In this document: piece after piece, positions 1-64,000 of the stretch
Layout of the letters: every line of letters begins with the position of its first letter
How positions within the stretch are numbered: position 1 is the stretch's first letter
From: Gymnodinialimonas ceratoperidinii
Lineage (GTDB): Bacteria; Pseudomonadota; Alphaproteobacteria; Rhodobacterales; Rhodobacteraceae
NCBI RefSeq assembly: GCF_019297855.1
Contig: NZ_CP079194.1
Location: 3,459,501 to 3,523,500, forward strand
Direction: 5' to 3'
Length of the DNA stretch: 64,000 nucleotides
Position numbers and translations under genes: made by a program
The notes under the pieces: model-generated
Told to the model about the DNA's origin: nothing
Database searches by the model: none
What the model saw: the letters and a program-made list of their open reading frames with translations, nothing else

Positions 1-687
1 TCGGGCAGCGTGATCGCCGACCTCGTCCGCGCCGATTTCATCGAGAACGGCAGCTATTGCGATCCGGCCGTGCTGGAGACCTTCCTGCCGCGCCCGCCCG
101 AGGCGACCTTCCGTGAGTTCGAGCTCATCGCCGCCGATCTGCCGCAACCCGACGCCACCGCGCCGGACCTCTCCTGCATCGAGGCAGATGTGGAGACCTT
201 CGACGGCGGCAGCGTCGCGGCATATGCCTATGGCATCGACGTGGACGACGGGTTCGATATCGGCGAGGCCGGGCCGGGCAGCGTGATCGCGACACTCTCC
301 ATCGGGCAGATTCTTGGCAATTTCGACGAGGGCTATGATTTCGACGAAGAGGGGCCGGGCGATATCGACGTCGTCTTCACCGGCATCATCGGCAACGGCA
401 ACCTCGATGACGCGATCAAGCTGTCGGAAGAGGACGCGGGCCACCTCTACGTGACGGCCACGGCCGTGGAGCTTTCCTCGAACGGGGGCCTCGGCCTCGA
501 CGTGGAGGAAGAGGGCGCGGGCGATCTGACCCTGACGCTGGTGGGCTCCGCCTCGGCGGGCAACGACGGCGGCGAAATGGGCGTGGAGGCGGCGCAGTCG
601 GGCAGCGGCGCGGGCAATATCTACGTGGTCGACACCGAGATCGCCGATGGGATCGAGACGGACGGTGCCACCCTTGACGCCGATTGA
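1..687 (+). CDS. Acidic glycine-rich tandem-repeat protein (5' end outside window)
   Basis: The frame is open from the first base, so the start lies upstream; 228 residues are visible. From about residue 77 the protein consists of about five degenerate repeats of 27-33 residues: an acidic run, then E-E-G-x-G-D or a variant (EAGPGS, EEGPGD, EDAGH, EEGAGD), alternating hydrophobic residues, and an N/G-rich turn. This periodicity suggests a stacked beta structure such as a beta-helix, but no named family is recognised. Two cysteines lie in the N-terminal part seen here. The gene ends 184 bp before an ABC transporter operon on the same strand, with a dispersed repeat between them. Cell-surface or secreted location is a guess from composition. 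Confidence 0.7.
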   Translation, partial: SGSVIADLVRADFIENGSYCDPAVLETFLPRPPEATFREFELIAADLPQPDATAPDLSCIEADVETFDGGSVAAYAYGIDVDDGFDIGEAGPGSVIATLSIGQILGNFDEGYDFDEEGPGDIDVVFTGIIGNGNLDDAIKLSEEDAGHLYVTATAVELSSNGGLGLDVEEEGAGDLTLTLVGSASAGNDGGEMGVEAAQSGSGAGNIYVVDTEIADGIETDGATLDAD

Positions 688-710
688 GGCGCGCGCGGAG
701 AGGGCGGGAT

Positions 711-736
711 TGAGTTGTATTTACCAAGATGAAGGA
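711..736 (+). repeat. Dispersed intergenic element, copy 1 (tail only)
   Basis: Contains GAGTTGTAT, a short variable spacer and CCAAGATGAAG, the conserved tail of an element found ten times in this window. The palindrome and hairpin seen in full copies are not recognisable here. It lies between two plus-strand genes and reads in their direction. Confidence 0.75.
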
Positions 737-871
737 GCGGTTGCGCGCGCCCATCGGCGGGCCGCTTTGGCGCGGGCGGTGCGCGGCGGGGCGGGTGCCT
801 TCGGGGATCGGGCGCTGCGCGGCTCGGCAAGGCCTATGGCCCATCGCGCGCGAGGGAAGTAACGTCGCCCC

Positions 872-1813
872 ATGACCCGCTACCTCCTTTTCCGCGCCCT
901 CTCGTTGAGCCTCAGCCTCGTGGTCGCCAGCATCGCCATTTTCGCGGTGATCGAGGTCATCCCCGGCGACCCCGCCGCCTTCATGTTGGGACTGAACGCG
1001 ACCGAGGAGGCCATCGCCAATTTGCGCACGGAACTGGGCCTCGGCGGGGGCATGGTGCAGCGCTACCTCGCCTGGGTTTCGGGGATGCTGACGGGGGATT
1101 TCGGGACTTCCTACAATTATCGCGTGCCGGTGGCGGAGTTGATCGCGGACCGGGTCTGGGTCTCGGTGCCGCTGGCATTGATGGCGCTGGTGCTGTCGAC
1201 GCTGATCGCCGTGCCGGTGGGGGTACTGGCGGCGGCGAACCGGGGGCGATGGGGCGATTTCCTGACCATGACCACGACGCAACTGGGCATCGCGGTGCCG
1301 AACTTCTGGTTCGCGATGTTCCTCGTGCTGCTCTTCGCGGTGCAGCGGCAGTGGTTTCCCTCGGGTGGGTTTGCCGGGTGGGACACGCCGGGGGCGGCGC
1401 TGCGGTCGCTCACCCTGCCCGCCGTGGCGCTGGCGCTGCCGCAGGCGGCGATCCTCGCGCGGGTCATGCGCTCGGCCCTGATCGAGACGCTGGACCAGGA
1501 TTACATCCGCACCGCCCGCGCGAAGGGGCTTTCGCCGCGGCAGGCGATCCTGCGCCACGCTCTGCGTAACGCGCTGATCCCGGTGCTGACGATCATCGGG
1601 TTGCAGTTCAGCTTTCTACTGGCCGGCGCGATCATCATCGAGAACGTCTTTTACCTGCCGGGGCTTGGCCGGTTGATCTTCCAGGGCATCACGCAGCGCG
1701 ACCTCGTGGTGGTGGAGAGCGTGACGATGCTCCTGGTTTTCGCCGTCATCGTCGTGACCTTCCTTGTCGATATCGCCTATGCGATTGCCGACCCGAGGCT
1801 GCGCCGCACATGA
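872..1813 (+). CDS. Peptide-type ABC transporter permease, DppB/GsiC family
   Basis: A 313-residue inner-membrane permease with an N-terminal membrane segment followed by a periplasmic loop and about five further membrane helices. The cytoplasmic coupling (EAA) loop is visible around residues 208-238 (D-Y-I-R-T-A-R-A-K-G-L). Length and order fit the first permease of dipeptide/oligopeptide importers. It overlaps the next permease by 4 bp. No substrate-binding protein gene is seen beside it in the window, so the ligand cannot be inferred directly; downstream aldehyde dehydrogenase, SDR and DmpA-type peptidase suggest a small peptide or amide. Confidence 0.93.
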   Translation: MTRYLLFRALSLSLSLVVASIAIFAVIEVIPGDPAAFMLGLNATEEAIANLRTELGLGGGMVQRYLAWVSGMLTGDFGTSYNYRVPVAELIADRVWVSVPLALMALVLSTLIAVPVGVLAAANRGRWGDFLTMTTTQLGIAVPNFWFAMFLVLLFAVQRQWFPSGGFAGWDTPGAALRSLTLPAVALALPQAAILARVMRSALIETLDQDYIRTARAKGLSPRQAILRHALRNALIPVLTIIGLQFSFLLAGAIIIENVFYLPGLGRLIFQGITQRDLVVVESVTMLLVFAVIVVTFLVDIAYAIADPRLRRT

Positions 1814-2634
1814 AGCGCCTGCCCCCTGCCCTGATCATCGGCGCGCTGATCACCGCATTCTTCATCGTGGTGGCGCTGATCTCGCTGGTCTGGACGCCCT
1901 ATGACACCACGCGGCTGTCGATCCCGGACCGTTTGCAGCCAGCCTCCGCCAGCCATTGGTTCGGCACCGATCAATTCGGGCGTGACCTTGTGTCGATGCT
2001 GATGGAGGGGACCCAGACCTCCATCGCGGTGGCGCTGGTGGCGGTGGGCATCGGGGTGGGCGTGGGCGTGCCCCTGGGCCTCGCGGCTGCGGCGAAGAAG
2101 GGCTCGTTTCTCGACGAGATCATCATGCGCGGCAACGACCTGGTCTTCGCCTTCCCGTCGCTGGTCATCGCGATCCTGATCACCGCCGTCTGGGGGCCCT
2201 CGGCGACCAATGCGATCCTCGCCATCGGGATCTTCAACATCCCCGTTTTCGCCCGCGTCGCCCGCGGTGGGGCGCTGCCGATCTGGACGCTGGATTACAT
2301 CCTTGCCGCGCGGACCGCCGGCAAGAGCCGCGCCCGGATCAGCGCCGAGCATATCCTGCCAAACATCGCCAACCTGCTGATCGTGCAGGCGACAATCCAA
2401 TTCTCGCTCGGCATCCTCGCCGAGGCGGGTCTGTCCTACGTGGGCCTTGGCGCGCAGCCGCCCACTGCTTCGCTTGGCAAGATGCTCGCCGATGCGCAGA
2501 CGATGATCTATTCCCACGCGCAATTGGCGCTCCTGCCCGGCCTGTCGATCGTGCTGCTGGTTCTTGGGCTGAACCTTGTGGGCGACGGGCTGCGCGATGC
2601 GCTCGACCCGCGGCTGCGGAGGGCGCGGGAATGA
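1810..2634 (+). CDS. Peptide-type ABC transporter permease, DppC/GsiD family
   Basis: A 274-residue permease, partner of the preceding DppB-type protein. It has an N-terminal membrane helix, the family-typical periplasmic H-W-F-G-T-D-Q-F-G-R-D segment, five more helices and an EAA loop (D-Y-I-L-A-A-R-T-A-G). The start overlaps the upstream stop and its own stop overlaps the ATPase start (ATGA), the tight translational coupling expected for one importer complex. Confidence 0.93.
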   Translation: MKRLPPALIIGALITAFFIVVALISLVWTPYDTTRLSIPDRLQPASASHWFGTDQFGRDLVSMLMEGTQTSIAVALVAVGIGVGVGVPLGLAAAAKKGSFLDEIIMRGNDLVFAFPSLVIAILITAVWGPSATNAILAIGIFNIPVFARVARGGALPIWTLDYILAARTAGKSRARISAEHILPNIANLLIVQATIQFSLGILAEAGLSYVGLGAQPPTASLGKMLADAQTMIYSHAQLALLPGLSIVLLVLGLNLVGDGLRDALDPRLRRARE

Positions 2635-4202
2635 TCGACGTCCGGGGGCTGTGCCTCGATATCGGGAAGCTGCGGATCCTCGACGGCGTCTCGCTGAGCA
2701 TCGAGGCGGGCGAGATCTTCGGGCTGGTGGGTGAGAGCGGCTCGGGCAAGTCGATGACGGCGCTGGCGCTGATGGGGCTGCTGCCGCGTTCGGTCAGCAC
2801 GCGGGGCGTGGCGCAGGTCGATGACGTGGACGTGCTGGCGCTGGACGAGCCCGCGATGCAGAATCTGCGCGGCAATGACATCGCGATGATTTTCCAGGAG
2901 CCGATGACGGCCCTGAACCCGGTGCAGACGATCGGTGATCAGGTGGCCGAGACGCTGCTGATCCACGGTGCCGCCACCCGCGCCGAGGCGCGCGCCATCG
3001 CCCGCGACCGGCTCGACCGGGTGGGGCTCTCGCATATCGCGCTCGACCGTTACCCGCATGAGCTTTCGGGCGGGCAGCGGCAGCGGGTCTGTATCGCCGC
3101 CGCCATCGCGCTGCATCCGAGGCTGCTGATCGCGGATGAGCCGACCACGGCGCTGGATGTCACCACGCAGGCGCAGATCCTCGAATTGCTGCGCGAGCTG
3201 GTGGCGGAGGAAGGGATGAGCCTCCTGCTGATCACCCATGACCTCGCCGTGGTGGCGGACATGGCCGACCGTATCGCGGTGATGCAGAAGGGGCGGATCG
3301 TGGAGCAGGGCGTCACGGCGGAAGTGCTGCGGGCGCAGGCGCATCCCTATACGCGCAAGCTCTTCGCGGCCTCCTCGCACCAGCCCGAGCGGACGGCGGC
3401 GCAGGCGCCCGATGCGATCCTGTCGGTGCGCGACGTGCATCGCCATTTTCCCGGCGCGCGCCAGGGCTTTCGGCGCGGCCCCCCGGTGCGCGCGGTGAAC
3501 GGGGTCTCCTTCGAGGTGCAGCGGGGCGAGAGCCTGGGGCTGGTGGGTGAGAGCGGTTGCGGCAAGTCGACCCTGACGCGCGCGATCCTCGGGCTCGATC
3601 CTGTAACCTCGGGCGAGATCGTCCTGAACGGCCATGGCGTCAGCCCGCAGATGCCCCGCGCCCTGCGCGCCGATGTGCAGGTGGTGTTCCAGGACCCCTA
3701 CGGCAGCTTCAACCCGCGCTGGCGGGTCGACCGGATCGTGAGCGAGCCGTTCTACCTGCTGCCCGATCCGCCCGAGCGCGGGCCGGCGGTGGCAGAGGCC
3801 CTGCGCGCGGTGCAGCTGTCGCCGGAGGATGCGCTGAAATACCCCCATGAATTCTCGGGCGGGCAGCGTCAGCGCATTGCCATTGCCCGCGCCCTGATCA
3901 CCCGGCCGAAGCTGCTGGTGCTCGACGAGGCGGTGAGCGCGCTGGACGTCTCGGTGCGGGCGCAGATCCTCGACCTGCTGGCGCAGTTGCAGCAGGACTT
4001 CGGCCTGAGCTACCTCTTCATCTCCCACGATCTGAGCGTCGTGCGTGCGATCACCGACCGCGTGCTGGTGATGCAGGCCGGAGAGATCGTCGAGCAGGGC
4101 GCGACGGAGGCTATTTTTACCGACGCGCAGCATCCCTACACGCAGGCCCTTCTGGCCGCGGCCCCCCTTCTACCCGGAGCCCCCCATGAACATCTGGTTT
4201 GA
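2631..4202 (+). CDS. Fused double ATP-binding subunit of peptide ABC importer (DppD-DppF/GsiA type)
   Basis: A 523-residue protein carrying two complete nucleotide-binding domains. Domain 1 has Walker A G-E-S-G-S-G-K-S near residue 34 and signature L-S-G-G-Q-R-Q-R near 143; domain 2 has Walker [10 protein letters not shown] near 305 and signature F-S-G-G-Q-R-Q-R near 406. Each ends with the oligopeptide-transporter C-terminal segment (H-P-Y-T). Fusion of the two ATPases in one chain is as in GsiA and YejF. It powers import through the two preceding permeases. Its end overlaps the aldehyde dehydrogenase start by 17 bp. Confidence 0.95.
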
Positions 4203-5631
4203 CCCCTCCCTCCTCTTCATCGACGGCACCTGGCGCGCGGCCTCGGGCGGCGAGACGCTGCCCGTCGTCGACCCCTCCACCGGGGCCGAAATCACCCGCA
4301 TCGCGCGGGGCAGCGCGGCCGATGTGGATGCCGCCGTGGCCGCCGCCGAAGGGGCGCTGGCAGGCGCCTGGGGGGCGATGACGGCGGCCGAGCGGGGCCG
4401 CGTGCTGTTCCGGTTGGGGCAGCTGGTGCTCGACAATGCCGAGGCGCTGGCGGCGATGGAATCGGCGGACGTGGGCAAGCCCCTGTCGCAGGCGAAGGCC
4501 GACGTGACGGCGCTGGCGCGCTACTGCGAGTTCTATGGCGGGGCCGCCGACAAGCTGACCGGCGAGACCCTGCCCTTCAACGCGGGCTTCACCGTCTACA
4601 CCCTGCGCGAACCCCACGGGGTGACGGGACACATCATCCCCTGGAACTACCCGATGCAGATCATCGGCCGCTCCATCGGTGCGGCGCTGGCCACCGGCAA
4701 CGCCTGCGTGCTGAAACCGGCGGAGGAGGCCTGCCTGACGGCGCTGGCCTTCGCCGACCTGGCGCGTCAGGCGGGGTTGCCAAAGGGGGCGCTGAACGTG
4801 GTGCCGGGACTGGGCGCGGAGGCCGGCGCGGCGTTGAGCGCGCATCCGGGCGTGCGGCATCTGTCGTTCACCGGCTCGGTGGCCACCGGGCGGCGGGTGC
4901 AGGTGGCGGCAGCGGAGAACATCGTGCCGGTGACGCTGGAATTGGGTGGCAAGTCGCCACAGATCGTCTTCGCGGACGCCGACCTCGACCGGGCGCTGCC
5001 CTTCCTCGTGAACGCGGGCATCCAGAACGCGGGCCAGACCTGCTCGGCCGGCTCCCGCATCCTCGTGCAGCGGGAGATCCACGACGCGCTGGCGGAGCGG
5101 CTGGCGGCGGAAATCGCGGCGCTGAGCGTGGGGCCGGCGGGCGACGATCCGCGGGTGGGGCCGCTGGTCTCGGCCCGGCAGAAGGCCATCGTGGAGGGGT
5201 TTTTGGCACAGGCTGACGCGGGCCAGGTGCTGGCGCGGGCCGACCTGCCGGAAGGCTTGCCCGAGGGCGGCAATTACATCGCGCCGGTGCTTCTGGGGCA
5301 TATTCCGCCGGAGCATCCGCTGGCGCAGGAGGAGATCTTCGGCCCGGTTCAGGTGCTGATCCCCTTCGAGGACGAAGAGGATGCGGTGCGGATCGCTAAT
5401 GGCACGAAATACGGCCTCGCCGCCTCGGTCTGGAGTGCCGACGGCGGGCGGCAGATGCGGCTGGCAAAGCGGCTGCGCGCGGGACAGGTGTTCCTGAACA
5501 ACTACGGCGCGGCGGGGGGCGTGGAATTGCCCTTCGGCGGGGTCGGCCACTCTGGCCATGGGCGCGAGAAGGGGTTCGAGGCGCTTTACGGCTTCACCAC
5601 GTTGAAGACGGTGGCGGCCCACCACGGGTGA
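4186..5631 (+). CDS. NAD(P)+-dependent aldehyde dehydrogenase
   Basis: A 481-residue cytosolic ALDH-superfamily enzyme oxidising an aldehyde to the acid. The general base is Glu252 (L-E-L-G-G-K-S-P) and the catalytic cysteine Cys286 (G-Q-T-C-S-A-G-S-R), with the usual 34-residue spacing. The P-W-N-Y-P cofactor motif and the C-terminal L-P-F-G-G-V motif are also present. The chosen ATG is preceded by CGGAG and lies inside the end of the transporter ATPase gene, implying one transcript. Substrate unknown; position suggests it handles an aldehyde derived from the imported compound. Confidence 0.95.
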   Translation: MNIWFDPSLLFIDGTWRAASGGETLPVVDPSTGAEITRIARGSAADVDAAVAAAEGALAGAWGAMTAAERGRVLFRLGQLVLDNAEALAAMESADVGKPLSQAKADVTALARYCEFYGGAADKLTGETLPFNAGFTVYTLREPHGVTGHIIPWNYPMQIIGRSIGAALATGNACVLKPAEEACLTALAFADLARQAGLPKGALNVVPGLGAEAGAALSAHPGVRHLSFTGSVATGRRVQVAAAENIVPVTLELGGKSPQIVFADADLDRALPFLVNAGIQNAGQTCSAGSRILVQREIHDALAERLAAEIAALSVGPAGDDPRVGPLVSARQKAIVEGFLAQADAGQVLARADLPEGLPEGGNYIAPVLLGHIPPEHPLAQEEIFGPVQVLIPFEDEEDAVRIANGTKYGLAASVWSADGGRQMRLAKRLRAGQVFLNNYGAAGGVELPFGGVGHSGHGREKGFEALYGFTTLKTVAAHHG

Positions 5632-5653
5632 GGTGTTTGGCGCGTTTTGGGAT

Positions 5654-5720
5654 GGGGGGGCCAGCCCCCCACGCGCTTGAGGCGCGCTCCCCCCGGAGTT
5701 GTATCGGCCAAGATGAAGGG
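5654..5720 (+). repeat. Dispersed intergenic element, copy 2 (full)
   Basis: Order on the plus strand: G/C palindrome (G-rich arm, CCAG, C-rich arm), a second inverted repeat CGCGC...GCGCG, then CCCCGGAGTTGTAT and GCCAAGATGAAG. It sits between two co-directional genes and reads in their direction. Confidence 0.85.
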
Positions 5721-5809
5721 GGAGCGGCCTGTGTGGCGGCGGGGGCATGGACGGCCCTCGGGGAGGCGGATAGCCTTCGGTGTGATTGCGATGGAAAGGG
5801 AGCGTGGGA

Positions 5810-6550
5810 ATGCGGCTTGAGGGGAAGACGGCGGTTGTGACGGGGGCGGCTTCGGGCTTCGGGGCCGGGATCGCGCGGATATTCTCGCGCGAGGGGGCGT
5901 CCGTCATGGTGGCGGATTTGAACGAGGAGGCCGCGATCAGGATTGCCGACGAGATCGGCGGCGCGGCGATCCGCGCGGACGTGTCGAAGGCCGCTGACGT
6001 GGCGGAGATCGCGCGGGCCGCTATGGACCAATGGGGGCGGATCGACGTGTTGGTGAACAACGCGGGCATAACGCATCTGCCGATGGCGATGGAGGAGGTC
6101 GAGGAGGCGGAGTTCGACCGGGTGCTCTCGGTCAATGCCAAGTCGGTCTACCTCACCGCGCGGGAGATCGTGCCGCATATGAAGGCGGCGGGGCGCGGCG
6201 CGATCCTCAACATCGCCTCGACGGCCGGCTTGTCGCCGCGGCCGAACCTGAGCTGGTACAATGCCTCCAAGGGGTGGATGATCACCGCGACGAAGAGCAT
6301 GGCGGTGGAGCTGGCGCCTGCGGGCGTGCGGGTCAATGCGCTCTGCCCGGTGGCTGGCGAAACGCCGCTCCTGTCGAGTTTCATGGGCGAGGACACGCCG
6401 GAGATGCGGGGCAAGTTCCTTGCGACGATCCCCCTCGGGCGGTTCAGCCAGCCCGAGGACATGGGAGAGGCGGCGGCCTTCCTGTGCTCGGAGGCGGCCT
6501 CGATGATCACCGGGGTGGCGCTGGAAGTGGACGGGGGGCGCTGCATATGA
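5810..6550 (+). CDS. SDR family NAD(P)-dependent oxidoreductase
   Basis: A 246-residue classical short-chain dehydrogenase/reductase. The cofactor motif T-G-A-A-S-G-F-G is at residues 11-18, N-N-A-G at 83-86, and the catalytic triad Ser137, Tyr150, Lys154 (Y-N-A-S-K) is intact. The start was placed at 5810 because GGGAG lies seven bases upstream; an in-frame TTG eight codons earlier lacks this. It resembles 3-oxoacyl-ACP reductase/glucose-dehydrogenase-like SDRs, but the substrate cannot be told. It probably belongs to the same catabolic group as the upstream aldehyde dehydrogenase. Confidence 0.93.
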   Translation: MRLEGKTAVVTGAASGFGAGIARIFSREGASVMVADLNEEAAIRIADEIGGAAIRADVSKAADVAEIARAAMDQWGRIDVLVNNAGITHLPMAMEEVEEAEFDRVLSVNAKSVYLTAREIVPHMKAAGRGAILNIASTAGLSPRPNLSWYNASKGWMITATKSMAVELAPAGVRVNALCPVAGETPLLSSFMGEDTPEMRGKFLATIPLGRFSQPEDMGEAAAFLCSEAASMITGVALEVDGGRCI

Positions 6551-6575
6551 GCGCGGCGCGGGCGAGACGTGTGCG

Positions 6576-6908
6576 ATGACGGATTACGCGCGCCATGACT
6601 TGCCGGCGGATATCGCCGTCTTCGCGGGGGAGTTCGCCGATCAGCCCTCGGTTTTCGCCTACCTGTGGGAGGTCGCGCCGGGATTGGACTTGGGCCAGGT
6701 GGACGTGATCCAGACGCGCCACGCGGCACGGTTGCGGGCGCATTTCGACGGTGAGACGGCCGCGCGCCTGGCGGCTTTGGGCGGCACACTGGTCGTGGTG
6801 CGGCCGGGGGCCTACGAGGGGTTGGACTGCCCGGTACCCGACGGCGCGCCGCTGCGGGCGCTCGGCATGTTTCGCGGGACGGTGCCGCATTTGAGGGTCG
6901 TGACATGA
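6576..6908 (+). CDS. Hypothetical protein, 110 aa
   Basis: Not recognised. The product is a soluble-looking 110-residue protein without signal peptide, membrane segment or cysteines. It starts 26 bp after the SDR gene and overlaps the start of the DmpA-type peptidase gene by 4 bp (ATGA), so it is coupled to genuine genes and has matching codon usage. The sequence V-D-V-I-Q-T-R-H-A-A-R-L-R-A-H-F-D-G-E and the hydrophobic strand G-T-L-V-V-V-R-P-G-A are its most structured parts. The context suggests a role in the same peptide/amide pathway. Confidence 0.7.
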   Translation: MTDYARHDLPADIAVFAGEFADQPSVFAYLWEVAPGLDLGQVDVIQTRHAARLRAHFDGETAARLAALGGTLVVVRPGAYEGLDCPVPDGAPLRALGMFRGTVPHLRVVT

Positions 6909-7891
6909 TGCAACCGGGGAAGAGGAACCTGATAACCGATGTGGCGGGCCTGCGGGTCGGCCATGCGGCGGATGCGGGTGTGAAGACCGGGGCGACCGTG
7001 CTGGTGGGCGACGCGCCCTTCACCGCCGGGGTCCATGTCATGGGCGGGGCGCCCGGCACGCGGGAGACGGACCTGCTGGCGCCCGACAAGACGGTGCAGC
7101 AGGCCGATGCGCTGGTGCTTTCGGGCGGCTCGGCCTTCGGGCTCGACGCGGCCTCGGGCGTGGCGGATGCCCTGCGCGCCGCCGGGCGGGGCTTCGCGGT
7201 GGGCGACCAGGTGGTGCCGATCGTGCCGGCGGCGATCCTGTTCGACCTGATCAACGGGGGCGACAAGGACTGGGCCGAAAACCCCTACAAGCAGCTCGGG
7301 CGCGAGGCATTGGCGGCGGCGGGCGCGGATTTCGCGCTCGGCTCCGTGGGGGCCGGGACCGGGGCGCTGACGGCGGACCTGAAGGGGGGGCTCGGCTCGG
7401 CCTCCTTGCGGATCGGGCGTCATACCGTCGGTGCGCTGGTGGCGGTCAATGCGCTCGGTCGGGTGACCGTGGGGGACGGCCCGTGCTTCTGGGCCGCGCC
7501 CTTCGAGATGGGCGGAGAGTTCGGCGGGCGCGGGATCGCGAAGAGCTTCGATGTGGGTGCCCTGCCCCCGGTGAAGGGCGGTGACGCGCGCAACACGACG
7601 ATTGCCATCGTGGCCACGGACGCGGCGCTGAGCCAGGCGCAGGCGACGCGGTTGGCGGTGGCAGCCCATGACGGCATGGCGCGGGCGATCTTTCCGAGCC
7701 ACACGCCGATGGACGGTGATCTTGTCTTTGCAGCCGCGACCGGGGCGGTCCCGCTGGAGAGCGAGGCGGACCTGCTGATGTTGGGACATGGCGCGGCGCT
7801 CTGCCTGTCGCGGGCCATCGCGCGCGGGGTCTTTGAGGCCTCGGCCGCGGCGGGTGACGTGATGCCGACCTATCGCGACAAGTTCGGCTGA
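6905..7891 (+). CDS. P1/S58 family peptidase (DmpA-like aminopeptidase)
   Basis: A 328-residue member of the DmpA / L-aminopeptidase-esterase family, N-terminal-nucleophile enzymes that cleave themselves and remove N-terminal residues or beta-peptides. Family features seen: an N-terminal N-L-I-T-D-V-A-G-L-R-V-G-H start, G-G-S-A-F-G-L-D-A, G-S-V-G-A-G-T-G around residues 146-153, K-G-G-L-G-S-A-S shortly after (the region where family members self-cleave), and V-A-V-N-A-L-G. I could not fix the exact nucleophile by eye. Last gene of the plus-strand run that starts with the peptide importer. Confidence 0.9.
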   Translation: MMQPGKRNLITDVAGLRVGHAADAGVKTGATVLVGDAPFTAGVHVMGGAPGTRETDLLAPDKTVQQADALVLSGGSAFGLDAASGVADALRAAGRGFAVGDQVVPIVPAAILFDLINGGDKDWAENPYKQLGREALAAAGADFALGSVGAGTGALTADLKGGLGSASLRIGRHTVGALVAVNALGRVTVGDGPCFWAAPFEMGGEFGGRGIAKSFDVGALPPVKGGDARNTTIAIVATDAALSQAQATRLAVAAHDGMARAIFPSHTPMDGDLVFAAATGAVPLESEADLLMLGHGAALCLSRAIARGVFEASAAAGDVMPTYRDKFG

Positions 7892-7915
7892 GCGCAGACC
7901 CGTCGCCTGAGACGC

Positions 7916-7944
7916 AAAAGGCCCCGCCGATCCGGCGAGGCCCT
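7916..7944 (-). terminator. Rho-independent terminator of the F0 ATP synthase operon
   Basis: Read on the minus strand, a GC-rich stem of about ten pairs (GGCCTCGCCG, loop, CGGCGGGGCC) runs into TTTT, 22 bases after the atpF stop. It can also act on transcripts from the converging peptidase gene. Confidence 0.8.
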
Positions 7945-7965
7945 TGCAGGTTCTTCAAGCGAAGC

Positions 7966-8535
7966 TCAGTTCAGCCGGCGGCCGACTTCCTCGATCGACT
8001 CGTCGATCAGCTTGTTCTGATCGGCAGAGCTGGTGTTCTTGGCGATCACCTCGGCCGCGGCGGCGATGGCCACGGAGGCGGCGCGGTCGCGGACCGAACG
8101 GTTGGCCTTGGTCACGGCGCTGGCGATCTGGTCCTCGGCCGCGGCGAGGCGGCGGGTGATCGAGCGGGCGATGTCGTCCTTGGCCTGCACGGCAGCGGCT
8201 TCGGCGCTGGCGCGGGCGTCGGCGACGATGCGGGCGGATTGCTCTTCCACTTCGCGGGCCTTGCGCTCGTAGGAGGCGAGCATGGTCTGGGCTTCTTCGC
8301 GCAGGCCACGGGCCTCTTCGAGGTCAGAGCGGATGCCCGCGGCGCGGTTGTCCAGCATGCCCATCAGCATCTTCGGCACGCCGAAGTAGAACAAGACGGC
8401 AAGGAACAGCAGGAAGCCGAGGAACACGATCCAGTCGGTGTTGCCCAAGGAGGGCGACAGCAACCCGTGCGGGGCGTCTTCTGCGGCGAAAGCGGGCGTG
8501 GCAGCCATCGCGATGAGAACGGTCAAATAACGCAT
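7966..8535 (-). CDS. atpF: F0F1 ATP synthase subunit b
   Basis: A 189-residue stalk subunit of ATP synthase. It begins with a hydrophobic signal-like stretch ending A-F-A-A, then one membrane helix (about residues 35-54), then a long Ala/Glu/Arg-rich coiled coil that forms the peripheral stator linking F0 to F1. It is the last gene of the F0 operon and follows the b' gene by 4 bp. Having both b and b' genes is usual in Rhodobacterales and cyanobacteria, where they form a heterodimer. Confidence 0.95.
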   Translation of the reverse strand: MRYLTVLIAMAATPAFAAEDAPHGLLSPSLGNTDWIVFLGFLLFLAVLFYFGVPKMLMGMLDNRAAGIRSDLEEARGLREEAQTMLASYERKAREVEEQSARIVADARASAEAAAVQAKDDIARSITRRLAAAEDQIASAVTKANRSVRDRAASVAIAAAAEVIAKNTSSADQNKLIDESIEEVGRRLN

Positions 8536-8539
8536 GGTC

Positions 8540-9079
8540 TTACCCTCTCACACGGTTGGCGACAGCAGCATCGATCGCAGCGGTGTCGACGTCCTGGCCC
8601 GGCCCGAGGGCGCGGACGATTTCAGCGGCGACGTCGCGGGCGACCTCTTCTGCCGTGGCAACTGCCCCGGCTTCGATTTCGGCGATCCGGGCTTCACCCT
8701 CGGCGGTCTGGGCCGCGATCTGGGCGTCTGCCTTGTCGATCTCCACCTGTAGTTGCGCCTGGATCTCCTCGCGGGTCTCCTGGGCAATCTTGGTGGCTTC
8801 AGCCCGCGCGTTGGCGAGGGCCGCGTTGTAGCTTTCTTCCGCCTCAGTTGCCTGACGCTTCAGATCTTCGGCTGCAGCCAGATCATTGGTCAACGTGCCT
8901 TGGCGCTCTGCCAGCACCGCGGAAATACGGGGCAGGGCAATTTTCGCCAGCACGAAGTAGATGGCAACGAGGGTCAGAACCAACCAGAAGATCTGGTTGT
9001 CGAAGGTCCCGATGTCCAACTGCGGCATGCCAGAGGCTTCGGGCGCGCCGTGGCCTGCAATTTCGGCTTCGTCAGCCAT
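8540..9079 (-). CDS. atpG: F0F1 ATP synthase subunit b'
   Basis: A 179-residue stalk subunit. After an N-terminal acidic tail there is a membrane helix ([16 protein letters not shown]) followed by P-R-I and a charged coiled coil. Unlike the following b subunit it has no cleavable-looking signal. The position between atpE and atpF is the standard place for b'. The symbol follows the alphaproteobacterial usage in which atpG (or atpX) is b'; it is not the gamma subunit. Confidence 0.93.
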
Positions 9080-9173
9080 GGTGTTCCTCCAACCGGAATG
9101 CGGGGTGTTACGGTGGCGCGCCCTCCACCATGGGACAGCGCGCCGAACGTAAGGATCTTAGATGCGTGTCGTC

Positions 9174-9410
9174 TTAGACAGCAAACATCAGCAGCAGGGA
9201 GACGAGGAAGGCGAAGATGCCCAGTGCCTCGGCGAATGCGATGCCGATGAAGAGAGTTGCGGTCTGACCAGCAGCCGCGGAGGGGTTGCGCAGGGCGCCG
9301 GCGAGGAAGTTGCCTGCAACGTGGCCCACACCGATAGCGGCGGCGCCGGAACCGATGGCGGCCAGGCCGGCACCGATGAATTGACCCATTTGTGCGATAT
9401 CGCCTTCCAT
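9174..9410 (-). CDS. atpE: F0F1 ATP synthase subunit c
   Basis: A 78-residue proteolipid that forms the rotor ring. Two glycine-rich membrane helices flank the polar loop A-L-R-N-P, and the proton-binding carboxylate is Glu61 in the second helix (F-A-E-A-L). An upstream in-frame extension of 34 codons is rejected: it is arginine-rich and unlike subunit c, while the chosen ATG has an AGGAG-like site nearby. Confidence 0.96.
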
Positions 9411-9472
9411 GATGTATCTCCTTACGATTTGGAAGTTAGTTCTCTCGGACCGGGCACAACGCCCGGACAGAA

Positions 9473-10333
9473 TTAGTGAGCGGGATGAAGCGCGTCCTTC
9501 AGGTAGACGCACGTCAGGATTGCGAACACGTAGGCCTGGATGGCTGCCACGAGGACTTCGAGGCCGTAGATCGCCACGATGCCGATGATCGGCGCGATAC
9601 CGGCGAGGCCGAGCGCCCCGGCGAAACCGGCGAACACTTTCAGAACCGCGTGGCCTGCCATGATGTTGCCTGCCAGACGAATGGAATGGCTGACCGGGCG
9701 TACGAAGTAGGAAATCAATTCGATGATCGCGAGGATCGGACGCAGCACCAGCGGCGCGGAAGAGACCCAGAAGAGGCTTAGGAAGCCGACGCCGTTCTTC
9801 ACGAAGCCCAGGACCGTGACGGTCACGAAGACCGCCAGCGCCAGCACCGCGGTCACGGCGATGTGCGAGGTCGTGGTGAAGCTTGTCGGGATCAGGCCGA
9901 GGAAGTTGGCGAAGAGGATGTAGAGGAACAGCGTGAAGATGTAGGGGAAGTAGGGCAGCGCGTCCTTGCCTGCCACGTCCTCCACCATGCCGCGCACGAA
10001 GCCGTAGGCGAGCTCTGCCACCGACTGGCTGCGCGACGGGATCACGTTGCGGCCGCGGGTGCCCCAGACCATCAGCGCGATGACGCAGAGGACGGACAGG
10101 GCCATCCAGAGCGTCGCGTTGGTGATCGTGAACATGCCGACGTCACCATGGCCGAAGAGCGGCGCCACCACGAACTGGTCCATCGGGTGGATCGCCAGGC
10201 CGCCGGTGTAATCGTCAAGGTAAGCGGCGATGAACCCCAGAACGGCGAGGCCGATCAGGATGAACGCCACCACGCGGCCCATACCGTTGGAGGCCGTGCC
10301 GTTGGTCTCGGTGTTGGTGCTCTCAGTCGCCAT
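9473..10333 (-). CDS. atpB: F0F1 ATP synthase subunit a
   Basis: A 286-residue membrane subunit forming the proton channel against the c-ring. The essential arginine is Arg219 in S-H-S-I-R-L-A-G-N, followed by N-I-M-A-G-H and the C-terminal helix with A-Y-V-F-A-I-L. The ATG at 10333 overlaps the 3' end of atpI by 11 bp; a GTG ten codons further upstream is possible but adds a charged tail and lies deeper inside atpI. Confidence 0.96.
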
Positions 10334-10691
10334 CGCGCGTCCCCATTTCCTCTGCCGCGTCACCGCGGGCTGCTTTCTCTTCGCGCTCCAGCGCGTCTTG
10401 CTGGACCTCGTTCGCCGAGCGGATCATGGTCTTGATCCCGGCGATGAGCCCCAGAATGACAAACACGACCATCAGCCACGGTGTGGTGCCGAACAGGTAG
10501 TCCAGCCCGTAGCCTATGCCGAAGCCGATGACCAAACCGGCCACCAACTCGATCACCATCCGCCACGCCAGCTGCGCCTGCGAGTGATGCTCTTCCACCT
10601 TCGAGCGGTCCGGGTTGGCCCGAGACTTCGCCGCCGCGATCCGCGCTTCCAGCGCACGCATGCGGTCTTCGTCTTGTTCGGACATCGCCAT
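10323..10691 (-). CDS. atpI: ATP synthase assembly protein AtpI
   Basis: A 122-residue protein with a charged N-terminus, a coiled segment and two membrane helices (about residues 45-62 and 70-88) of the AtpI/Bacillus-type assembly factor class, which helps assemble the c-ring. First gene of the F0 operon, about 20 bases after the predicted transcription start. The start may also be the ATG two codons downstream at 10685. Confidence 0.9.
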
Positions 10692-10717
10692 ACCGCCTTG
10701 GTGGACAGGTTGCGCGG

Positions 10718-10746
10718 AAGCTAGGGCGCGGGGCGTTCAGAGTCAA
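10718..10746 (-). promoter_or_regulatory. Promoter of the F0 ATP synthase operon
   Basis: On the minus strand TTGACT (10746-10741), 17 bases, TAGCTT (10723-10718). This is a near-consensus housekeeping promoter placed about 27 bp before the atpI start codon. Confidence 0.7.
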
Positions 10747-10836
10747 CGCGCATGACTCCCGCCTAAGTTATTGATATATATAAAATTTACTTCTGCGCCC
10801 TTTCCCGCGAGCCACCAGTGCCGCCCCCCAGCATAT

Positions 10837-10852
10837 TCAACCAGATGGTTGA
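10837..10852. promoter_or_regulatory. Putative ArsR-family operator
   Basis: Perfect inverted repeat TCAACCA-GA-TGGTTGA ending 12 bp before the start of the ArsR gene. The size and position fit a dimeric winged-helix repressor controlling its own gene. The assignment is inferred from position. Confidence 0.55.
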
Positions 10853-10864
10853 CGTTTCGCGCCC

Positions 10865-11221
10865 ATGCCCCCTACTGGGCCCATGGCCCTCCCTCCGAAA
10901 CCCTCGCTCGACACCGTCTTCGCCGCCCTCGCCGACCCCACCCGGCGGGCGATCCTGCAGATGCTGCTGGAGGACGACATGGCCGTGACCGACGTGGCAG
11001 AGCCCTTTGAGATGTCGCTCGCTGCGATCTCCAAACATCTCGGCGTGCTGACAGGGGCCGGGCTGATCACCCAGGAGAAACGCGGCCGGGTGAAGTGGTG
11101 CAAGCTCGAACCCGACGCCCTGAAAGGTGCCTCGGTCTGGATGCAGGGCTTCGGCCAGTTCGAGCCGGTGAACCTCGACGCCTTCGAAGCCTTTCTGGAA
11201 CAGGAACTGCGCGAGGATTGA
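10865..11221 (+). CDS. ArsR family winged-helix transcriptional regulator
   Basis: A 118-residue DNA-binding protein with the compact ArsR fold: D-P-T-R-R-A-I-L-Q-M-L-L helix at residues 24-35, recognition helix A-A-I-S-K-H-L-G-V-L around 52-62, and a wing. No CxC metal site is present, so it belongs to the non-metal ArsR group, often adjacent to an SRPBCC (AHSA1) gene; that partner is missing here, and the next gene is convergent. An alternative ATG lies six codons downstream. Likely autorepressed through the palindrome just upstream. Confidence 0.88.
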   Translation: MPPTGPMALPPKPSLDTVFAALADPTRRAILQMLLEDDMAVTDVAEPFEMSLAAISKHLGVLTGAGLITQEKRGRVKWCKLEPDALKGASVWMQGFGQFEPVNLDAFEAFLEQELRED

Positions 11222-11240
11222 CGCGCCACCGTTCCCGCGC

Positions 11241-12134
11241 TCAATCCTTCAGAAGCAGCAAAAGCGCCGCAACCGTCAGCCCGACGCCGACCAACACCAC
11301 CGCCGCCGGCACCGGCTGCCCAAGGGCGATCTCCCACAGGATCACCCACGAGGGCGTCAGGTAGGTATAGGCCATGACCTTGGACGAGGGCAGCCGCAGC
11401 GAGGCAAACTGGATCAGGAACACCGTCGCGGCGCTGGCGAATACGGCCGTGTAGCCGATGGTGATCCAGACCAGCGGGCGCAGCGCCCCCCAATCGGTCG
11501 CCGCGATATCGCCGATCCCCCAGAGCGCGATCACCGCCGCGCAGGCCACGAGGGTCAGGAAGGAGAAGACGGCCACCGCCTCGCCCCGGTTCAACACCCG
11601 CACCATCGGCGTGTAGAGCGCATGCCCGACGCAGCCTATGAAATAGATCACCTCGCCGCGCCCGATCTCGAAGGCCAAAAGCGCCGCAAGATCCGCGCGG
11701 AAGATCACCCAAGCCGCGCCGAGCGCACCGATCCCCAAGGCGCCGGCAATCCGCGCGCTCACCACCTGTCGCAGCAGGAACCACCCGAAGATCGCGCTCA
11801 AGACCGGGGTCAGGGTAAAGACCGCCGCCGCAGACACCGGCGGCGCCGTCTTCAGCCCTTCGAACATCAGCACGAAATAGAAGGCGAAGATGCCCCCCAG
11901 AAGCACGTAGCGCCACGGCGCCGCCAGCGCCGCCCGCGGTACGCCCCCGCGCGCAAAGACCACCGCGCCCATGATCGCCGCGGCAATCGCGAAGCGCACC
12001 GCGTTCAGAGCCGTCGGCGCCAATTCATCCGCCACCTGACCGCCAAGCGAGAACGATCCCGCCACCAGCGCCGAAAACGCCAGCATCGCCAGATGGCCGC
12101 CCCGCGTGGAGCCAACCGCTTCCTTCAAACCCAA
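11241..12134 (-). CDS. DMT superfamily transporter, EamA family
   Basis: A 297-residue inner-membrane protein with ten hydrophobic segments in two homologous halves, the EamA (RhaT/PecM-like) architecture. Such proteins export or import metabolites, often amino acids; no substrate can be deduced. It follows the LysR gene on the same strand after a dispersed repeat, and converges on the ArsR gene with a 19-bp gap. Confidence 0.88.
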   Translation of the reverse strand: MGLKEAVGSTRGGHLAMLAFSALVAGSFSLGGQVADELAPTALNAVRFAIAAAIMGAVVFARGGVPRAALAAPWRYVLLGGIFAFYFVLMFEGLKTAPPVSAAAVFTLTPVLSAIFGWFLLRQVVSARIAGALGIGALGAAWVIFRADLAALLAFEIGRGEVIYFIGCVGHALYTPMVRVLNRGEAVAVFSFLTLVACAAVIALWGIGDIAATDWGALRPLVWITIGYTAVFASAATVFLIQFASLRLPSSKVMAYTYLTPSWVILWEIALGQPVPAAVVLVGVGLTVAALLLLLKD

Positions 12135-12181
12135 TCTCCCGTGTCAGAGCCCGGACGCACCCCCACGCGCCGCGCTCCCTT

Positions 12182-12248
12182 CTTCATCTTGGCCAATACA
12201 CCTCCGGGGGAGGCCGCACCGCAAGGGGCGGACGGGGGCAGAGCCCCC
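12182..12248 (-). repeat. Dispersed intergenic element, copy 3
   Basis: On the minus strand: palindrome GGGGGC-TCT-GCCCCC at 12248-12234, a GC-rich stretch, then CCCCGGAGGTGTAT and GGCCAAGATGAAG. It lies between two minus-strand genes (LysR stop and EamA start) and reads in their direction. Confidence 0.82.
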
Positions 12249-12255
12249 AAACCCG

Positions 12256-13149
12256 CTACGCCAGCGCCTCATCACCCTTGGGCCATGTCTTCACCTGCTC
12301 CTTCAGGTGCCGCACGAAGGTCTGCACCTTGGCCGTGCGGTGGAGGTCCATATGGGTCACGAGCCAGAACTTCGCAGTCCAATCCTCCATCGCCGGCAGC
12401 ACCTCGATCAGGTCGTCGGTATGGATCCGATCCCAGGACGCGACGAAACCGATGCCGATACCCGCCAGAACCGCGTCCTTCGCCTCGCTCATCGACGAGG
12501 CGCGGAAATAGATCGCGCTGTTGGGGACATTATCAGTGAGCCACTTGAAGTAGGGCGCCCGCGGCAGGTCGTCGGTGCTGCCAACAAACCGATGCTTGGC
12601 GATATTCTCTTCGGTCAACATGCCATAGCGCTCGACATAGTCGCGGCTGGCGAGAAGCCGCAGGGTCTCGGTGAAGAAGGGCTGCACCACGTTGTCGGGC
12701 TGATCGGGCAGCTTGCCGGCGCGGATCGCGACATGGGCCTCGCCATACTCCAGCCGGAAGACGCGCGTGTCGTTGACCAGCCGCACCCGCAGATCGGGGT
12801 GGCGGTCCTGAAACAACCCGATGGCAGGCACCAGGAGGGGCGATAGCGTCGGCAGCGACGTCACGATCAATTCGCCCGTCACCTCGTCGCCCCGCCCCCG
12901 GATGCGGCCGGCCAACTGGGTGAACTGGTCGTCCGCCTGCCCGGCCACGGCCAGCAGGTCCTGCCCTGCCTCGGTTGCCGAGTAGCCGCGGGCGTGGCGC
13001 TGGAACAGTTTCGCGCCGAGGCGCGCTTCCAGCGCGTCGATGTGGCGGATTACCGTGGCGTGGTGAACGCCCAAAGCCTCGGCCGCGCCCGAGACGGTGC
13101 CGATTTTCGCGACCTGGAAAGCGGTTCTGACTTCATCCCAATTTTCCAT
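12256..13149 (-). CDS. LysR family transcriptional regulator
   Basis: A 297-residue regulator: N-terminal winged helix (residues 1-60, with T-V-S-G-A-A-E-A-L-G-V-H-H-A-T-V-I-R-H-I) and a C-terminal periplasmic-binding-like effector domain. The ATG at 13149 was chosen because the protein then starts directly with the HTH domain; an in-frame start 13 codons earlier is less likely. It is divergent from the azoreductase gene with 207 bp between, the classical arrangement for a LysR protein controlling the neighbour. Confidence 0.93.
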   Translation of the reverse strand: MENWDEVRTAFQVAKIGTVSGAAEALGVHHATVIRHIDALEARLGAKLFQRHARGYSATEAGQDLLAVAGQADDQFTQLAGRIRGRGDEVTGELIVTSLPTLSPLLVPAIGLFQDRHPDLRVRLVNDTRVFRLEYGEAHVAIRAGKLPDQPDNVVQPFFTETLRLLASRDYVERYGMLTEENIAKHRFVGSTDDLPRAPYFKWLTDNVPNSAIYFRASSMSEAKDAVLAGIGIGFVASWDRIHTDDLIEVLPAMEDWTAKFWLVTHMDLHRTAKVQTFVRHLKEQVKTWPKGDEALA

Positions 13150-13356
13150 ACGACCAAGCGCCCCTCTCCTGTGCACGATCTCACACAAATAAATGCTCGC
13201 CCCACAATGGGTGCGCTGGCTGCCAAGTGCAACGCCTCATAGCAAGGCAGCGTCAATGTGCGAATATAAACACTATATAGCAAGTAGCGCAGGTTGTGCG
13301 CCCTGATGCAGCTATTAGGTCCTTCCTCATATTCTTCGACCAATGAGAGACACACC
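13150..13356. promoter_or_regulatory. Divergent lysR/azoreductase control region
   Basis: Less GC-rich than its surroundings. It contains a direct repeat ATAGCAAG-(1-2 bases)-AGCG at 13239-13252 and 13277-13289, 38 bp apart, and an AT-rich core around 13264-13280 that could hold the -10 elements. LysR proteins usually bind two sites in such a region; the repeats are candidates. No single promoter is convincing. Confidence 0.4.
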
Positions 13357-13935
13357 ATGACCCATATCCTCCGCATCGACGCCTCCGCCCGCCGCGAGAA
13401 CTCGATCTCCCGCGATCTCACCACCCAGATCGTCGAGAAACTCTCCCCCGCCACCGTCACAACCCGTGACCTCGCCGAGGGCGTGCCCCTGCTCGACGAA
13501 GCATGGATCGGCGCGAACTTCACCCCGGCCGACGCACGGTCCCCCGAACAGGCCGAGACACTGGCGCTCTCGGACGCGCTGGTGGCAGAGGTGAAGGCCG
13601 CCGACACGTTGGTGATCGGACTGCCGATCTACAACTTCGGCGTGCCTGCCGCCCTGAAAGCCTGGATCGACCAGATCGCCCGCGTCGGCGTGACCTTCCG
13701 CTATACCGAGACCGGGCCCGAGGGGCTTCTGAGCGGCAAGCGCGCGATTATCGCGCTGGCGTCCGGCGGCACCGAGGCGGGCTCCGCGATCGACTTCGCG
13801 ACCGGCTACATCCGCCACCTTCTGGGCTTCATCGGCATCACCGACGTGACCTTCGTGACGGCCGACCGCATGGCCATCGACCCCGAGGCCACGCTGGCCG
13901 GGGCGCGGCAGCAGGTGGCGGCCCTGGCGGCCTGA
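13357..13935 (+). CDS. azoR: FMN-dependent NADH-azoreductase / quinone reductase
   Basis: A 192-residue flavodoxin-fold oxidoreductase of the AzoR type, using NADH to reduce quinones and azo compounds. Seen: the N-terminal strand I-L-R-I-D-A-S-A-R, the FMN-binding P-I-Y-N-F-G-V-P-A-A-L-K-A-W-I-D, and the G-G loop A-S-G-G-T-E-A-G. The ATG at 13357 is chosen since it starts immediately before the first strand; the longer frame adds 21 unrelated residues. It is probably controlled by the divergent LysR protein and ends at a clear terminator. Confidence 0.88.
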   Translation: MTHILRIDASARRENSISRDLTTQIVEKLSPATVTTRDLAEGVPLLDEAWIGANFTPADARSPEQAETLALSDALVAEVKAADTLVIGLPIYNFGVPAALKAWIDQIARVGVTFRYTETGPEGLLSGKRAIIALASGGTEAGSAIDFATGYIRHLLGFIGITDVTFVTADRMAIDPEATLAGARQQVAALAA

Positions 13936-13949
13936 TCCGATCCCGACGA

Positions 13950-13984
13950 CGAGGTCGCAGCCGGTGCTGCGGCCTCGCTTTGTC
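13950..13984 (+). terminator. Terminator downstream of the azoreductase gene
   Basis: Twelve-pair stem CGAGGTCGCAGC / GCTGCGGCCTCG (one G-T wobble) with loop CGGT, followed by CTTTGTCT. It begins about 15 bases after the stop codon. Confidence 0.75.
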
Positions 13985-14013
13985 TGCGCGGCCCCCTGTG
14001 CTAATCTCGCGCC

Positions 14014-14538
14014 ATGGGCCGTCACCTCTCTTCCCTGCTCGCTTTTCTTGCCGTGGCCGCCACGAGTCCGGCAGCCTCGGCACTGACCTGTGCGCTCGAT
14101 TTCACCGTCGAGGTAACCCAGGGCGTCGGCCTGATCCGCCCCGGCACCCGCCTGCCCGGCAGCGCGGAATACACCACCACCGGTCAATCGATCCGGCAGG
14201 ACGGTGGCGCCATGGCGCATCTGGCGCAGGGGTCCATGTCGATTGGCGAGGGGATCTCCGGCCCGATCTGGACGCTGATCACCACCTCTCGTGAACATGC
14301 CACCGATCTGGTCGGGGTCTATGCCCACCATATCGAGGGCCTGTCCTACGGCGGCATCCATTACGTCGGCCCGATGGCCCTGACGCTCTACGGCGCGCCC
14401 GGATCGCGCCCCGCGCCGGTGCCGCCGATCACTCAGGCGGAGTGGGATCAACTCGATATCCGGCGCTCGTTCTCGCTGCATGCGCCGGGCGACATGCTGG
14501 CCGGAGACGTGCTGGACCTGTCCGTCCTCTGCCACTAG
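14014..14538 (+). CDS. Secreted hypothetical protein, 174 aa
   Basis: Not recognised. The N-terminus M-G-R-H-L-S-S-L-L-A-F-L-A-V-A-A-T-S-P-A-A-S-A is a good Sec signal peptide with a likely cut after A-S-A (about residue 23). The mature part is beta-rich, with one cysteine near its start and one as the next-to-last residue (L-C-H), which could form a disulfide. It looks like a periplasmic or exported small beta-sandwich protein. It stands alone between the azoreductase terminator and the ffh promoter. Confidence 0.7.
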   Translation: MGRHLSSLLAFLAVAATSPAASALTCALDFTVEVTQGVGLIRPGTRLPGSAEYTTTGQSIRQDGGAMAHLAQGSMSIGEGISGPIWTLITTSREHATDLVGVYAHHIEGLSYGGIHYVGPMALTLYGAPGSRPAPVPPITQAEWDQLDIRRSFSLHAPGDMLAGDVLDLSVLCH

Positions 14539-14574
14539 CCGCGCCGCTCCCCGGCCCGGCCCCTGCCGCGATGA

Positions 14575-14603
14575 TTGACTCACCCGCCGATCCCGCCTAA
14601 ATC
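14575..14603 (+). promoter_or_regulatory. Promoter of ffh
   Basis: TTGACT, 17 bases, TAAATC. The predicted start (about 14610) leaves a leader of about 210 nt before the ffh ATG. The leader contains no recognisable RNA gene; 4.5S RNA was looked for and not found. Confidence 0.6.
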
Positions 14604-14818
14604 CCCCTTCAATAGCCGGAAAGCCAAGCTTCCCGGTCCCGCGCGCGTTCGTAGGATCGCCCCCCGTCAGCGAGTTTCGCCCACGGGGGCAAAACCCGTT
14701 TGGGTGTTGCCCTCGTCCGGAACGACCACTTGGGGCAATGCGCATCGGGGCTTGGGTTCGTGGGCTGCGTCCTTATCTTCAAGGGCAGACTTCCGGGATC
14801 GCGAAAGGGGCCACGCCC

Positions 14819-16315
14819 ATGTTTGAGAATCTATCCGAACGCCTCTCTGGCGTCTTCGACCGGCTCACCAAGCAGGGTGCGCTGTCGGAGGATGACGTCC
14901 GCACCGCCCTGCGCGAAGTGCGCGTCGCCCTGCTGGAGGCCGACGTCTCGCTGCCCGTGGCGCGCAGCTTCATCAAGAACGTCGAGAAGAAGGCCACTGG
15001 CGCGGCAGTCACCAAGTCGATCACGCCGGGCCAGCAGGTCGTCAAGATCGTCCATGACGAGCTGATCGCGACGCTGCGCGGCGAAGGCGACCCCGGCAAG
15101 CTGAAGATCGACAACCCGCCCGCGCCGATCCTGATGGTCGGCCTGCAGGGCTCGGGCAAGACGACGACGACGGCGAAACTCGCCAAGCGCCTGAAGGATC
15201 GTGAGGGCAAGAAGGTCCTGATGGCCTCGCTCGACACCAACCGCCCGGCGGCGATGGAGCAGCTGGCCATCCTCGGCACACAGATCGGCGTCGACACGCT
15301 GCCGATCGTGCCCGGCGAGGACCCGGTCCAGATCGCCAAGCGCGCCAACACCCAGGCGAGCCTCGCGGGCTACGACGTCTACATGCTCGACACCGCCGGC
15401 CGCCTGCACATCGACGAGGAGCTGATCGCCCAGGCCGCCGCCGTGCGCGACGTGGCCAACCCGCGCGAGACGCTGCTGGTGGTCGATGGCCTGACCGGTC
15501 AGGACGCGGTCAACGTCGCGACGGAGTTCGATGACAAGATCGGCGTCTCCGGCGTGGTGCTCACCCGGATGGACGGCGACGGTCGCGGTGGCGCGGCGCT
15601 CTCGATGCGCGAGATCACCGGCAAGCCGATCCGCTTCGTCGGCCTCGGCGAGAAGATGGACGCCATCGAGACCTTCGAGCCCGAGCGCATCGCGGGCCGC
15701 ATCCTCGGCATGGGCGACATCGTCGCGCTGGTGGAGAAGGCGCAGGAAACGCTTGAGGCCGAACAGGCCGAGCGAATGATGAAGCGTTTCCAGAAGGGTC
15801 AGTTCAACATGAACGACCTGAAGGGCCAGCTTGAGCAGATGCAGAAGATGGGCGGCATGCAGGGCATGATGGGCATGATGCCCGGCATGGCCAAGATGTC
15901 GAAACAGATCGAGGAAGCGGGCTTCGACGACAAGGTGATCGTCCGCCAGATCGCCCTGATCCAGTCGATGACCAAACGCGAGCGCGCCAACCCGGCGATC
16001 CTTCAGGCGAGCCGCAAGAAGCGGATTGCCAAGGGCGCGGGTCAAGAGGTCAGCGACCTCAACAAGCTGCTCAAGATGCACCGCCAGATGGCGGACGCGA
16101 TGAAGAAGATGGGAAAGATGGGCAAGAAAGGCCTGATGCGCGGCGGCCTCGGCGCGCTGATGGGCAAGGGCGGCGGCATGCCCGCGGGGATGGACCCCTC
16201 GGCCATGGCCGGCATGGACCCCAAGGCGCTGGAAAAAGCGGCCAAGCAGATGGGTGCCGGCGGCGGTGGCCTGCCGGGGCTCGGTGATCTCTCGGGTCTG
16301 GGCAAGAAGAAGTGA
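14819..16315 (+). CDS. ffh: Signal recognition particle protein Ffh
   Basis: A 498-residue SRP GTPase that binds signal sequences with 4.5S RNA and delivers ribosomes to FtsY. N domain residues 1-85; G domain with G-L-Q-G-S-G-K-T near 107-114, D-T-A-G-R near 190 and T-R-M-D-G near 248; C-terminal M domain very rich in methionine (runs of G-M-M-G-M-M) and ending in a Gly/Lys-rich tail. The ATG is at M-F-E-N-L-S-E-R-L after AAAGGGG; upstream in-frame codons are not family-like. First gene of the translation cluster reaching rpsP-rimM. Confidence 0.97.
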   Translation: MFENLSERLSGVFDRLTKQGALSEDDVRTALREVRVALLEADVSLPVARSFIKNVEKKATGAAVTKSITPGQQVVKIVHDELIATLRGEGDPGKLKIDNPPAPILMVGLQGSGKTTTTAKLAKRLKDREGKKVLMASLDTNRPAAMEQLAILGTQIGVDTLPIVPGEDPVQIAKRANTQASLAGYDVYMLDTAGRLHIDEELIAQAAAVRDVANPRETLLVVDGLTGQDAVNVATEFDDKIGVSGVVLTRMDGDGRGGAALSMREITGKPIRFVGLGEKMDAIETFEPERIAGRILGMGDIVALVEKAQETLEAEQAERMMKRFQKGQFNMNDLKGQLEQMQKMGGMQGMMGMMPGMAKMSKQIEEAGFDDKVIVRQIALIQSMTKRERANPAILQASRKKRIAKGAGQEVSDLNKLLKMHRQMADAMKKMGKMGKKGLMRGGLGALMGKGGGMPAGMDPSAMAGMDPKALEKAAKQMGAGGGGLPGLGDLSGLGKKK

Positions 16316-16352
16316 CCCTGCGTGCCCGCCATATCGCGCGCCCGGTGATCCC

Positions 16353-16877
16353 ATGCTGATCATCCCCACGCTCCTTTCCGAGCGGCTGACGCTGCGCGCG
16401 CCCAATCTCGGCGACTTCGAGGCGATCGCCGCCTTCCGCGCGTCGGAGCGGTCGCATTTCGTCGGCGGTCCCTCGACCGAGGGCGAAAGCTGGCAATACC
16501 TCGCCGCGCTGATCGGCCATTGGCACCTGCGCGGTTACGGCCGCTGGATCGTGGCTGAGACCGGCAACGAGGAAGAGGCGCTCGGCATCGTCGGCCCGCT
16601 CTGCCCCGTCGACTGGCCCGAGCCCGAGATCGCCTGGACGATGTTCGAGAAGGGCGAAGGCAAGGGCTACGCCTACGAGGCCGCCCTGCTGGCGCGCGAT
16701 TACGCCTATCAGACGCTGGAATGGCAAACGGCCGCGAGCTTCGTGCACGCCGAGAACGCGGCCTCGCTGGCACTGGCCCGCAAGCTCGGTTGCCACCTCG
16801 ACGGCACCTTCGAGCATGGCCGCTTCGGCACCATGCAGATCTGGCGTCACCCCTCTCCGGCGGAGGTCTCGGCATGA
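16353..16877 (+). CDS. GNAT family N-acetyltransferase (first of tandem pair)
   Basis: A 174-residue acetyltransferase of the RimJ/RimL-like type: L-x-S-E-R-L-T-L-R-A-P strand at the N-terminus, a G-K-G-Y-A-Y-E-A acetyl-CoA loop, and the C-terminal N-A-A-S-L-A-L-A-R-K-L-G-C helix. The protein substrate is unknown. It begins 38 bp after ffh and overlaps the next, clearly homologous gene by 4 bp, so the two arose by tandem duplication and are translated together. Confidence 0.88.
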   Translation: MLIIPTLLSERLTLRAPNLGDFEAIAAFRASERSHFVGGPSTEGESWQYLAALIGHWHLRGYGRWIVAETGNEEEALGIVGPLCPVDWPEPEIAWTMFEKGEGKGYAYEAALLARDYAYQTLEWQTAASFVHAENAASLALARKLGCHLDGTFEHGRFGTMQIWRHPSPAEVSA

Positions 16878-17380
16878 TCCCCGTTTTGCAGACCGAACGG
16901 CTGACCCTGCGCGGCCCCGAGCCCGGCGACTGGCCCGGCTTCCGCGACTACTTCGCTTCCGAGCGCGCCGCCTATACCGGCGGGCAAAAGGATGAGAAGC
17001 AGGCCTGGACGATCTTCGCCGCCGAATTTGGCCATTGGACGATCCGTGGCTTCGGCATGTGGACGGTGGAGCACGAGGGCGCGCCAGTGGGCATCGTCGG
17101 TTGCTGGTATCCCGCCGGCTGGCCGGAGAAGGAAATCGGCTGGATGCTCTGGGAGAACGCCGAGGGCCGCGGCATCGCTTACGAGGCCGCGCAGGCCGTG
17201 CGCGCCCATTGCTACGGGCCCTTCGGCTGGACCTCGGCCGTCAGCTACATCCACCGCGACAACGCGCGCTCCATCGCCCTGGCCGAGCGCCTCGGCTGCC
17301 GCCTCGATGCCGCGGCCACCCACCCCAACCCCGACGCGCTGGTCTATCGCCACCCGTCGCCACAGGAGGCCGCTGCATGA
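16874..17380 (+). CDS. GNAT family N-acetyltransferase (second of tandem pair)
   Basis: A 168-residue paralogue of the preceding protein: same T-E-R-L-T-L-R-x-P opening, G-H-W-x-x-R-G-x-G segment, P-x-x-W-P-E-x-E-I-x-W, and N-A-R-S-I-A-L-A-E-R-L-G-C end. The acetyl-CoA loop reads G-R-G-I-A-Y-E-A. The start codon overlaps the previous stop (ATGA), and the stop overlaps the chorismate mutase start, showing a tightly packed operon. Confidence 0.88.
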   Translation: MIPVLQTERLTLRGPEPGDWPGFRDYFASERAAYTGGQKDEKQAWTIFAAEFGHWTIRGFGMWTVEHEGAPVGIVGCWYPAGWPEKEIGWMLWENAEGRGIAYEAAQAVRAHCYGPFGWTSAVSYIHRDNARSIALAERLGCRLDAAATHPNPDALVYRHPSPQEAAA

Positions 17381-17673
17381 GCGACGCCGTTGCCAAAGCC
17401 GCCGAGGTCCTGAAGGGCCACCGCGAAAGCATCGACCGGCTCGATGCGATCCTGATCTACACCCTGGGAGAGCGCTTCAAGCACACCCAGGCTGTCGGCC
17501 GTCTCAAGGCCGAACACGACCTTCCCCCGAGCGATCCGGCCCGCGAGGCCACGCAGATCGCCCGGTTAGAAGACTTGTCTCAGCGGGCCGATCTGGACCC
17601 CGTCTTTGCCAAGAAACTCATGCGCTTCGTCATCGACGAAGTCATCCGTCACCACGAACAACACCAATCATAG
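17377..17673 (+). CDS. Chorismate mutase, AroQ type
   Basis: A 98-residue all-helical enzyme converting chorismate to prephenate, the branch to Phe and Tyr. It has the AroQ pattern R-x-S-I-D-R-L-D near residue 16, K-H-T-Q-A-V-G-R-L-K-A near 36-46, a middle basic/acidic stretch and a C-terminal I-x-E-V-I-R helix with Q at the end. AGGAGG precedes the ATG. The frame is overlapped by longer alternative-frame ORFs, but only this one matches a family. It lies in the ffh-rpsP operon. Confidence 0.9.
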   Translation: MSDAVAKAAEVLKGHRESIDRLDAILIYTLGERFKHTQAVGRLKAEHDLPPSDPAREATQIARLEDLSQRADLDPVFAKKLMRFVIDEVIRHHEQHQS

Positions 17674-17707
17674 GGGCACCCGCCCCGGTCTTTAGGAGAA
17701 ATACACC

Positions 17708-18115
17708 ATGGCCATGAAAATTCGTCTCGCCCGCGGCGGTTCCAAGAAGCGTCCCTTCTACCGCATCGTTGCTTCCGACAGCCGCATGCCCCGCGACGGC
17801 CGCTTCATCGAGAAGCTCGGCACCTACAACCCGCTCCTGCCCAAGGACAGCGAAGACCGCGTCAAGATGGATATGGAGCGCGTTCAGCACTGGCTCGACA
17901 AGGGCGCTCAGCCCACCGACCGCGTGAGCCGTTTCCTCGAGGCCGCCGGCGTCGTCGAAAAGAAAGAGCGCGCCAACATGAAGAAGGCTCAGCCCGGCAA
18001 GAAAGCCGTCGAGCGTTCGGAAGAGAAAGCCGCCAAGGCAGCCGCCGCCGCTGAAGCAGCCGCCGCCCCCGCGGAAGAGCCCGCAGCAGAAGAAGAAACC
18101 GCCGCAGAGGAGTAA
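17708..18115 (+). CDS. rpsP: 30S ribosomal protein S16
   Basis: A 135-residue small-subunit protein: the conserved [16 protein letters not shown] core occupies the first 80 residues, followed by a low-complexity Ala/Glu tail typical of alphaproteobacteria. AGGAGA lies upstream of the ATG; a second ATG two codons on is also possible. It is followed by a strong hairpin and then rimM, the conserved order. Confidence 0.97.
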
Positions 18116-18177
18116 TCCTGCGCGGCCCTGCGCGCCCGGTGCACCTGTGCCGGGCCGCAGACCTCGAACCTGTGTGA

Positions 18178-18201
18178 GGGCAGGACGCGACCGTCCTGCC
18201 C
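18178..18201 (+). other. Strong hairpin between rpsP and rimM
   Basis: Ten-pair perfect stem GGGCAGGACG / CGTCCTGCCC with loop CGAC and no U-run after it. A second larger inverted repeat (GCGGCCC / GGGCCGC with inner GCCCGG arms) precedes it at 18122-18158. This could be a processing site or attenuator separating the highly expressed rpsP from rimM. Confidence 0.5.
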
Positions 18202-18238
18202 CGCACGCCCCCGCCCTTCCATCTGTCATAGGTTCCCC

Positions 18239-18814
18239 ATGCCTGCATCGCCCTCCAAACCCGACCACGTCTGCGTGGGTGCGATCTCCGGCTCCTTCGG
18301 GGTGCGCGGGGAAGTGCGGTTGAAAAGTTTCTGCGCCGAACCCTCCGACATCGGCTCCTACGGGCCGCTGAGCACCGAGGACGGCGCCACCTCCTACACG
18401 GTCACCCTGACGCGCCCGGTCAAATCCGGCTACGCGGCCATGCTCTCGGGCGTCGCCACCAAGGAAGAGGCCGACGCCCTGCGCGGCACCCGGCTCTATG
18501 CGCCCCGCACCGCCCTGCCCTCGCTGCCCGACGACGAGTTCTATCACGCCGATCTCGTGGGGCTCGCCGCCATCGACACCGGTGGGGAACCCATCGGCAA
18601 GATCGCCTCGGTCGCCAATCACGGCGCGGGCGACATCCTCGAGATCACCGGCCCCGGCCTCGGCAATGGCCTGCTGATCCCCTTCACCCTTGCCGCCGTC
18701 CCCACGGTCGACCTCGCCGCTGGCCGGGTCATCATCGACATGCCGGAAGGCCTGCTTGATCCCGCGCCCGCCCCCGAGGCGCCCGCGCCCCCCCTCGGCC
18801 AGGATTACGACTGA
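18239..18814 (+). CDS. rimM: Ribosome maturation factor RimM
   Basis: A 191-residue 16S rRNA processing factor acting on the 30S head. The N-terminal RimM domain has [17 protein letters not shown] at residues 13-29; the C-terminal PRC-barrel begins at [13 protein letters not shown] Pro/Ala-rich tail follows. Normally trmD comes next; here a cysteine-synthase-like gene and an ABC-2 exporter intervene. Confidence 0.95.
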
Positions 18815-18932
18815 GGCGCCCACCGCCGCACCGCCAAGCCGCGACCACCCGCGCTGACTCGATCGCCGCAATCTGCTACCCTCTCCGCCGCTGCCCGTGC
18901 CACTCCGGCGTGGCAAACCTGAAGGAGAGGCC

Positions 18933-19859
18933 ATGCCCCACGACAGCATCCTGTCAACGATCGGTAACACCCCCCTGATCCGCCTCGCCCAGATCGAACC
19001 CACCGGGGGCGCGGAAATCTGGCTCAAGCTCGAATCCGGCAACCCCACCGGCTCCTACAAGGACCGCATGGCCGTCTCGGTCCTCACCCGCGCCATCGAG
19101 CGCGGCGCGTTGCACCCCGGCGACCGGGTGGTGGAATATACCGGCGGCAGCACCGGCACGGCGCTCGCCTTCGTCGCCGCCGCCCTCGGCCTGCGCTTCA
19201 CTGCGGTCTTCTCCGATGCCTTTTCCGCCAGCAAGAAACAGGCGATGGAGGCCTTCGGCGCCGAGGTTCTCGTGGAGCCAAGCGAAGACGGCACGATCAC
19301 GCCCGAGCTGATCCAGCGCATGAAGGCCCACGCCTATGCGCTCGCGGAAGAACCGGGCAGCTTCTACGCCCACCAGTTCGGCTCCCCCGATGTCCGCGCG
19401 GGCTACGCCCCCATGGGAGCCGAGATCGCCGCCAGCCTCGACGGCAAGCTGGATTGCCTCATCGCCGCCGTGGGCACCGGCGCCGCACTCATGGGCGCCG
19501 CCGACGGGCTCGCCACCGCGGGCTGCACGCCCGACGTCATCGCGCTCGAACCCGCGCAATCGCCGCTCCTGACCACCGGCAAGGGCGGGCCGCACCGGGT
19601 CGAGGGCATCGGCGTGGGCTTCGCCCCGCCCTTTCTTGAGCAGTCCCGCCTCGCCGACATCCGCGCCATCGACCAGACCCGCGCCTTCGAGATGTGCCGC
19701 ACCCTGGCGCGGGAGGCCGGCATCTTCTGCGGCGGCTCCACCGGCCTGAACGTGACCGCCGCCATCGACATCGCGCGCGAGTTCGGCCCCGGCAAGAAGA
19801 TCGTCACCCTCGGCTGCGACACCGGCGCGAAATACCTCGGCGGCCACATCTACGGCTGA
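18933..19859 (+). CDS. PLP-dependent cysteine synthase family protein
   Basis: A 308-residue fold-type II PLP enzyme. The cofactor lysine is Lys43 in G-S-Y-K-D-R-M-A, the phosphate-binding loop G-G-S-T-G-T follows near residue 72, and the C-terminus carries G-G-S-T-G-L-N and G-C-D-T-G-A-K-Y. It is related to CysK/CBS, but the substrate motif after the lysine differs from typical CysK (K-D-R-M rather than K-D-R-I), so O-acetylserine use is not proved. GGAGAGG lies before the chosen ATG. It is inserted between rimM and trmD. Confidence 0.88.
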   Translation: MPHDSILSTIGNTPLIRLAQIEPTGGAEIWLKLESGNPTGSYKDRMAVSVLTRAIERGALHPGDRVVEYTGGSTGTALAFVAAALGLRFTAVFSDAFSASKKQAMEAFGAEVLVEPSEDGTITPELIQRMKAHAYALAEEPGSFYAHQFGSPDVRAGYAPMGAEIAASLDGKLDCLIAAVGTGAALMGAADGLATAGCTPDVIALEPAQSPLLTTGKGGPHRVEGIGVGFAPPFLEQSRLADIRAIDQTRAFEMCRTLAREAGIFCGGSTGLNVTAAIDIAREFGPGKKIVTLGCDTGAKYLGGHIYG

Positions 19860-19870
19860 AGCCCCCGCTC

Positions 19871-19941
19871 CTTCATCTTGGCAAATACAACTCTGGGGGT
19901 GGACGCTTTCCCACCGGGAAAGCGTCAGGGGGCTAGCCCCC
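19871..19941 (-). repeat. Dispersed intergenic element, copy 4 (full, perfect)
   Basis: On the minus strand: perfect palindrome GGGGGCTAGCCCCC (19941-19928), perfect 11-bp hairpin GACGCTTTCCC / GGGAAAGCGTC (19926-19902), then CCCCCAGAGTTGTAT, a spacer, and CCAAGATGAAG. It lies between convergent genes, starting 13 bases after the ABC-2 permease stop. Confidence 0.9.
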
Positions 19942-19953
19942 TTCCCGGCCCGC

Positions 19954-20715
19954 TCAGGCGCGCAGGCGCCAGCCGGTCTTGAAGATCCAGCCGATGACCG
20001 CGATGCAAAGGCCCGTGAACCCAAGGATCGCCACCAGCGACCAGACAAGGTCCACGTCCGCCACCCCGAAGAAGCTCCACCGGAACCCCGAGATCAGGTA
20101 GACCACCGGGTTGAACAACGTCACCGTCTGCCAGCTCTCGGGCAGCATCGAGATCGAGTAGAAGGCCCCGCCGAGGAACACCAGCGGCGTCACCGCCAGC
20201 AGCGGGATCAGCTGCAACTGCTCGAAATTCTGCGCCCAGATGCCGATGATGAAACCGAAGAGGCTGAACGACAGGCAGGTGAGCACCAAAAAGGTGAGCA
20301 TCCAGAACGGGTGCAGGATCTGCAGGTCGACGAAGAAAAACGCGGTGCCGAGGATGATCAGCCCGATCATGAAACTCTTCGTCGCCGCCGCCAGCACGTA
20401 GCCCGCGGTGATCTCCAGAAAGGAGGCGGGCGCCGAGAGCAGCTCGTAGATCGTGCCGATGAATTTCGGGAAATAGATCCCGAAACTGGCGTTGGAGATC
20501 GACTGGGTCAGCACCGTCAACATGATCAGGCCGGGCACGATGAAGGCGCCGTAGCTGACGCCCTCCACCTGGTCGATGCGCGAGCCGATGGCGGTGCCGA
20601 AGACGATGAAATAGAGCGAGGTCGAGAGCACCGGCGAGACAATGGATTGCGCCAGCGTGCGGAAGGTCCGGGCCATCTCGAAGACATAGATGGATTTGAT
20701 CGCCTGAAAGTTCAT
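19954..20715 (-). CDS. ABC-2 type transporter permease (YadH-like)
   Basis: A 253-residue permease with six membrane segments and the ABC-2 motif in the last third ([14 protein letters not shown]). Together with the overlapping upstream ATPase it forms an exporter like E. coli YadG/YadH, a poorly defined drug or polysaccharide export family. The start at M-N-F-Q-A-I-K was chosen because it overlaps the ATPase stop by 4 bp; a much longer in-frame extension upstream is antisense-like arginine-rich shadow within the ATPase gene. Confidence 0.9.
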
Positions 20716-21647
20716 GCCGCGTCCCCTTCCTTCACGAGACCCACGAAGATTTCTTCCAGCGAGCTTTGCTTGGTTTCCACGTCCGACACCACCAGCCCCT
20801 CGGCTTGCAGCGCGGTCAGAAGCCGGACGATACCGGTGCGTTCGGCGCGGGTGTCGTAGCGGTAAACCAGCCGCGCGCCGCCGTCCTCGAGCTCGAGATC
20901 CCGGCCCCGCAACCCTTCCGGCAGCGTGGTGATCGGCTCGGCCAGATCGATGCGCAGCTCCTTCTGGCCCATGCGCGCCATCAGGTCGGCCTTCTCTTCC
21001 ACCAGCAGGATGCGGCCGTTGTTGATCACCCCGACACGGTCGGCCATGGCCTCGGCCTCCTCGATGTAATGGGTGGTCAGGATGATCGTCACGCCACTGT
21101 CCGAGAGGGTGCGCACGATCTCCCACATATCCCGGCGGAGCTCCACATCGACGCCGGCCGTGGGCTCGTCGAGAAACAGCACGCGCGGCTCGTGGGACAG
21201 CGCCTTGGCGATCAGCACCCGCCGCTTCATCCCCCCCGACAACGTACGGATCGCGTCGTCCTTCTTGTCCCAGAGCGAGAGCTGCCGGAGAATTTTCTCG
21301 AGGTAGGCGTCATTGCGCGGCTTGCCGAAGAGCCCACGCGAGAAACGCACCGTGTTGATCACCTTCTCGAAGGGTTCGAGGTTGATCTCCTGCGGCACGA
21401 GGCCGATCAGGCTGCGCGCGGCGCGGTACTCGGACTGGGTGTCATGGCCACCGACCGAAACGGTGCCGCTGGTCGGTTGCACGATGCCGCAGATCGTCGA
21501 GATCAGGGTCGTCTTGCCCGCGCCGTTGGGACCGAGAAGCGCGAGGATCTCGCCCTCGGCAATCTCCAGCGAAACGGCATCCAGCGCGGTGAACCCGCCG
21601 TCGTAAACTTTCGTCAACCGGTCAACGGTCAGGATGGGTTTGGTCAT
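20712..21647 (-). CDS. ABC transporter ATP-binding protein (YadG-like)
   Basis: A 311-residue ATPase: Walker [10 protein letters not shown] near residue 39, signature L-S-G-G-M-K-R-R near 140, Walker B V-L-F-L-D-E-P, and H-loop T-T-H-Y. A roughly 90-residue C-terminal regulatory extension follows. Coupled to the ABC-2 permease. The pair runs opposite to the surrounding ribosomal cluster, showing it was inserted there. Confidence 0.93.
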
Positions 21648-21793
21648 CGGGCGAGGCTCCTTGCGCAGAGGCTCAACCTAGGGGGGCGGCTGCGGTCAGA
21701 CAAGCACCGGAACGCCCCTGCCTCGCGTCAACTGACAGGACCTGCCTGCGAGAAGGAATTGATCGCCCGCCCGCGCCCGCGTAGAGGAAGCCC

Positions 21794-22606
21794 ATGACAC
21801 AGCCCCCGACCCGATCCCATGGCCGCCTGTCGCAATCCGCGAGCCTGAAGCCGCGCGAATTGATGACCGACCGCCCCCGCCTCGCCAAGGCCTGGTGCGC
21901 CAAGGTGATCACGCTGTTCCCCGAGACCTTCCCCGGCGTGCTCGATGCTTCGCTGACGGGCAAGGCCCTGCAGAAGGGCATCTGGGCGCTGGAGACGATC
22001 GACCTGCGCACCTTCGGCACCGGCAAGCACCGGCAGGTGGACGACACGCCCGCCGGCGGCGGCGCGGGGCTGGTGCTGAAACCCGACGTCATGGGCCGCG
22101 CGCTCGACATTGCCTCGCAGGGAACGCCGCAGGACCGGGCCCTGTGGCCCATCGTCTACCTCTCGCCGCGCGGCAAGCCGTTCACCCAAGCCGACGCCGA
22201 GCGCTTCTCCAAGGCACCGGGCATGACGCTCGTCTGCGGGCGCTTCGAGGGGTTGGACCAGCGGGTGATCGACCACTACGGGATGGAAGAGGTCTGCGTC
22301 GGCGATGCGGTCCTCACCGGTGGCGAGATCGCCGCGCAACTGGTGCTCGACGCCACCACGCGGCTGATCCCCGGCGTTCTCGGCAACGCGGAATCCACGC
22401 AGGAAGAGAGCTTCTCGGACGGCCTGCTGGAGCATCCGCAATACACCAAGCCCGCCGAATGGCGCGGACACGCAATCCCGTCGGTGCTGCTGTCAGGCGA
22501 TCACGGCAAGGTCGCGAAATGGCGCAAGGAGCAATCCGAAGCCCTGACGCAGGAGAGGCGCCCGGATCTGTGGGCCAAGCATGTCGAGGGCAAGGATACG
22601 GATTAG
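21794..22606 (+). CDS. trmD: tRNA (guanine(37)-N1)-methyltransferase
   Basis: A 270-residue SPOUT methyltransferase that makes m1G37, preventing frameshifting. The trefoil-knot SAM site is seen in L-S-P-R-G-K-P-F, C-G-R-F-E-G-L-D-Q-R-V-I and V-G-D-A-V-L-T-G-G-E. An N-terminal extension of about 30 residues precedes the usual start W-C-A-K-V-I-T-L-F-P; GAGGAAG supports the ATG at 21794, with a second ATG at 21863 possible. rplS would normally follow directly but is about 1.4 kb away here. Confidence 0.96.
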   Translation: MTQPPTRSHGRLSQSASLKPRELMTDRPRLAKAWCAKVITLFPETFPGVLDASLTGKALQKGIWALETIDLRTFGTGKHRQVDDTPAGGGAGLVLKPDVMGRALDIASQGTPQDRALWPIVYLSPRGKPFTQADAERFSKAPGMTLVCGRFEGLDQRVIDHYGMEEVCVGDAVLTGGEIAAQLVLDATTRLIPGVLGNAESTQEESFSDGLLEHPQYTKPAEWRGHAIPSVLLSGDHGKVAKWRKEQSEALTQERRPDLWAKHVEGKDTD

Positions 22607-22687
22607 GGACTGGATTGCGGACGGAGCGGGCTTTCGCTGTGTTGGCGATCAATTTCGGTTTTGAGAAGACGGAGGACTTCGAAGAGT

Positions 22688-22828
22688 ATGTTTCGTCGCT
22701 TGTCTAAGTTGCGGGCTGACGTAGCATCGGAGGGTTTGTGCGTCTATCAGATTGAAAGTGGTTCGCGACGTTGGGGGATAGTTTGTGACGAAAGACAGTT
22801 TGGGTCCGACTTTCAAATCGCACCGTGA
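22688..22828 (+). CDS. Small ORF (46 aa) before the RES-domain gene, uncertain
   Basis: An ATG ORF of 46 codons (M-F-R-R-L-S-K-L-R-A-D-V-A...), overlapping the start of the RES-domain frame. Base composition is that of the AT-richer island. RES genes usually follow an antitoxin gene; this ORF is too short to be one but could be a remnant. No family recognised, and it may not be expressed. Confidence 0.25.
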   Translation: MFRRLSKLRADVASEGLCVYQIESGSRRWGIVCDERQFGSDFQIAP

Positions 22829-23558
22829 TTATCATCATTTCCAACTCGAGGTCTTGAAGTCACGTCGTTACATTAGGTCTCTGGAGGCGGAAGCTTTTCT
22901 GCAAGCCGTCGCTGCCACCTGTGCTACGCGAGAAAAAATCGTCAAACCGGGCGCTGGGTTGAGGCGCGCCCAAGTAGCACATGGGCTGAGACCTGTTTAT
23001 CAGACTGACGACGATGGCGAAGAAATCCACATCGACGACATTGAATGCGCGGCCAGCAAAGCACGCATGCTGCCTTTGCGTGACCAAGCCTCTGACGGGC
23101 GCGTGAACTCGCGCGGTATCCCTTTTCTATATATGGCGACAAACAACGTCACGGCAGTATCGGAAGTCAGGCCCGCGATCGGCGCCTACGTGACCATCGC
23201 CACTATGAAATGTTTGCGCGCATTGAAACTAATCGATTGCAGCGTTCTTGTCGAAAGGCGATTCATCTATTTCAACGAGCCAGAGCGCGCCAAGATAGAA
23301 GAGGCTGTCTGGTCTGATATCGACCGGGCATTTTCAGCGCCTGTTGACAGGTCTGACGACGCAGCGGAGTACGCTCCCACATAGATTCTTGCGGAATTGT
23401 TTCGCTCGCTCGGCTACGATGGTGTGGCGTACAAGAGCGCGTTCGGCGAAGACGGCTACAATGTCGCAATCTTCAATATTGACGATTTTGAAGTCGGGCG
23501 GTGCCAGCTATTTTTAGTAAAAGACATTGCGCACAAAATCGAACGCCAACCCGACTAA
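22785..23558 (+). pseudogene. RES-domain protein gene interrupted by an in-frame amber codon
   Basis: GTG start at 22785 (GGGGG six to seven bases upstream). Residues 1-199 read through the RES core: H-F-Q-L-E-V-L-K-S-R-R-Y, L-R-R-A-Q, G-I-P-F-L-Y-M-A-T and V-S-E-V-R-P. RES proteins are NAD+-degrading toxins or related enzymes. At 23382-23384 the frame meets TAG, yet continues unchanged for 57 more codons to TAA at 23556-23558 with the expected C-terminus (I-L-A-E-L-F-R-S-L-G-Y-D-G-V-A-Y-K-S ... Y-N-V-A-I-F). The stop sits after A-P-T where RES proteins commonly have Thr-Gln, so a CAG to TAG change explains it. The gene is less GC-rich than its neighbours. Confidence 0.8.
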
Positions 23559-24053
23559 TCCGTACTGATGGAGTGCACTTCAGGCGTACTTCCGGAATGA
23601 AGAATTAAAGCTTTGAGAGATTTACGTATTAGCTCAAGATGACCGCTTCGGATGTGTAAGCGGACATCGGGAGGGGAGCAGCCGCATTCGTCACAACGGG
23701 CTCTTTCCGGACTTTCGCAGCAAGCTGCATGAATGTCACCTCAGGACCTCAAAGCGGGCACTCAAATGCACCACCGCGCCTTTACCACACCAGCCCGAAA
23801 ACCCTTGATCCCTTGGGCCCACGCGCCTATACGCCCCTAGTCTGCGGTTGGAATCAGCCAGCGGGCCTTGGTGCTATTGGACATCCGCGGAGTTTCGGCG
23901 CGGTCTCAGCCACGGCACCACCAAGGAATGAAGCTTGCACCACCTCTGGCGGGCGCCCCCTAAAGGGATCAGCGCGGACCCGGTCGAAAACCAGAGCTCT
24001 AGGGCGGACGGAAAATCAGCGGGCAAACCGCGCATCATCAAGGAGCGTTTCAG
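23559..24053 (+). other. 495-bp gene-free stretch: island end, rplS promoter and leader
   Basis: The first part (to about 23640) keeps the AT-richer composition of the RES island. Around 23638-23735 there is a stretch (GACCGCTTCGG, AGCGGACAT, TTTCCGGACTTTCGCAGC, CTGCATGAATGTC) that resembles degenerate dispersed sequence I recall from Rhodobacterales intergenic DNA. The rplS promoter follows at 23805-23833 and then a leader of about 210 nt without a coding frame I would support. Confidence 0.5.
23805..23833 (+). promoter_or_regulatory. Promoter of rplS-rpmE
   Basis: TTGATC, 17 bases, TATACG. The predicted start near 23840 gives a leader of about 210 nt. A private promoter makes sense since rplS has been separated from trmD. 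Confidence 0.65.
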
Positions 24054-24437
24054 ATGAACCTGATCGCAGAACTGGAAGCAGAGCAGGTCGCCGAACTTGC
24101 CAAAGACATTCCGGATTTCAAGGCTGGCGATACCATTCGCGTCGGCTTCCGGGTTACCGAAGGCACACGGACCCGTGTGCAGAACTACGAAGGCGTCTGC
24201 ATCGCGCGCAAGAACGGCCACGGCATCGCCGGCTCGTTCACCGTCCGCAAGATTTCCTTCGGCGAGGGCGTGGAGCGTGTGTTCCCCCTGCACTCGACCA
24301 ACATCGACAGCATCACCGTCGTGCGCCGTGGCCGTGTCCGCCGCTCGAAGCTGTACTACCTCCGCTCGCGTCGTGGTAAGTCCGCGCGTATCGCCGAGGA
24401 CACCCGTTACAAGCCGCTGAAAAGCGCTCAGGCATAA
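24054..24437 (+). CDS. rplS: 50S ribosomal protein L19
   Basis: A 127-residue large-subunit protein at the 30S-50S interface. Family core seen: [13 protein letters not shown]-type [32 protein letters not shown] and [20 protein letters not shown] lies before the ATG. It forms an operon with rpmE 12 bp downstream. Confidence 0.97.
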
Positions 24438-24449
24438 GGAGATCACGAG

Positions 24450-24671
24450 ATGAAAAAGGACCTGCATCCCGAGTACCACGTGATCAACGTGAAGATGACC
24501 AACGGCGACGTCGTTGAGATGCGCTCGATCTGGGGCTCCGAGGGCGACACCCTCGCGCTCGACATCGACCCCACGGTACACCCCGCGTGGACCGGCGGCG
24601 GCGCCCGCCTGATGGACACCGGCGGCCGCGTGTCGAAGTTCAAGAAAAAGTACGAAGGCCTGGGCTTCTAA
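24450..24671 (+). CDS. rpmE: 50S ribosomal protein L31
   Basis: A 73-residue L31 ([10 protein letters not shown] at the start, H-P-A-W-T-G-G near residue 45). It has no cysteines, so it is the zinc-independent form. RBS AAGGAG. The operon ends at the terminator just downstream. Confidence 0.96.
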
Positions 24672-24696
24672 GCACCCCGCCTTTTGCACGATCCAG

Positions 24697-24724
24697 ACGC
24701 CGCTCCCTCGGGGGCGGCGTTTTG
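24697..24724 (+). terminator. Terminator of rplS-rpmE
   Basis: Stem ACGCCGC(T)CCC / GGGGCGGCGT with loop TCG and one bulge, followed by TTTT, 25 bases after the rpmE stop. Confidence 0.85.
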
Positions 24725-24728
24725 CGTT

Positions 24729-26009
24729 TCACGAGACATATCCTTCGACCGGCACGCCCTCCGCGAAGACAGGCCGCCGCGTGGCCACGGCACGCGTCGC
24801 CTCGTCCTTCTGCCCCAGGCGCATCAGGCAGAGCACCCAGGTCAGTTCCAGCAAGTCCCGCTGCGCGCGCGAGCCGCCGAGCCGCGCGTGATCGGCCATG
24901 ACCGGGGTCAGCCGGCGCAGAGCCTCGGCCCAGTCGCCCCGCGCCACGGCACCCCATGTCCGCGCGACCGGTGCAACGAGGTCCGCCGCATAGCCGCGAG
25001 AGGCCTCGGCGATCCGCGCCAGCGCCGCGCCGTCTCCTGCCATGGCATGGGCCAGCGCCGCGTGGATGTCGGCGAAACTCATCCCCGGCGTGGCGAAATG
25101 CTGCGAGGCATAGGCGCTCAACTCGTGCCAATCCTCCGGCGGCACATCGAGCCCGGCGATCTCGGCGCGCCACAGCAGTGCCGCGCCATCGGTGATCTTG
25201 TTGAGCGGCAGCGACTGGCTGGCGGTCGGCGCGACCCCCTCGCGGTAATGGGCCCACATCGCATCGGCGTCGCCCTGCTCCAGCGCCCAGAGCGCTTCGT
25301 GCCAGCTCAGGTGCCCATGCAGCAACGCGCGCCGGTCATAGCCCCGCATCCAGTCCGAGAGGTAGCGGCGGCCTGCGTCGGTCTCTCCCATCTCGTAGAG
25401 CGTATGGGCCTTGAAATGCGAGCCATTGGCGTTGGCGTCGTTCAGCGCCAGCGATTGCTCCATCAGGGTCAGCGCCTCGTCGAGCCGCCCCACTTCGCAA
25501 ACCGCCTGCCCGTGTACGGACAGCAACCACCAGTCGTCGCCCAGATGGGGCATCAGCCGCGCGGTGAAAGCCAGCTGCGCCGCCTCGCGCCCCGCCTCTC
25601 CCGACAGGCCGATCAGCCCGTAGATGTTGGTGCAAATCTGCGCCACCAAAACGTCGCGCGGATAGCTTTCGACATGGGCCTCCACCGCGCGACGGGCTTC
25701 GACCGGTTTGCCGGACAAAAGGAGCGTGAAAATCCCGACCTGGGCCACTTCCCGCGCCGAAATCCCCCCGGTGAGCGCGCCTGCCCTGGCCACCGCCGCC
25801 TTCGCGCCTGCCATGTCCGCGGCATACATCGCCGCCCGCGCCGCGCCGACATGGGCCAGCGCGAACCCCGGATCCGCCTGTATCGCACGGGCGAAGGCCG
25901 CCTCTGCGCCATGGGTTGCCGCGAGGATATGCGCCACCCCCTCGTCATAGGCCGCGACGGCTTCCACCGAGCCCGTCGACAGCGCGTTTCCATATCGATC
26001 TTGCTGCAT
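24729..26009 (-). CDS. Tetratricopeptide-repeat protein, 426 aa
   Basis: A soluble alpha-helical repeat protein without signal peptide. Ala-rich helix pairs with TPR spacing run through the whole length (for example A-E-A-A-F-A-R-A-I-Q-A-D-P-G-F-A-L-A-H-V-G and L-D-E-A-L-T-L-M-E-Q-S-L-A-L-N). It matches the family of about 420-470 residues annotated as TPR proteins in alphaproteobacteria; no enzymatic function is known. The ATG at 26009 (M-Q-Q-D-R-Y) has GGGAGG nine bases upstream; 40 further in-frame codons upstream are arginine/cysteine-rich and not believed. Confidence 0.82.
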   Translation of the reverse strand: MQQDRYGNALSTGSVEAVAAYDEGVAHILAATHGAEAAFARAIQADPGFALAHVGAARAAMYAADMAGAKAAVARAGALTGGISAREVAQVGIFTLLLSGKPVEARRAVEAHVESYPRDVLVAQICTNIYGLIGLSGEAGREAAQLAFTARLMPHLGDDWWLLSVHGQAVCEVGRLDEALTLMEQSLALNDANANGSHFKAHTLYEMGETDAGRRYLSDWMRGYDRRALLHGHLSWHEALWALEQGDADAMWAHYREGVAPTASQSLPLNKITDGAALLWRAEIAGLDVPPEDWHELSAYASQHFATPGMSFADIHAALAHAMAGDGAALARIAEASRGYAADLVAPVARTWGAVARGDWAEALRRLTPVMADHARLGGSRAQRDLLELTWVLCLMRLGQKDEATRAVATRRPVFAEGVPVEGYVS

Positions 26010-26165
26010 CTCTTGCGCCTCCCTTGCGGCAAAAGGGTCGCACGGCGGGCACGATCCGTCCAACAAACACGGCTTTCCGCTTAACAATCCCCCCGCGCGC
26101 AGCCTATACAACGCCAGAGCGGCCCGCACGGAATGAGGCTGCAGGGTAACATATCAGGACAGGCC

Positions 26166-26975
26166 ATGGCGCATATCATTGTTCTCGGAAACGAGAAGGG
26201 CGGATCGGGTAAATCGACCACCTCCATGCACATCGCAACAGCGCTGGCGCGCCTTGGCTACGTCGTCGGCGGCTTGGACCTGGACCTGCGCCAACGCAGC
26301 TTCCACCGCTACCTCGACAACCGCCGCGCCACGATCGAGCGCAAGGGCCTCGACCTCGCCTGCCCGATCGTGCTGGACCTGCCCGACGTCGACCCCGGCG
26401 ATCTGCCCGAGGGCGTCAACGTCTACGACCACCGCCTCTCGGCCGCCGTGACCGAACAGGAAAACCGCTGCGATTTCATCGTCATCGACTGCCCCGGCAG
26501 CCACACGAGACTGAGCCAGGTGGCCCACAGCCTCGCCGATACGCTGATCACCCCGCTCAACGACAGCTTCGTGGACTTCGATCTGCTGGCCAAGGTCGAC
26601 CCCGAGAGTTTCGCCCTTAAGGGCCCCTCGGTCTATTCCGAGATGGTCTGGCACGCCCGCCAACTCCGCGCCAAGGCCGGCCTGCAACCGACCGACTGGG
26701 TCGTGGTCCGCAACCGTCTGCCGGCGCAGCAGATGCACAACAAGGCAAAGATGGGCCGCGCCCTCTCCGAGCTCTCCAAGCGCATCGGCTTCCGCGTCGC
26801 GCCGGGCTTTTCCGAGCGCGTCATCTTCCGCGAACTCTTCCCCTCGGGCATGACGCTCCTCGACCTGCGCGACATGGGGGTGGAGCGGATGAACATCTCC
26901 AACGTCGCCGCCCGCCAGGAACTGCGCGACCTCCTGACTGCCCTCAACCTTCCCGGCGTCAGCGTCGACTTCTGA
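26166..26975 (+). CDS. mipZ: Division-plane positioning ATPase MipZ
   Basis: A 269-residue ParA/MinD-superfamily ATPase that forms a gradient from the cell poles and inhibits FtsZ assembly there. Deviant Walker A N-E-K-G-G-S-G-K-S-T-T at residues 9-19; L-D-L-D-L-R-Q-R-S-F and F-I-V-I-D-C-P-G-S are MipZ-specific. The C-terminal half carries M-H-N-K-A-K-M and R-D-M-G. The ATG at 26166 immediately precedes A-H-I-I-V-L-G-N-E-K-G; an upstream in-frame ATG adds 11 unrelated residues. Monocistronic, convergent with cydB. Confidence 0.93.
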   Translation: MAHIIVLGNEKGGSGKSTTSMHIATALARLGYVVGGLDLDLRQRSFHRYLDNRRATIERKGLDLACPIVLDLPDVDPGDLPEGVNVYDHRLSAAVTEQENRCDFIVIDCPGSHTRLSQVAHSLADTLITPLNDSFVDFDLLAKVDPESFALKGPSVYSEMVWHARQLRAKAGLQPTDWVVVRNRLPAQQMHNKAKMGRALSELSKRIGFRVAPGFSERVIFRELFPSGMTLLDLRDMGVERMNISNVAARQELRDLLTALNLPGVSVDF

Positions 26976-26980
26976 CGCGC

Positions 26981-27050
26981 CTTCATCTTGGCCGATACAA
27001 CTCTGGGGGTGGGCGCTTTCCCCCGGAAAGCGCCAAGGGGGCTAGCCCCC
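26981..27050 (-). repeat. Dispersed intergenic element, copy 5 (full, perfect)
   Basis: On the minus strand: perfect palindrome GGGGGCTAGCCCCC (27050-27037), perfect 10-bp hairpin GGCGCTTTCC / GGAAAGCGCC (27034-27012), then CCCCCAGAGTTGTAT and GGCCAAGATGAAG. It fills the gap between convergent mipZ and cydB and comes within six bases of the mipZ stop. Confidence 0.9.
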
Positions 27051-27099
27051 TCTCTTAATATAAAGGTAACGCGGCGCAGCCGCACCTTTTCCCACCCCC

Positions 27100-28113
27100 T
27101 CAATCGTAGCGCAGCTCCGTCGCCTTCCCGCGGAAGATCACGTAGGCCAGCACCGAGTAGCCGGCGATGATCGGCACGACGACGCAGGCGCCGATCAGGA
27201 TGATGAGCAGGCTTTCCGGGGCGGCGGCGGCCTCGTAGATGGTCAGCCGGTCGGGCACAACGTAGGGGTAGAAGCTGTAGGCCAGCCCCACGTAGGCCAG
27301 CGCGAAAAGCGCGGTGGCGACGGCGAAGGGTTGCCAGGATCGGGCGTCGTTCTCGTACGGCATGACCCGAACCATGCGCCAGAGCCACAGCACCAGCAGG
27401 CCGGAGATCACCGGGATCGGGGCCAGCCAGAAGACATCCGGAAACTGCAGCCAGCGATCGAATATCCGCGTCGACACCAGCGGCGTCGCCAGCGACACCG
27501 CACCGATGCCGAGGATCACGCCCCAGAGGCTGTCACGCGCCCATTTCACCGCCTTCACTTGCAGACCGCCCTCCATCTTGTGGATCAGCCAGCAGGCGCC
27601 GATGAAGCTGTACCCCACCGCAAGGAACGCGGCGGTGAGCGCGGCGAACAGGAACGTGGCCCATGTTTGCTGCAACCCCATGACGTAGAGGCCGAGCATG
27701 AAGCCCTGGGACAGCGCCGTGAGGGTCGAGCCTGCGAAGAACACACAGTTCCACAGCCGCTTGTGCCGGGCGTGGGCCTTGGCGCGGAACTCGAAGGCCA
27801 CGCCGCGCAGGATCAACCCGATCAGCATGATGAAGACCGGCACGTAGAGCGCCGTCAGGATCATCCCATGCGCCGTCGGGAAGGCCACGAGCAGCAGCCC
27901 AACTGCCAGCACCAGCCAGGTCTCGTTGGCGTCCCAGAACGGCCCGATGGAGCCGATCATCCGGTCCTTCTCGGCCTCATCGGCGAAGGGGAACAACAGC
28001 CCCACACCGAGGTCGAAGCCGTCCAGCACCACGTAAACGAGGATCGAGAATCCCATCAGCGAGGCGAAGGCCCAGGGCAGCCAATCGGCGGGATTTGCGA
28101 AATCAGGTAGCAT
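27100..28113 (-). CDS. cydB: Cytochrome bd-type ubiquinol oxidase subunit II
   Basis: A 337-residue inner-membrane protein with eight or nine helices; characteristic segments are V-Y-V-V-L-D-G-F-D-L-G-V-G, F-W-D-A-N-E-T-W-L-V-L and A-F-P-T-A-H-G. It pairs with the CydA-type subunit I encoded 6 bp upstream. The pair reduces O2 to water with quinol, giving high-affinity or cyanide-resistant respiration. Confidence 0.95.
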   Translation of the reverse strand: MLPDFANPADWLPWAFASLMGFSILVYVVLDGFDLGVGLLFPFADEAEKDRMIGSIGPFWDANETWLVLAVGLLLVAFPTAHGMILTALYVPVFIMLIGLILRGVAFEFRAKAHARHKRLWNCVFFAGSTLTALSQGFMLGLYVMGLQQTWATFLFAALTAAFLAVGYSFIGACWLIHKMEGGLQVKAVKWARDSLWGVILGIGAVSLATPLVSTRIFDRWLQFPDVFWLAPIPVISGLLVLWLWRMVRVMPYENDARSWQPFAVATALFALAYVGLAYSFYPYVVPDRLTIYEAAAAPESLLIILIGACVVVPIIAGYSVLAYVIFRGKATELRYD

Positions 28114-28119
28114 CGGTTC

Positions 28120-29556
28120 TCACTCCCCCGGTTGCAGCGCTTCAACCTGCGCCTTGCCGGAATGGTCCATGTCGTAGGCAGGCGCGTCCTGCCCCCGTGC
28201 GGCGAGGCGGGCGAGGTAGACGATGACGGAGATGTAGGCCAACAGCAGCAAGCCATACATCACGAGGTAGCCCGCAAGGGTGCTGGCGACCATCGGCGCC
28301 GGCACGTCCGCCACGGCCATCTCGGTGGTCATCACCCCCTGTACCAGCCACGGCTGGCGGCCGATCTCGGTGGTGTACCATCCGGCAAGGGTGGCCACCC
28401 ATCCGCTGAAGGTCATCGGCACCAGCAGCCAGATCAACGGCCGCGGCAGACCCTCTGCCGCGAACCAGCGCTTGGCGTGCGGATCGGGGTGCAACCGCCG
28501 CCGCTTCCACATCAGGAACACCGACAGCCAGGACACCGCCAGCATCGCCATGCCGGTGCCGACCATCGTGCGGAACGACCAGAAGACCGGCAGGACGGGC
28601 GGGTGCATCGCGGTGCCGTCCTCGGCCACGAAATCGTTGAGCCCCTGCACCACGCCATCGGCATGGTGGGTCAGGATCAGCGAGGCGACCGAGGGGATTC
28701 CGACCTCGAACCGGTTCTCGCGCGCCTCGGCATCGGGCAGCGCGAACAGCAGCAGGGGTTGATGCGGGCCGGTCTCCCAGATGCCCTCCATCGCGGCGAC
28801 CTTCTGGGGCTGGTGCTCCAGCGTGTTCAGCCCGTGCATGTCGCCCATGTAGATCTGCACCGGGATCAGCAGCGCCCCAAGGCAGAGTCCCACCTTCAGC
28901 GTCGCGCGCAGGTCGGCCGCGCGGTCCCCCAGAAGCCAGCGGAAGGCCGAGACACCCGCCAGCAGGAAGGCCACGGTCAGCCCCGAGGCCAGCAGCATAT
29001 GGACGAAGCGGTAGGGCATGGAGGGGTTGAAGACGATCGCGAACCAATCCGTCGCATGGGCCACGCCGTCGATCATCTCGAAGCCCTGCGGCGTGTGCAT
29101 CCACGAGTTCAGGACGATGATCCAGAAGGCCGAGACGGTGGTGCCGAAGGCCACGAGGAAGGTCGCGAGGATATGCAGCCAGCCCGGCACGCGGGAGAAG
29201 CCGAAAAGCATGATGCCGATGAAGGCCGCCTCGAGGAAGAAGGCCGTGAGTACCTCGTAGGCCAAGAGCGGCCCGGCGATGTTGCCGACCGTCTCCATGA
29301 AGCCGGGCCAGTTGGTGCCGAACTGGAACGACATGGTGATGCCGCTGACCACGCCCATGGCGAAGGAGAGGGCGAAGACCTTCACCCAGAGCCGATAGAC
29401 GTTCATCCACTTGATGTCGCCGGTCTGCGCGAAACGGACCCGGAAGAACAGCAGCGCCCACCCGAGGGCGATGGTGATCGTCGGGAACAGGATATGGAAC
29501 GAGATGTTGGCCGCGAACTGGATGCGGCTGAAAATGAGGGTGTCGAGAGCTTCCAT
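28120..29556 (-). CDS. cydA: Cytochrome bd-type ubiquinol oxidase subunit I (short Q-loop)
   Basis: A 478-residue subunit carrying the haems. Ligands are visible: His21 (S-F-H-I-L-F-P), His186 (R-F-V-H-M-L-L) and Met331 (S-F-R-T-M-V-G). The quinol loop after G-D-M-H-G-L-N is short, as in the cyanide-insensitive CioA group rather than E. coli CydA. G-W-Y-T-T-E-I-G-R-Q-P-W is conserved. Lies 4 bp after the GbsR-type regulator gene, which probably controls it. Confidence 0.95.
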   Translation of the reverse strand: MEALDTLIFSRIQFAANISFHILFPTITIALGWALLFFRVRFAQTGDIKWMNVYRLWVKVFALSFAMGVVSGITMSFQFGTNWPGFMETVGNIAGPLLAYEVLTAFFLEAAFIGIMLFGFSRVPGWLHILATFLVAFGTTVSAFWIIVLNSWMHTPQGFEMIDGVAHATDWFAIVFNPSMPYRFVHMLLASGLTVAFLLAGVSAFRWLLGDRAADLRATLKVGLCLGALLIPVQIYMGDMHGLNTLEHQPQKVAAMEGIWETGPHQPLLLFALPDAEARENRFEVGIPSVASLILTHHADGVVQGLNDFVAEDGTAMHPPVLPVFWSFRTMVGTGMAMLAVSWLSVFLMWKRRRLHPDPHAKRWFAAEGLPRPLIWLLVPMTFSGWVATLAGWYTTEIGRQPWLVQGVMTTEMAVADVPAPMVASTLAGYLVMYGLLLLAYISVIVYLARLAARGQDAPAYDMDHSGKAQVEALQPGE

Positions 29557-29560
29557 CAGC

Positions 29561-30115
29561 TTATTCCTTCCGCAAGCGGCGCGTGGGCATCACGTTGCCA
29601 GCCTTGTCGATCAGGCCCGCGATCTTGCTGCCCAATGTCATCATCTTGACCAGGCGTTCCGTTTCAAGCTTCTCCATCTCGTCGTAGAAGCCTGTCATCA
29701 GCTCGATCATCTCGCGCAGCTCCGCGATGCGCGCCTCGGCGTAGGCGTCCCCGGCGGGGCCGGCCATCTCCAGCTCGCGCAGCTTGGTGAGCGTCGGGTC
29801 GATCTCGCGCTTCTTGCGCTCGGCGATGAGGATGCGGGTGATTTCCCACAGGTCCTCGGGGGTGGTGAAATAGTCGCGCCGGTCGTCGGGGATGTGGCGC
29901 AGCCGCACGAGACCCCATGCCTGCAGCTCCTTCAGGCCCATCGAGGTGTTCGACCGGCTGACGCCAAGCCCCGCCGTGATCTGCTCGGCGTTGAGCGGCT
30001 CGGACGAGAGGAACAGCAGGGCGTAGATCTGCCCCACGGTGCGGTTGATGCCCCACCGGCTGCCCATTTCACCGAAGTGCAGGACGAACTCCTGCTGAAG
30101 GTTCGAGAGGTTCAT
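29561..30115 (-). CDS. GbsR/MarR family transcriptional regulator
   Basis: A 184-residue protein with a MarR-like winged helix of the GbsR subtype: G-Q-I-Y-A-L-L-F-L near residue 28, recognition helix L-G-V-S-R-S-N-T-S-M-G-L-K-E-L-Q, wing with R-D-Y-F-T-T. The C-terminal half is a long charged helix for dimerisation. First gene of the regulator-cydA-cydB operon and likely an autoregulated repressor acting on the palindrome over the promoter. Confidence 0.88.
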   Translation of the reverse strand: MNLSNLQQEFVLHFGEMGSRWGINRTVGQIYALLFLSSEPLNAEQITAGLGVSRSNTSMGLKELQAWGLVRLRHIPDDRRDYFTTPEDLWEITRILIAERKKREIDPTLTKLRELEMAGPAGDAYAEARIAELREMIELMTGFYDEMEKLETERLVKMMTLGSKIAGLIDKAGNVMPTRRLRKE

Positions 30116-30142
30116 CTGCCATCCTGTTCGCGCTTGTCTGGC

Positions 30143-30191
30143 ATTTCAGTTATTTCTGAAATTTATATAGAGGCGCTGCCGCGAAAGGCAA
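30143..30191 (-). promoter_or_regulatory. cyd operon promoter with overlapping palindromic operator
   Basis: On the minus strand TTGCCT (30191-30186), 16 bases, TATATA (30169-30164), with a start expected near 30157. Exactly there lies a perfect inverted repeat ATTTCAG-N6-CTGAAAT (30162-30143). A repressor bound to it would block initiation; the GbsR-type protein encoded 28 bp downstream is the obvious candidate. Confidence 0.65.
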
Positions 30192-30221
30192 TGTGGCCGC
30201 CGGGCCTGCGCTGAAATGTCC

Positions 30222-31490
30222 TCAAGCGGTGGCGAGGGCCAGACCGTCCACCACGGCGGTGAAGGCGTTGGAGCGGAGCACCTTGGCCTCGGGGCAGATC
30301 GCCTGCGCCTCGGCGGCGATGAAGCCCATGAGGGAGGAGCCGCCGACGAGGATGATCCGTGCGATCTGGCGTCCCTCGACGTCCGCGCGCTGCAGGGTCT
30401 CGTCCATGGCGTCGCGCAATGCGCTGCGCGTGGGCGCGAGGTCGCGGTCCAGATCGGTCTCGCTCAGCGAGATCCGCAGCCCGCGCTCCAGCGCGCCCAT
30501 GTCGATGGCGGCGGCCTCCGCGCCGTTGTTGGCGGCGATCTTCCCGCGCTCCACCGCGAAGGCCAGCTCGTGGCCGAGCTCCAGCTCCAGCACCTCGGCG
30601 AAACGCTCCATCGCCGGGCGGTCGACCGCGTGGCGGACCATGTCGGCCACCATCCGGCGGGTATCCTGCGTGTAGAGGAAGGGGATCTTGGCCCAGGTCG
30701 AAAGCTCCACATAGGGCGCGCGGGGCACCGGCAGCAGGCCCGCCCCCATGGTCCGGCGCAATTGGCCGCCGAGGCCGAGGACTGGCATCGCGTGCGCCAT
30801 GGAGACCGCGTGATCGAAGTCGGTGCCGCCGAGGCGGATGCCGTGGCTGGCGAGGATCTCTGGCCCCCGCGCGCCGTTACGGAAGACCGAGAAGTCCGAG
30901 GTGCCGCCGCCGATATCGACGATCAGCCCCAAGCCCTCCGGCGCGCCCATTCCCTGACAGGAGATCGCAGCGGCCTCCGGCTCGGGGAGGAAATCAACTT
31001 CGGTGAAACCGGCTGCGAGGTAACAGCCGCGCAGGTCCGCCTCGGCTTGGGCGTCGCGCTCGGAATCGTCGCTGTGGAAGCGCACCGGGCGGCCGGACAG
31101 CGCGTGGGTGACGGGATGGCCCGCCTGCGCCTCGGCGCGGTCGCGCAGGGTGGTGAGGAAGGCGGTGATGACCTCGGCCACGGTGCGACGTTTGCCGCCC
31201 AGAAGCCGCGTCTCGTGGAGGAGCGGCACGCCAAGGATGCTCTTGAGCGCGCGCATGTAGCGCCCCTCCTCGCCCGCGATCAGCGACTGCGCGGCCTGCG
31301 TGCCGATCTGCATCGCGCTGCCATCGGCGGGAAAGAAGACAGCGGTGGGCAAGGTGGCCTCGCCCGCCTCCACCTCGATCCGGGTGATCTGGCCCTCCCG
31401 TAGGAGAGCGGCGGCGGAGTTGGAGGTGCCGAAATCGACGGCGAGAACGGGGGAATGGGTCACGGAGAGGCCTGCAGTGGCGAGGGGCAA
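30222..31490 (-). CDS. Hsp70 family protein (YegD-like)
   Basis: A 422-residue actin-fold ATPase, shorter than DnaK and lacking its substrate-binding domain. Phosphate loops V-D-F-G-T-S-N-S near residue 18 and D-I-G-G-G-T-S-D-F-S near 190, and L-V-G-G-S-S-L-M near 390 are present. E. coli YegD is the closest named type; its function is unknown. The start could lie a few codons downstream, since the conserved part begins at S-P-V-L-A-V-D-F-G. Monocistronic by appearance. Confidence 0.88.
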   Translation of the reverse strand: MPLATAGLSVTHSPVLAVDFGTSNSAAALLREGQITRIEVEAGEATLPTAVFFPADGSAMQIGTQAAQSLIAGEEGRYMRALKSILGVPLLHETRLLGGKRRTVAEVITAFLTTLRDRAEAQAGHPVTHALSGRPVRFHSDDSERDAQAEADLRGCYLAAGFTEVDFLPEPEAAAISCQGMGAPEGLGLIVDIGGGTSDFSVFRNGARGPEILASHGIRLGGTDFDHAVSMAHAMPVLGLGGQLRRTMGAGLLPVPRAPYVELSTWAKIPFLYTQDTRRMVADMVRHAVDRPAMERFAEVLELELGHELAFAVERGKIAANNGAEAAAIDMGALERGLRISLSETDLDRDLAPTRSALRDAMDETLQRADVEGRQIARIILVGGSSLMGFIAAEAQAICPEAKVLRSNAFTAVVDGLALATA

Positions 31491-31585
31491 GGCCGCGCTG
31501 GCTATCGGAGTTCAGCGAGGCATACAACCCGGCCAAAGACCTGATGCTTGGCGTACACACCCGGTACACGGACCGTGCACACAAA

Positions 31586-31622
31586 AGAAAGCGCCGCCAC
31601 CGGGTGAACCAGTGGCGGCGCG
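31586..31622 (-). terminator. Terminator of the PRC-barrel gene
   Basis: On the minus strand a perfect ten-pair stem GCGCCGCCAC / GTGGCGGCGC with an 11-base loop runs into TTTCTTTT, about 40 bases after the stop codon at 31662. Confidence 0.85.
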
Positions 31623-31661
31623 CTCATTTCTCAAGACACAATTCGCGTCAGGGGCGAGAAG

Positions 31662-32642
31662 TTAGCCTTCGTATTCGGGCTGTGCTTCCAGCTCTTCCTG
31701 CGTGGCGTCGATGTAGACGCGCACGTCACCACCTTCGCCGCGAACGATCTGCAGTTCCTCGAAGGTCACGGCGATGGAGTGCTCGCCCAGACCAAGGAAG
31801 CCACCGATGTCGAGCACGGCGCGGTCCAGCGAACCGTCGTCGTTCAGCAGAAGCTCGCTCACTTCACCCATGTCTTCGTTGTCGGCGCCGTAGACGTTGG
31901 CACCGGTCAGGTCGTCAGCGGTCATCTCGTCGTAGCTTACGTTCTCGTAGCCATCGACTTCAACGGCGGGCATCGAGAGACGGGGACGGTCGGTTTCTTC
32001 GATCTCGACCATGGTCTCGTCTTCGGCCATCACGGCGTCGCCATCGGTCATGGCTTCGGCGTTGGCTTCGGCTTCGGCAGTTGCTTCACCGTCGGTGGAG
32101 ACGTCTGCATCGGCATCGACATCGATGTCTACGTTGTCGCCATCCATGTCGGCGTCAGCGTCCATGTCCATATCGGCGTCCATGTCCATGTCTTCGTCCA
32201 TGTCCATGCCCATCGAGGTCCGCTCGAATTCGGGGGCCTGCTCGACGTCGGCTGCGGCAGCGTTGACGACAAGGAAGAACTCGTCGGCGTCTTCACCATC
32301 GGAGACGAACTGGATCTGGTCCATGTTCACGGCAACGTCACGCTCGCCGATACCGAGGAAGCCACCAACACCAACGATCACGGACTGAACTTCGCCGTCG
32401 CGGGTCAGGATGATCTCGTTGATCTCACCGATGTCGTCCCACTCCTGCTCACCGTCTGCTTCGACCATGTCGCCGGTCTCGTTCTCGGTGACGTAGACGC
32501 GCATGCCGATCACGTCGGAGGCGTTCAGGTTCATTTCGGCGTCAAACGCCATGTCGGAAAACGGTGTGTTCGAGTGGGCATCCGCATATGCGCCGGTGGC
32601 CATTACGGATGCGGCGGCGGTGGTAATAAGAAAACGTTTCAT
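31662..32642 (-). CDS. Periplasmic double PRC-barrel protein with acidic Met-Asp linker
   Basis: A 326-residue protein. Signal peptide M-K-R-F-L-I-T-T-A-A-A-S-V-M-A-T-G-A-Y-A, then PRC-barrel 1 (about 35-140, with G-V-G-G-F-L-G-I-G-E-R-D-V-A-V), an extremely acidic linker of D-M-D-M-D-A-D-type repeats (about 165-240), and PRC-barrel 2 (about 250-326, D-I-G-G-F-L-G-L-G-E-H-S-I-A-V). The ATG at 32642 has AAGGAGA upstream; longer in-frame starts precede the promoter. An EcfG-type promoter drives it, so it is probably a general-stress envelope protein; molecular role unknown. Confidence 0.9.
   Translation of the reverse strand: MKRFLITTAAASVMATGAYADAHSNTPFSDMAFDAEMNLNASDVIGMRVYVTENETGDMVEADGEQEWDDIGEINEIILTRDGEVQSVIVGVGGFLGIGERDVAVNMDQIQFVSDGEDADEFFLVVNAAAADVEQAPEFERTSMGMDMDEDMDMDADMDMDADADMDGDNVDIDVDADADVSTDGEATAEAEANAEAMTDGDAVMAEDETMVEIEETDRPRLSMPAVEVDGYENVSYDEMTADDLTGANVYGADNEDMGEVSELLLNDDGSLDRAVLDIGGFLGLGEHSIAVTFEELQIVRGEGGDVRVYIDATQEELEAQPEYEG
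32100..32220. repeat. Short-period repeat inside the PRC-barrel gene
   Basis: Six- and nine-base units built on TCCATG, TCGGCG and TCTTCG encode the alternating Met-Asp/Ala-Asp linker. Such arrays change length by strand slippage while keeping frame. Confidence 0.7.
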
Positions 32643-32695
32643 GTTGTCTCTCCTTATGTCGAGGGACGCGTTTAGATCGCGCCTTGCATTGGAGA

Positions 32696-32720
32696 AACGG
32701 ACTCCCCGCTTGTTTGTTCC
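32696..32720 (-). promoter_or_regulatory. EcfG-type general stress promoter of the PRC-barrel gene
   Basis: On the minus strand GGAAC (32720-32716), 16 bases, CGTT (32699-32696): an exact match to the alphaproteobacterial EcfG (SigT) consensus. The expected start near 32690 leaves a leader of about 48 nt with AAGGAGA before the ATG. Confidence 0.75.
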
Positions 32721-32764
32721 CGATCCGGGGCGGCAAACCGACAGGTATATTTGTGAAAGTTGAA

Positions 32765-32789
32765 GGAACAATTTCGGCTTTAAAGCGTT
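32765..32789 (+). promoter_or_regulatory. Second, divergent EcfG-type promoter
   Basis: GGAAC (32765-32769), 16 bases, CGTT (32786-32789), again exact, pointing the opposite way from the PRC-barrel promoter and 44 bp from it. No coding gene lies downstream before a strong terminator and the convergent rpsA gene. Confidence 0.7.
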
Positions 32790-32795
32790 GGTGCG

Positions 32796-32866
32796 CGCCC
32801 GCAATTTGAATGACGTGGCACCCCTGAACGGAAAAGGCCCCGCCGTTGCCGGCGGGGCCTTTCCTA
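32796..32866 (+). ncRNA. Candidate stress-induced small RNA
   Basis: Predicted transcript of about 70 nt from the divergent EcfG promoter to the hairpin at 32833-32862. The 5' part is unstructured and contains a C-rich stretch (GGCACCCCTGAAC), followed by a 12-pair terminator stem and TTTCCT. The layout (promoter, short C-rich single-stranded region, terminator) is that of alphaproteobacterial stress sRNAs. Existence is inferred from sequence only. Confidence 0.5.
32833..32862. terminator. Bidirectional terminator of rpsA (and of the candidate sRNA)
   Basis: Perfect 12-bp stem AAAGGCCCCGCC / GGCGGGGCCTTT with a six-base loop, about 20 bases after the rpsA stop. T-runs exist on both strands (TTTTCC after the stem on minus; TTTCC on plus). 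Confidence 0.88.
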
Positions 32867-32882
32867 ATCAATGCGGGAACGA

Positions 32883-34559
32883 TCAGTCGTCCTGCTTCAG
32901 CGCTGCGCCAAGGATATCGCCGAGGGACGCGCCGGAGTCGGAGGAACCGAACTGTTCGACGGCCTCTTTCTCTTCCGCGATCTCGCGTGCCTTGATCGAG
33001 AGACCGAGGCGGCGGGACTTGGCGTCGATGTTGGTGACGCGGACGTCCAGCTTGTCACCGACCTGGAAACGCTCGGGGCGCTGCTCGGAACGGTCACGGC
33101 TGAGGTCGGAGCGACGGATGAAGGACTTCATGCCTTCGTAGTCCACCTCGATGCCGCCCTCTTCGATCGCCGTCACTTCAACGGTGATGATCGAGCCGCG
33201 CTTGACGCCTTCGATGGTCTCGCCGAAGGGATCGCCGTCAACTGCCTTGATGGACAGGCTGATGCGCTCCTTGTCGGTGTCGACCTCGGTGACGACGGCC
33301 TTCACGATGTCGCCCTTGCGGAACTCACCGATCATGTCTTCGCCACGGCCTTCCCACGTCAGGTCGGAGAGGTGAACCATGCCGTCGATCTCACCTTCGA
33401 GACCAACAAACAGGCCGAATTCGGTGATGTTCTTGACTTCACCTTCAACCTGCGTGCCCTCGGGGTGGCTCTCGGCGAACACTTCCCACGGGTTGCGCTG
33501 GGTCTGCTTGAGGCCAAGCGAGACGCGACGCTTCACGGTGTCGATCTCCAGCACCATCACTTCGACTTCCTGGGAAGTGGAAACAATCTTGCCCGGATGG
33601 ACGTTCTTCTTGGTCCAGGACATCTCGGACACGTGGACGAGGCCTTCGACACCCGGCTCCAGCTCAACAAACGCACCGTAATCGGTGATGTTCGTCACGC
33701 GGCCCGTGTGGACGGTGTCCAGAGCGTACTTGGCGGCCACGGCATCCCATGGGTCGTCCTGCAGCTGCTTCATGCCGAGGCTGATGCGGTGCGTCTCTTT
33801 GTTGACCTTGATGACCTGCACCTTGACGGTCTCGCCGATGGTGAGGATCTCTTTCGGGTCGTTGACGCGGCGCCATGCCATGTCGGTGACGTGCAGCAGG
33901 CCGTCCACACCGCCCAGGTCGACGAATGCGCCGTACTCGGTGATGTTCTTGACCACGCCGTCCACGACATCGCCTTCGTTCAGCTTGCCGATGACCTCGG
34001 CGCGCTGCTCGGCGCGGGACTCTTCAAGGATCGCGCGGCGCGAGACAACGATGTTGCCACGGCGACGGTCCATCTTGAGGATCTGGAACGGCTGCTTGAG
34101 ACCCATGAGCGGGCCCGCGTCGCGGACCGGGCGGACGTCAACCTGCGAGCCGGGAAGGAACGCAACTGCGCCACCCAGATCCACGGTGAAACCACCCTTC
34201 ACGCGGCCAAAGATCGCGCCTTCGACACGCTCTTCCGCGGCATATGCCTTCTCCAGACGATCCCAGGCGGCCTCACGGCGGGCCATCTCGTGCGACAGCA
34301 CGGCCTCGCCACGGGCGTTCTCGACGTTGCGAAGGTAGACTTCGACTTCGTCGCCGACCTCGATCGAGGGCGCTTCACCGGGATTCGCGAATTCTTTGAG
34401 TTCGACACGGCCTTCCATCTTGTAGCCGACGTCGATGATGGCCTGGCCCGCTTCGATCGCGATGACCTTGCCTTTGACAACAGAGCCCTCGTCGGGCGTG
34501 TCAATTTCGAAGCTTTCGTTAAGGAGGGCTTCGAATTCCTCCATCATGTTATTTGCCAT
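32883..34559 (-). CDS. rpsA: 30S ribosomal protein S1
   Basis: A 558-residue mRNA-binding ribosomal protein with six S1 (OB-fold) domains; the middle ones show the usual G-x-V-x-N-I-T-E-Y-G-A-F-V-D-L and G-L-V-H-V-S-E-M-S-W patterns. The start at M-A-N-N-M-M-E-E-F was chosen; an upstream in-frame extension would cover untranslated leader. Encoded after cmk in the common cmk-rpsA order, but with its own promoter between the two genes. Confidence 0.97.
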   Translation of the reverse strand: MANNMMEEFEALLNESFEIDTPDEGSVVKGKVIAIEAGQAIIDVGYKMEGRVELKEFANPGEAPSIEVGDEVEVYLRNVENARGEAVLSHEMARREAAWDRLEKAYAAEERVEGAIFGRVKGGFTVDLGGAVAFLPGSQVDVRPVRDAGPLMGLKQPFQILKMDRRRGNIVVSRRAILEESRAEQRAEVIGKLNEGDVVDGVVKNITEYGAFVDLGGVDGLLHVTDMAWRRVNDPKEILTIGETVKVQVIKVNKETHRISLGMKQLQDDPWDAVAAKYALDTVHTGRVTNITDYGAFVELEPGVEGLVHVSEMSWTKKNVHPGKIVSTSQEVEVMVLEIDTVKRRVSLGLKQTQRNPWEVFAESHPEGTQVEGEVKNITEFGLFVGLEGEIDGMVHLSDLTWEGRGEDMIGEFRKGDIVKAVVTEVDTDKERISLSIKAVDGDPFGETIEGVKRGSIITVEVTAIEEGGIEVDYEGMKSFIRRSDLSRDRSEQRPERFQVGDKLDVRVTNIDAKSRRLGLSIKAREIAEEKEAVEQFGSSDSGASLGDILGAALKQDD

Positions 34560-34866
34560 GTGGCGTCTGGTTCCTATCAATTTGATGCTGGCCGCGCGGT
34601 TGTCTCCGCCGGTCTTATGGTTGCGTCCGCGTTGTGGACATGGATTGATCCGCGACACGTCGTTGAAACGAAAGAGGGGCCGGAAACTTCCGACCCATGC
34701 CTGACCCTTCGTCCCCCGACTTATCTGCCGTATTGGACAGGCGGCGTATAGCGGGCGTCGGCCTTGTTTGCAAGGGGTGAGCCGCCGCGCCAGCCCGCGC
34801 CGGCCTGCAACCGCCCATCACGGCGGGCCGGTCGCTGCACCGGCGCCCCGGTCGGGCAGAACTGCC
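34560..34866 (-). other. 307-bp cmk-rpsA intergenic region with rpsA leader
   Basis: Holds the rpsA promoter (34745-34773) and a leader of about 180 nt. The part next to cmk (34780-34860) has GC-rich inverted segments (GCCGGCC..., GGGCCGG...) that may end cmk transcripts. No gene is seen. In other bacteria S1 represses its own leader; whether this leader does so cannot be judged. Confidence 0.5.
34745..34773 (-). promoter_or_regulatory. Promoter of rpsA
   Basis: On the minus strand TTGCAA (34773-34768), 17 bases, TATACG (34750-34745). The -10 and spacing are identical to those of the rplS promoter in this window. Confidence 0.68.
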
Positions 34867-35487
34867 CTAGTCCGCGGTGCCGCGCTTTTCCTCGACAGCC
34901 GCGATTGCCGCGGCGATTGCAGCCTCTGCCGTCATCTCGCTGGTGTCCAGCGTCAGGGCATCCTCGGCTGCGACCATCGGCGCCGTGGCCCGCTCGGCAT
35001 CGCGGGCGTCGCGCGCACGCACGTCGGCCAGCACTTCATCGTAGTCGGCCTCCAACCCCCGGCCGGCGAATTCATCCAGCCGCCGCTTGGCCCGCACCTC
35101 GGCGCTTGCCGTGACGAACAGCTTCACCTCGGCCCGCGGGCAGATCACCGTCCCGATGTCGCGCCCATCCAGCACCGCGCCGCCGATGCGATGGGCGAAG
35201 GCACGCTGGAACTCCAGCAGCGCATCGCGCACCTCGGGGATCACGGCCACCTTGGAGGCCGCCTGCGCGACCTCGCCCGTGCGCAGGGTGTCGGGGAAGG
35301 ACAGATCCTCCGGTGTCAGCGCACGCGCCGCGTCAATCGCACGCTCTCCACGCAGAACCCGCGCCCCCACGGCCCGGTACAACAACCCGGTATCCAGATG
35401 CGCAAACCCGAACCTGTCGGCCACCGCGCGGCCGATCGTTCCCTTGCCTGCCGCGGCAGGCCCATCAATGGCGACTGTAAATCTCAT
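34867..35487 (-). CDS. cmk: Cytidylate kinase
   Basis: A 206-residue nucleoside monophosphate kinase phosphorylating CMP and dCMP. P-loop [10 protein letters not shown] at residues 8-17, [12 protein letters not shown] with the CMP-binding Arg/Asp, and a lid region K-R-R-L-D-E-F. The ATG at 35487 overlaps the stop of the upstream membrane-protein gene by 4 bp. Confidence 0.95.
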
Positions 35488-35981
35488 AGGGTTCTGGTTC
35501 TCATATAGACGCCCCCCAAGGCAATCGCGCTGAGGATCAAAAACGCGTATTTCGTCACGGTGGCCCGGCTTGCGGCGAGAAACATCGGATCCGAAGGCGC
35601 CTCGGCCCGCAACAACGCGGCCACGCGCGCGTTCTCGATCAGATCGGCACCGAGGTAGAAGAGAGGCAACAGCGCGAGGATACGCCAAGCCCCCGAAGGC
35701 CGCCGCCACAGGGGCCAGCCCAGAAGGGCGGCCAGCGCGATGGGAAAGACGGTATCGAGCCTGTGCACATCGCCAAGGTAGACCGCGCGCCCCTGATCGG
35801 AGAGCGCCTGCAGGAAAGCGCGCCCCTCCGCGGCGGAATAGCCGGCGAGGCGCGCGTCGAAAGGGGACATGCCGCCGGCCTCGGGCACCAGCGCCGCGAA
35901 CCAGAGCCACGCCAGCCCGCCATAAAGCGCCGCCGTCAGCCCGGCGAGGCCACGCCACGCGCGGCCCTCGGTCATCGACAA
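35484..35981 (-). CDS. Hypothetical membrane protein, 165 aa
   Basis: Four hydrophobic helices (about residues 12-32, 75-92, 98-113, 143-160), so an inner-membrane protein. The conserved-looking part is the periplasmic loop with P-F-D-A-R-L-A-G-Y and [13 protein letters not shown]. No family name can be given from sequence alone. It overlaps cmk by 4 bp and so is cotranscribed with it. A second ATG two codons on is possible. Confidence 0.75.
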
Positions 35982-36090
35982 GGCTCCGAAAGAAAGATCC
36001 CGGTCTGAAGTCGCATCGGCTGCCCCTGCTTGCTACGGCCTCAGCCTAGGCAGATCACGCGCATCGCACCAGCCTCGACGGCTCCGACAC

Positions 36091-37443
36091 TCACGCCGAC
36101 GCTGGCTCCAGAACCGCACCGAGATCGCCCATCAAGCTCTCGAAAATCGGGAAAGAGGTGGCAATCGGCCCGGCATCGTCAATGGTGATCCCCTCACAGC
36201 TGGCGAAACCGGCACAGAGGAAGGACATCGCGATCCGGTGATCCAGATGCGTCGCGACTGTCGCGCCACCCCGCACGCCGCCCGGCCCGCGCCCGTGGAC
36301 GATCCACCAGTCGGGCCCATCCTCGACCTCGACCCCGTTGAGCCGCAAACCATCGGCCATGGCGGCGATCCGATCGCTCTCCTTCACCCGCAATTCCTTG
36401 ACGCCGCGCATCACCGTCTGCCCTTCGGCATTGGCCGCGACCACCGAGAGGATTGGATATTCATCGATCATGCTCGCCGCGCGCTCGGGCGGCACCTCGA
36501 TGCCTTTCATCTCCGGCGAGAACTTGGCCCGCAGGTCGGCAACCGGCTCGCCGCCCTCCTCGCGCGGGTTCTCGTAGGTGAGGTCGGCGCCCATGTCGCG
36601 CAGGGTCTCGAACAGCCCCGCGCGCGTGGGGTTGAGGCCGATGTTGGGCACCAGAACGTCGGAGCCCTCGGTGATCAGCGCGGCACAGACCGGGAAAGCC
36701 GCCGAAGAGGGATCACGCGGCACCGCGATCACCTGCGGCCGCAACTCGGGCTGTCCCTGCAAGGTGACGACCCGGCCCTCCGGCGTCACCTCGGTGGAAA
36801 TCGTGGCGCCAAATCCTGCCAGCATCCGCTCGCTGTGATCGCGCGTGGCCTCTGCCTCGATCACCACCGTCTCGCCGGGCGCGTTCAGCCCCGCCAGCAA
36901 TACGGCGGATTTCACCTGCGCCGAGGGCACCGGAGTCGCGTAGCGCACAGGCATCGGATCGGCCGCCCCCACCAGCGTCATCGGCAAACGGCCCTGCGCC
37001 CGCCCGTAGGCCTTGGTCCCGAACAGCGCCAAGGGGTCCGTCACCCGCGCCATCGGCCGCGACCGCAGCGAGGCATCGCCGGTAAAGGTCACGGCAATCG
37101 GAGAGGTTGCCATCGCTCCCATCAGCAAGCGCACTCCGGTGCCCGAGTTGCCGCAGTCCAACACATCCTCCGGCTCCGCGAACCCGCCGACGCCAACCCC
37201 GTGGATCGACCACGTGCCATCATCCTCGCGCGTCACCTCGGCGCCGAAGGCCCGCATCGCCGAGGCCGTGTCGAGCACGTCCTGTCCCTCCAGCAGCCCC
37301 GTCACCCGGGTCTCGCCCACCGCCATCGCACCAAAGATCAGCGACCGGTGCGAGATCGACTTGTCCCCCGGCACCTCTGCCACGCCAGTCAAAGCGCCAC
37401 CGCGGCGGGCCATCATCGGTTTCGGATCACCATGTGCGGACAT
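36091..37443 (-). CDS. aroA: 3-phosphoshikimate 1-carboxyvinyltransferase (EPSP synthase, class II)
   Basis: A 450-residue shikimate-pathway enzyme joining shikimate-3-phosphate and PEP. Substrate-binding D-K-S-I-S-H-R at residues 27-33, [12 protein letters not shown], catalytic Asp in S-M-I-D-E-Y-P and K-E-S-D-R. The overall sequence is of the class II (Agrobacterium CP4) type. The loop that reads N-A-A-T-G in CP4 is N-S-G-T-G here, so position 101 is Gly, not the Ala linked with glyphosate tolerance. The ATG at 37443 is chosen since 30 earlier in-frame codons run into the repeat element. Confidence 0.95.
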
Positions 37444-37540
37444 GTCAAAGGCCTTCCAGATCGGCGTAAATTCATCGAGAGCGGTGATAGACCCGGCCCG
37501 CGCGGGCGTCCACACCTCAATGGCTGGACACACCGCTCCC

Positions 37541-37606
37541 CTTCATCTTGGCCGCTACAACTCCGGGGGACGCGCGCTCGCAAAAGCGCGCGGGGGGCTG
37601 GCCCCC
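37541..37606 (-). repeat. Dispersed intergenic element, copy 6 (full)
   Basis: On the minus strand: palindrome-like GGGGGCCAGCCCCC (37606-37592), hairpin CGCGCGCT / AGCGCGCG (37592-37571), then CCCCCGGAGTTGTAG and GGCCAAGATGAAG. It begins eight bases after the trmB stop and lies upstream of aroA, reading in their direction. Confidence 0.88.
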
Positions 37607-37613
37607 TCCCCGC

Positions 37614-38321
37614 TCAGGACTTTTGGAACGTCAGGTAGTGGGGCACCCGCCCCTCGCGGAGCGCCTTCTGCTCATAGCGCGTCGACACCCAGTCTTCCCA
37701 GGGCGCACGCCAGTCAGACGGGCCCTCGGCGAGCCACTCGAACCCCGCCTTCGGCACCTCTTCCAGGGTCTGGCGCACGTAGTCCTCGATATCCGTCGCC
37801 ACCCGGAACTCGGCGCCATCGCGCAAGACCTCGTGCAGCGGCGCGAGGTGCTCCGGCGTCACGAAGCGGCGGCGGTGATGTCGGGCCTTGGGCCAGGGAT
37901 CGGGGTAGAGCAGAAAGGCCTTGGAGATACTGCCCGCTGGCAGCACATCGAAAAGATCGCGCGCGTCGCCGGGGTAGACCGCGAGGTTCTCTACCCCCGC
38001 CGCGCGTATCTTGCCCAGGAGCATCGCCACGCCGTTGATGTAGGGCTCGCAGCCGATGATCGCGACGTCGGGGTTGCTGGCGGCCTGGTGGACGAGATGC
38101 TCGCCACCGCCAAAGCCGATCTCCAGCCAGACGTCCTTGCCGCCGAACCGGGTCTCGAGATCCAGGGGCGTGCGGTCGGGGTTCACTTCCCAATCCACCG
38201 GACCCGGCGAGAGCCGCGCGAGGTCCTCTTGCAGATAGCGTTCCTGGCTGTCGCGGAGATCATGGCCTTTGCGGCGGCCATAGAAGTTGCGGTGCGGGCG
38301 GTTGGGGTGGGGATTTTTCAT
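37614..38321 (-). CDS. trmB: tRNA (guanine(46)-N7)-methyltransferase
   Basis: A 235-residue Rossmann-fold methyltransferase making m7G46 in tRNA. SAM site W-L-E-I-G-F-G-G-G-E-H-L near residue 65, acidic loop I-I-G-C-E-P-Y, Y-P-D-P-W-P-K-A-R-H-H-R-R-R-F-V with the tRNA-binding basic run, and C-terminal T-R-Y-E-Q-K-A. Lies downstream of metK across an unusual palindromic element and upstream of aroA. Confidence 0.95.
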   Translation of the reverse strand: MKNPHPNRPHRNFYGRRKGHDLRDSQERYLQEDLARLSPGPVDWEVNPDRTPLDLETRFGGKDVWLEIGFGGGEHLVHQAASNPDVAIIGCEPYINGVAMLLGKIRAAGVENLAVYPGDARDLFDVLPAGSISKAFLLYPDPWPKARHHRRRFVTPEHLAPLHEVLRDGAEFRVATDIEDYVRQTLEEVPKAGFEWLAEGPSDWRAPWEDWVSTRYEQKALREGRVPHYLTFQKS

Positions 38322-38365
38322 GGTGGCGGCGGAGTAGCCTGAACGGCGCGCCGGCTCAAGCCTCG

Positions 38366-38501
38366 GTGGTGGCTGTCAGGTTGCGCCGACGCGACCCCCG
38401 CGCCCCCAGACTTTTGCAAAAGTCTGCCCAAAGCCTTGCAAGGCTTTGCCCCACGCCCTTGCAAGGGCGTGGGAGGCGCAACACCCCGAGCAAACCACCA
38501 C
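38366..38501. repeat. Nested multi-palindrome element
   Basis: Three perfect palindromes stand in a row, each centred on TTGCAA: CAGACTTTTGCAAAAGTCTG (38407-38426), a 20-mer with CAAAGCC arms (38429-38448) and a 24-mer with CCCACGCCC arms (38450-38473). They are enclosed by GTTGCGCC (38380-38387) / GGCGCAAC (38475-38482) and, outside that, GTGGTGG (38366-38372) / CCACCAC (38495-38501). It sits three bases past the metK stop (minus strand), before trmB. Confidence 0.9.
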
Positions 38502-38503
38502 TC

Positions 38504-39685
38504 TCAGAGCGCCGACTTGATCGCGTCGACGAGGTCCCTGCGCTCCCACGAAAATCCACCGTCCGCCTCCGGCGCGCGGCCGAAGTGGCCGTAGGCCGCG
38601 GTGCGCGCGTAGATCGGGCGGTTGAGCTCCAGGTGCGTGCGGATGCCGCGTGGTGTGAGCACCATGACTTCACGCAGAACGCGCTCGATTTCCGCCTCAT
38701 GGACCGCGCCGGTCTGGTGGGTGTCACAATAAAGGGACAGCGGCTCGGCCACGCCGATGGCATAGCTGAGCTGGATCGTGCAGCGCTGCGCCAACCCGGC
38801 AGCCACGACGTTCTTGGCAAGGTAGCGGGCGGCGTAAGCGGCCGAGCGGTCCACCTTGGTCGGATCCTTGCCCGAGAAGGCGCCGCCGCCGTGCGGCGCC
38901 GCACCGCCGTAGGTATCCACGATGATCTTGCGGCCCGTCAGGCCCGCATCGCCGTCCGGCCCACCGATGACGAATTTGCCGGTGGGGTTCACGTGCCATT
39001 TCGTATCATCCGAAATCCAGCCGTCCGGCAACTCGCCGCGGATATAGGGCTCCACAATGGCGCGCACATCCGCCGAGCTCAGCGTCTCGTCGAGATGCTG
39101 AGACGAAAGCACGATGGAGGAGACGCCAACCGGCCGGCCATCCTCGTAGCGCACCGTCAGCTGCGATTTCGCGTCGGGGCCGAGCACCGGCTGCTCGCCG
39201 GATTTGCGCACCTCGGCCAGTTTCTTCAGGATCGCATGGGCGTAGTGGATCGGCGCGGGCATTAATTCAGGCGTCTCGTCAACGGCGTAGCCGAACATGA
39301 TGCCTTGGTCGCCGGCCCCCTCTTCCTTGTCCTTGGCCGCATCCACGCCTTGGGCGATATGGGCCGATTGCTCGTGCAGCAGGTTGGTGATCTCTACCGT
39401 TTCATGATGAAACTTGCTCTGCTCGTAGCCGATGTCCTTGATGCAGGCGCGCACGATCGGATCGACCTTGTCCATGTATTCGGCCAGCTTGTTCTTGTCG
39501 CTCAACCCCACTTCGCCGCCGATCACGACCCGGTCCGTCGTGGCGAAGGTCTCGCAGGCGACGCGCGCTTCGGGTTCCTGATCGAGGAAAGCATCGAGGA
39601 TTGCATCGGAAATCCGGTCGCAGACCTTGTCGGGGTGGCCCTCGGAAACGGATTCCGAAGTGAACAGGTAGTTTTGACGCGCCAT
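38504..39685 (-). CDS. metK: S-adenosylmethionine synthetase
   Basis: A 393-residue enzyme making SAM from methionine and ATP. Motifs: [13 protein letters not shown] near residue 15, [12 protein letters not shown], and [16 protein letters not shown]. The ATG at 39685 is chosen because the ribosome-binding site eight bases upstream (GGAG) is part of the riboswitch; earlier in-frame codons cross the riboswitch. Confidence 0.97.
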
Positions 39686-39689
39686 GGGG

Positions 39690-39735
39690 AGTGCTCCATT
39701 GAATAAAACCCCACGCCAGGAAGCCGTTGTGGGGG
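39690..39735 (-). promoter_or_regulatory. SAM/SAH riboswitch controlling metK
   Basis: On the minus strand the P1 stem CCCCAC / GTGGGG encloses the conserved ACGGCTTCCTGGCG, followed by an A/T-rich linker and TGGAGCA, which contains the metK Shine-Dalgarno. This agrees with the SAM/SAH riboswitch, an H-type pseudoknot known from Rhodobacterales metK leaders. Ligand binding hides GGAG and shuts off translation when SAM is plentiful. Confidence 0.93.
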
Positions 39736-39769
39736 ACAGAAGGCCGCTTACGCCCCTTTGCGTCGGCAT

Positions 39770-41269
39770 TCAATGGGGCGCGGCGCGGCGGGCGAGCAGA
39801 AGTCCGGACAATGTGACAAATATCGCGAGGATCAACGCCGGCAGATCGCCGCTGCGGGCATAGAGCGTCGGCGGCAGGGCCGCAGGGAGGCGGGCGTCGA
39901 GCGTGCCTTGAGTGTCCATATCCAGCGTCGCCACCAGCGCGCCGCGGGCGTCGATCACCGCAGAGACGCCGGTATTGGCGGCGCGGATCAGCGGCAGCCC
40001 CTGCTCCGCCGCGCGCAGGCGAGCCAGCGCAAGATGTTGATAGGGCATCGCAAAACTGCCGAACCAGGCATCATTCGTGACCTGCACCAGCCAGTCGGGC
40101 CGGTCCACGGCACGGATATGGCGCGGGAAAATCGCCTCGTAACAGATCATCGGGAAGGCCCGTCCAAGCGGACCGAGGTCCATCAGCGCCGGCCCCGCGC
40201 CGGGTCGGTAGCCCCCCGAAAGCTGCTGCGCGAGGCCGCGCAGGCCGAGGCGTTCGGCCCATCCGCGCAGGGGCAGATATTCGCCGAAAGGCACGAGGTG
40301 ATGCTTGTCGTAGACGCTGGCGACCTCTCCGGCCGAGTCGAGATGGGCCAGAATGTTGCGGGGCTCGCGGCCCGCGTAGCGCTGGCCCCCGATCAGGACC
40401 TCAGCCCCGGACGCGGCCTCGGCGATCTGCGCCCGCGCGGCCTCTGAACGGTCCAGGAGGTTGGGCAGACTGGTTTCGGGCCAGACGACCAGATCGGGCG
40501 CGCCGAGGGGGCCGGGGGCTGCTGCGGTGAGGCTGAGGCCCCGCTCGAAGAACACTGGGATCATCTCGCGCTGCCATTTCAGGTGCTGCGGCGCGTTGAT
40601 CTGCACGACGCGCAGGATCGGCGCGTCAGGATCAGGTGCGGGCGCGGGCGCAGCCAGTGGCAGCAGGCCGATCAGAGTGCCGAGAGCGAGGGGGAGAACC
40701 GAAAGCGCGCGGTGGCGGTTCAGGTAAAGAACGGCCGCGAGTGTCGAGAGGGTGAGTGCGAAGAGTGTCAGACCATAGGGGCCAAGATAGGCGGAGAGCG
40801 CCAGGGCGTCGCTTGCGATCAGGCCGTGGCCGGGCTCGGCCCAGGGCAGGCCGGTGAAAACGACGCCGCGCAGCGCCTCGGTCAGCGTCAGCAGACCCGC
40901 GAAGACCAAAGCGCGCGCCGGGCCTGCGCAGAGCCGTGCCGAGAGCCAGCCCGCAAGGGTCCAGAAGAGCGCCAGACCACCGGCCAGAAGGACCAGCGCG
41001 AAGGGCGCCATCCAGCCGGTCGCCACCGGATCGACGAAGAAGGGCTGGACGATCCAATGCATCGACACGGCGAACCAGCCCGCGCCCGCGGCCCAGGCCC
41101 GCCAACCCGCCTCGCGCGGTGTGGCTGCGGAGACGACCAGCGCCGCGATCAGGGCGAATGCGGGGAAGAGCAGCACCCAGAAGTTGAAGGGCGCCAGTGC
41201 CAGCGCCGCCACCGCGCCGCTGGTCGCGGCGCCGGCGCGCACGATCCAGCGAGACGGGGGCAATGTCAC
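39770..41269 (-). CDS. lnt: Apolipoprotein N-acyltransferase
   Basis: A 499-residue inner-membrane enzyme adding the third acyl chain to lipoproteins. Eight or so N-terminal helices precede a periplasmic nitrilase domain with the catalytic triad Glu265 (V-W-P-E-T-S-L-P), Lys322 (Y-D-K-H-H-L-V-P-F-G-E) and Cys376 (M-I-C-Y-E-A). A last helix closes the protein. The ATG overlaps the corC stop by 4 bp, and the metK riboswitch begins 35 bp after its stop. Confidence 0.95.
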   Translation of the reverse strand: MTLPPSRWIVRAGAATSGAVAALALAPFNFWVLLFPAFALIAALVVSAATPREAGWRAWAAGAGWFAVSMHWIVQPFFVDPVATGWMAPFALVLLAGGLALFWTLAGWLSARLCAGPARALVFAGLLTLTEALRGVVFTGLPWAEPGHGLIASDALALSAYLGPYGLTLFALTLSTLAAVLYLNRHRALSVLPLALGTLIGLLPLAAPAPAPDPDAPILRVVQINAPQHLKWQREMIPVFFERGLSLTAAAPGPLGAPDLVVWPETSLPNLLDRSEAARAQIAEAASGAEVLIGGQRYAGREPRNILAHLDSAGEVASVYDKHHLVPFGEYLPLRGWAERLGLRGLAQQLSGGYRPGAGPALMDLGPLGRAFPMICYEAIFPRHIRAVDRPDWLVQVTNDAWFGSFAMPYQHLALARLRAAEQGLPLIRAANTGVSAVIDARGALVATLDMDTQGTLDARLPAALPPTLYARSGDLPALILAIFVTLSGLLLARRAAPH

Positions 41270-42162
41270 TCGGCGGCCTCGGCCGGGAGACGGACACGCA
41301 GGCGCTTGATCCGGCGGGGATCGGCGTCGATCACCTCGAATTCCACGCCCGAGGGATGCGGCACGACCTCGCCCCGCGCGGGGACACGGCCGGTCAGAAG
41401 GAAGACAAGGCCGCCGAGCGAATCGACTTCTTCCTCTTCCTCCTCGTCCACGAGGTCCACGCCGATCTCGGACTCGAACTCGTCGAGCGGCGCGCGGGCC
41501 AGTGCCAGAAAGGCGCCGTCCTCTTCCCGGATCCAGGGCTGCGCCTCTTCGATGTCGTGCTCGTCCTCGATCTCGCCGATGACCTGTTCGATCAGATCCT
41601 CGATCGTCAGGAGGCCGTCGACGCCGCCGTATTCATCGATCACCAACGCCATGTGGGTCCGGTCCGCCTGCATCTTGGTGAGCAGCACGCCGATCGGCAT
41701 GGAAGGCGGCACGTAGAGGACGGGGCGCAGGCTCTCGGAGAGGATGAAGGGCTCGTCATCGCCGTTGAACCCGTGCCGCAGGGCAATGTCCTTGAGGTGC
41801 ACGAGGCCGATGGGATCATCCAACGTCCCGTCATAGACCGGCAACCGCGTCAGGCCGCTGTCGCGAAACACCTGCACCAGATCGGGCAGGTCGGTGTCGC
41901 TGGCGACCGAAGTGATCTCGGCACGGGGAATCGCGACATCCTCGACCCGCATCTGACGCAGGTTGGAGATACCGGGAAGCCGGGGGCCAAGGGTGTGGGT
42001 GTTGATCTCGGTGCCGGGAGGCGGATCCCCTTCGGGATCAGAAGCCGACGCTTCGGTGCCGAAAAAGCGTGCTAAAAACCCGGGCCGTTGAGCCGGGGTG
42101 TCTTCGTCGTCGAGAAGCGCGCCACGCGCCGCGGGAGACGACGGATCAGGATTTGAGCTCAT
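41266..42162 (-). CDS. CorC/YbeX-type CBS-domain protein
   Basis: A 298-residue soluble protein with tandem CBS domains (about residues 75-195; P-R-A-E-I-T-S-V, D-E-Y-G-G-V-D-G-L-L-T-I-E-D-L) and a C-terminal CorC_HlyC domain. It lacks the DUF21 membrane part, so it corresponds to E. coli YbeX (CorC), linked to magnesium/cobalt efflux and ribosome-related stress. AAGGAG supports the ATG at 42162. Member of the phoH-ybeY-corC-lnt block. Confidence 0.92.
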   Translation of the reverse strand: MSSNPDPSSPAARGALLDDEDTPAQRPGFLARFFGTEASASDPEGDPPPGTEINTHTLGPRLPGISNLRQMRVEDVAIPRAEITSVASDTDLPDLVQVFRDSGLTRLPVYDGTLDDPIGLVHLKDIALRHGFNGDDEPFILSESLRPVLYVPPSMPIGVLLTKMQADRTHMALVIDEYGGVDGLLTIEDLIEQVIGEIEDEHDIEEAQPWIREEDGAFLALARAPLDEFESEIGVDLVDEEEEEEVDSLGGLVFLLTGRVPARGEVVPHPSGVEFEVIDADPRRIKRLRVRLPAEAAE

Positions 42163-42206
42163 GGCTCCTTTCCACAAAAAACCGGGCCGTAATTGCCCCT
42201 ACGGGC

Positions 42207-42704
42207 CTAATATGGGTCAGGCACCCCCAGACTTGCAAGTATCCGCGACTCCAAGCTTTCCATCAGTGCCGCATCTGCATCGGTCTCGTGGTCGAAACCA
42301 AGGCAATGCATGACCCCGTGAACCAGCAAATGCTGGACGTGATCCACCAGCGGTTTTCCGCCTTCCGCGGCCTCGCGGGCGCAGGTCTCAAAGGCGATCG
42401 CGATGTCGCCGATCTCCTCGGGCATGGCGTCGGGATCGGGTGCGGGCAGATCGGGCATGGCGCCGGGAGTGGCGGGCGCCCGTTCCATGCCGGGCCAGGA
42501 AAGGACATTGGTGGGGGTGGGCTTGCTGCGAAACGCGGCGTTCAACTCGGCGATGCGCGCGTCATCGCAGGCCATCAGCGACAGCGAAAAGGCGCGGGAC
42601 GGGATGTTCAACACGACGAGGCAAGCCTCGAGCCCGGCCTCGGCCAGCGCTTCGAGGTCCAGGGCCTCCCATGCGGGGTTTTCTATGAGGAGATCGATTT
42701 CCAT
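42207..42704 (-). CDS. ybeY: rRNA maturation endoribonuclease YbeY
   Basis: A 165-residue metalloenzyme of the UPF0054 family, needed for 16S rRNA 3' maturation and ribosome quality control. The zinc site H-G-V-M-H-C-L-G-F-D-H (HxxxHxxxxxH) is at about residues 125-135, preceded by T-N-V-L-S-W. The start M-E-I-D-L-L-I-E-N-P fits the family; the longer frame upstream passes through the dispersed repeat. Confidence 0.95.
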   Translation of the reverse strand: MEIDLLIENPAWEALDLEALAEAGLEACLVVLNIPSRAFSLSLMACDDARIAELNAAFRSKPTPTNVLSWPGMERAPATPGAMPDLPAPDPDAMPEEIGDIAIAFETCAREAAEGGKPLVDHVQHLLVHGVMHCLGFDHETDADAALMESLESRILASLGVPDPY

Positions 42705-42776
42705 GGCCTCCCATAGGGCTTGCACCGGGCGGCGTGCAATCCCTTGCGTAAGCGCGCTTTGATGGGACGGGGGAGC

Positions 42777-42823
42777 GGGGGCCAGCCCCCGGACCCCCGG
42801 AGTTGTACGGGCCAAGATGAAGG
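42777..42823 (+). repeat. Dispersed intergenic element, copy 7 (opposite orientation)
   Basis: On the plus strand: GGGGGCCAGCCCCC (42777-42790), then CCCCCGGAGTTGTAC and GGCCAAGATGAAGG. It lies between phoH and ybeY, both on the minus strand, and so reads against them. The intermediate hairpin is absent. Confidence 0.85.
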
Positions 42824-42888
42824 GAGGCTCGGAGGCGTGCTGTGGGCCGGGGTGTGTGCGGCGCGCGGGTGGGCGCACCGCGGCGGGG

Positions 42889-43929
42889 TCAGCCGACGGG
42901 GGCTTCCTTGTCATAGGCCTCGATGATCTTGGCGACCATGTGGTGGCGGACGACGTCCTTGGCGGTGAAGTAGTTGAAGGAAATGCCGGAGACGTCCTTC
43001 AGGATGCGCTCGGCGTCGGAGAGACCGCTGCTGACGCCGCGCGGCAGGTCGACCTGGGTGCGGTCGCCGGTGATGACCATGCGCGATCCTTGCCCCAGTC
43101 GGGTCAGGAACATCTTCATCTGCATCGAGGTGGCGTTTTGCGCCTCGTCCAGCACCACGTAGGCGTTGGAGAGCGTGCGGCCGCGCATGAAGGCCAGGGG
43201 CGCGATCTCGATGGTTTTTTCCTCGATCAGCTTGGCGAGTTGCTTGCCGGGCAGGAAATCGTTCAGCGCGTCGTAGAGCGGCTGCATGTAGGGATCGACC
43301 TTGTCCTTCATGTCGCCGGGCAGAAAGCCCAGGCGCTCGCCCGCTTCCACCGCCGGGCGCGAGAGGATGATCTTGTCGACATGGCCGCTCATCATCTGGT
43401 TCACCGCGACCGCGACGGCGATATAGGTCTTGCCGGTGCCGGCGGGGCCGATGCCGAAGGCCAGTTCGTTCTCGTAGAGGGCGCGGACGTAATCCTGCTG
43501 CGCCTTTGTGCGCGGCTCGACCGTTTTCTTGCGGGTGCCGATCTCCAGCGTGCCGCCCTTGAACATCTCGATCTGGTCGCCGTCGCGCACGCCGGTGCCC
43601 GCCGCGGTGCCATCGGTGGGTTTGCCGAGGCGCACGGCGGCGTCGATATCGCCGGCTTCGACCTCCTTGCCCTGCTCGAGACGCTCGTAGAGCCCCTGCA
43701 GGACTTCGGCGGCCCGGTCGCGCGCCTCTCCGAGGATCGCGAGAATATTGCCGCGGCGGTTGATCTGGACGGAGAGCAATTGCTCCAGCTGCGCGAGGTT
43801 GCGGTCGTATTCGCCGCAGAGCTCGATCAGCAGCCGGTTGTCGGAAAATTCGATCGTGCGTTCGGGGGATTCGGCGGCAACGGAGGAAGCGCTGGTCGGG
43901 TCCGAGGGGGGCAGCGTGTTGATTGCCAA
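42889..43929 (-). CDS. phoH: PhoH-family ATPase
   Basis: A 346-residue RNA-helicase-like ATPase of the YbeZ type. Walker A G-P-A-G-T-G-K-T-Y and Walker B V-V-L-D-E-A-Q-N-A are clear, with G-D-R-T-Q-V-D-L-P after. YbeZ works with YbeY. The TTG at 43929 was chosen as start: CGGAG lies six bases upstream and the product then begins with A-I-N-T-L-P-P, as expected for Rhodobacterales relatives; a GTG at 43965 gives 12 more residues with no ribosome-binding site. Confidence 0.93.
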   Translation of the reverse strand: MAINTLPPSDPTSASSVAAESPERTIEFSDNRLLIELCGEYDRNLAQLEQLLSVQINRRGNILAILGEARDRAAEVLQGLYERLEQGKEVEAGDIDAAVRLGKPTDGTAAGTGVRDGDQIEMFKGGTLEIGTRKKTVEPRTKAQQDYVRALYENELAFGIGPAGTGKTYIAVAVAVNQMMSGHVDKIILSRPAVEAGERLGFLPGDMKDKVDPYMQPLYDALNDFLPGKQLAKLIEEKTIEIAPLAFMRGRTLSNAYVVLDEAQNATSMQMKMFLTRLGQGSRMVITGDRTQVDLPRGVSSGLSDAERILKDVSGISFNYFTAKDVVRHHMVAKIIEAYDKEAPVG

Positions 43930-44091
43930 AGATTTCTCCGGTCGGGCTGATGGGCCCCGGACCACCCGAGGCGCCTGTCACCTCCGAGTCTGGCCGCAGG
44001 GCCGGGTGTTGTCCACATCCCAAAGCGGTCTGTCCCCAATATTTTGCGGTAGCAGGCGCGCGGGAGGCAACACTTGCCCGATATCAACGCG

Positions 44092-44120
44092 AAACGGGCG
44101 ACCGATGGGGCCGCCCGTTT
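44092..44120 (-). terminator. Terminator of the OmpA/lipoprotein operon
   Basis: Perfect nine-pair stem AAACGGGCG / CGCCCGTTT with an 11-base loop 21 bases after the lipoprotein stop. The T-run is short (TTT). Confidence 0.65.
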
Positions 44121-44140
44121 GCAGGTGTCCTGGAGTGCGA

Positions 44141-44509
44141 TCAGTTGCGGACGCGTGGCACGCGGTCGGCGATGCCGGGGCTGCCGGAGCTGTAATCGCC
44201 GATGATCGAGCCGCGCGGCGCGGGCTCGGTGCAGACCGGCAGGCCGGAGCGTGGGTCCAGACGGCGCGACCAATAGCCTTCGAGGCCATCGTCGATCATC
44301 CAGATGTGGCACCCGTCGGGGTCGATGTAGATGCCAGCCTCGAGCCGCGAGAGCGAGCCCGCGTCGCGGCCGCGGTCCTCGCCGATGGCGACCACCGGCG
44401 GCTCCCCATTGGGGCCGACCCGCGCGGGGCCGACGCCTTCAAAGTTCTCGACACAGCCCATCAGGGCCAGCGGTGCCGCGATCAGCAAAGGAAGTTTGAA
44501 TACGTTCAT
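44141..44509 (-). CDS. Lipoprotein with D-P-D-G-C module
   Basis: A 122-residue protein. The signal M-N-V-F-K-L-P-L-L-I-A-A-P-L-A-L-M-G-C ends in a lipobox (L-M-G-C, Cys19), so it is lipidated. The mature part contains I-D-P-D-G-C-H-I-W-M-I-D-D-G-L-E-G-Y, then R-x-D-P-x-S-G-L-P-V-C, a segment nearly repeated in the OmpA-family protein encoded just upstream. The two cysteines of the module probably form a disulfide. Function unknown; a paired role at the outer membrane or peptidoglycan is an inference from the shared module. Confidence 0.82.
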   Translation of the reverse strand: MNVFKLPLLIAAPLALMGCVENFEGVGPARVGPNGEPPVVAIGEDRGRDAGSLSRLEAGIYIDPDGCHIWMIDDGLEGYWSRRLDPRSGLPVCTEPAPRGSIIGDYSSGSPGIADRVPRVRN

Positions 44510-44531
44510 GGTCTTGGTCCCTTCCTCCGCC

Positions 44532-45119
44532 TCAGCGGTAGCACACGATTTCGACGCGACGGTTGCGCTGCATGTTCGCCGCCGAATCGTTCGGGGCGAC
44601 CGGGCGACGCTCTCCGTAGCCGATTTCACGGGCCACGCGGGCACCGACGGAGCGCGCGACATTGGCCACGGCACGGGCGCGACGCTCGCTCAGGCGCATG
44701 TTGTATTCGTCCGAGGCACGGCTGTCGGTATGGCCGTAGATCGCGTAGGCATAGGCGCCGGTCTGGCCGAAGAACTGCTGCAGATGCGCGCGTCCGGCGC
44801 CGGTGAGCCGGGCGCTGTCGGTGTGGAAAAGCGTATCGGTATTGGCGACGCCGCAGGGGTTCACGTCGAGGCAGACCGGCATCCCGTTCTCGGGGTTCAC
44901 GCGGCCTTCCATGTAGCCCTCGATGCCGCCGTCGGCGACCCAGTGCAGGCAGCCGTCCGGATCGACCCAGAGACCGGGCTGAACCTGCCCACTAATGACG
45001 ATTTGCTGCTGTGCCGCGACCGGGGTCGGGGCGGCGACGAACGCCCCCGCAACCAAGACGGCAACGCCAAGCGCGCCTGTCAATCCTCGCGTAAGCCCGC
45101 GTTTAAGAGCGTAGATCAC
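44532..45119 (-). CDS. OmpA family protein with D-P-D-G-C module
   Basis: A 195-residue exported protein: signal peptide ending A-P-T-P-V-A-A-Q (about residues 1-36), a module V-D-P-D-G-C-L-H-W-V-A-D-G-G-I-E-G-Y ... N-P-E-N-G-M-P-V-C-L (about 52-84), and a C-terminal OmpA peptidoglycan-binding domain (Y-G-H-T-D-S-R-A-S-D-E-Y-N-M-x-L-S-E-R-R-A near 130-150; N-R-R-V-E-I-V at the end). Anchors to peptidoglycan in the periplasm. Cotranscribed with the lipoprotein gene 22 bp downstream. Confidence 0.9.
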   Translation of the reverse strand: MIYALKRGLTRGLTGALGVAVLVAGAFVAAPTPVAAQQQIVISGQVQPGLWVDPDGCLHWVADGGIEGYMEGRVNPENGMPVCLDVNPCGVANTDTLFHTDSARLTGAGRAHLQQFFGQTGAYAYAIYGHTDSRASDEYNMRLSERRARAVANVARSVGARVAREIGYGERRPVAPNDSAANMQRNRRVEIVCYR

Positions 45120-45584
45120 TCGTGCATCCCCCTAATGTTCCTTCAGGTCAACGCCATGCGGTCGAGACCGTAGATCAATCATTTCCAGTGCCTTTTCGGC
45201 GACCTGGCAGAGCCGATTTAGAAAAGGCTTAGATTTCGGCAGGATAGCACCTTATCCCCACATGGGAAGGGGTTTATTCGCGCTCTGGTTGCGGAAATGG
45301 AAACAGCGCAAGTCCGATTCGGCTCAATTTTCGCGAGCCATTGGGCGTGCCATTTCCACCGCGCGGCCGAATTTGCCCGCAACTTGTCCACGAATTCGGA
45401 ACGATTACCCCGTCCGACCCTGAATTGTTTCCACACCACCCCAAATTCGCGCGTCGCTGCAAAATGTTATGGCGGTCAAATCTTAACATCGTGCTAACGT
45501 ATCATCACACGTCGGGGACGTTTGGGTCTCTGCCAAGGGAGCAATCCCTTGTCCCGAACGCCCCCTATTACCTGGGGAATTTAC
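45120..45584. other. 465-bp divergent intergenic region, no gene seen
   Basis: Lies between divergent ompA-like and small secreted-protein genes and is AT-richer than its surroundings. It contains an inverted pair GGAAATGG (45293-45300) / CCATTTCC (45350-45357) with partly complementary sequence inside, and on the plus strand an A/T-rich stretch (TCTTAACATCG...TAACGTATCATC, 45480-45507) that may hold the promoter of the 45585 gene. No supported reading frame. Confidence 0.45.
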
Positions 45585-45908
45585 ATGTTCAGAACCTTTT
45601 TATCCGCAGCCCTCGGGGGCTCGCTTCTGCTGTGGTCCGGCGCGCCCGCCGCGGCCAATGGCTACCACTACCCGATCATCGTCAACACGGTACAGGTCAC
45701 CGTCAGCTGCTTTCGCGGCCCGTGGTCCGAGATCATCTGGGACCGGCCGAACCCGGTCTTCATCGATAGCCTCGTGAACGTGGGCTACAGCTACCCCGAA
45801 GCCCACGCCATCGGAGAGCGGGTCTGCACCGATCCGACCACGGTGGACCGGCCTGACATGGCGGTGCAGGTGATGCACCAGATCATCGCGCAGAACCCGC
45901 CACGCTGA
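45585..45908 (+). CDS. Secreted hypothetical protein, 107 aa
   Basis: Not recognised. Signal peptide M-F-R-T-F-L-S-A-A-L-G-G-S-L-L-L-W-S-G-A followed by P-A-A-A-N (cut near residue 25). The mature 80-odd residues have two cysteines (V-S-C-F-R-G and R-V-C-T-D) and the segment Y-S-Y-P-E-A-H-A-I-G-E-R-V-C, which looks like a short helix. GGGGA precedes the ATG at 45585; an earlier in-frame ATG adds 21 residues before the signal. Confidence 0.7.
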   Translation: MFRTFLSAALGGSLLLWSGAPAAANGYHYPIIVNTVQVTVSCFRGPWSEIIWDRPNPVFIDSLVNVGYSYPEAHAIGERVCTDPTTVDRPDMAVQVMHQIIAQNPPR

Positions 45909-45946
45909 TCACGGGCCGGGGGCGGGCGCTGTCCCGCCCTGCGGCT

Positions 45947-47260
45947 TCAGACGAGGCGGCCGGTGAGCGAGTTGGTCATGCTCTCGATGATCTCGACCTC
46001 GGCGATCTGGCCGCGCAGCGTCTCGGGGCCGTCGACGTGGACCGAGTGCAAGTAGTCGGACTTGCCGATCATCTGCCCCGGCTTGCGGCCCGGCTTCTCG
46101 AACAGCACCTTCACCCGGCGCCCGACCATGGCGTCCTGCGCGGCGCGTTGCTGTTTCGTCAGCAGCGCCTGCAGCCGTTGCAGGCGGTCCGAGGCTTCGG
46201 CCTCGCTCACCTGCCCCTTGCGCTCGGCGGCGGGGGTGCCGGGGCGCGGTGAATACTTGAAGGAATAGGCGGTGCCGTAGCCGACCGTCTCCACCAGATC
46301 GAGCGTCGCCTGAAAATCCTCTTCGGTCTCGCCGGGGAAGCCCACGATGAAGTCGCCCGAGAGGTGCAGGTCCGGGCGCGCGGCGCGGATGCGCTCGATC
46401 AGACGGATATATTCTTCGGCGGTGTGCTTGCGGTTCATCGCCTTGAGGATCTTGTCGCTGCCCGCCTGCACCGGCAGGTGGAGGTAGGGCATCAGCTCGG
46501 GGCAATCGCCATGGGCGGCGATCAGGTCGTCTTCCATGTCGTTGGGGTGCGAGGTGGTGAAGCGCAGGCGCTCCAACCCGTCGATCTTCGCCATCTCGCG
46601 GATCAGACGCGCCAGCCCCCATGTGCCGTCTTCTGCCGCGCCGTGATAGGCATTCACGTTCTGCCCCAGAAGGGTGATCTCGCGCACGCCGCGTTCCACG
46701 AGGTCACGGGCCTCGCCCATCAGCCGCTCCGCCGGGCGCGAGACCTCGGCGCCGCGGGTATAGGGCACGACGCAGAAGGCGCAGAACTTGTCGCAACCCT
46801 CCTGCACCGTGAGGAACGCCGTCGGGCCGCGGGTCGCGCGGGCCTTGGGCAGCTTGAGGAACTTGTCCTCCTCGGGAAAATCGGTGTCGAGCGCCTTCTC
46901 GCCGCGATCCACGGCCTCCATCATCTTCGGCAGACGGTGATAGGTCTGCGGCCCGACGACGAGGTCCACCAGCGGCTGGCGGTTCATGATCTCTTCACCC
47001 TCGGCCTGCGCCACGCAGCCCGCGACGCCGATCTTCAGGTCGGGATTGGCCTCGCGCAGGGGGCGCAGGCGGCCAAGCTCGGAGTACATCTTCTCCGCCG
47101 CCTTCTCGCGGATGTGGCAGGTGTTGAGCAGGATCATGTCCGCCCCCTCGGGGCTGTTCACCTGCTCGTATCCTTCACCGCCCAGAGCCTCGGCCATGCG
47201 CTCGCTGTCATAGACGTTCATCTGACAGCCATAGGTCTTGACGAATAGCTTCTTGGTCAT
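45947..47260 (-). CDS. miaB: tRNA-2-methylthio-N6-dimethylallyladenosine synthase
   Basis: A 437-residue radical-SAM methylthiotransferase acting on A37 of tRNA. The N-terminal cluster cysteines are in Y-G-C-Q-M-N, N-T-C-H-I-R and G-C-V-A-Q; the radical-SAM motif is C-D-K-F-C-A-F-C; a TRAM domain ends the protein. The ATG at 47260 starts at [12 protein letters not shown]; 52 upstream in-frame codons are not family-like. In many alphaproteobacteria miaB precedes phoH-ybeY; here two envelope genes separate them. Confidence 0.96.
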
Positions 47261-47421
47261 CGGGGCGCGCCTCGGGCGGGAATAGGGAAATCTCAACGGA
47301 TGGGGTGTATCCTGTGCCTGCCCATGGTTCAACCGATGGCCTTTTGCAGCAACGCCCAATTGCAAAAACGGGGCGGGAGGGGCATCTTGGCGGCAACCAA
47401 TAAGACCGAGCATCAAACCCG

Positions 47422-48300
47422 ATGAATTTCGAGACTCTCTCCGCCTTCAAGACCGCGCCTGCCACCGCGTTCGGCAAGGGCCCTTTCGCGGTGCTGATCG
47501 CCGAGGACAAGGTGGAGCTGGCCTCCTCCCTCGACCACCTGCACTCGCTGGCCTTCAAGGCGATCTTCGTGCTCGCCCCCGAAGAAGTGGCGGTTCCAGA
47601 TGCCCCAAAGAACGCCGCCTCGAAACAACACGTCATCCGCCACCCCTCGCGCCAGCCCGGCGCGACGCAGGCGATGGTCAATGCGCTGATCGAGAAGGTG
47701 CCGGGTCAGTGGATTCACTACTGCTACAACGGCGAATACCTGTTCTATCCCTTCTGCGAGGATCGCACGGTCGGGGAACTGGTGACCTGGGTGATGGAAG
47801 AGCGTCGCGCCTCGGTCCTGACCTATGTGGTCGATCTCTATGCCGGTGATCTGGGCGCGCATCCCAACGCCGTCGATCTCGACAGCGCGCTGCTCGACAG
47901 TTCCGGCTACTACGCCGAGACACGGCGCGGCGGGGCGGAGCGGACGGAGGTGATGGAGCGACAGCTCAATTTCTACGGCGGGTTGCGGTGGCGGTTCGAG
48001 GAACATGTCGCCAAACCCAAGCGCAAGATCGACCGCGTGGGCCTGTTTCAGGCCGCGCCGGGGCTGACCCTGCGCGAGGATCACACGCTCTCTGATGAAG
48101 AGATGAACACCTACGCCTGCCCGTGGCACCATTCGCTGTCGGCGGCGATCTGTTCGTTCCGGGTCGCCAAGGCGCTGCGCACGAACCCCGGCTCGCGCCA
48201 CGATATCCCCTATTTCCGCTGGCACAAATCGGTGCAATTCCACTGGTCCTCCATGCAGTTGATGGAGTTGGGCCTGATGGAACCGGGGCAATGGTTCTGA
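47422..48300 (+). CDS. Conserved hypothetical protein, possibly glycosyltransferase-2-like
   Basis: A 292-residue soluble protein. Its second quarter ([14 protein letters not shown], then [19 protein letters not shown]) followed by V-D-L-Y-A-G-D-L resembles the D-E-F-L-V-Y-P...L-L-D-M-Y pattern of a glycosyltransferase family 2 subgroup, but the usual metal-binding Asp pair is replaced by N-G-E, so activity is doubtful. The C-terminus is rich in His/Trp ([14 protein letters not shown]). Divergent from miaB with 161 bp between. Confidence 0.6.
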
Positions 48301-48449
48301 CCGGCGGACGCTGACGCTGCGACCCGCATCAGCGAACAATTCGCGACAAACTTTGTGCATTTTCCGTAGGGCCGCCGTGGGCGGAGTAAACGGACGTTAG
48401 CTCTTTTGGCCTATCCCTCGTCCGTGAGGTATCGCGATCGGACAGGATC

Positions 48450-49313
48450 ATGGCGTTCAATGACAGGCGTTTGACGCAGCAAGGCCGCGCAGTTTCGCGT
48501 GACGCGGGTGGCGACGGCGATCACCGCAACGATCCCGGCAAGACCTTCGTGATCCGCGACGGGCATGGCTGCGACGTGATCAAGGGCTTCAGCCCGCGCG
48601 ACACGATCGCCTTCGACATGGCCGAAATACGCACCGTGAGGGATGTTTTCGCCCGCACCTCGGGGATCACCGATACCACCATCCGCTTCGACAACGGCGA
48701 CTGGCTGCGGCTGGAGGGTATCGCTCCCAAGGTGCTGAAGGCCGAGAATTTCTCTTTCACCGTGGGGCCGATCTGCTTTCTGGCGGGCACCCCGATGCTG
48801 ACCGAACGCGGCGAAGTGCCGATCGAGGACTTGCGCCCCGACGATATCCTCTGGACCAAGGACCACGGTTGGCAGGCGCTGCGGCTGGTGGTGCGCGAAA
48901 CCATCGCGTTCACCCACCGCGACGACAAGGCCAAGCCAATCCTGATCCCGGCCGGCGCACTGGGGCCCGGACAGCCAGCGGTGGACCTGAAGATTTCGCC
49001 GCAACACCGGATTCTTCGGATGATGGAGGACACCGGGGATGAGGTGCTGGTTCCCGCCATCGATCTGGTGGGCCGCAACGGCATCCGCCAGATGCGCGGC
49101 AAGAAACGGGCCGAATACCTCAACGTGGTGATGGAGCGTCATTCGGTGGTGCAGGTCGCCGGATGCTGGCTCGAAAGCCTGCTGGTGACCTCGCGCTACC
49201 TGTCCGGGCAGACCCGCGCCGCGCGCCAGCTGCTGGATCGTGCACGGACCACGGCCCCCGCCCGGCGGGTGGAGCGTATCGGCGTGCGACCGCGACACCT
49301 GAAGACGGGATGA
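48450..49313 (+). CDS. Hint (hedgehog/intein) domain protein
   Basis: A 287-residue protein. Residues 30-105 look like the end of an RTX/haemolysin-type region (F-V-I-R-D-G-H-G-C-D-V-I-K-G-F-S-P-R-D, then D-N-G-D-W-L-R-L-E-G). The Hint domain starts at Cys109 (I-C-F-L-A-G-T-P-M-L-T) with D-L-R-P-D-D, I-S-P-Q-H-R-I-L and C-terminal S-G-Q-T-R-A-A-R. Such proteins are abundant in Rhodobacterales and are thought to self-cleave; function is not established. It has no classical signal peptide, as for type I-secreted proteins. Confidence 0.88.
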   Translation: MAFNDRRLTQQGRAVSRDAGGDGDHRNDPGKTFVIRDGHGCDVIKGFSPRDTIAFDMAEIRTVRDVFARTSGITDTTIRFDNGDWLRLEGIAPKVLKAENFSFTVGPICFLAGTPMLTERGEVPIEDLRPDDILWTKDHGWQALRLVVRETIAFTHRDDKAKPILIPAGALGPGQPAVDLKISPQHRILRMMEDTGDEVLVPAIDLVGRNGIRQMRGKKRAEYLNVVMERHSVVQVAGCWLESLLVTSRYLSGQTRAARQLLDRARTTAPARRVERIGVRPRHLKTG

Positions 49314-49315
49314 AC

Positions 49316-49344
49316 GAAAAAGGCGGCCCCAAGGGGGACCGCCT
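49316..49344 (-). terminator. Terminator of the Hsp20 gene
   Basis: On the minus strand AGGCGG(TC)CCCC / GGGG(C)CGCCT followed by TTTTTCG, 23 bases after the Hsp20 stop. It also faces the end of the Hint gene. Confidence 0.8.
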
Positions 49345-49366
49345 CGCGTCAGGTCTGTTCAGGCGA

Positions 49367-49828
49367 TCAGGCCTCGACAGTATCCGCTTCGATTGCTTTC
49401 GCGGAAGAGCTGCCGATCTCGATCCGGCGCGGCTTGAGTGCTTCGGGCACTTCGCGCACGAGGTCGATGTGCAGCATACCGTGCTCGGCCACGGCACCGG
49501 TCACGCGGACGTGGTCGGCAAGCTGAAAGCGCTTCTCGAAGGCGCGGGTTGCGATACCGCGGTGCAGATAGGTGCGGTCTTCGTCGCTGTTCTCGCGCTT
49601 GGCGGCGATCACAAGCTGATGCTCGCGCTGCTCGACCGACAGATCGGCGTCGGAGAAGCCGGCCACGGCAACAGAAATCCGGTACGAATGCTCGTCCAGT
49701 TTCTCGATGTTATACGGGGGGTAGGTGCTTTGTCCGGCGTCCTGGGTCAGAACCCGGTCCAGCATATCGGCCACACGGTCAAAACCGACAGTGGCACGGT
49801 AGAGAGGGGAAAAATCATAGGTTCGCAT
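49367..49828 (-). CDS. Hsp20 family small heat-shock protein
   Basis: A 153-residue class A (IbpA-like) sHSP. N-terminal arm with F-S-P-L-Y-R-A-T-V-G-F-D-R-V; alpha-crystallin domain about 38-130 (Y-R-I-S-V-A-V-A-G-F, V-I-A-A-K-R, Y-L-H-R-G-I-A-T-R-A-F-E-K-R-F-Q-L-A-D) ; C-terminal R-I-E-I motif. It holds unfolding proteins for refolding. Preceded by a heat-shock-type promoter and a 100-nt leader. Confidence 0.94.
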   Translation of the reverse strand: MRTYDFSPLYRATVGFDRVADMLDRVLTQDAGQSTYPPYNIEKLDEHSYRISVAVAGFSDADLSVEQREHQLVIAAKRENSDEDRTYLHRGIATRAFEKRFQLADHVRVTGAVAEHGMLHIDLVREVPEALKPRRIEIGSSSAKAIEADTVEA

Positions 49829-49933
49829 GGGTCATCCTCCATTGAGCGATAACAGTCTGTGGCACCGCCCTGTGCGTCAGGCACGGTCCCGGTTGATATG
49901 ATGTCAGCCCGCTTGGCGGCACCGACAGGATGC

Positions 49934-49962
49934 ATTTGGGAAGGGATAATCGCGGTTTCAAG
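49934..49962 (-). promoter_or_regulatory. RpoH (sigma-32) type promoter of the Hsp20 gene
   Basis: On the minus strand CTTGAAA (49962-49956), 14-15 bases, (T)CCCAAAT (49941-49934), close to the heat-shock consensus CTTGAAA / CCCCATNT. The predicted leader of about 100 nt has CGCTCAATGGAGGATG next to the start, which could fold over the Shine-Dalgarno as in ROSE thermometers. Confidence 0.55.
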
Positions 49963-49983
49963 ACCCTCGCGCGGGGTGTTTTT

Positions 49984-50856
49984 TCACGGTCTTATGAAGC
50001 GCGCGCCGATGTTCTCGCGCGCGTCGGCACCGTCGAGAATGAAGGAGGAGGAAGCGCCCCCGATCGGACTTCTGGCAACCGGCTGCGCCGGCTCTGCACT
50101 GGCCTGCGCCATCAGCGTTGTCAGGTGATCCTCCACCATCACGGCGAGAGAGACCTCGCCGCTGCTGGTCTGCGCCCCGGCGGAGATCACGGCGACCAGC
50201 TCGGCGCGACCCTGATTGACGCGCAGCACCGGTGAGCCGGATACGCCCGAGACCACCTCGCAATTCATCGACCGCACGGACTCCTGACGGTTCAGGATCT
50301 CGCACCCTTCTTCGATGGAGGCATAGCCCTCGCGGTCGCGCCCATAGGAGACGACGGTGACCCGATCCTCGCGCCAGGGCGTGCTGGCGGGCAAGATCGG
50401 CGCGATGGCGGCATGGGGGATGGGCGCCGCGAGGTGCAGCAACGCCAGATCGCGGCCGATCATCTCGAAATCCGGTCCGTGCTCGGGCTGGTACTCGGGC
50501 AGAACGGTGATCCGCCGCACGTTGCGGACTGCCTCGGCATGGCCATGGCGGAGCCCGGCCAGAAAGGTGAGGTCCGACGCCGCGAAGGGCCGCGCGGTGG
50601 TCGGGTGAAACACGCAGTGGGCCGCCGTCAGCACGAGGTCCGCGCGGATCAGCGTCGCGGTGCAAAAGGACGCGCCGGTATCGAGCCGCCCCACCGCGCG
50701 CCAAAGCTGCACCTCCGTCCCGGTGTTGAGCGCACGCAGGCTGCCATGCCCCTCGGTCAGTTGCACCTGCGGCAGGTTCTGCCCCTGCGCGGCGAAGGGG
50801 CCGGCAAGGGTGAGAAGCAGGACAGAGGCGATGCGAGCGATTTTTGCGCGACCCAT
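49984..50856 (-). CDS. Trypsin-like serine protease, periplasmic
   Basis: A 290-residue S1-family protease. Signal peptide about residues 1-25 (ends F-A-A-Q-G). Catalytic triad His80 (L-T-A-A-H-C), Asp136 (R-D-L-A-L-L) and Ser206 (G-V-S-G-S-P, a variant of G-D-S-G-G-P). Four cysteines can form two disulfides (Cys65/Cys81 and Cys185/Cys199). A C-terminal tail of about 50 residues with no known domain follows. Upstream of hsp20 on the same strand. Confidence 0.9.
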   Translation of the reverse strand: MGRAKIARIASVLLLTLAGPFAAQGQNLPQVQLTEGHGSLRALNTGTEVQLWRAVGRLDTGASFCTATLIRADLVLTAAHCVFHPTTARPFAASDLTFLAGLRHGHAEAVRNVRRITVLPEYQPEHGPDFEMIGRDLALLHLAAPIPHAAIAPILPASTPWREDRVTVVSYGRDREGYASIEEGCEILNRQESVRSMNCEVVSGVSGSPVLRVNQGRAELVAVISAGAQTSSGEVSLAVMVEDHLTTLMAQASAEPAQPVARSPIGGASSSFILDGADARENIGARFIRP

Positions 50857-50969
50857 GGAGGCTCTCCCATACGTTTGAGAGGAGGCCTAGCGCCCAAGCG
50901 GGGCGAGATTATGGCCGCGCCGCTCGCCGCGCCGTCGAGGGGGCGCCGCGTGGGGCGGGCGCAGGGGTA

Positions 50970-50993
50970 GAGTTGTATTTGCCAAGATGAAGG
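50970..50993 (+). repeat. Dispersed intergenic element, copy 8 (tail only, opposite orientation)
   Basis: GAGTTGTATTTGCCAAGATG followed by AAGG on the plus strand, between two minus-strand genes (glcF stop side and protease start side). The palindrome upstream is not preserved. Confidence 0.78.
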
Positions 50994-51049
50994 AGGGAGC
51001 GGGGCGTGCCGTCGCAGGCCGCGCCGCGGGTTTTCGGGGTTGAGATGGC

Positions 51050-52390
51050 TCAGCGCAGGATCGGCACGGCGGGCGCGCCGGGATGGCGGTCCAGCGCGGC
51101 CGGGCGCGGGCCGCCAGTGGCCCAGTCGAGCAGCTCAACGGTGTGCACGATCGGCACCGGGGTCGCGCTGCCGATCTGCATCATGCAACCAATGTTTCCG
51201 GCGGAGATGATGTCGGGGCGCAGCGCCTCCAGCGTCTCCACCTTGCGGGCCTTGAGTTGGCCGGAAATCTCCGGCTGCATCAGGTTGTAGGTGCCCGCAG
51301 AGCCGCAACACAGGTGGCTGTCGGCGGGCTCGAGCACGGTGAAACCTGCGCGCTTGAGAAGCTGCTTCGGCAGGGTCTTGATCTGCTGGCCATGCTGGAG
51401 CGAGCAGGCGGCGTGGTAAGCGACCTTGATGTCGGTGCCCGGTTTCTCGATGCTCGCGTCGGTCACGAGGTCGGCGAGAACCTCGCTGATGTCGTGGGCG
51501 ATCCCGGCGACTGCGGCGGCATCCTCGGCCAGATAGGCATCCTCGCGGAACATGTGGCCGTAGTCCTTCACCGTCGTGCCGCAGCCCGACGTGTTGATCA
51601 CGATGGCGTCGAGCCCCTTGCCCCGCATCTCGGCCGCCCAGGCCCGGATGTTCCGCGCGGCGGTGGCGTGGCTTTCGCGGGTCTTGCCCATGTGATGGGT
51701 CAGCGCCCCGCAGCAGCCCGCGCCCTCGGCCACCACCACCTCGGCCCCCAGGCGCGTGAGCACCCGGATCGTGGCATCGTTGATATCGGTGTTGAGCGCC
51801 TTTTGCGCGCAGCCCGTCATCAGGGCCACACGCAGCTTTTTCGCCGGTCCCGGGTTGGTCGCTGGAAAGGTCTGCGGGTCGTCGTTGCGGCTGACCGGAG
51901 GAATATGATCCGGGGCCATCGCCAGCATCGCCCGCAGGCGCGCGTCCGGCATCAGCCTCGCGAACGGGCGCGCAATCCGAGCGCCGAGCAGGGCGAGCCG
52001 GAACCGCATCGGATAGGGCAGGATCCGCGCCAGCGTCCAGCGCAGCAGCCGCTCTCCCCACGGTCGTTTGTAGGTCTGCTCGATATATTCCCGCGCGTGA
52101 TCCACGAGGTGCATGTAATGCACCCCCGACGGACAGGTCGTCATGCAGGCGAGGCAGGACAGGCACCGGTCCACGTGTTTGACCGTCTTCTCGTCCGCCG
52201 GGCGCCCGGCTTCCAGCATGTCCTTGATCAGGTAAATGCGGCCGCGCGGGCTGTCGAGTTCATCGCCGAGGACCTGGTAGGTCGGACAGGTGGCGGTGCA
52301 GAACCCACAGTGGACACAGGTCCGCAGGATCTCGTTCGAGCGCGCGGTGGCGGGGTCGCGCAATTGCTCGGGCGTGAATGTCGTCTGCAT
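51050..52390 (-). CDS. glcF: Glycolate oxidase iron-sulfur subunit
   Basis: A 446-residue electron-transfer subunit of the membrane-associated glycolate oxidase. Two 4Fe-4S motifs near the N-terminus (C-V-H-C-G-F-C-T-A-T-C-P at 25-36; C-L-S-C-L-A-C-M-T-T-C-P near 75) and two C-terminal CCG domains (A-G-C-C-G-A-L; H-L-C-C-G-S-A-G). Follows glcE by 1 bp. Confidence 0.95.
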   Translation of the reverse strand: MQTTFTPEQLRDPATARSNEILRTCVHCGFCTATCPTYQVLGDELDSPRGRIYLIKDMLEAGRPADEKTVKHVDRCLSCLACMTTCPSGVHYMHLVDHAREYIEQTYKRPWGERLLRWTLARILPYPMRFRLALLGARIARPFARLMPDARLRAMLAMAPDHIPPVSRNDDPQTFPATNPGPAKKLRVALMTGCAQKALNTDINDATIRVLTRLGAEVVVAEGAGCCGALTHHMGKTRESHATAARNIRAWAAEMRGKGLDAIVINTSGCGTTVKDYGHMFREDAYLAEDAAAVAGIAHDISEVLADLVTDASIEKPGTDIKVAYHAACSLQHGQQIKTLPKQLLKRAGFTVLEPADSHLCCGSAGTYNLMQPEISGQLKARKVETLEALRPDIISAGNIGCMMQIGSATPVPIVHTVELLDWATGGPRPAALDRHPGAPAVPILR

Positions 52391-52391
52391 G

Positions 52392-53549
52392 TCAGGCGCC
52401 TCTCATCAGGCCGGGGTTCAGGATCGCGCGCGGGTCGAACCGGGCGCGAATGCCGCAGGACAGCGCGGCGATGCCGGGGGCTTCCGGCTGGAACACCGGT
52501 ACGGATTTTCGCAGCACGGCGGGGGCCTTGATCAGCGTCGCGTGACCCCGTGACGGGGTGCTGCCCACGGCGTGCTGCAATGCCAGATGCGCGCGGGCCT
52601 GATCCTCCGCCGTGGAGTCTGCCGCTGAGGCAAACCACATCAGCCCGCCGCCCCAGTCGAGCAGTAGCGCGCCGCCGAATTCGGCTAGATGCGCCTCGGC
52701 CAAAGCGGGCGCATCGCCCGGCGCAACCGAGACTCGCGTGACAGCAGCGGACGCCGCGAAATCCGCCACATCTGTGATCTTTCGCCAGATCGCCTCGGAG
52801 GCGTCGTGATCCAGAACGCTCACCTCGCCGCGCGGCGCAAGCAAATCACTCAACTGCCGGGCGCGGTACGCGACAGAGGCCTCGAAACCCTCGATCCGCA
52901 GGCAGGTGTCGCCCCTCCGCGCCGCCGCGCCGGTCACCTCGAAAGGAGAGCCCAGCGCCGCCGACATCGCCGCCACGCTCTCGCTCAACGAAAGCTCATG
53001 CAGAACCACGGTGGCGGAAATCTCGGGCCGCGGCAGCACCTTCAGGGAGACCTCGCTGAGCACGCCGAGCGTCCCGTAGGCGCCCGCCATCAGTTTCACC
53101 AAATCATAGCCGGTGACATTCTTCATCACCCGCCCGCCATTCTTCAGGACTTGCCCGCTGCCATCGACAAACCGCACCCCCAGAAGATGATCGCGACAGG
53201 CGCCGACAGCAATGCGCCGCGCGCCGCTCGCGTTGGTCGCCACAACCCCGCCCAGCGTCGGCGCGCCCGTGGACCCGAGCAGCGCCCGGTGGTCCATCGG
53301 CTCGAACGCCAGCCTCTGGTTCTCGGCCGCCAAAACCGCTTTGATCTCGGCCAGCGGCGTACCCGCGCCAGCCACCAGCGTCAGCGCCCCCGGCTCGTAT
53401 AACGATATCCCCGAGAGCCCCGCCGTCGACAGAACCTCCCCTTCAACCGGCACGCCGATGTCGCGGGTGCCACCGCCCACGATCCGCAACGGCCCGGAAG
53501 CGCCCCGCACCATCTCCGCCAGTTCGTTTTCGTCCGCAGGGCTCAACAT
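52392..53549 (-). CDS. glcE: Glycolate oxidase subunit GlcE (FAD-binding)
   Basis: A 385-residue FAD-binding subunit. The FAD domain shows L-R-I-V-G-G-G-T-R at residues 20-28, L-G-S-T-G-A-P-T-L-G-G-V-V-A-T-N-A-S-G near 90-108 and N-V-T-G-Y-D-L-V-K-L. It needs GlcD and GlcF for activity. The gap to glcD (99 bp) is filled by a dispersed repeat. Confidence 0.95.
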   Translation of the reverse strand: MLSPADENELAEMVRGASGPLRIVGGGTRDIGVPVEGEVLSTAGLSGISLYEPGALTLVAGAGTPLAEIKAVLAAENQRLAFEPMDHRALLGSTGAPTLGGVVATNASGARRIAVGACRDHLLGVRFVDGSGQVLKNGGRVMKNVTGYDLVKLMAGAYGTLGVLSEVSLKVLPRPEISATVVLHELSLSESVAAMSAALGSPFEVTGAAARRGDTCLRIEGFEASVAYRARQLSDLLAPRGEVSVLDHDASEAIWRKITDVADFAASAAVTRVSVAPGDAPALAEAHLAEFGGALLLDWGGGLMWFASAADSTAEDQARAHLALQHAVGSTPSRGHATLIKAPAVLRKSVPVFQPEAPGIAALSCGIRARFDPRAILNPGLMRGA

Positions 53550-53560
53550 GCCGCCTGCTC

Positions 53561-53635
53561 CTTCATCTTGGTAAATACACCTCCGGGGGGCGGGCGCCTC
53601 TTCCGCAGGAAGAGGGGCACGGGGGGCTGGCCCCC
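53561..53635 (-). repeat. Dispersed intergenic element, copy 9 (full), inside the glc operon
   Basis: On the minus strand: GGGGGCCAGCCCCC region (53635-53621), hairpin CCTCTTCC / GGAAGAGG (53615-53597), then CCCCCGGAGGTGTAT and CCAAGATGAAG. It begins 14 bases after the glcD stop and ends 12 bases before glcE, reading with the operon. Confidence 0.88.
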
Positions 53636-53648
53636 TCCCTCACCCGCC

Positions 53649-55094
53649 TCAGGCGGCCACGTCACGGGTCCGGCGCCCTTCCGAGGCCGCCAGCGGAAAC
53701 ACCTTCGCCGGGTTCAGCAACCACGCCGGGTCGAACACATCCTTCACCGCCATCTGCGCCTCCAGATCCGCCTCCGTGAACTGCGCCCCCATCAGGTCTC
53801 GCTTCTCCACGCCCACGCCGTGTTCCCCGGTCAGGCAGCCGCCCACCTCGACACAGAGCCGCAGGATATCCGCCCCGCATTGCTCGCAGAGCGCCAGATC
53901 GCCGGGCTTGTTGGCATCGAACATGATCAGCGGATGCATGTTGCCGTCGCCCGCATGGAAGACGTTGCCGACCTTCAGGCCGTAGCCCTCCGAGATTTCC
54001 TTGATGCCCGTCAGCACCCGCGGCAACTCACCCACCGGGATGGTCCCGTCGAGGCACATGTAGTCCGCCACCTGCCCCACGGCCCCGAAGGCGCTCTTGC
54101 GGCCAAGCCAGATCCGCGCCGCTTCCTCTTCGGTCTGCGCCTCGCGGAAATCCACCGGGTCGTGAGACTGCGCGATGCGCTTGATCAGCATCAGCTGCGC
54201 GTCGATCTCCGCCGCGCTGCCCTCCACCTCGACGATCAGCACCGCGTCGCAATCGGGATAGCCCGCGTGGGCATGGTTCTCGGCCAGCTCAAGGATCGGA
54301 CGGTCCATGAACTCGATCGCCACCGGCAGGACCCCCGCCTTGATGATGTCGCTGACGCAAGCGCCCGCCACCTCGTTGCTGTCGAACCCGATGAGCACGG
54401 GCCGCGCGCCCTCGGGCTTGCGCAGGATCCGCAATGTCGCCTCGGTCACGACCCCCAATTGCCCCTCCGATCCACAGATCAGCCCGAGCAGGTCATAGCC
54501 GCCACTGTCGAGATGGGCGCCGCCGATCTCCAGTACCTCCCCCGCCATGGTCACCATGGTGACGCCGAGAAGGTTGTTCGTGGTGACACCATATTTCAGG
54601 CAATGGGCCCCGCCCGAGTTCATCGCGATGTTGCCCGCGATGGCGCAGGCCAGCTGCGAGGACGGATCGGGCGCGTAGAAGAAATCCTCCTCCTCCACCG
54701 CCCCGGTGACCGACAGGTTCGTGCGTCCCGTCTGCACCCGGATCACCCGGTTCTCATAGTCCGTCTCCAGCACCCGGTTCATCCGTGCCACGCCGAGGAT
54801 CACGCAATCGGCCGTCGGCAGCGCGCCACCGGCCAGCGACGTCCCCGAGCCGCGCGGCACCACGGGCACGCCCTCCGCATGGCAAATCTTCAACACGGCC
54901 GCCACTTCCTCGGTGGTCGAGGGCAGCACCACGGCCAGCGGCGGGCATTTGTAGGCGGTCAGCGCGTCACATTCATAAGCGCGGGTCTGGGTCTCGTCAT
55001 GGATCACCGCCGAGCCCGGCAGGACGGCCTGCAACAGCCCCACGATCCGCGCCTTCCGCGCGATGACGCGCGCGTTCGGTTCTGGCATCCGCAT
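53649..55094 (-). CDS. glcD: Glycolate oxidase catalytic subunit GlcD
   Basis: A 481-residue FAD-linked 2-hydroxyacid dehydrogenase oxidising glycolate to glyoxylate. FAD-binding P-R-G-S-G-T-S-L-A-G-G-A near residue 80, A-I-A-G-N-I-A-M-N-S-G-G-A-H, and the C-terminal G-D-G-N-M-H-P and G-E-H-G-V-G-V-E-K-R motifs. GGGGGAG five bases before the ATG at 55094 decides the start. First gene of glcD-glcE-glcF; no regulator of the GlcC type is adjacent. Confidence 0.96.
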   Translation of the reverse strand: MRMPEPNARVIARKARIVGLLQAVLPGSAVIHDETQTRAYECDALTAYKCPPLAVVLPSTTEEVAAVLKICHAEGVPVVPRGSGTSLAGGALPTADCVILGVARMNRVLETDYENRVIRVQTGRTNLSVTGAVEEEDFFYAPDPSSQLACAIAGNIAMNSGGAHCLKYGVTTNNLLGVTMVTMAGEVLEIGGAHLDSGGYDLLGLICGSEGQLGVVTEATLRILRKPEGARPVLIGFDSNEVAGACVSDIIKAGVLPVAIEFMDRPILELAENHAHAGYPDCDAVLIVEVEGSAAEIDAQLMLIKRIAQSHDPVDFREAQTEEEAARIWLGRKSAFGAVGQVADYMCLDGTIPVGELPRVLTGIKEISEGYGLKVGNVFHAGDGNMHPLIMFDANKPGDLALCEQCGADILRLCVEVGGCLTGEHGVGVEKRDLMGAQFTEADLEAQMAVKDVFDPAWLLNPAKVFPLAASEGRRTRDVAA

Positions 55095-55236
55095 CGGAAC
55101 TCCCCCTCCCCCTGCCACCCGCGATACGGGCGAATTGGTAAAATAATATAACCAATACCCCCGCATGACAAATGTTTTCACGCGAGCGCCCCGTGCGATC
55201 TTGCGGCTGCGCGCGTTCCTGCCCAGAAGAGAGCCC

Positions 55237-55647
55237 ATGGAATGGGTCAAAGTCTTGCACCTGCTGTGCGTCCTGGGATGGATGACCGGCATCTTCGCCG
55301 CCCCGCGCGCGCTGATCTTCTGGAAACGCGAATGGGCCGCCAGCGGCAGCTTCGGCCCCACCGGCGATCTCACCATCCGCATCTATCGCTTCTCGCTCGG
55401 CCTCGGCGTTATCGCCGTGCTCTCCGGCCTCTACCTCGCGCACCTCTGGGGCTGGCCCACGTGGTCCCTGACGAAGCTCGGCCTCGTGATCCTGCTCGCC
55501 GCCCATTACGCCTGGACTGGCCGCCTGATCCTGCGCGCCCGCAAAGGCATCTTCGAGCAATCCGACCGCTGGCTGCGCGTCTATAACGAGATCAGCGTCT
55601 TCGCCGTGATCGGCATCCTGATCCTCGTGGTCTACAAACCGTTCTGA
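55237..55647 (+). CDS. HemJ/CopD-like integral membrane protein
   Basis: A 136-residue protein with four helices. W-V-K-V-L-H-L-L-C-V-L-G-W-M-T-G-I-F-A-A-P-R at the N-terminus, K-L-G-L-V and H-Y-A-W-T in the middle resemble the HemJ (UPF0093)/CopD family, with a histidine in helix 1 and one in helix 3 that could bind haem. HemJ is an oxygen-independent protoporphyrinogen oxidase; whether this is HemJ proper is not certain. The ATG at 55237 follows AGAAGAGAG. Confidence 0.72.
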   Translation: MEWVKVLHLLCVLGWMTGIFAAPRALIFWKREWAASGSFGPTGDLTIRIYRFSLGLGVIAVLSGLYLAHLWGWPTWSLTKLGLVILLAAHYAWTGRLILRARKGIFEQSDRWLRVYNEISVFAVIGILILVVYKPF

Positions 55648-55709
55648 GCGCCCGCCCCTCACGGCCTCGTGTCGTGCAAGCCGCGCCCCTGCCGACTATC
55701 CTCACGCCC

Positions 55710-56066
55710 ATGCGATACCTGATCCCCCTCCTCCTCGCGGCCGCCCCGGCAGGCGCAGACCCGGCCGAGATCGTCGACGTCACCGCCACCCCCGCCGCCA
55801 ATGGCTGGCGCTTCGAGGTCACCCTCGCCCATGGCGACACCGGCTGGGAGGACTACGCCGACGGCTGGCGCGTCGAACTGGCCGACGGCACGATCCTCGC
55901 GACCCGCGTCCTCGCGCACCCGCATGTGGAGGAACAACCCTTCACCCGCGCCACCAGCGGCGTCACCATTCCCGACGAGACGACCGAAGTCTTCATCCGC
56001 AGCAGCACCAACACGCAGGGCTGGGCCGAAACCACCACGCAAGCCCCCCTGCCGCGCCCGGAATAA
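55710..56066 (+). CDS. Secreted hypothetical protein, 118 aa
   Basis: Not recognised by name. Signal peptide M-R-Y-L-I-P-L-L-L-A-A-A-P-A-G-A-D (cut near residue 16), then a beta-rich domain with G-W-R-F-E-V-T-L-A-H-G-D-T-G-W-E-D-Y-A-D-G-W and the histidines H-P-H-V-E-E-Q-P-F. The two His and the acidic residues might bind metal. It lies 62 bp after the HemJ-like gene and may be cotranscribed. Confidence 0.72.
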   Translation: MRYLIPLLLAAAPAGADPAEIVDVTATPAANGWRFEVTLAHGDTGWEDYADGWRVELADGTILATRVLAHPHVEEQPFTRATSGVTIPDETTEVFIRSSTNTQGWAETTTQAPLPRPE

Positions 56067-56101
56067 CGCACCCCGCCCGCCGCTCAAGCGCGCCGCCGCC
56101 C

Positions 56102-56124
56102 CTTCATCTTTTCCCAAATACGGA
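56102..56124 (-). repeat. Dispersed intergenic element, copy 10 (degenerate tail)
   Basis: On the minus strand TCCGTATTTGGGAAAAGATG then AAG: a diverged tail. No palindrome nearby. It lies between convergent genes. Confidence 0.5.
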
Positions 56125-56186
56125 CAAACCCGCCCTCTCCCCGCACGCATCACCCGCGTCACCCGCGCGCCATGCGCGGTGACAGC

Positions 56187-58259
56187 CTACTGACGCCCTT
56201 CGCGCAGCCATCCGGCCAGCATCAGGCCCGCCGCCAGGATCAGGAAAATCCACGCCCGGATGAACGGCGTCACGGTCACGTCGGTCGTCACATAGGCCTC
56301 CCGCGTGGTCAGCCCGAGCCAGCCGCGGCCGTTGGCGCTGCGGCCCTCCGAGACGCGGCGCAGGTCGGGAAGGCCCTCTTCCAGCCGTACCGACCGCCCG
56401 CCGCTGGCGTCGAGCAGCGGCTCCAGGGTCTCGCTACCCGCGATTGTCACCTCGAACTCCCGCGGCGCGGCGGGGCCGAGCGCGATGACCCGCTCGCGGT
56501 CGCCTTCCACCAGCCGGTAGAGCCCCTGCGCCTCGCCCTCGATCTGCGCCGAAAACGCGCCGGGCGCAGTCTCTTCCAGCATCACTTCAAGCTCTTCGCC
56601 CTCGGGCGTGGTCACGATGACCGAGCCGACGTCATCGGCGAGCGTCCGGCGGGTGATGGTGATGGTCTGACCATCGACCTCGGCCACCAGCGCCTCTTCC
56701 TCGAGGTCCGGCTCGCCCATCATCCAGTGGGCCAGCCGACGCAGCAGTTCCAACTGCGGGCCGCCGCCCTCGTAGCCGCGATCCCAGAGCCAAGCGTGAT
56801 CCGAGGCCAGCAGCGCCACGCGGCCCTCGCCCACCCGGTCGAGCATCAGGAGCGGCGCACCGTCCGCGCCTTCCATCACCGTCTGTCCACCCTGCTGCGA
56901 CAGCTCGATCTGGCGCAGCCAGCGGCCCCAGGGCGCCTCGCTTTCCGGCAGGGGCGTGTGCTCTGTTTCCAGCCCCGTCGTCACCGGATGCCGCGCCCCC
57001 AACGCGCTGATCGTGGGCAGGTAGGGCTGCTCGATCACCCGCGCCGTGGGGCGGCCGGGCAGGATGTCCGCCAGCGGCGTGCGGTAGAGAGAGGAGGCCC
57101 CCGCGAAGTCCGGCCCCGCCGCCACCAGAAGCGCGCCGCCGTCTTCCACGTAGCGGCGGATGTTGTCGATGTAGACCATCGGCAGGATGCCCCGGCGCTG
57201 GTAGCGGTCGAAGATGATCAGGTCGAAATCGTCGACCCGCTCCATGAACAATTCCCGCGTCGGAAAGGCGATCAGCGACAGCTCGCCCACCGGCACGCCG
57301 TCCTGCCGGTCGGGAGGCCGCAGGATGGTGAAATGCACAAGGTCCACCGACGGATCGGACTTCAGCAGGTTGCGCCAGGTGCGCTGGCCCGGATGCGGCT
57401 CGCCCGAGACCAGCAGCACCCGCAGCCGGTCGCGGATGCCGTTGATCTGCACCACGGCGGCGTTGTTGCGGGTGGTCAGCTCGCCCTCGGCCTCCGGCAC
57501 AGTGAACTGGATCACGTTCTGCCCCGCGTGCTCCAGCGTGAGCGGCAGCTCGAGGCTCTCGCCCACCGGCACCACGTAGGTCTGCGGCGCGCCGCCATCG
57601 ATGGCGATGACGATCTGCGAGCGGCCCTCCAGCCCGGCGGGCACGGCGCCCTGATCCTCCAGACGGATCGTCAGCAAAAGCTCTTCGCCGATGATGCCGA
57701 AGGCCGGCGCGGTCTCGACGACAAGGCGGCGGTCCCAGTCTGTATCGTATCCGGTGATCAGCGCATGGATCGGCGCGGGCATGTCAGGGACCAGTTCCGG
57801 ATCATGCAGCCGCCCGTCGGTGATCAGCAAAGCACCCGCGATCCGGGCGCGCGGCTCTTCCGCCATCAGCCGTTGCAACTCGGTCATCAGGAGCGTGCCG
57901 GCATTGTCCTCGGCGTCCCCCACCCGCGCCACGCGCGTCTCCATCCCGAGCGCCGCAACCTCGGCCTCCAGCGCCGCCAGTGCCTCGGCAGTCTGCGCCG
58001 GACGGTCGGCGATCCGCTGGCTGGCGCTTTCATCAACGACCAGCAGAACGATGTCGGAAAGCGGTTCGCGCTCCTCCGATTGCAGCGACGGGTTGACCAG
58101 CGCCAGCAACAGCACCAGCCCGGCCAGAAGCCGGTAGGGCCAGCCCGCCAGCCCGCGCCAGATCGACAGGGCGAGGATCAGCACCAGCGCCGCGCCGAGG
58201 GCGTAGACCACCGGCCAGTCGAGATGCGGGTCGAAGAGGATCTGGCTTGCCATATTCAC
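56187..58259 (-). CDS. Large membrane protein with glutamine-amidotransferase-like domain
   Basis: A 690-residue protein: two N-terminal helices (about residues 13-52), a long periplasmic part, and a C-terminal helix (W-I-F-L-I-L-A-A-G-L-M-L-A). The middle has a class I amidotransferase-like fold (V-L-L-V-S-G-E-P-H-P-G near 278, D-L-I-I-F-D-R-Y-Q, Y-V-E-D-G-G-A-L-L-V-A-A-G-P) without the catalytic Cys, so it is structural or binding. Last gene of the MoxR operon, overlapping the DUF4159 gene by 4 bp. Function unknown; likely part of a membrane complex assembled with the AAA+ protein. Confidence 0.82.
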   Translation of the reverse strand: MNMASQILFDPHLDWPVVYALGAALVLILALSIWRGLAGWPYRLLAGLVLLLALVNPSLQSEEREPLSDIVLLVVDESASQRIADRPAQTAEALAALEAEVAALGMETRVARVGDAEDNAGTLLMTELQRLMAEEPRARIAGALLITDGRLHDPELVPDMPAPIHALITGYDTDWDRRLVVETAPAFGIIGEELLLTIRLEDQGAVPAGLEGRSQIVIAIDGGAPQTYVVPVGESLELPLTLEHAGQNVIQFTVPEAEGELTTRNNAAVVQINGIRDRLRVLLVSGEPHPGQRTWRNLLKSDPSVDLVHFTILRPPDRQDGVPVGELSLIAFPTRELFMERVDDFDLIIFDRYQRRGILPMVYIDNIRRYVEDGGALLVAAGPDFAGASSLYRTPLADILPGRPTARVIEQPYLPTISALGARHPVTTGLETEHTPLPESEAPWGRWLRQIELSQQGGQTVMEGADGAPLLMLDRVGEGRVALLASDHAWLWDRGYEGGGPQLELLRRLAHWMMGEPDLEEEALVAEVDGQTITITRRTLADDVGSVIVTTPEGEELEVMLEETAPGAFSAQIEGEAQGLYRLVEGDRERVIALGPAAPREFEVTIAGSETLEPLLDASGGRSVRLEEGLPDLRRVSEGRSANGRGWLGLTTREAYVTTDVTVTPFIRAWIFLILAAGLMLAGWLREGRQ

Positions 58260-61015
58260 TGTCCCAACCGGTCAAGCAGGGCCGGGACGTGGACCTGATC
58301 GGATTTGTAGTTGCCGCTGAGCACATGCATCACGAGGTTCACCCCGAAGCGCAGCGCGATCTCGCGTTGCCGCTCACCGGCCTGCCCGCGCCCCACGGGG
58401 TAGAGCGGCCGCCCGCGGGCGTCCTGCGCCCAGGCCGCGGCCCAGTCGTTGCCGCCGATCAGCACCGGCGTCACCCCGTCGTTGAGGTTGCGGAAGGGCA
58501 TCCCCTCGATCTGTTCGGCGTCCGAGGGCGCGGCCTCGACCCAGACATCGCGCGACAGGTGGCGGCCGGGGAAATCCTGCAACAGGTAGAAGGTCCGCGT
58601 CAGCACGTGATCCTCGGGGATCGGCTCCAGCGGCGGGATGTCCAGCGGCCCGGCGATGGCCTGCAGCCGCCGCCCTTCGGGCGTGCCCGAGCCGAAGCCA
58701 CCGACATGGGCATCGCGGGTGTCGAAGACGATCATCCCGCCGCCGCGCAGGTAGTCGTTGAGCCGTCGGTAGGCATCGGCCGAGGGGATCTCCTGATCGG
58801 GCGTCACCGGCCAGTAGAGCATCGGGAAGAAGGCCAGCTCGTCACTTTCCAGATCGACGCCGATGGGCGGCGCGGGCTCGACCGAGGTGCGCTGGTAGAG
58901 CGTGTTCGACAGGCCCTGCAGTCCCGCGCGGGAGGTCTCGTCGACCTCCATGTCGCCGGTCAGAACATAGGCCAGCGTCGCCTCGGAGGTCGCCAGCAGC
59001 GCCAGCTCCTCGTCCGGCGTCAGCTGCGCCTGCGCCTCGGGCGCAAGAAGCAGCGCCGCCGCCAGAACCGCCGCGCTTTGGGTGAGACGCCCGAGCCGGC
59101 CCGCGAGCCAGAGCGCGGCCAGCGCATCGATCAGCAACAGCACGAGCGCGGCTGTCAGGAACGCCGCCATCAGGTCGGTGGGGCGCGTCACTGACATGCC
59201 CTCCACCGGCACATCGGCAGGCCATTGGGCGGCGACCAGCGCCGTTTCCGGCCGCATGACGTTGCGCGCAAGCCGGCGATCCTCGCCCGAGTAGAGCCCC
59301 GGCAGAACCTCCGCCGAAAGCGGCGCCGTGGCGAGGTCCTCGCCCGTCACGCCGGGCCGCGTGCCCGCGTCGCGCAGCACGCCGAAGCCGTCGAGCACCT
59401 CTTCCGGTGTCCAGACCGTGCCCTCCAGATCCTCGGCTTCGGGTGCGACCGGGCGCGTCGAAATCGCCAGCCGCTCCAGCATCTGCACGAAAAGCCCCGA
59501 GAGCGGCAGGCTCGACCATTCGGCATTGGCAGTGACGTGGAACAGGATCACCGAGCCTTGCCCCAAGCTCGCCCGCGTGACCAGCGGCGTGCCGTCCGAA
59601 AGCGAGGCGATCGTCCGCTCCGAGAGCGTCGGATCAGGCTGCGCAACGACCTGGCTCGTCACCTGAACGTCCGAGGGGATCGCCAGCCCGAAGAAGGGAG
59701 AGCCCTCCTCGAAGGGCCGCAGCGCCTTGGGCTCGCCCCATGACATCGCGCCGCCCACGGTCCGGCCGCCCACGCGCAGGCGCACCGGCATCAACGGCCC
59801 GGCCGCGTCCCGCGCGAGGTCGGAAGCCGCAAGTCGTGGCCCGGCGAAGCGCACCAGCAGGCCGCCGTTCTCGACCCATTCGACAAGGCCCGCCTCCTCC
59901 TCCGGGGCCAGCGTCGCGATATCGGCGAGCATGATCACGTCGGGGCTGGCAACAAGGATATCCGACAGCGCGCCCTCCATCAGGTCGGCGGTCGGCTCCA
60001 GCGCTTGCCGCAGGTAATGCAGGGGCGAGAGCAACGTCTGCTGCTCGTCGTCGGCGCCTGCCGAGATCAGCGCCACCTGCCGCCGCTGCAAGGCGTCATC
60101 GGTCAGGGCAACGGCACCCGCGTGCCGTTCGCCGGCGATCTCGAAGCGGGTGATCCGGTTGCGCAACTCGGGCGGCAGATCGAAGCTGACCTCCGCTGTC
60201 GGCGCACCGGCCTCAACCGTGGCCGAGGCGCGGGCGAGGTCACGCGGCAGCCCGGCGGGGTCGAGGCCATGGGCCACGATCGTGACTTCGCGCGGGGTCT
60301 CTGCCCCAAGCCGCGAGAGCGTGCCGCGCACCATGCCGTCCTCGAACCGCGGCGGCGCCAGCGCGATCAGATCCCGCGCGCCCTGAAAGACCGAGAGGGT
60401 CCCGAGGGCGGCAAAGCGCTCGGTCAGCGCGTCGCGCCCGGGGTGGGCCAATCCGTCGGAGAACCAGAACACCTCTGCCGGGCCGTCGAGCGTCGCGGCC
60501 CAGTCAAGCGCGGCCGCCATGTCCGGCCCATAGGGCGCGGGCGCCAGCGTCGGCACGCGGGGCGCCCAGGCGTTGGCGGCCTGAAACGCCGGGGCCGCGG
60601 CGGGCAGGTTCGTCAGCTGCACCAGCGCCACCTCGCGCCCGGCGCGGGCGGCGTCGTCCAGCAGCAGCTCCACCCGGTTCTGCCGCGCGGGCCAGTCCCG
60701 CGCCGAGGCCCATGAGCCGTCCATCACGATCAGCAACGGCCCCTCGCCCGCCGCGCGCTCCTCCTGCGGGTTCAGCACCGGCCCGGCAAAGCCGATGATC
60801 GCCGCCGCCACCGCCACGATGCGCAGAAGCAACAGCCACCACGGCGTCTTGTCGGTCTGGCTCTCGTCGTCGGAAAGGCCAAGCAGCAGCGCGATCCCCG
60901 GAAAGCGGCGCTTGATCGGCGCGGGCGGCACCGCACGCAGCAGCCACCAGAGCACCGGCAGGCCGATCAGCGCCAGCAGCAGAAGCGGCGAGGCAAAGGC
61001 GAGCGGCCCGATCAT
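58256..61015 (-). CDS. BatA-type / DUF4159 membrane protein
   Basis: A 919-residue protein. Residues 1-85 form the BatA N-terminal region with two helices (A-S-P-L-L-L-L-A-L-I-G-L-P-V-L-W-W-L-L); a von Willebrand A-like domain follows (L-L-I-V-M-D-G-S near 92, the metal-site D-x-S-x-S being only partly kept); two more helices lie around 640-690; the C-terminal 220 residues are DUF4159 (F-F-P-M-L-Y-W-P-V, G-G-G-M-I-V-F-D-T-R-D-A). Coupled by overlaps to the genes on both sides. Confidence 0.86.
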   Translation of the reverse strand: MIGPLAFASPLLLLALIGLPVLWWLLRAVPPAPIKRRFPGIALLLGLSDDESQTDKTPWWLLLLRIVAVAAAIIGFAGPVLNPQEERAAGEGPLLIVMDGSWASARDWPARQNRVELLLDDAARAGREVALVQLTNLPAAAPAFQAANAWAPRVPTLAPAPYGPDMAAALDWAATLDGPAEVFWFSDGLAHPGRDALTERFAALGTLSVFQGARDLIALAPPRFEDGMVRGTLSRLGAETPREVTIVAHGLDPAGLPRDLARASATVEAGAPTAEVSFDLPPELRNRITRFEIAGERHAGAVALTDDALQRRQVALISAGADDEQQTLLSPLHYLRQALEPTADLMEGALSDILVASPDVIMLADIATLAPEEEAGLVEWVENGGLLVRFAGPRLAASDLARDAAGPLMPVRLRVGGRTVGGAMSWGEPKALRPFEEGSPFFGLAIPSDVQVTSQVVAQPDPTLSERTIASLSDGTPLVTRASLGQGSVILFHVTANAEWSSLPLSGLFVQMLERLAISTRPVAPEAEDLEGTVWTPEEVLDGFGVLRDAGTRPGVTGEDLATAPLSAEVLPGLYSGEDRRLARNVMRPETALVAAQWPADVPVEGMSVTRPTDLMAAFLTAALVLLLIDALAALWLAGRLGRLTQSAAVLAAALLLAPEAQAQLTPDEELALLATSEATLAYVLTGDMEVDETSRAGLQGLSNTLYQRTSVEPAPPIGVDLESDELAFFPMLYWPVTPDQEIPSADAYRRLNDYLRGGGMIVFDTRDAHVGGFGSGTPEGRRLQAIAGPLDIPPLEPIPEDHVLTRTFYLLQDFPGRHLSRDVWVEAAPSDAEQIEGMPFRNLNDGVTPVLIGGNDWAAAWAQDARGRPLYPVGRGQAGERQREIALRFGVNLVMHVLSGNYKSDQVHVPALLDRLGQ

Positions 61016-61902
61016 CAGCGACGCTCCAGCGCCTGATAGAGCCAGAGCAGCGTGGGTTCGGCGGGCGCATCGGTGTGATGCACGTGGAAGCGCCAGCCGG
61101 TGCGGCGGGTCATCTCCTGCAGCGCATCCTTCCGCGCGGCGAGCCTTTCGAGGTATTCATCGCGCAGGGCTCGGGCTTTCAGGGTCTCGAACCGGATCGT
61201 GCCGCTCATGCTCTCGAAAAGCGTGCGCCCGTCGAAGGGAAAGGCCTCCTCCACCGGATCGAGGATTTGTACCAGTGCGCCGCTGACACCCCGGTCCGTG
61301 GCCCGCCCCAGAACCGTCTCGATGGCGGACGGATCGCCAAGGAAATCGCTGAAGAAGACGGCCCGCGCGCCGGCCGGCATGATCTGCGGCTTGGGCGCGC
61401 CGTATTCGGGCCGCTCGGCGCCATCCATCAGCGCATCCGCCATCCGCAGAAGCTGCGCCTGCCCGCCGCGTGGCGGCTCGGCCAGATGGGTCAGCCCGAC
61501 CCGCTCGCCACCGCGCACCGCGATGATCGCCAGCGCCATGGCCAGCGTCTGGGCGCGGCGCAGTTTCGAGGGCCGCGACCGGTCGCCCGAATAGGTCATC
61601 GAAGCCGCATCATCGACCCCGATCATCACCGATTGCGCCGCCTGCCACTCGGTCTGGCGCAGGAAATGCCCGTCCGAACGTGCGCTCCGCCGCCAGTCGA
61701 TGGCGCGGTAGCTGTCGCCCATCTCGGCGGGGCGATACTGCCAGAACTCGTCCCCCGTGCCCGCGCGTTTTCGCCCATGCACCCCGAGGAGCACCGTCGC
61801 GGCCAACTGCTCGGCATCGGCCATGAGAGGTGGCAGCGAGGCGGCAACCACCTCGGAGCGCGAGCGCAGGCTGTCGGGCGTATGGAGGGAAAGTTCGCTC
61901 AA
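61015..61902 (-). CDS. DUF58 domain-containing protein
   Basis: A 295-residue protein of the DUF58 family that regularly accompanies MoxR ATPases. It shows G-D-S-Y-R-A-I-D-W-R-R-S-A-R near residue 65, R-Q-T-E-W-Q near 82, and the VWA-like V-M-I-G-V-D-D-A-A-S-M near 94. Soluble. Its start overlaps the MoxR stop by 4 bp. Confidence 0.9.
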   Translation of the reverse strand: MSELSLHTPDSLRSRSEVVAASLPPLMADAEQLAATVLLGVHGRKRAGTGDEFWQYRPAEMGDSYRAIDWRRSARSDGHFLRQTEWQAAQSVMIGVDDAASMTYSGDRSRPSKLRRAQTLAMALAIIAVRGGERVGLTHLAEPPRGGQAQLLRMADALMDGAERPEYGAPKPQIMPAGARAVFFSDFLGDPSAIETVLGRATDRGVSGALVQILDPVEEAFPFDGRTLFESMSGTIRFETLKARALRDEYLERLAARKDALQEMTRRTGWRFHVHHTDAPAEPTLLWLYQALERR

Positions 61903-62906
61903 GCCGCGGCCTCGACGCGGGTGACGCGGGCGGTGACCTCATCGATGACCTGCTCCAGCACCAGCCCCTCGGCCCGCGCCGCGAAGGACAGCGCCATCCG
62001 GTGGCCCAGCACCGGCCGCGCCAGCGCCGCGATGTCTTCGACCGAGGGCGCCAGCCGCCCGTCCAGCAAGGCCCGCGCCCGTGCCGTCAGCATCAGCGCC
62101 TGCGCCGCGCGCGGACCGGGGCCCCATGCGACAGCGCGCTTGACCACGTCGGGCGCGTCCGGCTCGGCAGGTCGACAGGACCGCACGAGGTCGAGGATCA
62201 TCTCCACCACGCTTTCGCCCACCGGCATCTGCCGCACGATCTGCTGCGCGGCGATCAGTTCCTCGGGCGTGAAGACCTCGCGCGCCGCCGTCTCCAGCGT
62301 GCCGGTGGTGGCAATCAGGATGTCCCGCTCGGTCTGGCGGTCGGGATAGGGCACGTCGATCTTCACGAGGAAACGGTCCAGCTGCGCTTCCGGCAGCGGA
62401 TAGGTCCCCTCCTGCTCGATCGGGTTCTGGGTGGCCAGCACGTGGAACGGCGCGGCCAGCGGGCGATGCTCGCCGGCGATGGTCACTTCGCGCTCCTGCA
62501 TCGCCTGCAACAGCGCCGATTGCGTCCGCGGCGAGGCACGGTTGATCTCGTCGGCCATCAGGAGCTGGCAGAAGACCGGCCCCTCGATGAAGCGGAAATT
62601 GCGCGAGCCGTCGTCCGCCGTCTCCAACACTTCCGAGCCGAGGATATCCGCCGGCATCAGGTCCGGGGTGAACTGCACCCGGTTGGCCGACAGCCCCATG
62701 ACTGTCGCGAGCGTGTCGACAAGCAGCGTCTTGCCCAGCCCCGGCAGGCCCATCAGCAACGCATGGCCGCCCGAGAGCATCGCCGCGATCGCAAGCTCCA
62801 CCACCGCCTCCTGGCCGATGATCCGCTGCCCGATCGAGGCTTTCGCCTCGCCCAGCTTCGCCCCCAGGGCTTCGATCTCGGCGACAAGGGTATCGGGGTC
62901 AGCCAT
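61899..62906 (-). CDS. MoxR family AAA+ ATPase
   Basis: A 335-residue chaperone-like ATPase: Walker A G-L-P-G-L-G-K-T at residues 53-60, Walker B L-L-M-A-D-E-I-N-R-A-S-P, sensor 1 L-A-T-Q-N-P-I-E and G-T-Y-P-L-P-E-A-Q-L-D-R-F. MoxR proteins activate or assemble VWA-containing complexes, here presumably the three proteins encoded downstream. The ATG at 62906 has GGAG upstream; a longer in-frame start lies beyond the likely promoter. Confidence 0.93.
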   Translation of the reverse strand: MADPDTLVAEIEALGAKLGEAKASIGQRIIGQEAVVELAIAAMLSGGHALLMGLPGLGKTLLVDTLATVMGLSANRVQFTPDLMPADILGSEVLETADDGSRNFRFIEGPVFCQLLMADEINRASPRTQSALLQAMQEREVTIAGEHRPLAAPFHVLATQNPIEQEGTYPLPEAQLDRFLVKIDVPYPDRQTERDILIATTGTLETAAREVFTPEELIAAQQIVRQMPVGESVVEMILDLVRSCRPAEPDAPDVVKRAVAWGPGPRAAQALMLTARARALLDGRLAPSVEDIAALARPVLGHRMALSFAARAEGLVLEQVIDEVTARVTRVEAAA

Positions 62907-62951
62907 GGCAATGCTCCGCGTGGGTGTTAAATACAGATCAACAGGTAACAG

Positions 62952-62979
62952 ACCTATTCCGCCGATCACAAATGACAAA
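62952..62979 (-). promoter_or_regulatory. Possible promoter of the MoxR operon
   Basis: On the minus strand TTGTCA (62979-62974), 16 bases, TAGGTC (62957-62952), 45 bp before the MoxR ATG, in the AT-richer gap to the divergent DUF1285 gene. Confidence 0.45.
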
Positions 62980-63050
62980 AGGGGATGGGGGACAATTCAT
63001 CGTGACCAAGGCAGCTTCCCGCCGCCCAGACACCGAAGGACACCGCAGAC

Positions 63051-63611
63051 ATGACATCAGGCACCGACCAATTGCTCAAAGCCGCCCAGGACGCTGAAAA
63101 AGAGGGCAAACTGCCCCCGGTGCACCTGTGGAACCCCGAGTTCTGCGGTGATCTGGACATGGAGATCCGCCGCGACGGCACTTGGTTCTACGAGGGCACG
63201 CCGATCGGGCGAAAGCGGCTCGTGCGGCTGTTCTCGACGATCCTGAAGGTCGAGGACGGGAAGTATTACCTCGTCACCCCGGTCGAGAAGGTCGGCATCC
63301 GCGTGGTCGATGCGCCCTTCGTCGCCACCGATATCGAGCAGACCGACGGCGGCATCCGGTTCACCACCAACGTGGGCGACACGGTCATCGCCGGCGCCGA
63401 TCACGCCATCCGGGTGGAGCGCGACGCGGACGGAGAGCCCTCTCCCTACGTCCACATCCGCGCCGGGCTGGAGGCGCTGATCGACCGCAAGAGCTTCTAC
63501 CGGCTGGTGGACATGGGCGAGGCCCACAGGGTCGAGGGCGAGGACATGTTCGGCGTCTGGTCCGATGACACCTTCTTCCCGATCATCCCGATGGCCGAAC
63601 TGGACCTCTAG
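63051..63611 (+). CDS. DUF1285 domain-containing protein
   Basis: A 186-residue soluble protein. W-N-P-E-F-C-G-D-L-D-M-E-I-R-R-D-G-T-W-F-Y-E-G-T-P-I near residues 27-52, L-F-S-T-I-L-K and Y-Y-L-V-T-P-V-E-K-V-G-I are the family core. Function unknown. Divergent from the MoxR operon; its stop overlaps the end of the convergent gene by 4 bp. Confidence 0.88.
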   Translation: MTSGTDQLLKAAQDAEKEGKLPPVHLWNPEFCGDLDMEIRRDGTWFYEGTPIGRKRLVRLFSTILKVEDGKYYLVTPVEKVGIRVVDAPFVATDIEQTDGGIRFTTNVGDTVIAGADHAIRVERDADGEPSPYVHIRAGLEALIDRKSFYRLVDMGEAHRVEGEDMFGVWSDDTFFPIIPMAELDL

Positions 63612-63964
63612 CCGCCCAAGAGCCGGTGCTGGTTCCACCACACAAGGTAGGCCAGCCCGGCCAGCAACGCCGCCTGTATCGCCCAAAGCACCGGCGCGGT
63701 CTCAACGCCCCAGGGGCTCTCCGGGCCGAACAGAACCGCGGCCTGCGCCCCGAGGGCGGCAATCGCCGCCACGATGGCCACGACGCGCAGAAACAGCGGG
63801 CCGACGACCACGCTGGCCCCCGCCGCGATGCCCGCGCAGACCGCGACCGCCAGTTGCAGATCGATCCGCTCGCCCCTGAACCCCATCAACGCCAGCGGCC
63901 CCGCGACGCCAAGGACAAGGACCAAGACGCGGACGAAGGGCAGAAGGGAAAGAACACGGCTCAT
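63608..63964 (-). CDS. Hypothetical membrane protein, 118 aa
   Basis: Four hydrophobic helices (about residues 7-27, 37-55, 58-76, 88-108) connected by short loops, without recognisable motif. The ATG at 63964 (M-S-R-V-L-S-L-L-P-F) has AAGG just upstream; a GTG at 63985 would add seven residues. The upstream region is outside the window, so operon context cannot be judged. Confidence 0.65.
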   Translation of the reverse strand: MSRVLSLLPFVRVLVLVLGVAGPLALMGFRGERIDLQLAVAVCAGIAAGASVVVGPLFLRVVAIVAAIAALGAQAAVLFGPESPWGVETAPVLWAIQAALLAGLAYLVWWNQHRLLGG

Positions 63965-64000
63965 GAGCCTTTGTCCGGCATTCACCCGCCCCGCGCAACT

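Follow-up and report, generated by a model that had tools for sequence, protein, structure and literature searches.

EcfG (SigT, ECF15) is the general-stress sigma factor of Alphaproteobacteria, with an established promoter consensus. In Caulobacter it drives GsrN, a small RNA (sRNA) whose C-rich single strand pairs with mRNAs, while the sRNAs SorX and SorY of Rhodobacter are under other sigma factors. In Gymnodinialimonas ceratoperidinii we found two EcfG-type sites standing back to back, one upstream of a PRC-barrel gene and the other without a gene of its own before the convergent rpsA (Table 1). Our preferred reading, to which we give a probability of roughly 55%, is a bidirectional control region of the general stress response (GSR), in which the plus-strand site would be a genuine EcfG promoter that is kept mainly for a cis effect on the PRC promoter.

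Table 1. Features of the EcfG-type site pair and its neighbourhood (positions in the window).
Feature	Position	Strand	Basis or remark
Gene for PRC-barrel protein, Pfam PF05239 in two stretches	31662..32642	-	HMM
Putative EcfG-type promoter of the PRC-barrel gene, GGAACAAACAAGCGGGGAGTCCGTT	32696..32720	-	GGAAC-N16-CGTT
Gap separating the two -35 (GGAAC) boxes	32721..32764		44 bp
Divergent EcfG-type site, gene-less downstream, GGAACAATTTCGGCTTTAAAGCGTT	32765..32789	+	GGAAC-N16-CGTT
Predicted transcript if ended by the hairpin	32796..32866	+	Start predicted; body poorly conserved
13-bp hairpin, arms 32833-32845 / 32850-32862	32833..32862		Most likely the rpsA terminator
rpsA for ribosomal protein S1 (six S1 stretches), reading toward the plus-strand site	32883..34559	-	HMM

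The first-pass annotation, made from the sequence of the window (the whole 64,000-nt stretch analysed), had predicted that the genome encodes PhyR, NepR and EcfG, and HMM searches found all three in adjacent positions at 2.98 Mb. NepR was the single match in the genome (PF18557, 52.6 bits), PhyR scored 354 bits for NCBIfam NF006623 (cut-off 240), and an ECF sigma factor scored 325 bits for NF009198 (cut-off 270), with Pfam in agreement for the latter two. The sigma factor was read as EcfG because it lies beside nepR and phyR; what we take by eye to be a Dps-like gene was also found around NepR in this locus. Across the genus, NepR was detected in 12 of 13 genomes, the exception (G008) having a completeness of 83%.

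The two divergent copies of GGAAC-N16-CGTT were borne out at the coordinates first assigned to them, and a scan of the window for GGAAC-N15..18-CGTT gave no site beyond this pair, as had also been claimed. The accompanying argument that nine fixed bases are rare by chance did not hold: shuffled windows carried a mean of 1.67 matches at spacings of 15–18, and 49 of 100 shuffles carried at least two. The number of sites in the window, being equal to the shuffle expectation, was dropped as evidence, and since this count is at chance level, the case must rest on placement, genome-wide behaviour and conservation. Judged by their placement, by the genome-wide preference for N16–17 and by their conservation, the sites do appear to go beyond chance, and the sequence supports the identity of both as EcfG-type promoters.

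Genome-wide, GGAAC-N-CGTT was found at 78 sites with N16–17 versus 38 with N15 or N18. Among 77 sites examined (the last of the 78 was left unclassed), a crude gene caller placed 42 in intergenic regions, and 33 of these 42, with the plus-strand site of the window not counted, had a gene start on the same strand no more than 160 nt away. By eye, the genes behind the sites presumably include those for Dps, Ku, DJ-1-like and Pmp3-like proteins, a mechanosensitive channel and several PRC proteins. In the 200 bp behind each of the 42 sites, divergent GGAAC-N-xGTT matches occurred at N16 or N17 only (5 entries at 3 places), and the same 200-bp search gave no divergent match at any other spacing from 10 to 23. 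A test of enrichment against the backward-read pattern failed, the control being commoner than the real pattern over N15–18 (97+86 versus 52+64 matches) and having 46+38 versus 34+44 matches at N16–17; because the backward-read control was richer, wrong-spacing controls were used instead. At G000:C1:1927019-1927045, EcfG-type sites on both strands overlap almost entirely, one of them with a gene 45 nt on.

Within the genus, 3 of 13 genomes, namely this one (G000), G002 and G006, had a site directed toward rpsA no more than 600 bp from the end of that gene, and these are also the only three of the 8 PRC-bearing genus genomes in which the PRC gene adjoins rpsA. The plus-strand motif, for which the first-pass annotation had looked to relatives, was thus kept in two of 12 other genus members, both with the rpsA-PRC junction. 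All nine box bases were conserved at both sites in the three species, with a divergent-site spacer of 16 in G000 and 17 in G002 and G006. The gap between the sites had the same length in all three, its sequence being 38–40% identical when G000 is compared with either relative and 68% when G002 is compared with G006. The distances separating the -10 box from the hairpin were 43, 45 and 60 nt with pairwise identities of 60, 47 and 57%, and the PRC leader was 77–92% identical in the same comparison. We conclude from this small sample of three species that selection appears to act on the promoter and the spacing, and hardly or not at all on the RNA body. In G012 a relaxed forward site was kept and the divergent site was absent, and the PRC homologues of G001, G007, G010 and G011 had no divergent site and, over the 500 bp before the assumed start, no forward site. 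The absence of forward sites at these four homologues, and of the site behind rpsA from all but 3 of 13 genomes, speak against our preferred reading.

The same restriction to 3 of 13 genomes would be expected if the plus-strand site were a non-functional chance match, as would the chance-level count in the window, and some of the intergenic matches in the genome must indeed be chance. Nevertheless, the box bases and the gap length were retained in three species while their surroundings changed, and divergent sites were enriched at N16–17 alone in the 71 PRC upstream regions described below, so that we regard such a coincidence as very improbable.

The plus-strand site had originally been read as the promoter of a dedicated stress sRNA, which as a trans-acting RNA of about 70 nt would be transcribed by EcfG, end at a hairpin shared with rpsA and pair with mRNAs through a C-rich strand. 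Like GsrN, the locus has its own exact EcfG-type promoter before a gene-less stretch: as had been stated, no plausible reading frame precedes the hairpin, and the promoter is kept in the two relatives. Two plus-strand ORFs (32788-33141 and 32871-34751) were rejected as antisense shadows of rpsA. The predicted fold of the transcript (-36.8 kcal/mol) consists mainly of the hairpin and leaves the C-rich ACCCCUGAAC unpaired. The block CGCGCCCGC directly after the -10 box was common to all three species, and by BLAST the body with the hairpin aligned to G002 for 85 nt at 76% identity, which together leave room for selection on the RNA.

The body itself, whose conservation in related genomes had been proposed as a check, was nevertheless poorly kept and variable in length, and by eye the C-rich part was not retained at the same place in G002 or G006; an RNA with a conserved C-rich pairing loop, as in GsrN, was therefore not found across the three species. 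A search of 61 genomes at E 0.001 gave, away from this junction, no match that spanned the RNA body, and a search of the genome contigs for related loci gave 4 loci with 46–48% identity. Rfam gave nothing at gathering score for positions 32640-32900, the best sub-threshold hit being a minus-strand match to CC2171 across the hairpin (25.3 bits; gathering score 75). Likewise, the two paralogous PRC regions of G283 (L188 and L190) keep both EcfG sites with a 23-bp gap and diverge from 10 nt beyond the divergent site onward. Elsewhere in the window, Rfam matched a SAM-SAH riboswitch at 39692-39738 on the minus strand (57.1 bits) and an ffh sRNA family at 14646-14697 on the plus strand (56.2 bits).

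The hairpin lies where a 12-bp terminator had been annotated, although by our reading its stem is 13 bp long. The T-run after it is short on both strands, and a terminator scan with a rule of 5 T in 8 gave no site there. In G002 and G006 the hairpin is more stable in the rpsA direction than in the plus direction (-26.6 versus -21.0 kcal/mol), with full pairing toward rpsA and one mismatch in the plus direction. By sequence the hairpin most likely belongs to rpsA, and it may be active in both directions. Given a poorly conserved body of variable length that ends at a probable rpsA terminator, a dedicated sRNA was not supported, and we consider a trans-acting RNA from this site unlikely.

The same short T-run on the plus strand, together with the weaker plus-direction hairpin of the relatives, would suit a transcript that reads past a weak terminator into rpsA under stress and lowers S1 synthesis by antisense. 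In line with this, rpsA runs toward the site in all three species (G000, G002 and G006), and codon scores indicated convergent reading frames after orphan sites in G141, G241 and G294. However, the convergent gene is not the same between genera, and 10 of 13 genus genomes had no site facing rpsA within 600 bp, making an antisense function less probable still than an sRNA.

A better candidate for an EcfG-driven sRNA than the window RNA, as far as its sequence features go, is a SorX/SorY-like locus at about 120.9 kb (L007:1526-1399, minus strand; G000:C1 120,918-120,791). There, GGAAC-N17-CGTT begins 7 nt past the stop codon of a gene that we take by eye to encode an OmpR-type response regulator, and is followed by a stretch of about 97 nt with a strong terminal hairpin and six T. 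Rfam scored this stretch just below the gathering score of 46.6 for SorX (RF02784; 43.0 bits, E 1.8e-9) and at 29.8 bits for SorY (RF02651; gathering score 111); its fold was not unusual by itself (z -1.05). A likely EcfG-controlled RNA of this kind would link the general stress response to an sRNA type that in Rhodobacter is under other sigma factors.

We then turn to the PRC gene, which encodes a protein that, by eye, begins with a signal-peptide-like segment and has an acidic middle part of low complexity. A homologue (E <=1e-15) was found in 88 of 295 family genomes. A NepR match (E 0.001) was present in all 88 of these and in 51 of the 207 others; conversely, 88 of 139 NepR-positive and none of 156 NepR-negative family genomes carried a PRC homologue. 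We collected 71 PRC upstream regions (35 from one set of loci and 36 from a second), leaving out matches that did not begin near the first residues of the protein. Within 400 bp upstream, 30 of the 71 had a strict forward site (20 with N16, 10 with N17) and 16 had a strict divergent one (6 with N16, 10 with N17), while each of the remaining spacings from 8 to 25 gave 0 or 1. In the window, a site of this GGAAC-N16/17-CGTT type likewise lies 5' of the PRC gene and is conserved, as expected from sequence for the EcfG regulon. From the co-distribution with NepR and these forward sites, the PRC gene has the look of a core general-stress gene and probably belongs to the core of the family's general stress regulon, in agreement with the stress envelope protein proposed in the first-pass annotation; with 88 genomes versus 0, it is a marker of the general stress system. 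The divergent site is, in these sequences, a recurring companion of the PRC forward site, and some of the divergent sites carry a gene of their own.

The distances between the paired sites suggested a helical phasing. This pattern was noticed post hoc, and all of its p values are optimistic because related sequences are not independent. In 53 PRC regions with a forward site (xGTT allowed; G171 and G241 entered with relaxed forward sites and gene starts assigned by inference), 16 divergent sites lay within 150 bp behind the forward site, versus two for six wrong spacings together; orphan divergent sites lacking a forward site, such as that of G294, fall outside this set. The gaps of the 11 gene-less sites were 22, 23, 23, 23, 23, 34, 44, 44, 44, 56 and 65 bp, and those of the five gene-bearing sites 23 (G211), 66, 71, 98 and 112 bp. 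Orphan status rests on one hand decision and a crude gene caller that called the antisense frame 32871-34751 and missed or misjudged some sites: automatic sorting gave 12 orphans, and G211 was moved to the gene-bearing class by hand for a glgC-like start about 38 nt on. A scan of periods between 10 and 11.5 bp gave, for the 11 gene-less gaps, a best period of 10.7 bp with R 0.96. R was also 0.96 for the 12 orphans as automatically sorted, and 0.76 at 10.7 bp for all 16 sites unsorted. In the same scan of the 11 gaps, p was ~0.0002 when each lineage contributed a single gap (n=8) and ~0.01 when each distinct gap class did (n=5).

Family-wide, strict pairs with gaps of 5–66 bp, searched with a pattern blind to N17-N17 pairs, numbered 70 in 56 family genomes, 54 of them NepR-positive, and showed weak phasing (best-of-periods p 0.023; p 0.0085 at 11 bp). 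G263 and G292 are the sole two of these 56 genomes with a divergent pair and no NepR match. A crude rule sorted 71 pairs read from loci into 40 gene-gene, 27 one-sided and 4 with no gene, several of the one-sided pairs probably having genes past the 160-nt limit. The one-sided pairs were phased (R 0.49, p 0.0014 at 11 bp; R 0.54, p 0.0002 at 10.5 bp), and the 40 gene-gene pairs weakly so (R 0.21, p 0.18; fixed-phase V 0.15, p 0.09). When the period and phase of the PRC set were imposed, 21 one-sided pairs judged not to be PRC gave V 0.39 and p 0.005; the phasing of the one-sided pairs was known beforehand, so this test is not fully independent. Two more PRC-type pairs (34 and 23 bp) fit the phase, of which L284 adjoins a PRC match and L288 is presumed by eye to be of this type. 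At class level, 25 of the 26 distinct pairs outside this genome (G338, a near-copy of G563, was dropped) gave p 0.02 for a period preset to 11 bp and 0.015 for 10.5 bp, with smaller p values on a restriction to gaps of at least 9 bp that was chosen afterwards; several of these pairs resemble gene pairs beside phyR/nepR/ecfG. A held-out test on degenerate sites yielded one case only, and its wrong-spacing controls scored equally high.

Divergent EcfG pairs recur in NepR-positive genomes (L217-L267, L279-L298), and what we take by eye to be DUF1328-like and ElaB-like genes formed such a pair ten times, with gaps of 13, 22, 23, 34, 34, 35, 36, 41, 47 and 58 bp. For these ten (L230, at 24 bp, left out), R was 0.59 with p 0.025 at 10.7 bp and p 0.05 at 10.5 bp.

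Together, these patterns are consistent with a cis role of the plus-strand site. In this model, assembled from the sites, stress genes, conservation and spacing read in the sequence, PhyR would remove NepR from EcfG, and the freed EcfG-RNA polymerase would transcribe the secreted PRC-barrel gene leftward. The plus-strand site would act as a second EcfG promoter with a short transcript running into the rpsA terminator, the start points on both strands being predicted. Conservation of its -10 box makes transcription from the plus-strand site likely, and tells against a pure binding element because such an element would not need a -10 box. What is selected would probably not be the RNA sequence and more likely the cis effect on the PRC promoter, behind which the plus-strand site lies by about four whole helical turns; for gene-less divergent EcfG sites at PRC genes of other genera the distance is about two to six turns. 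Phase would matter if two polymerases or sigma factors interact or act on common DNA, whereas an sRNA gene would not need it, and for this reason we favour the cis role. A more specific version, in which gene-less divergent EcfG sites act in cis and are set in helical phase, the window pair being the four-turn case, is tentative and in our estimate rather doubtful; a second EcfG-polymerase on the same DNA face might then tune the promoter through contact, looping or supercoiling. If the phasing holds, gene-less divergent sigma-factor sites would be regulatory DNA and not sRNA genes, which would change the annotation of orphan promoters; if it fails, the locus is still likely a core general-stress member in this family.

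Compared with the described systems, the window RNA shows no likeness to SorX/SorY and has no CUCCCUGUUG stretch of the kind present in the Rfam alignments. It resembles GsrN in an EcfG-type promoter before a short gene-less stretch ending in a hairpin, and differs in that its body and C-rich part are poorly conserved and the hairpin is most likely that of rpsA. The DUF1328-like/ElaB-like pairs share the two EcfG sites back to back, but pairs of that type have genes on both sides (40 of 71 pairs by the crude call) and the window has one. With known EcfG/SigT promoters, the window sites agree in their boxes, in the spacing of 16–17, in the presence of EcfG, NepR and PhyR and in the genes behind the genome-wide sites, and to this arrangement the window adds a second, gene-less divergent site at approximately whole helical turns.
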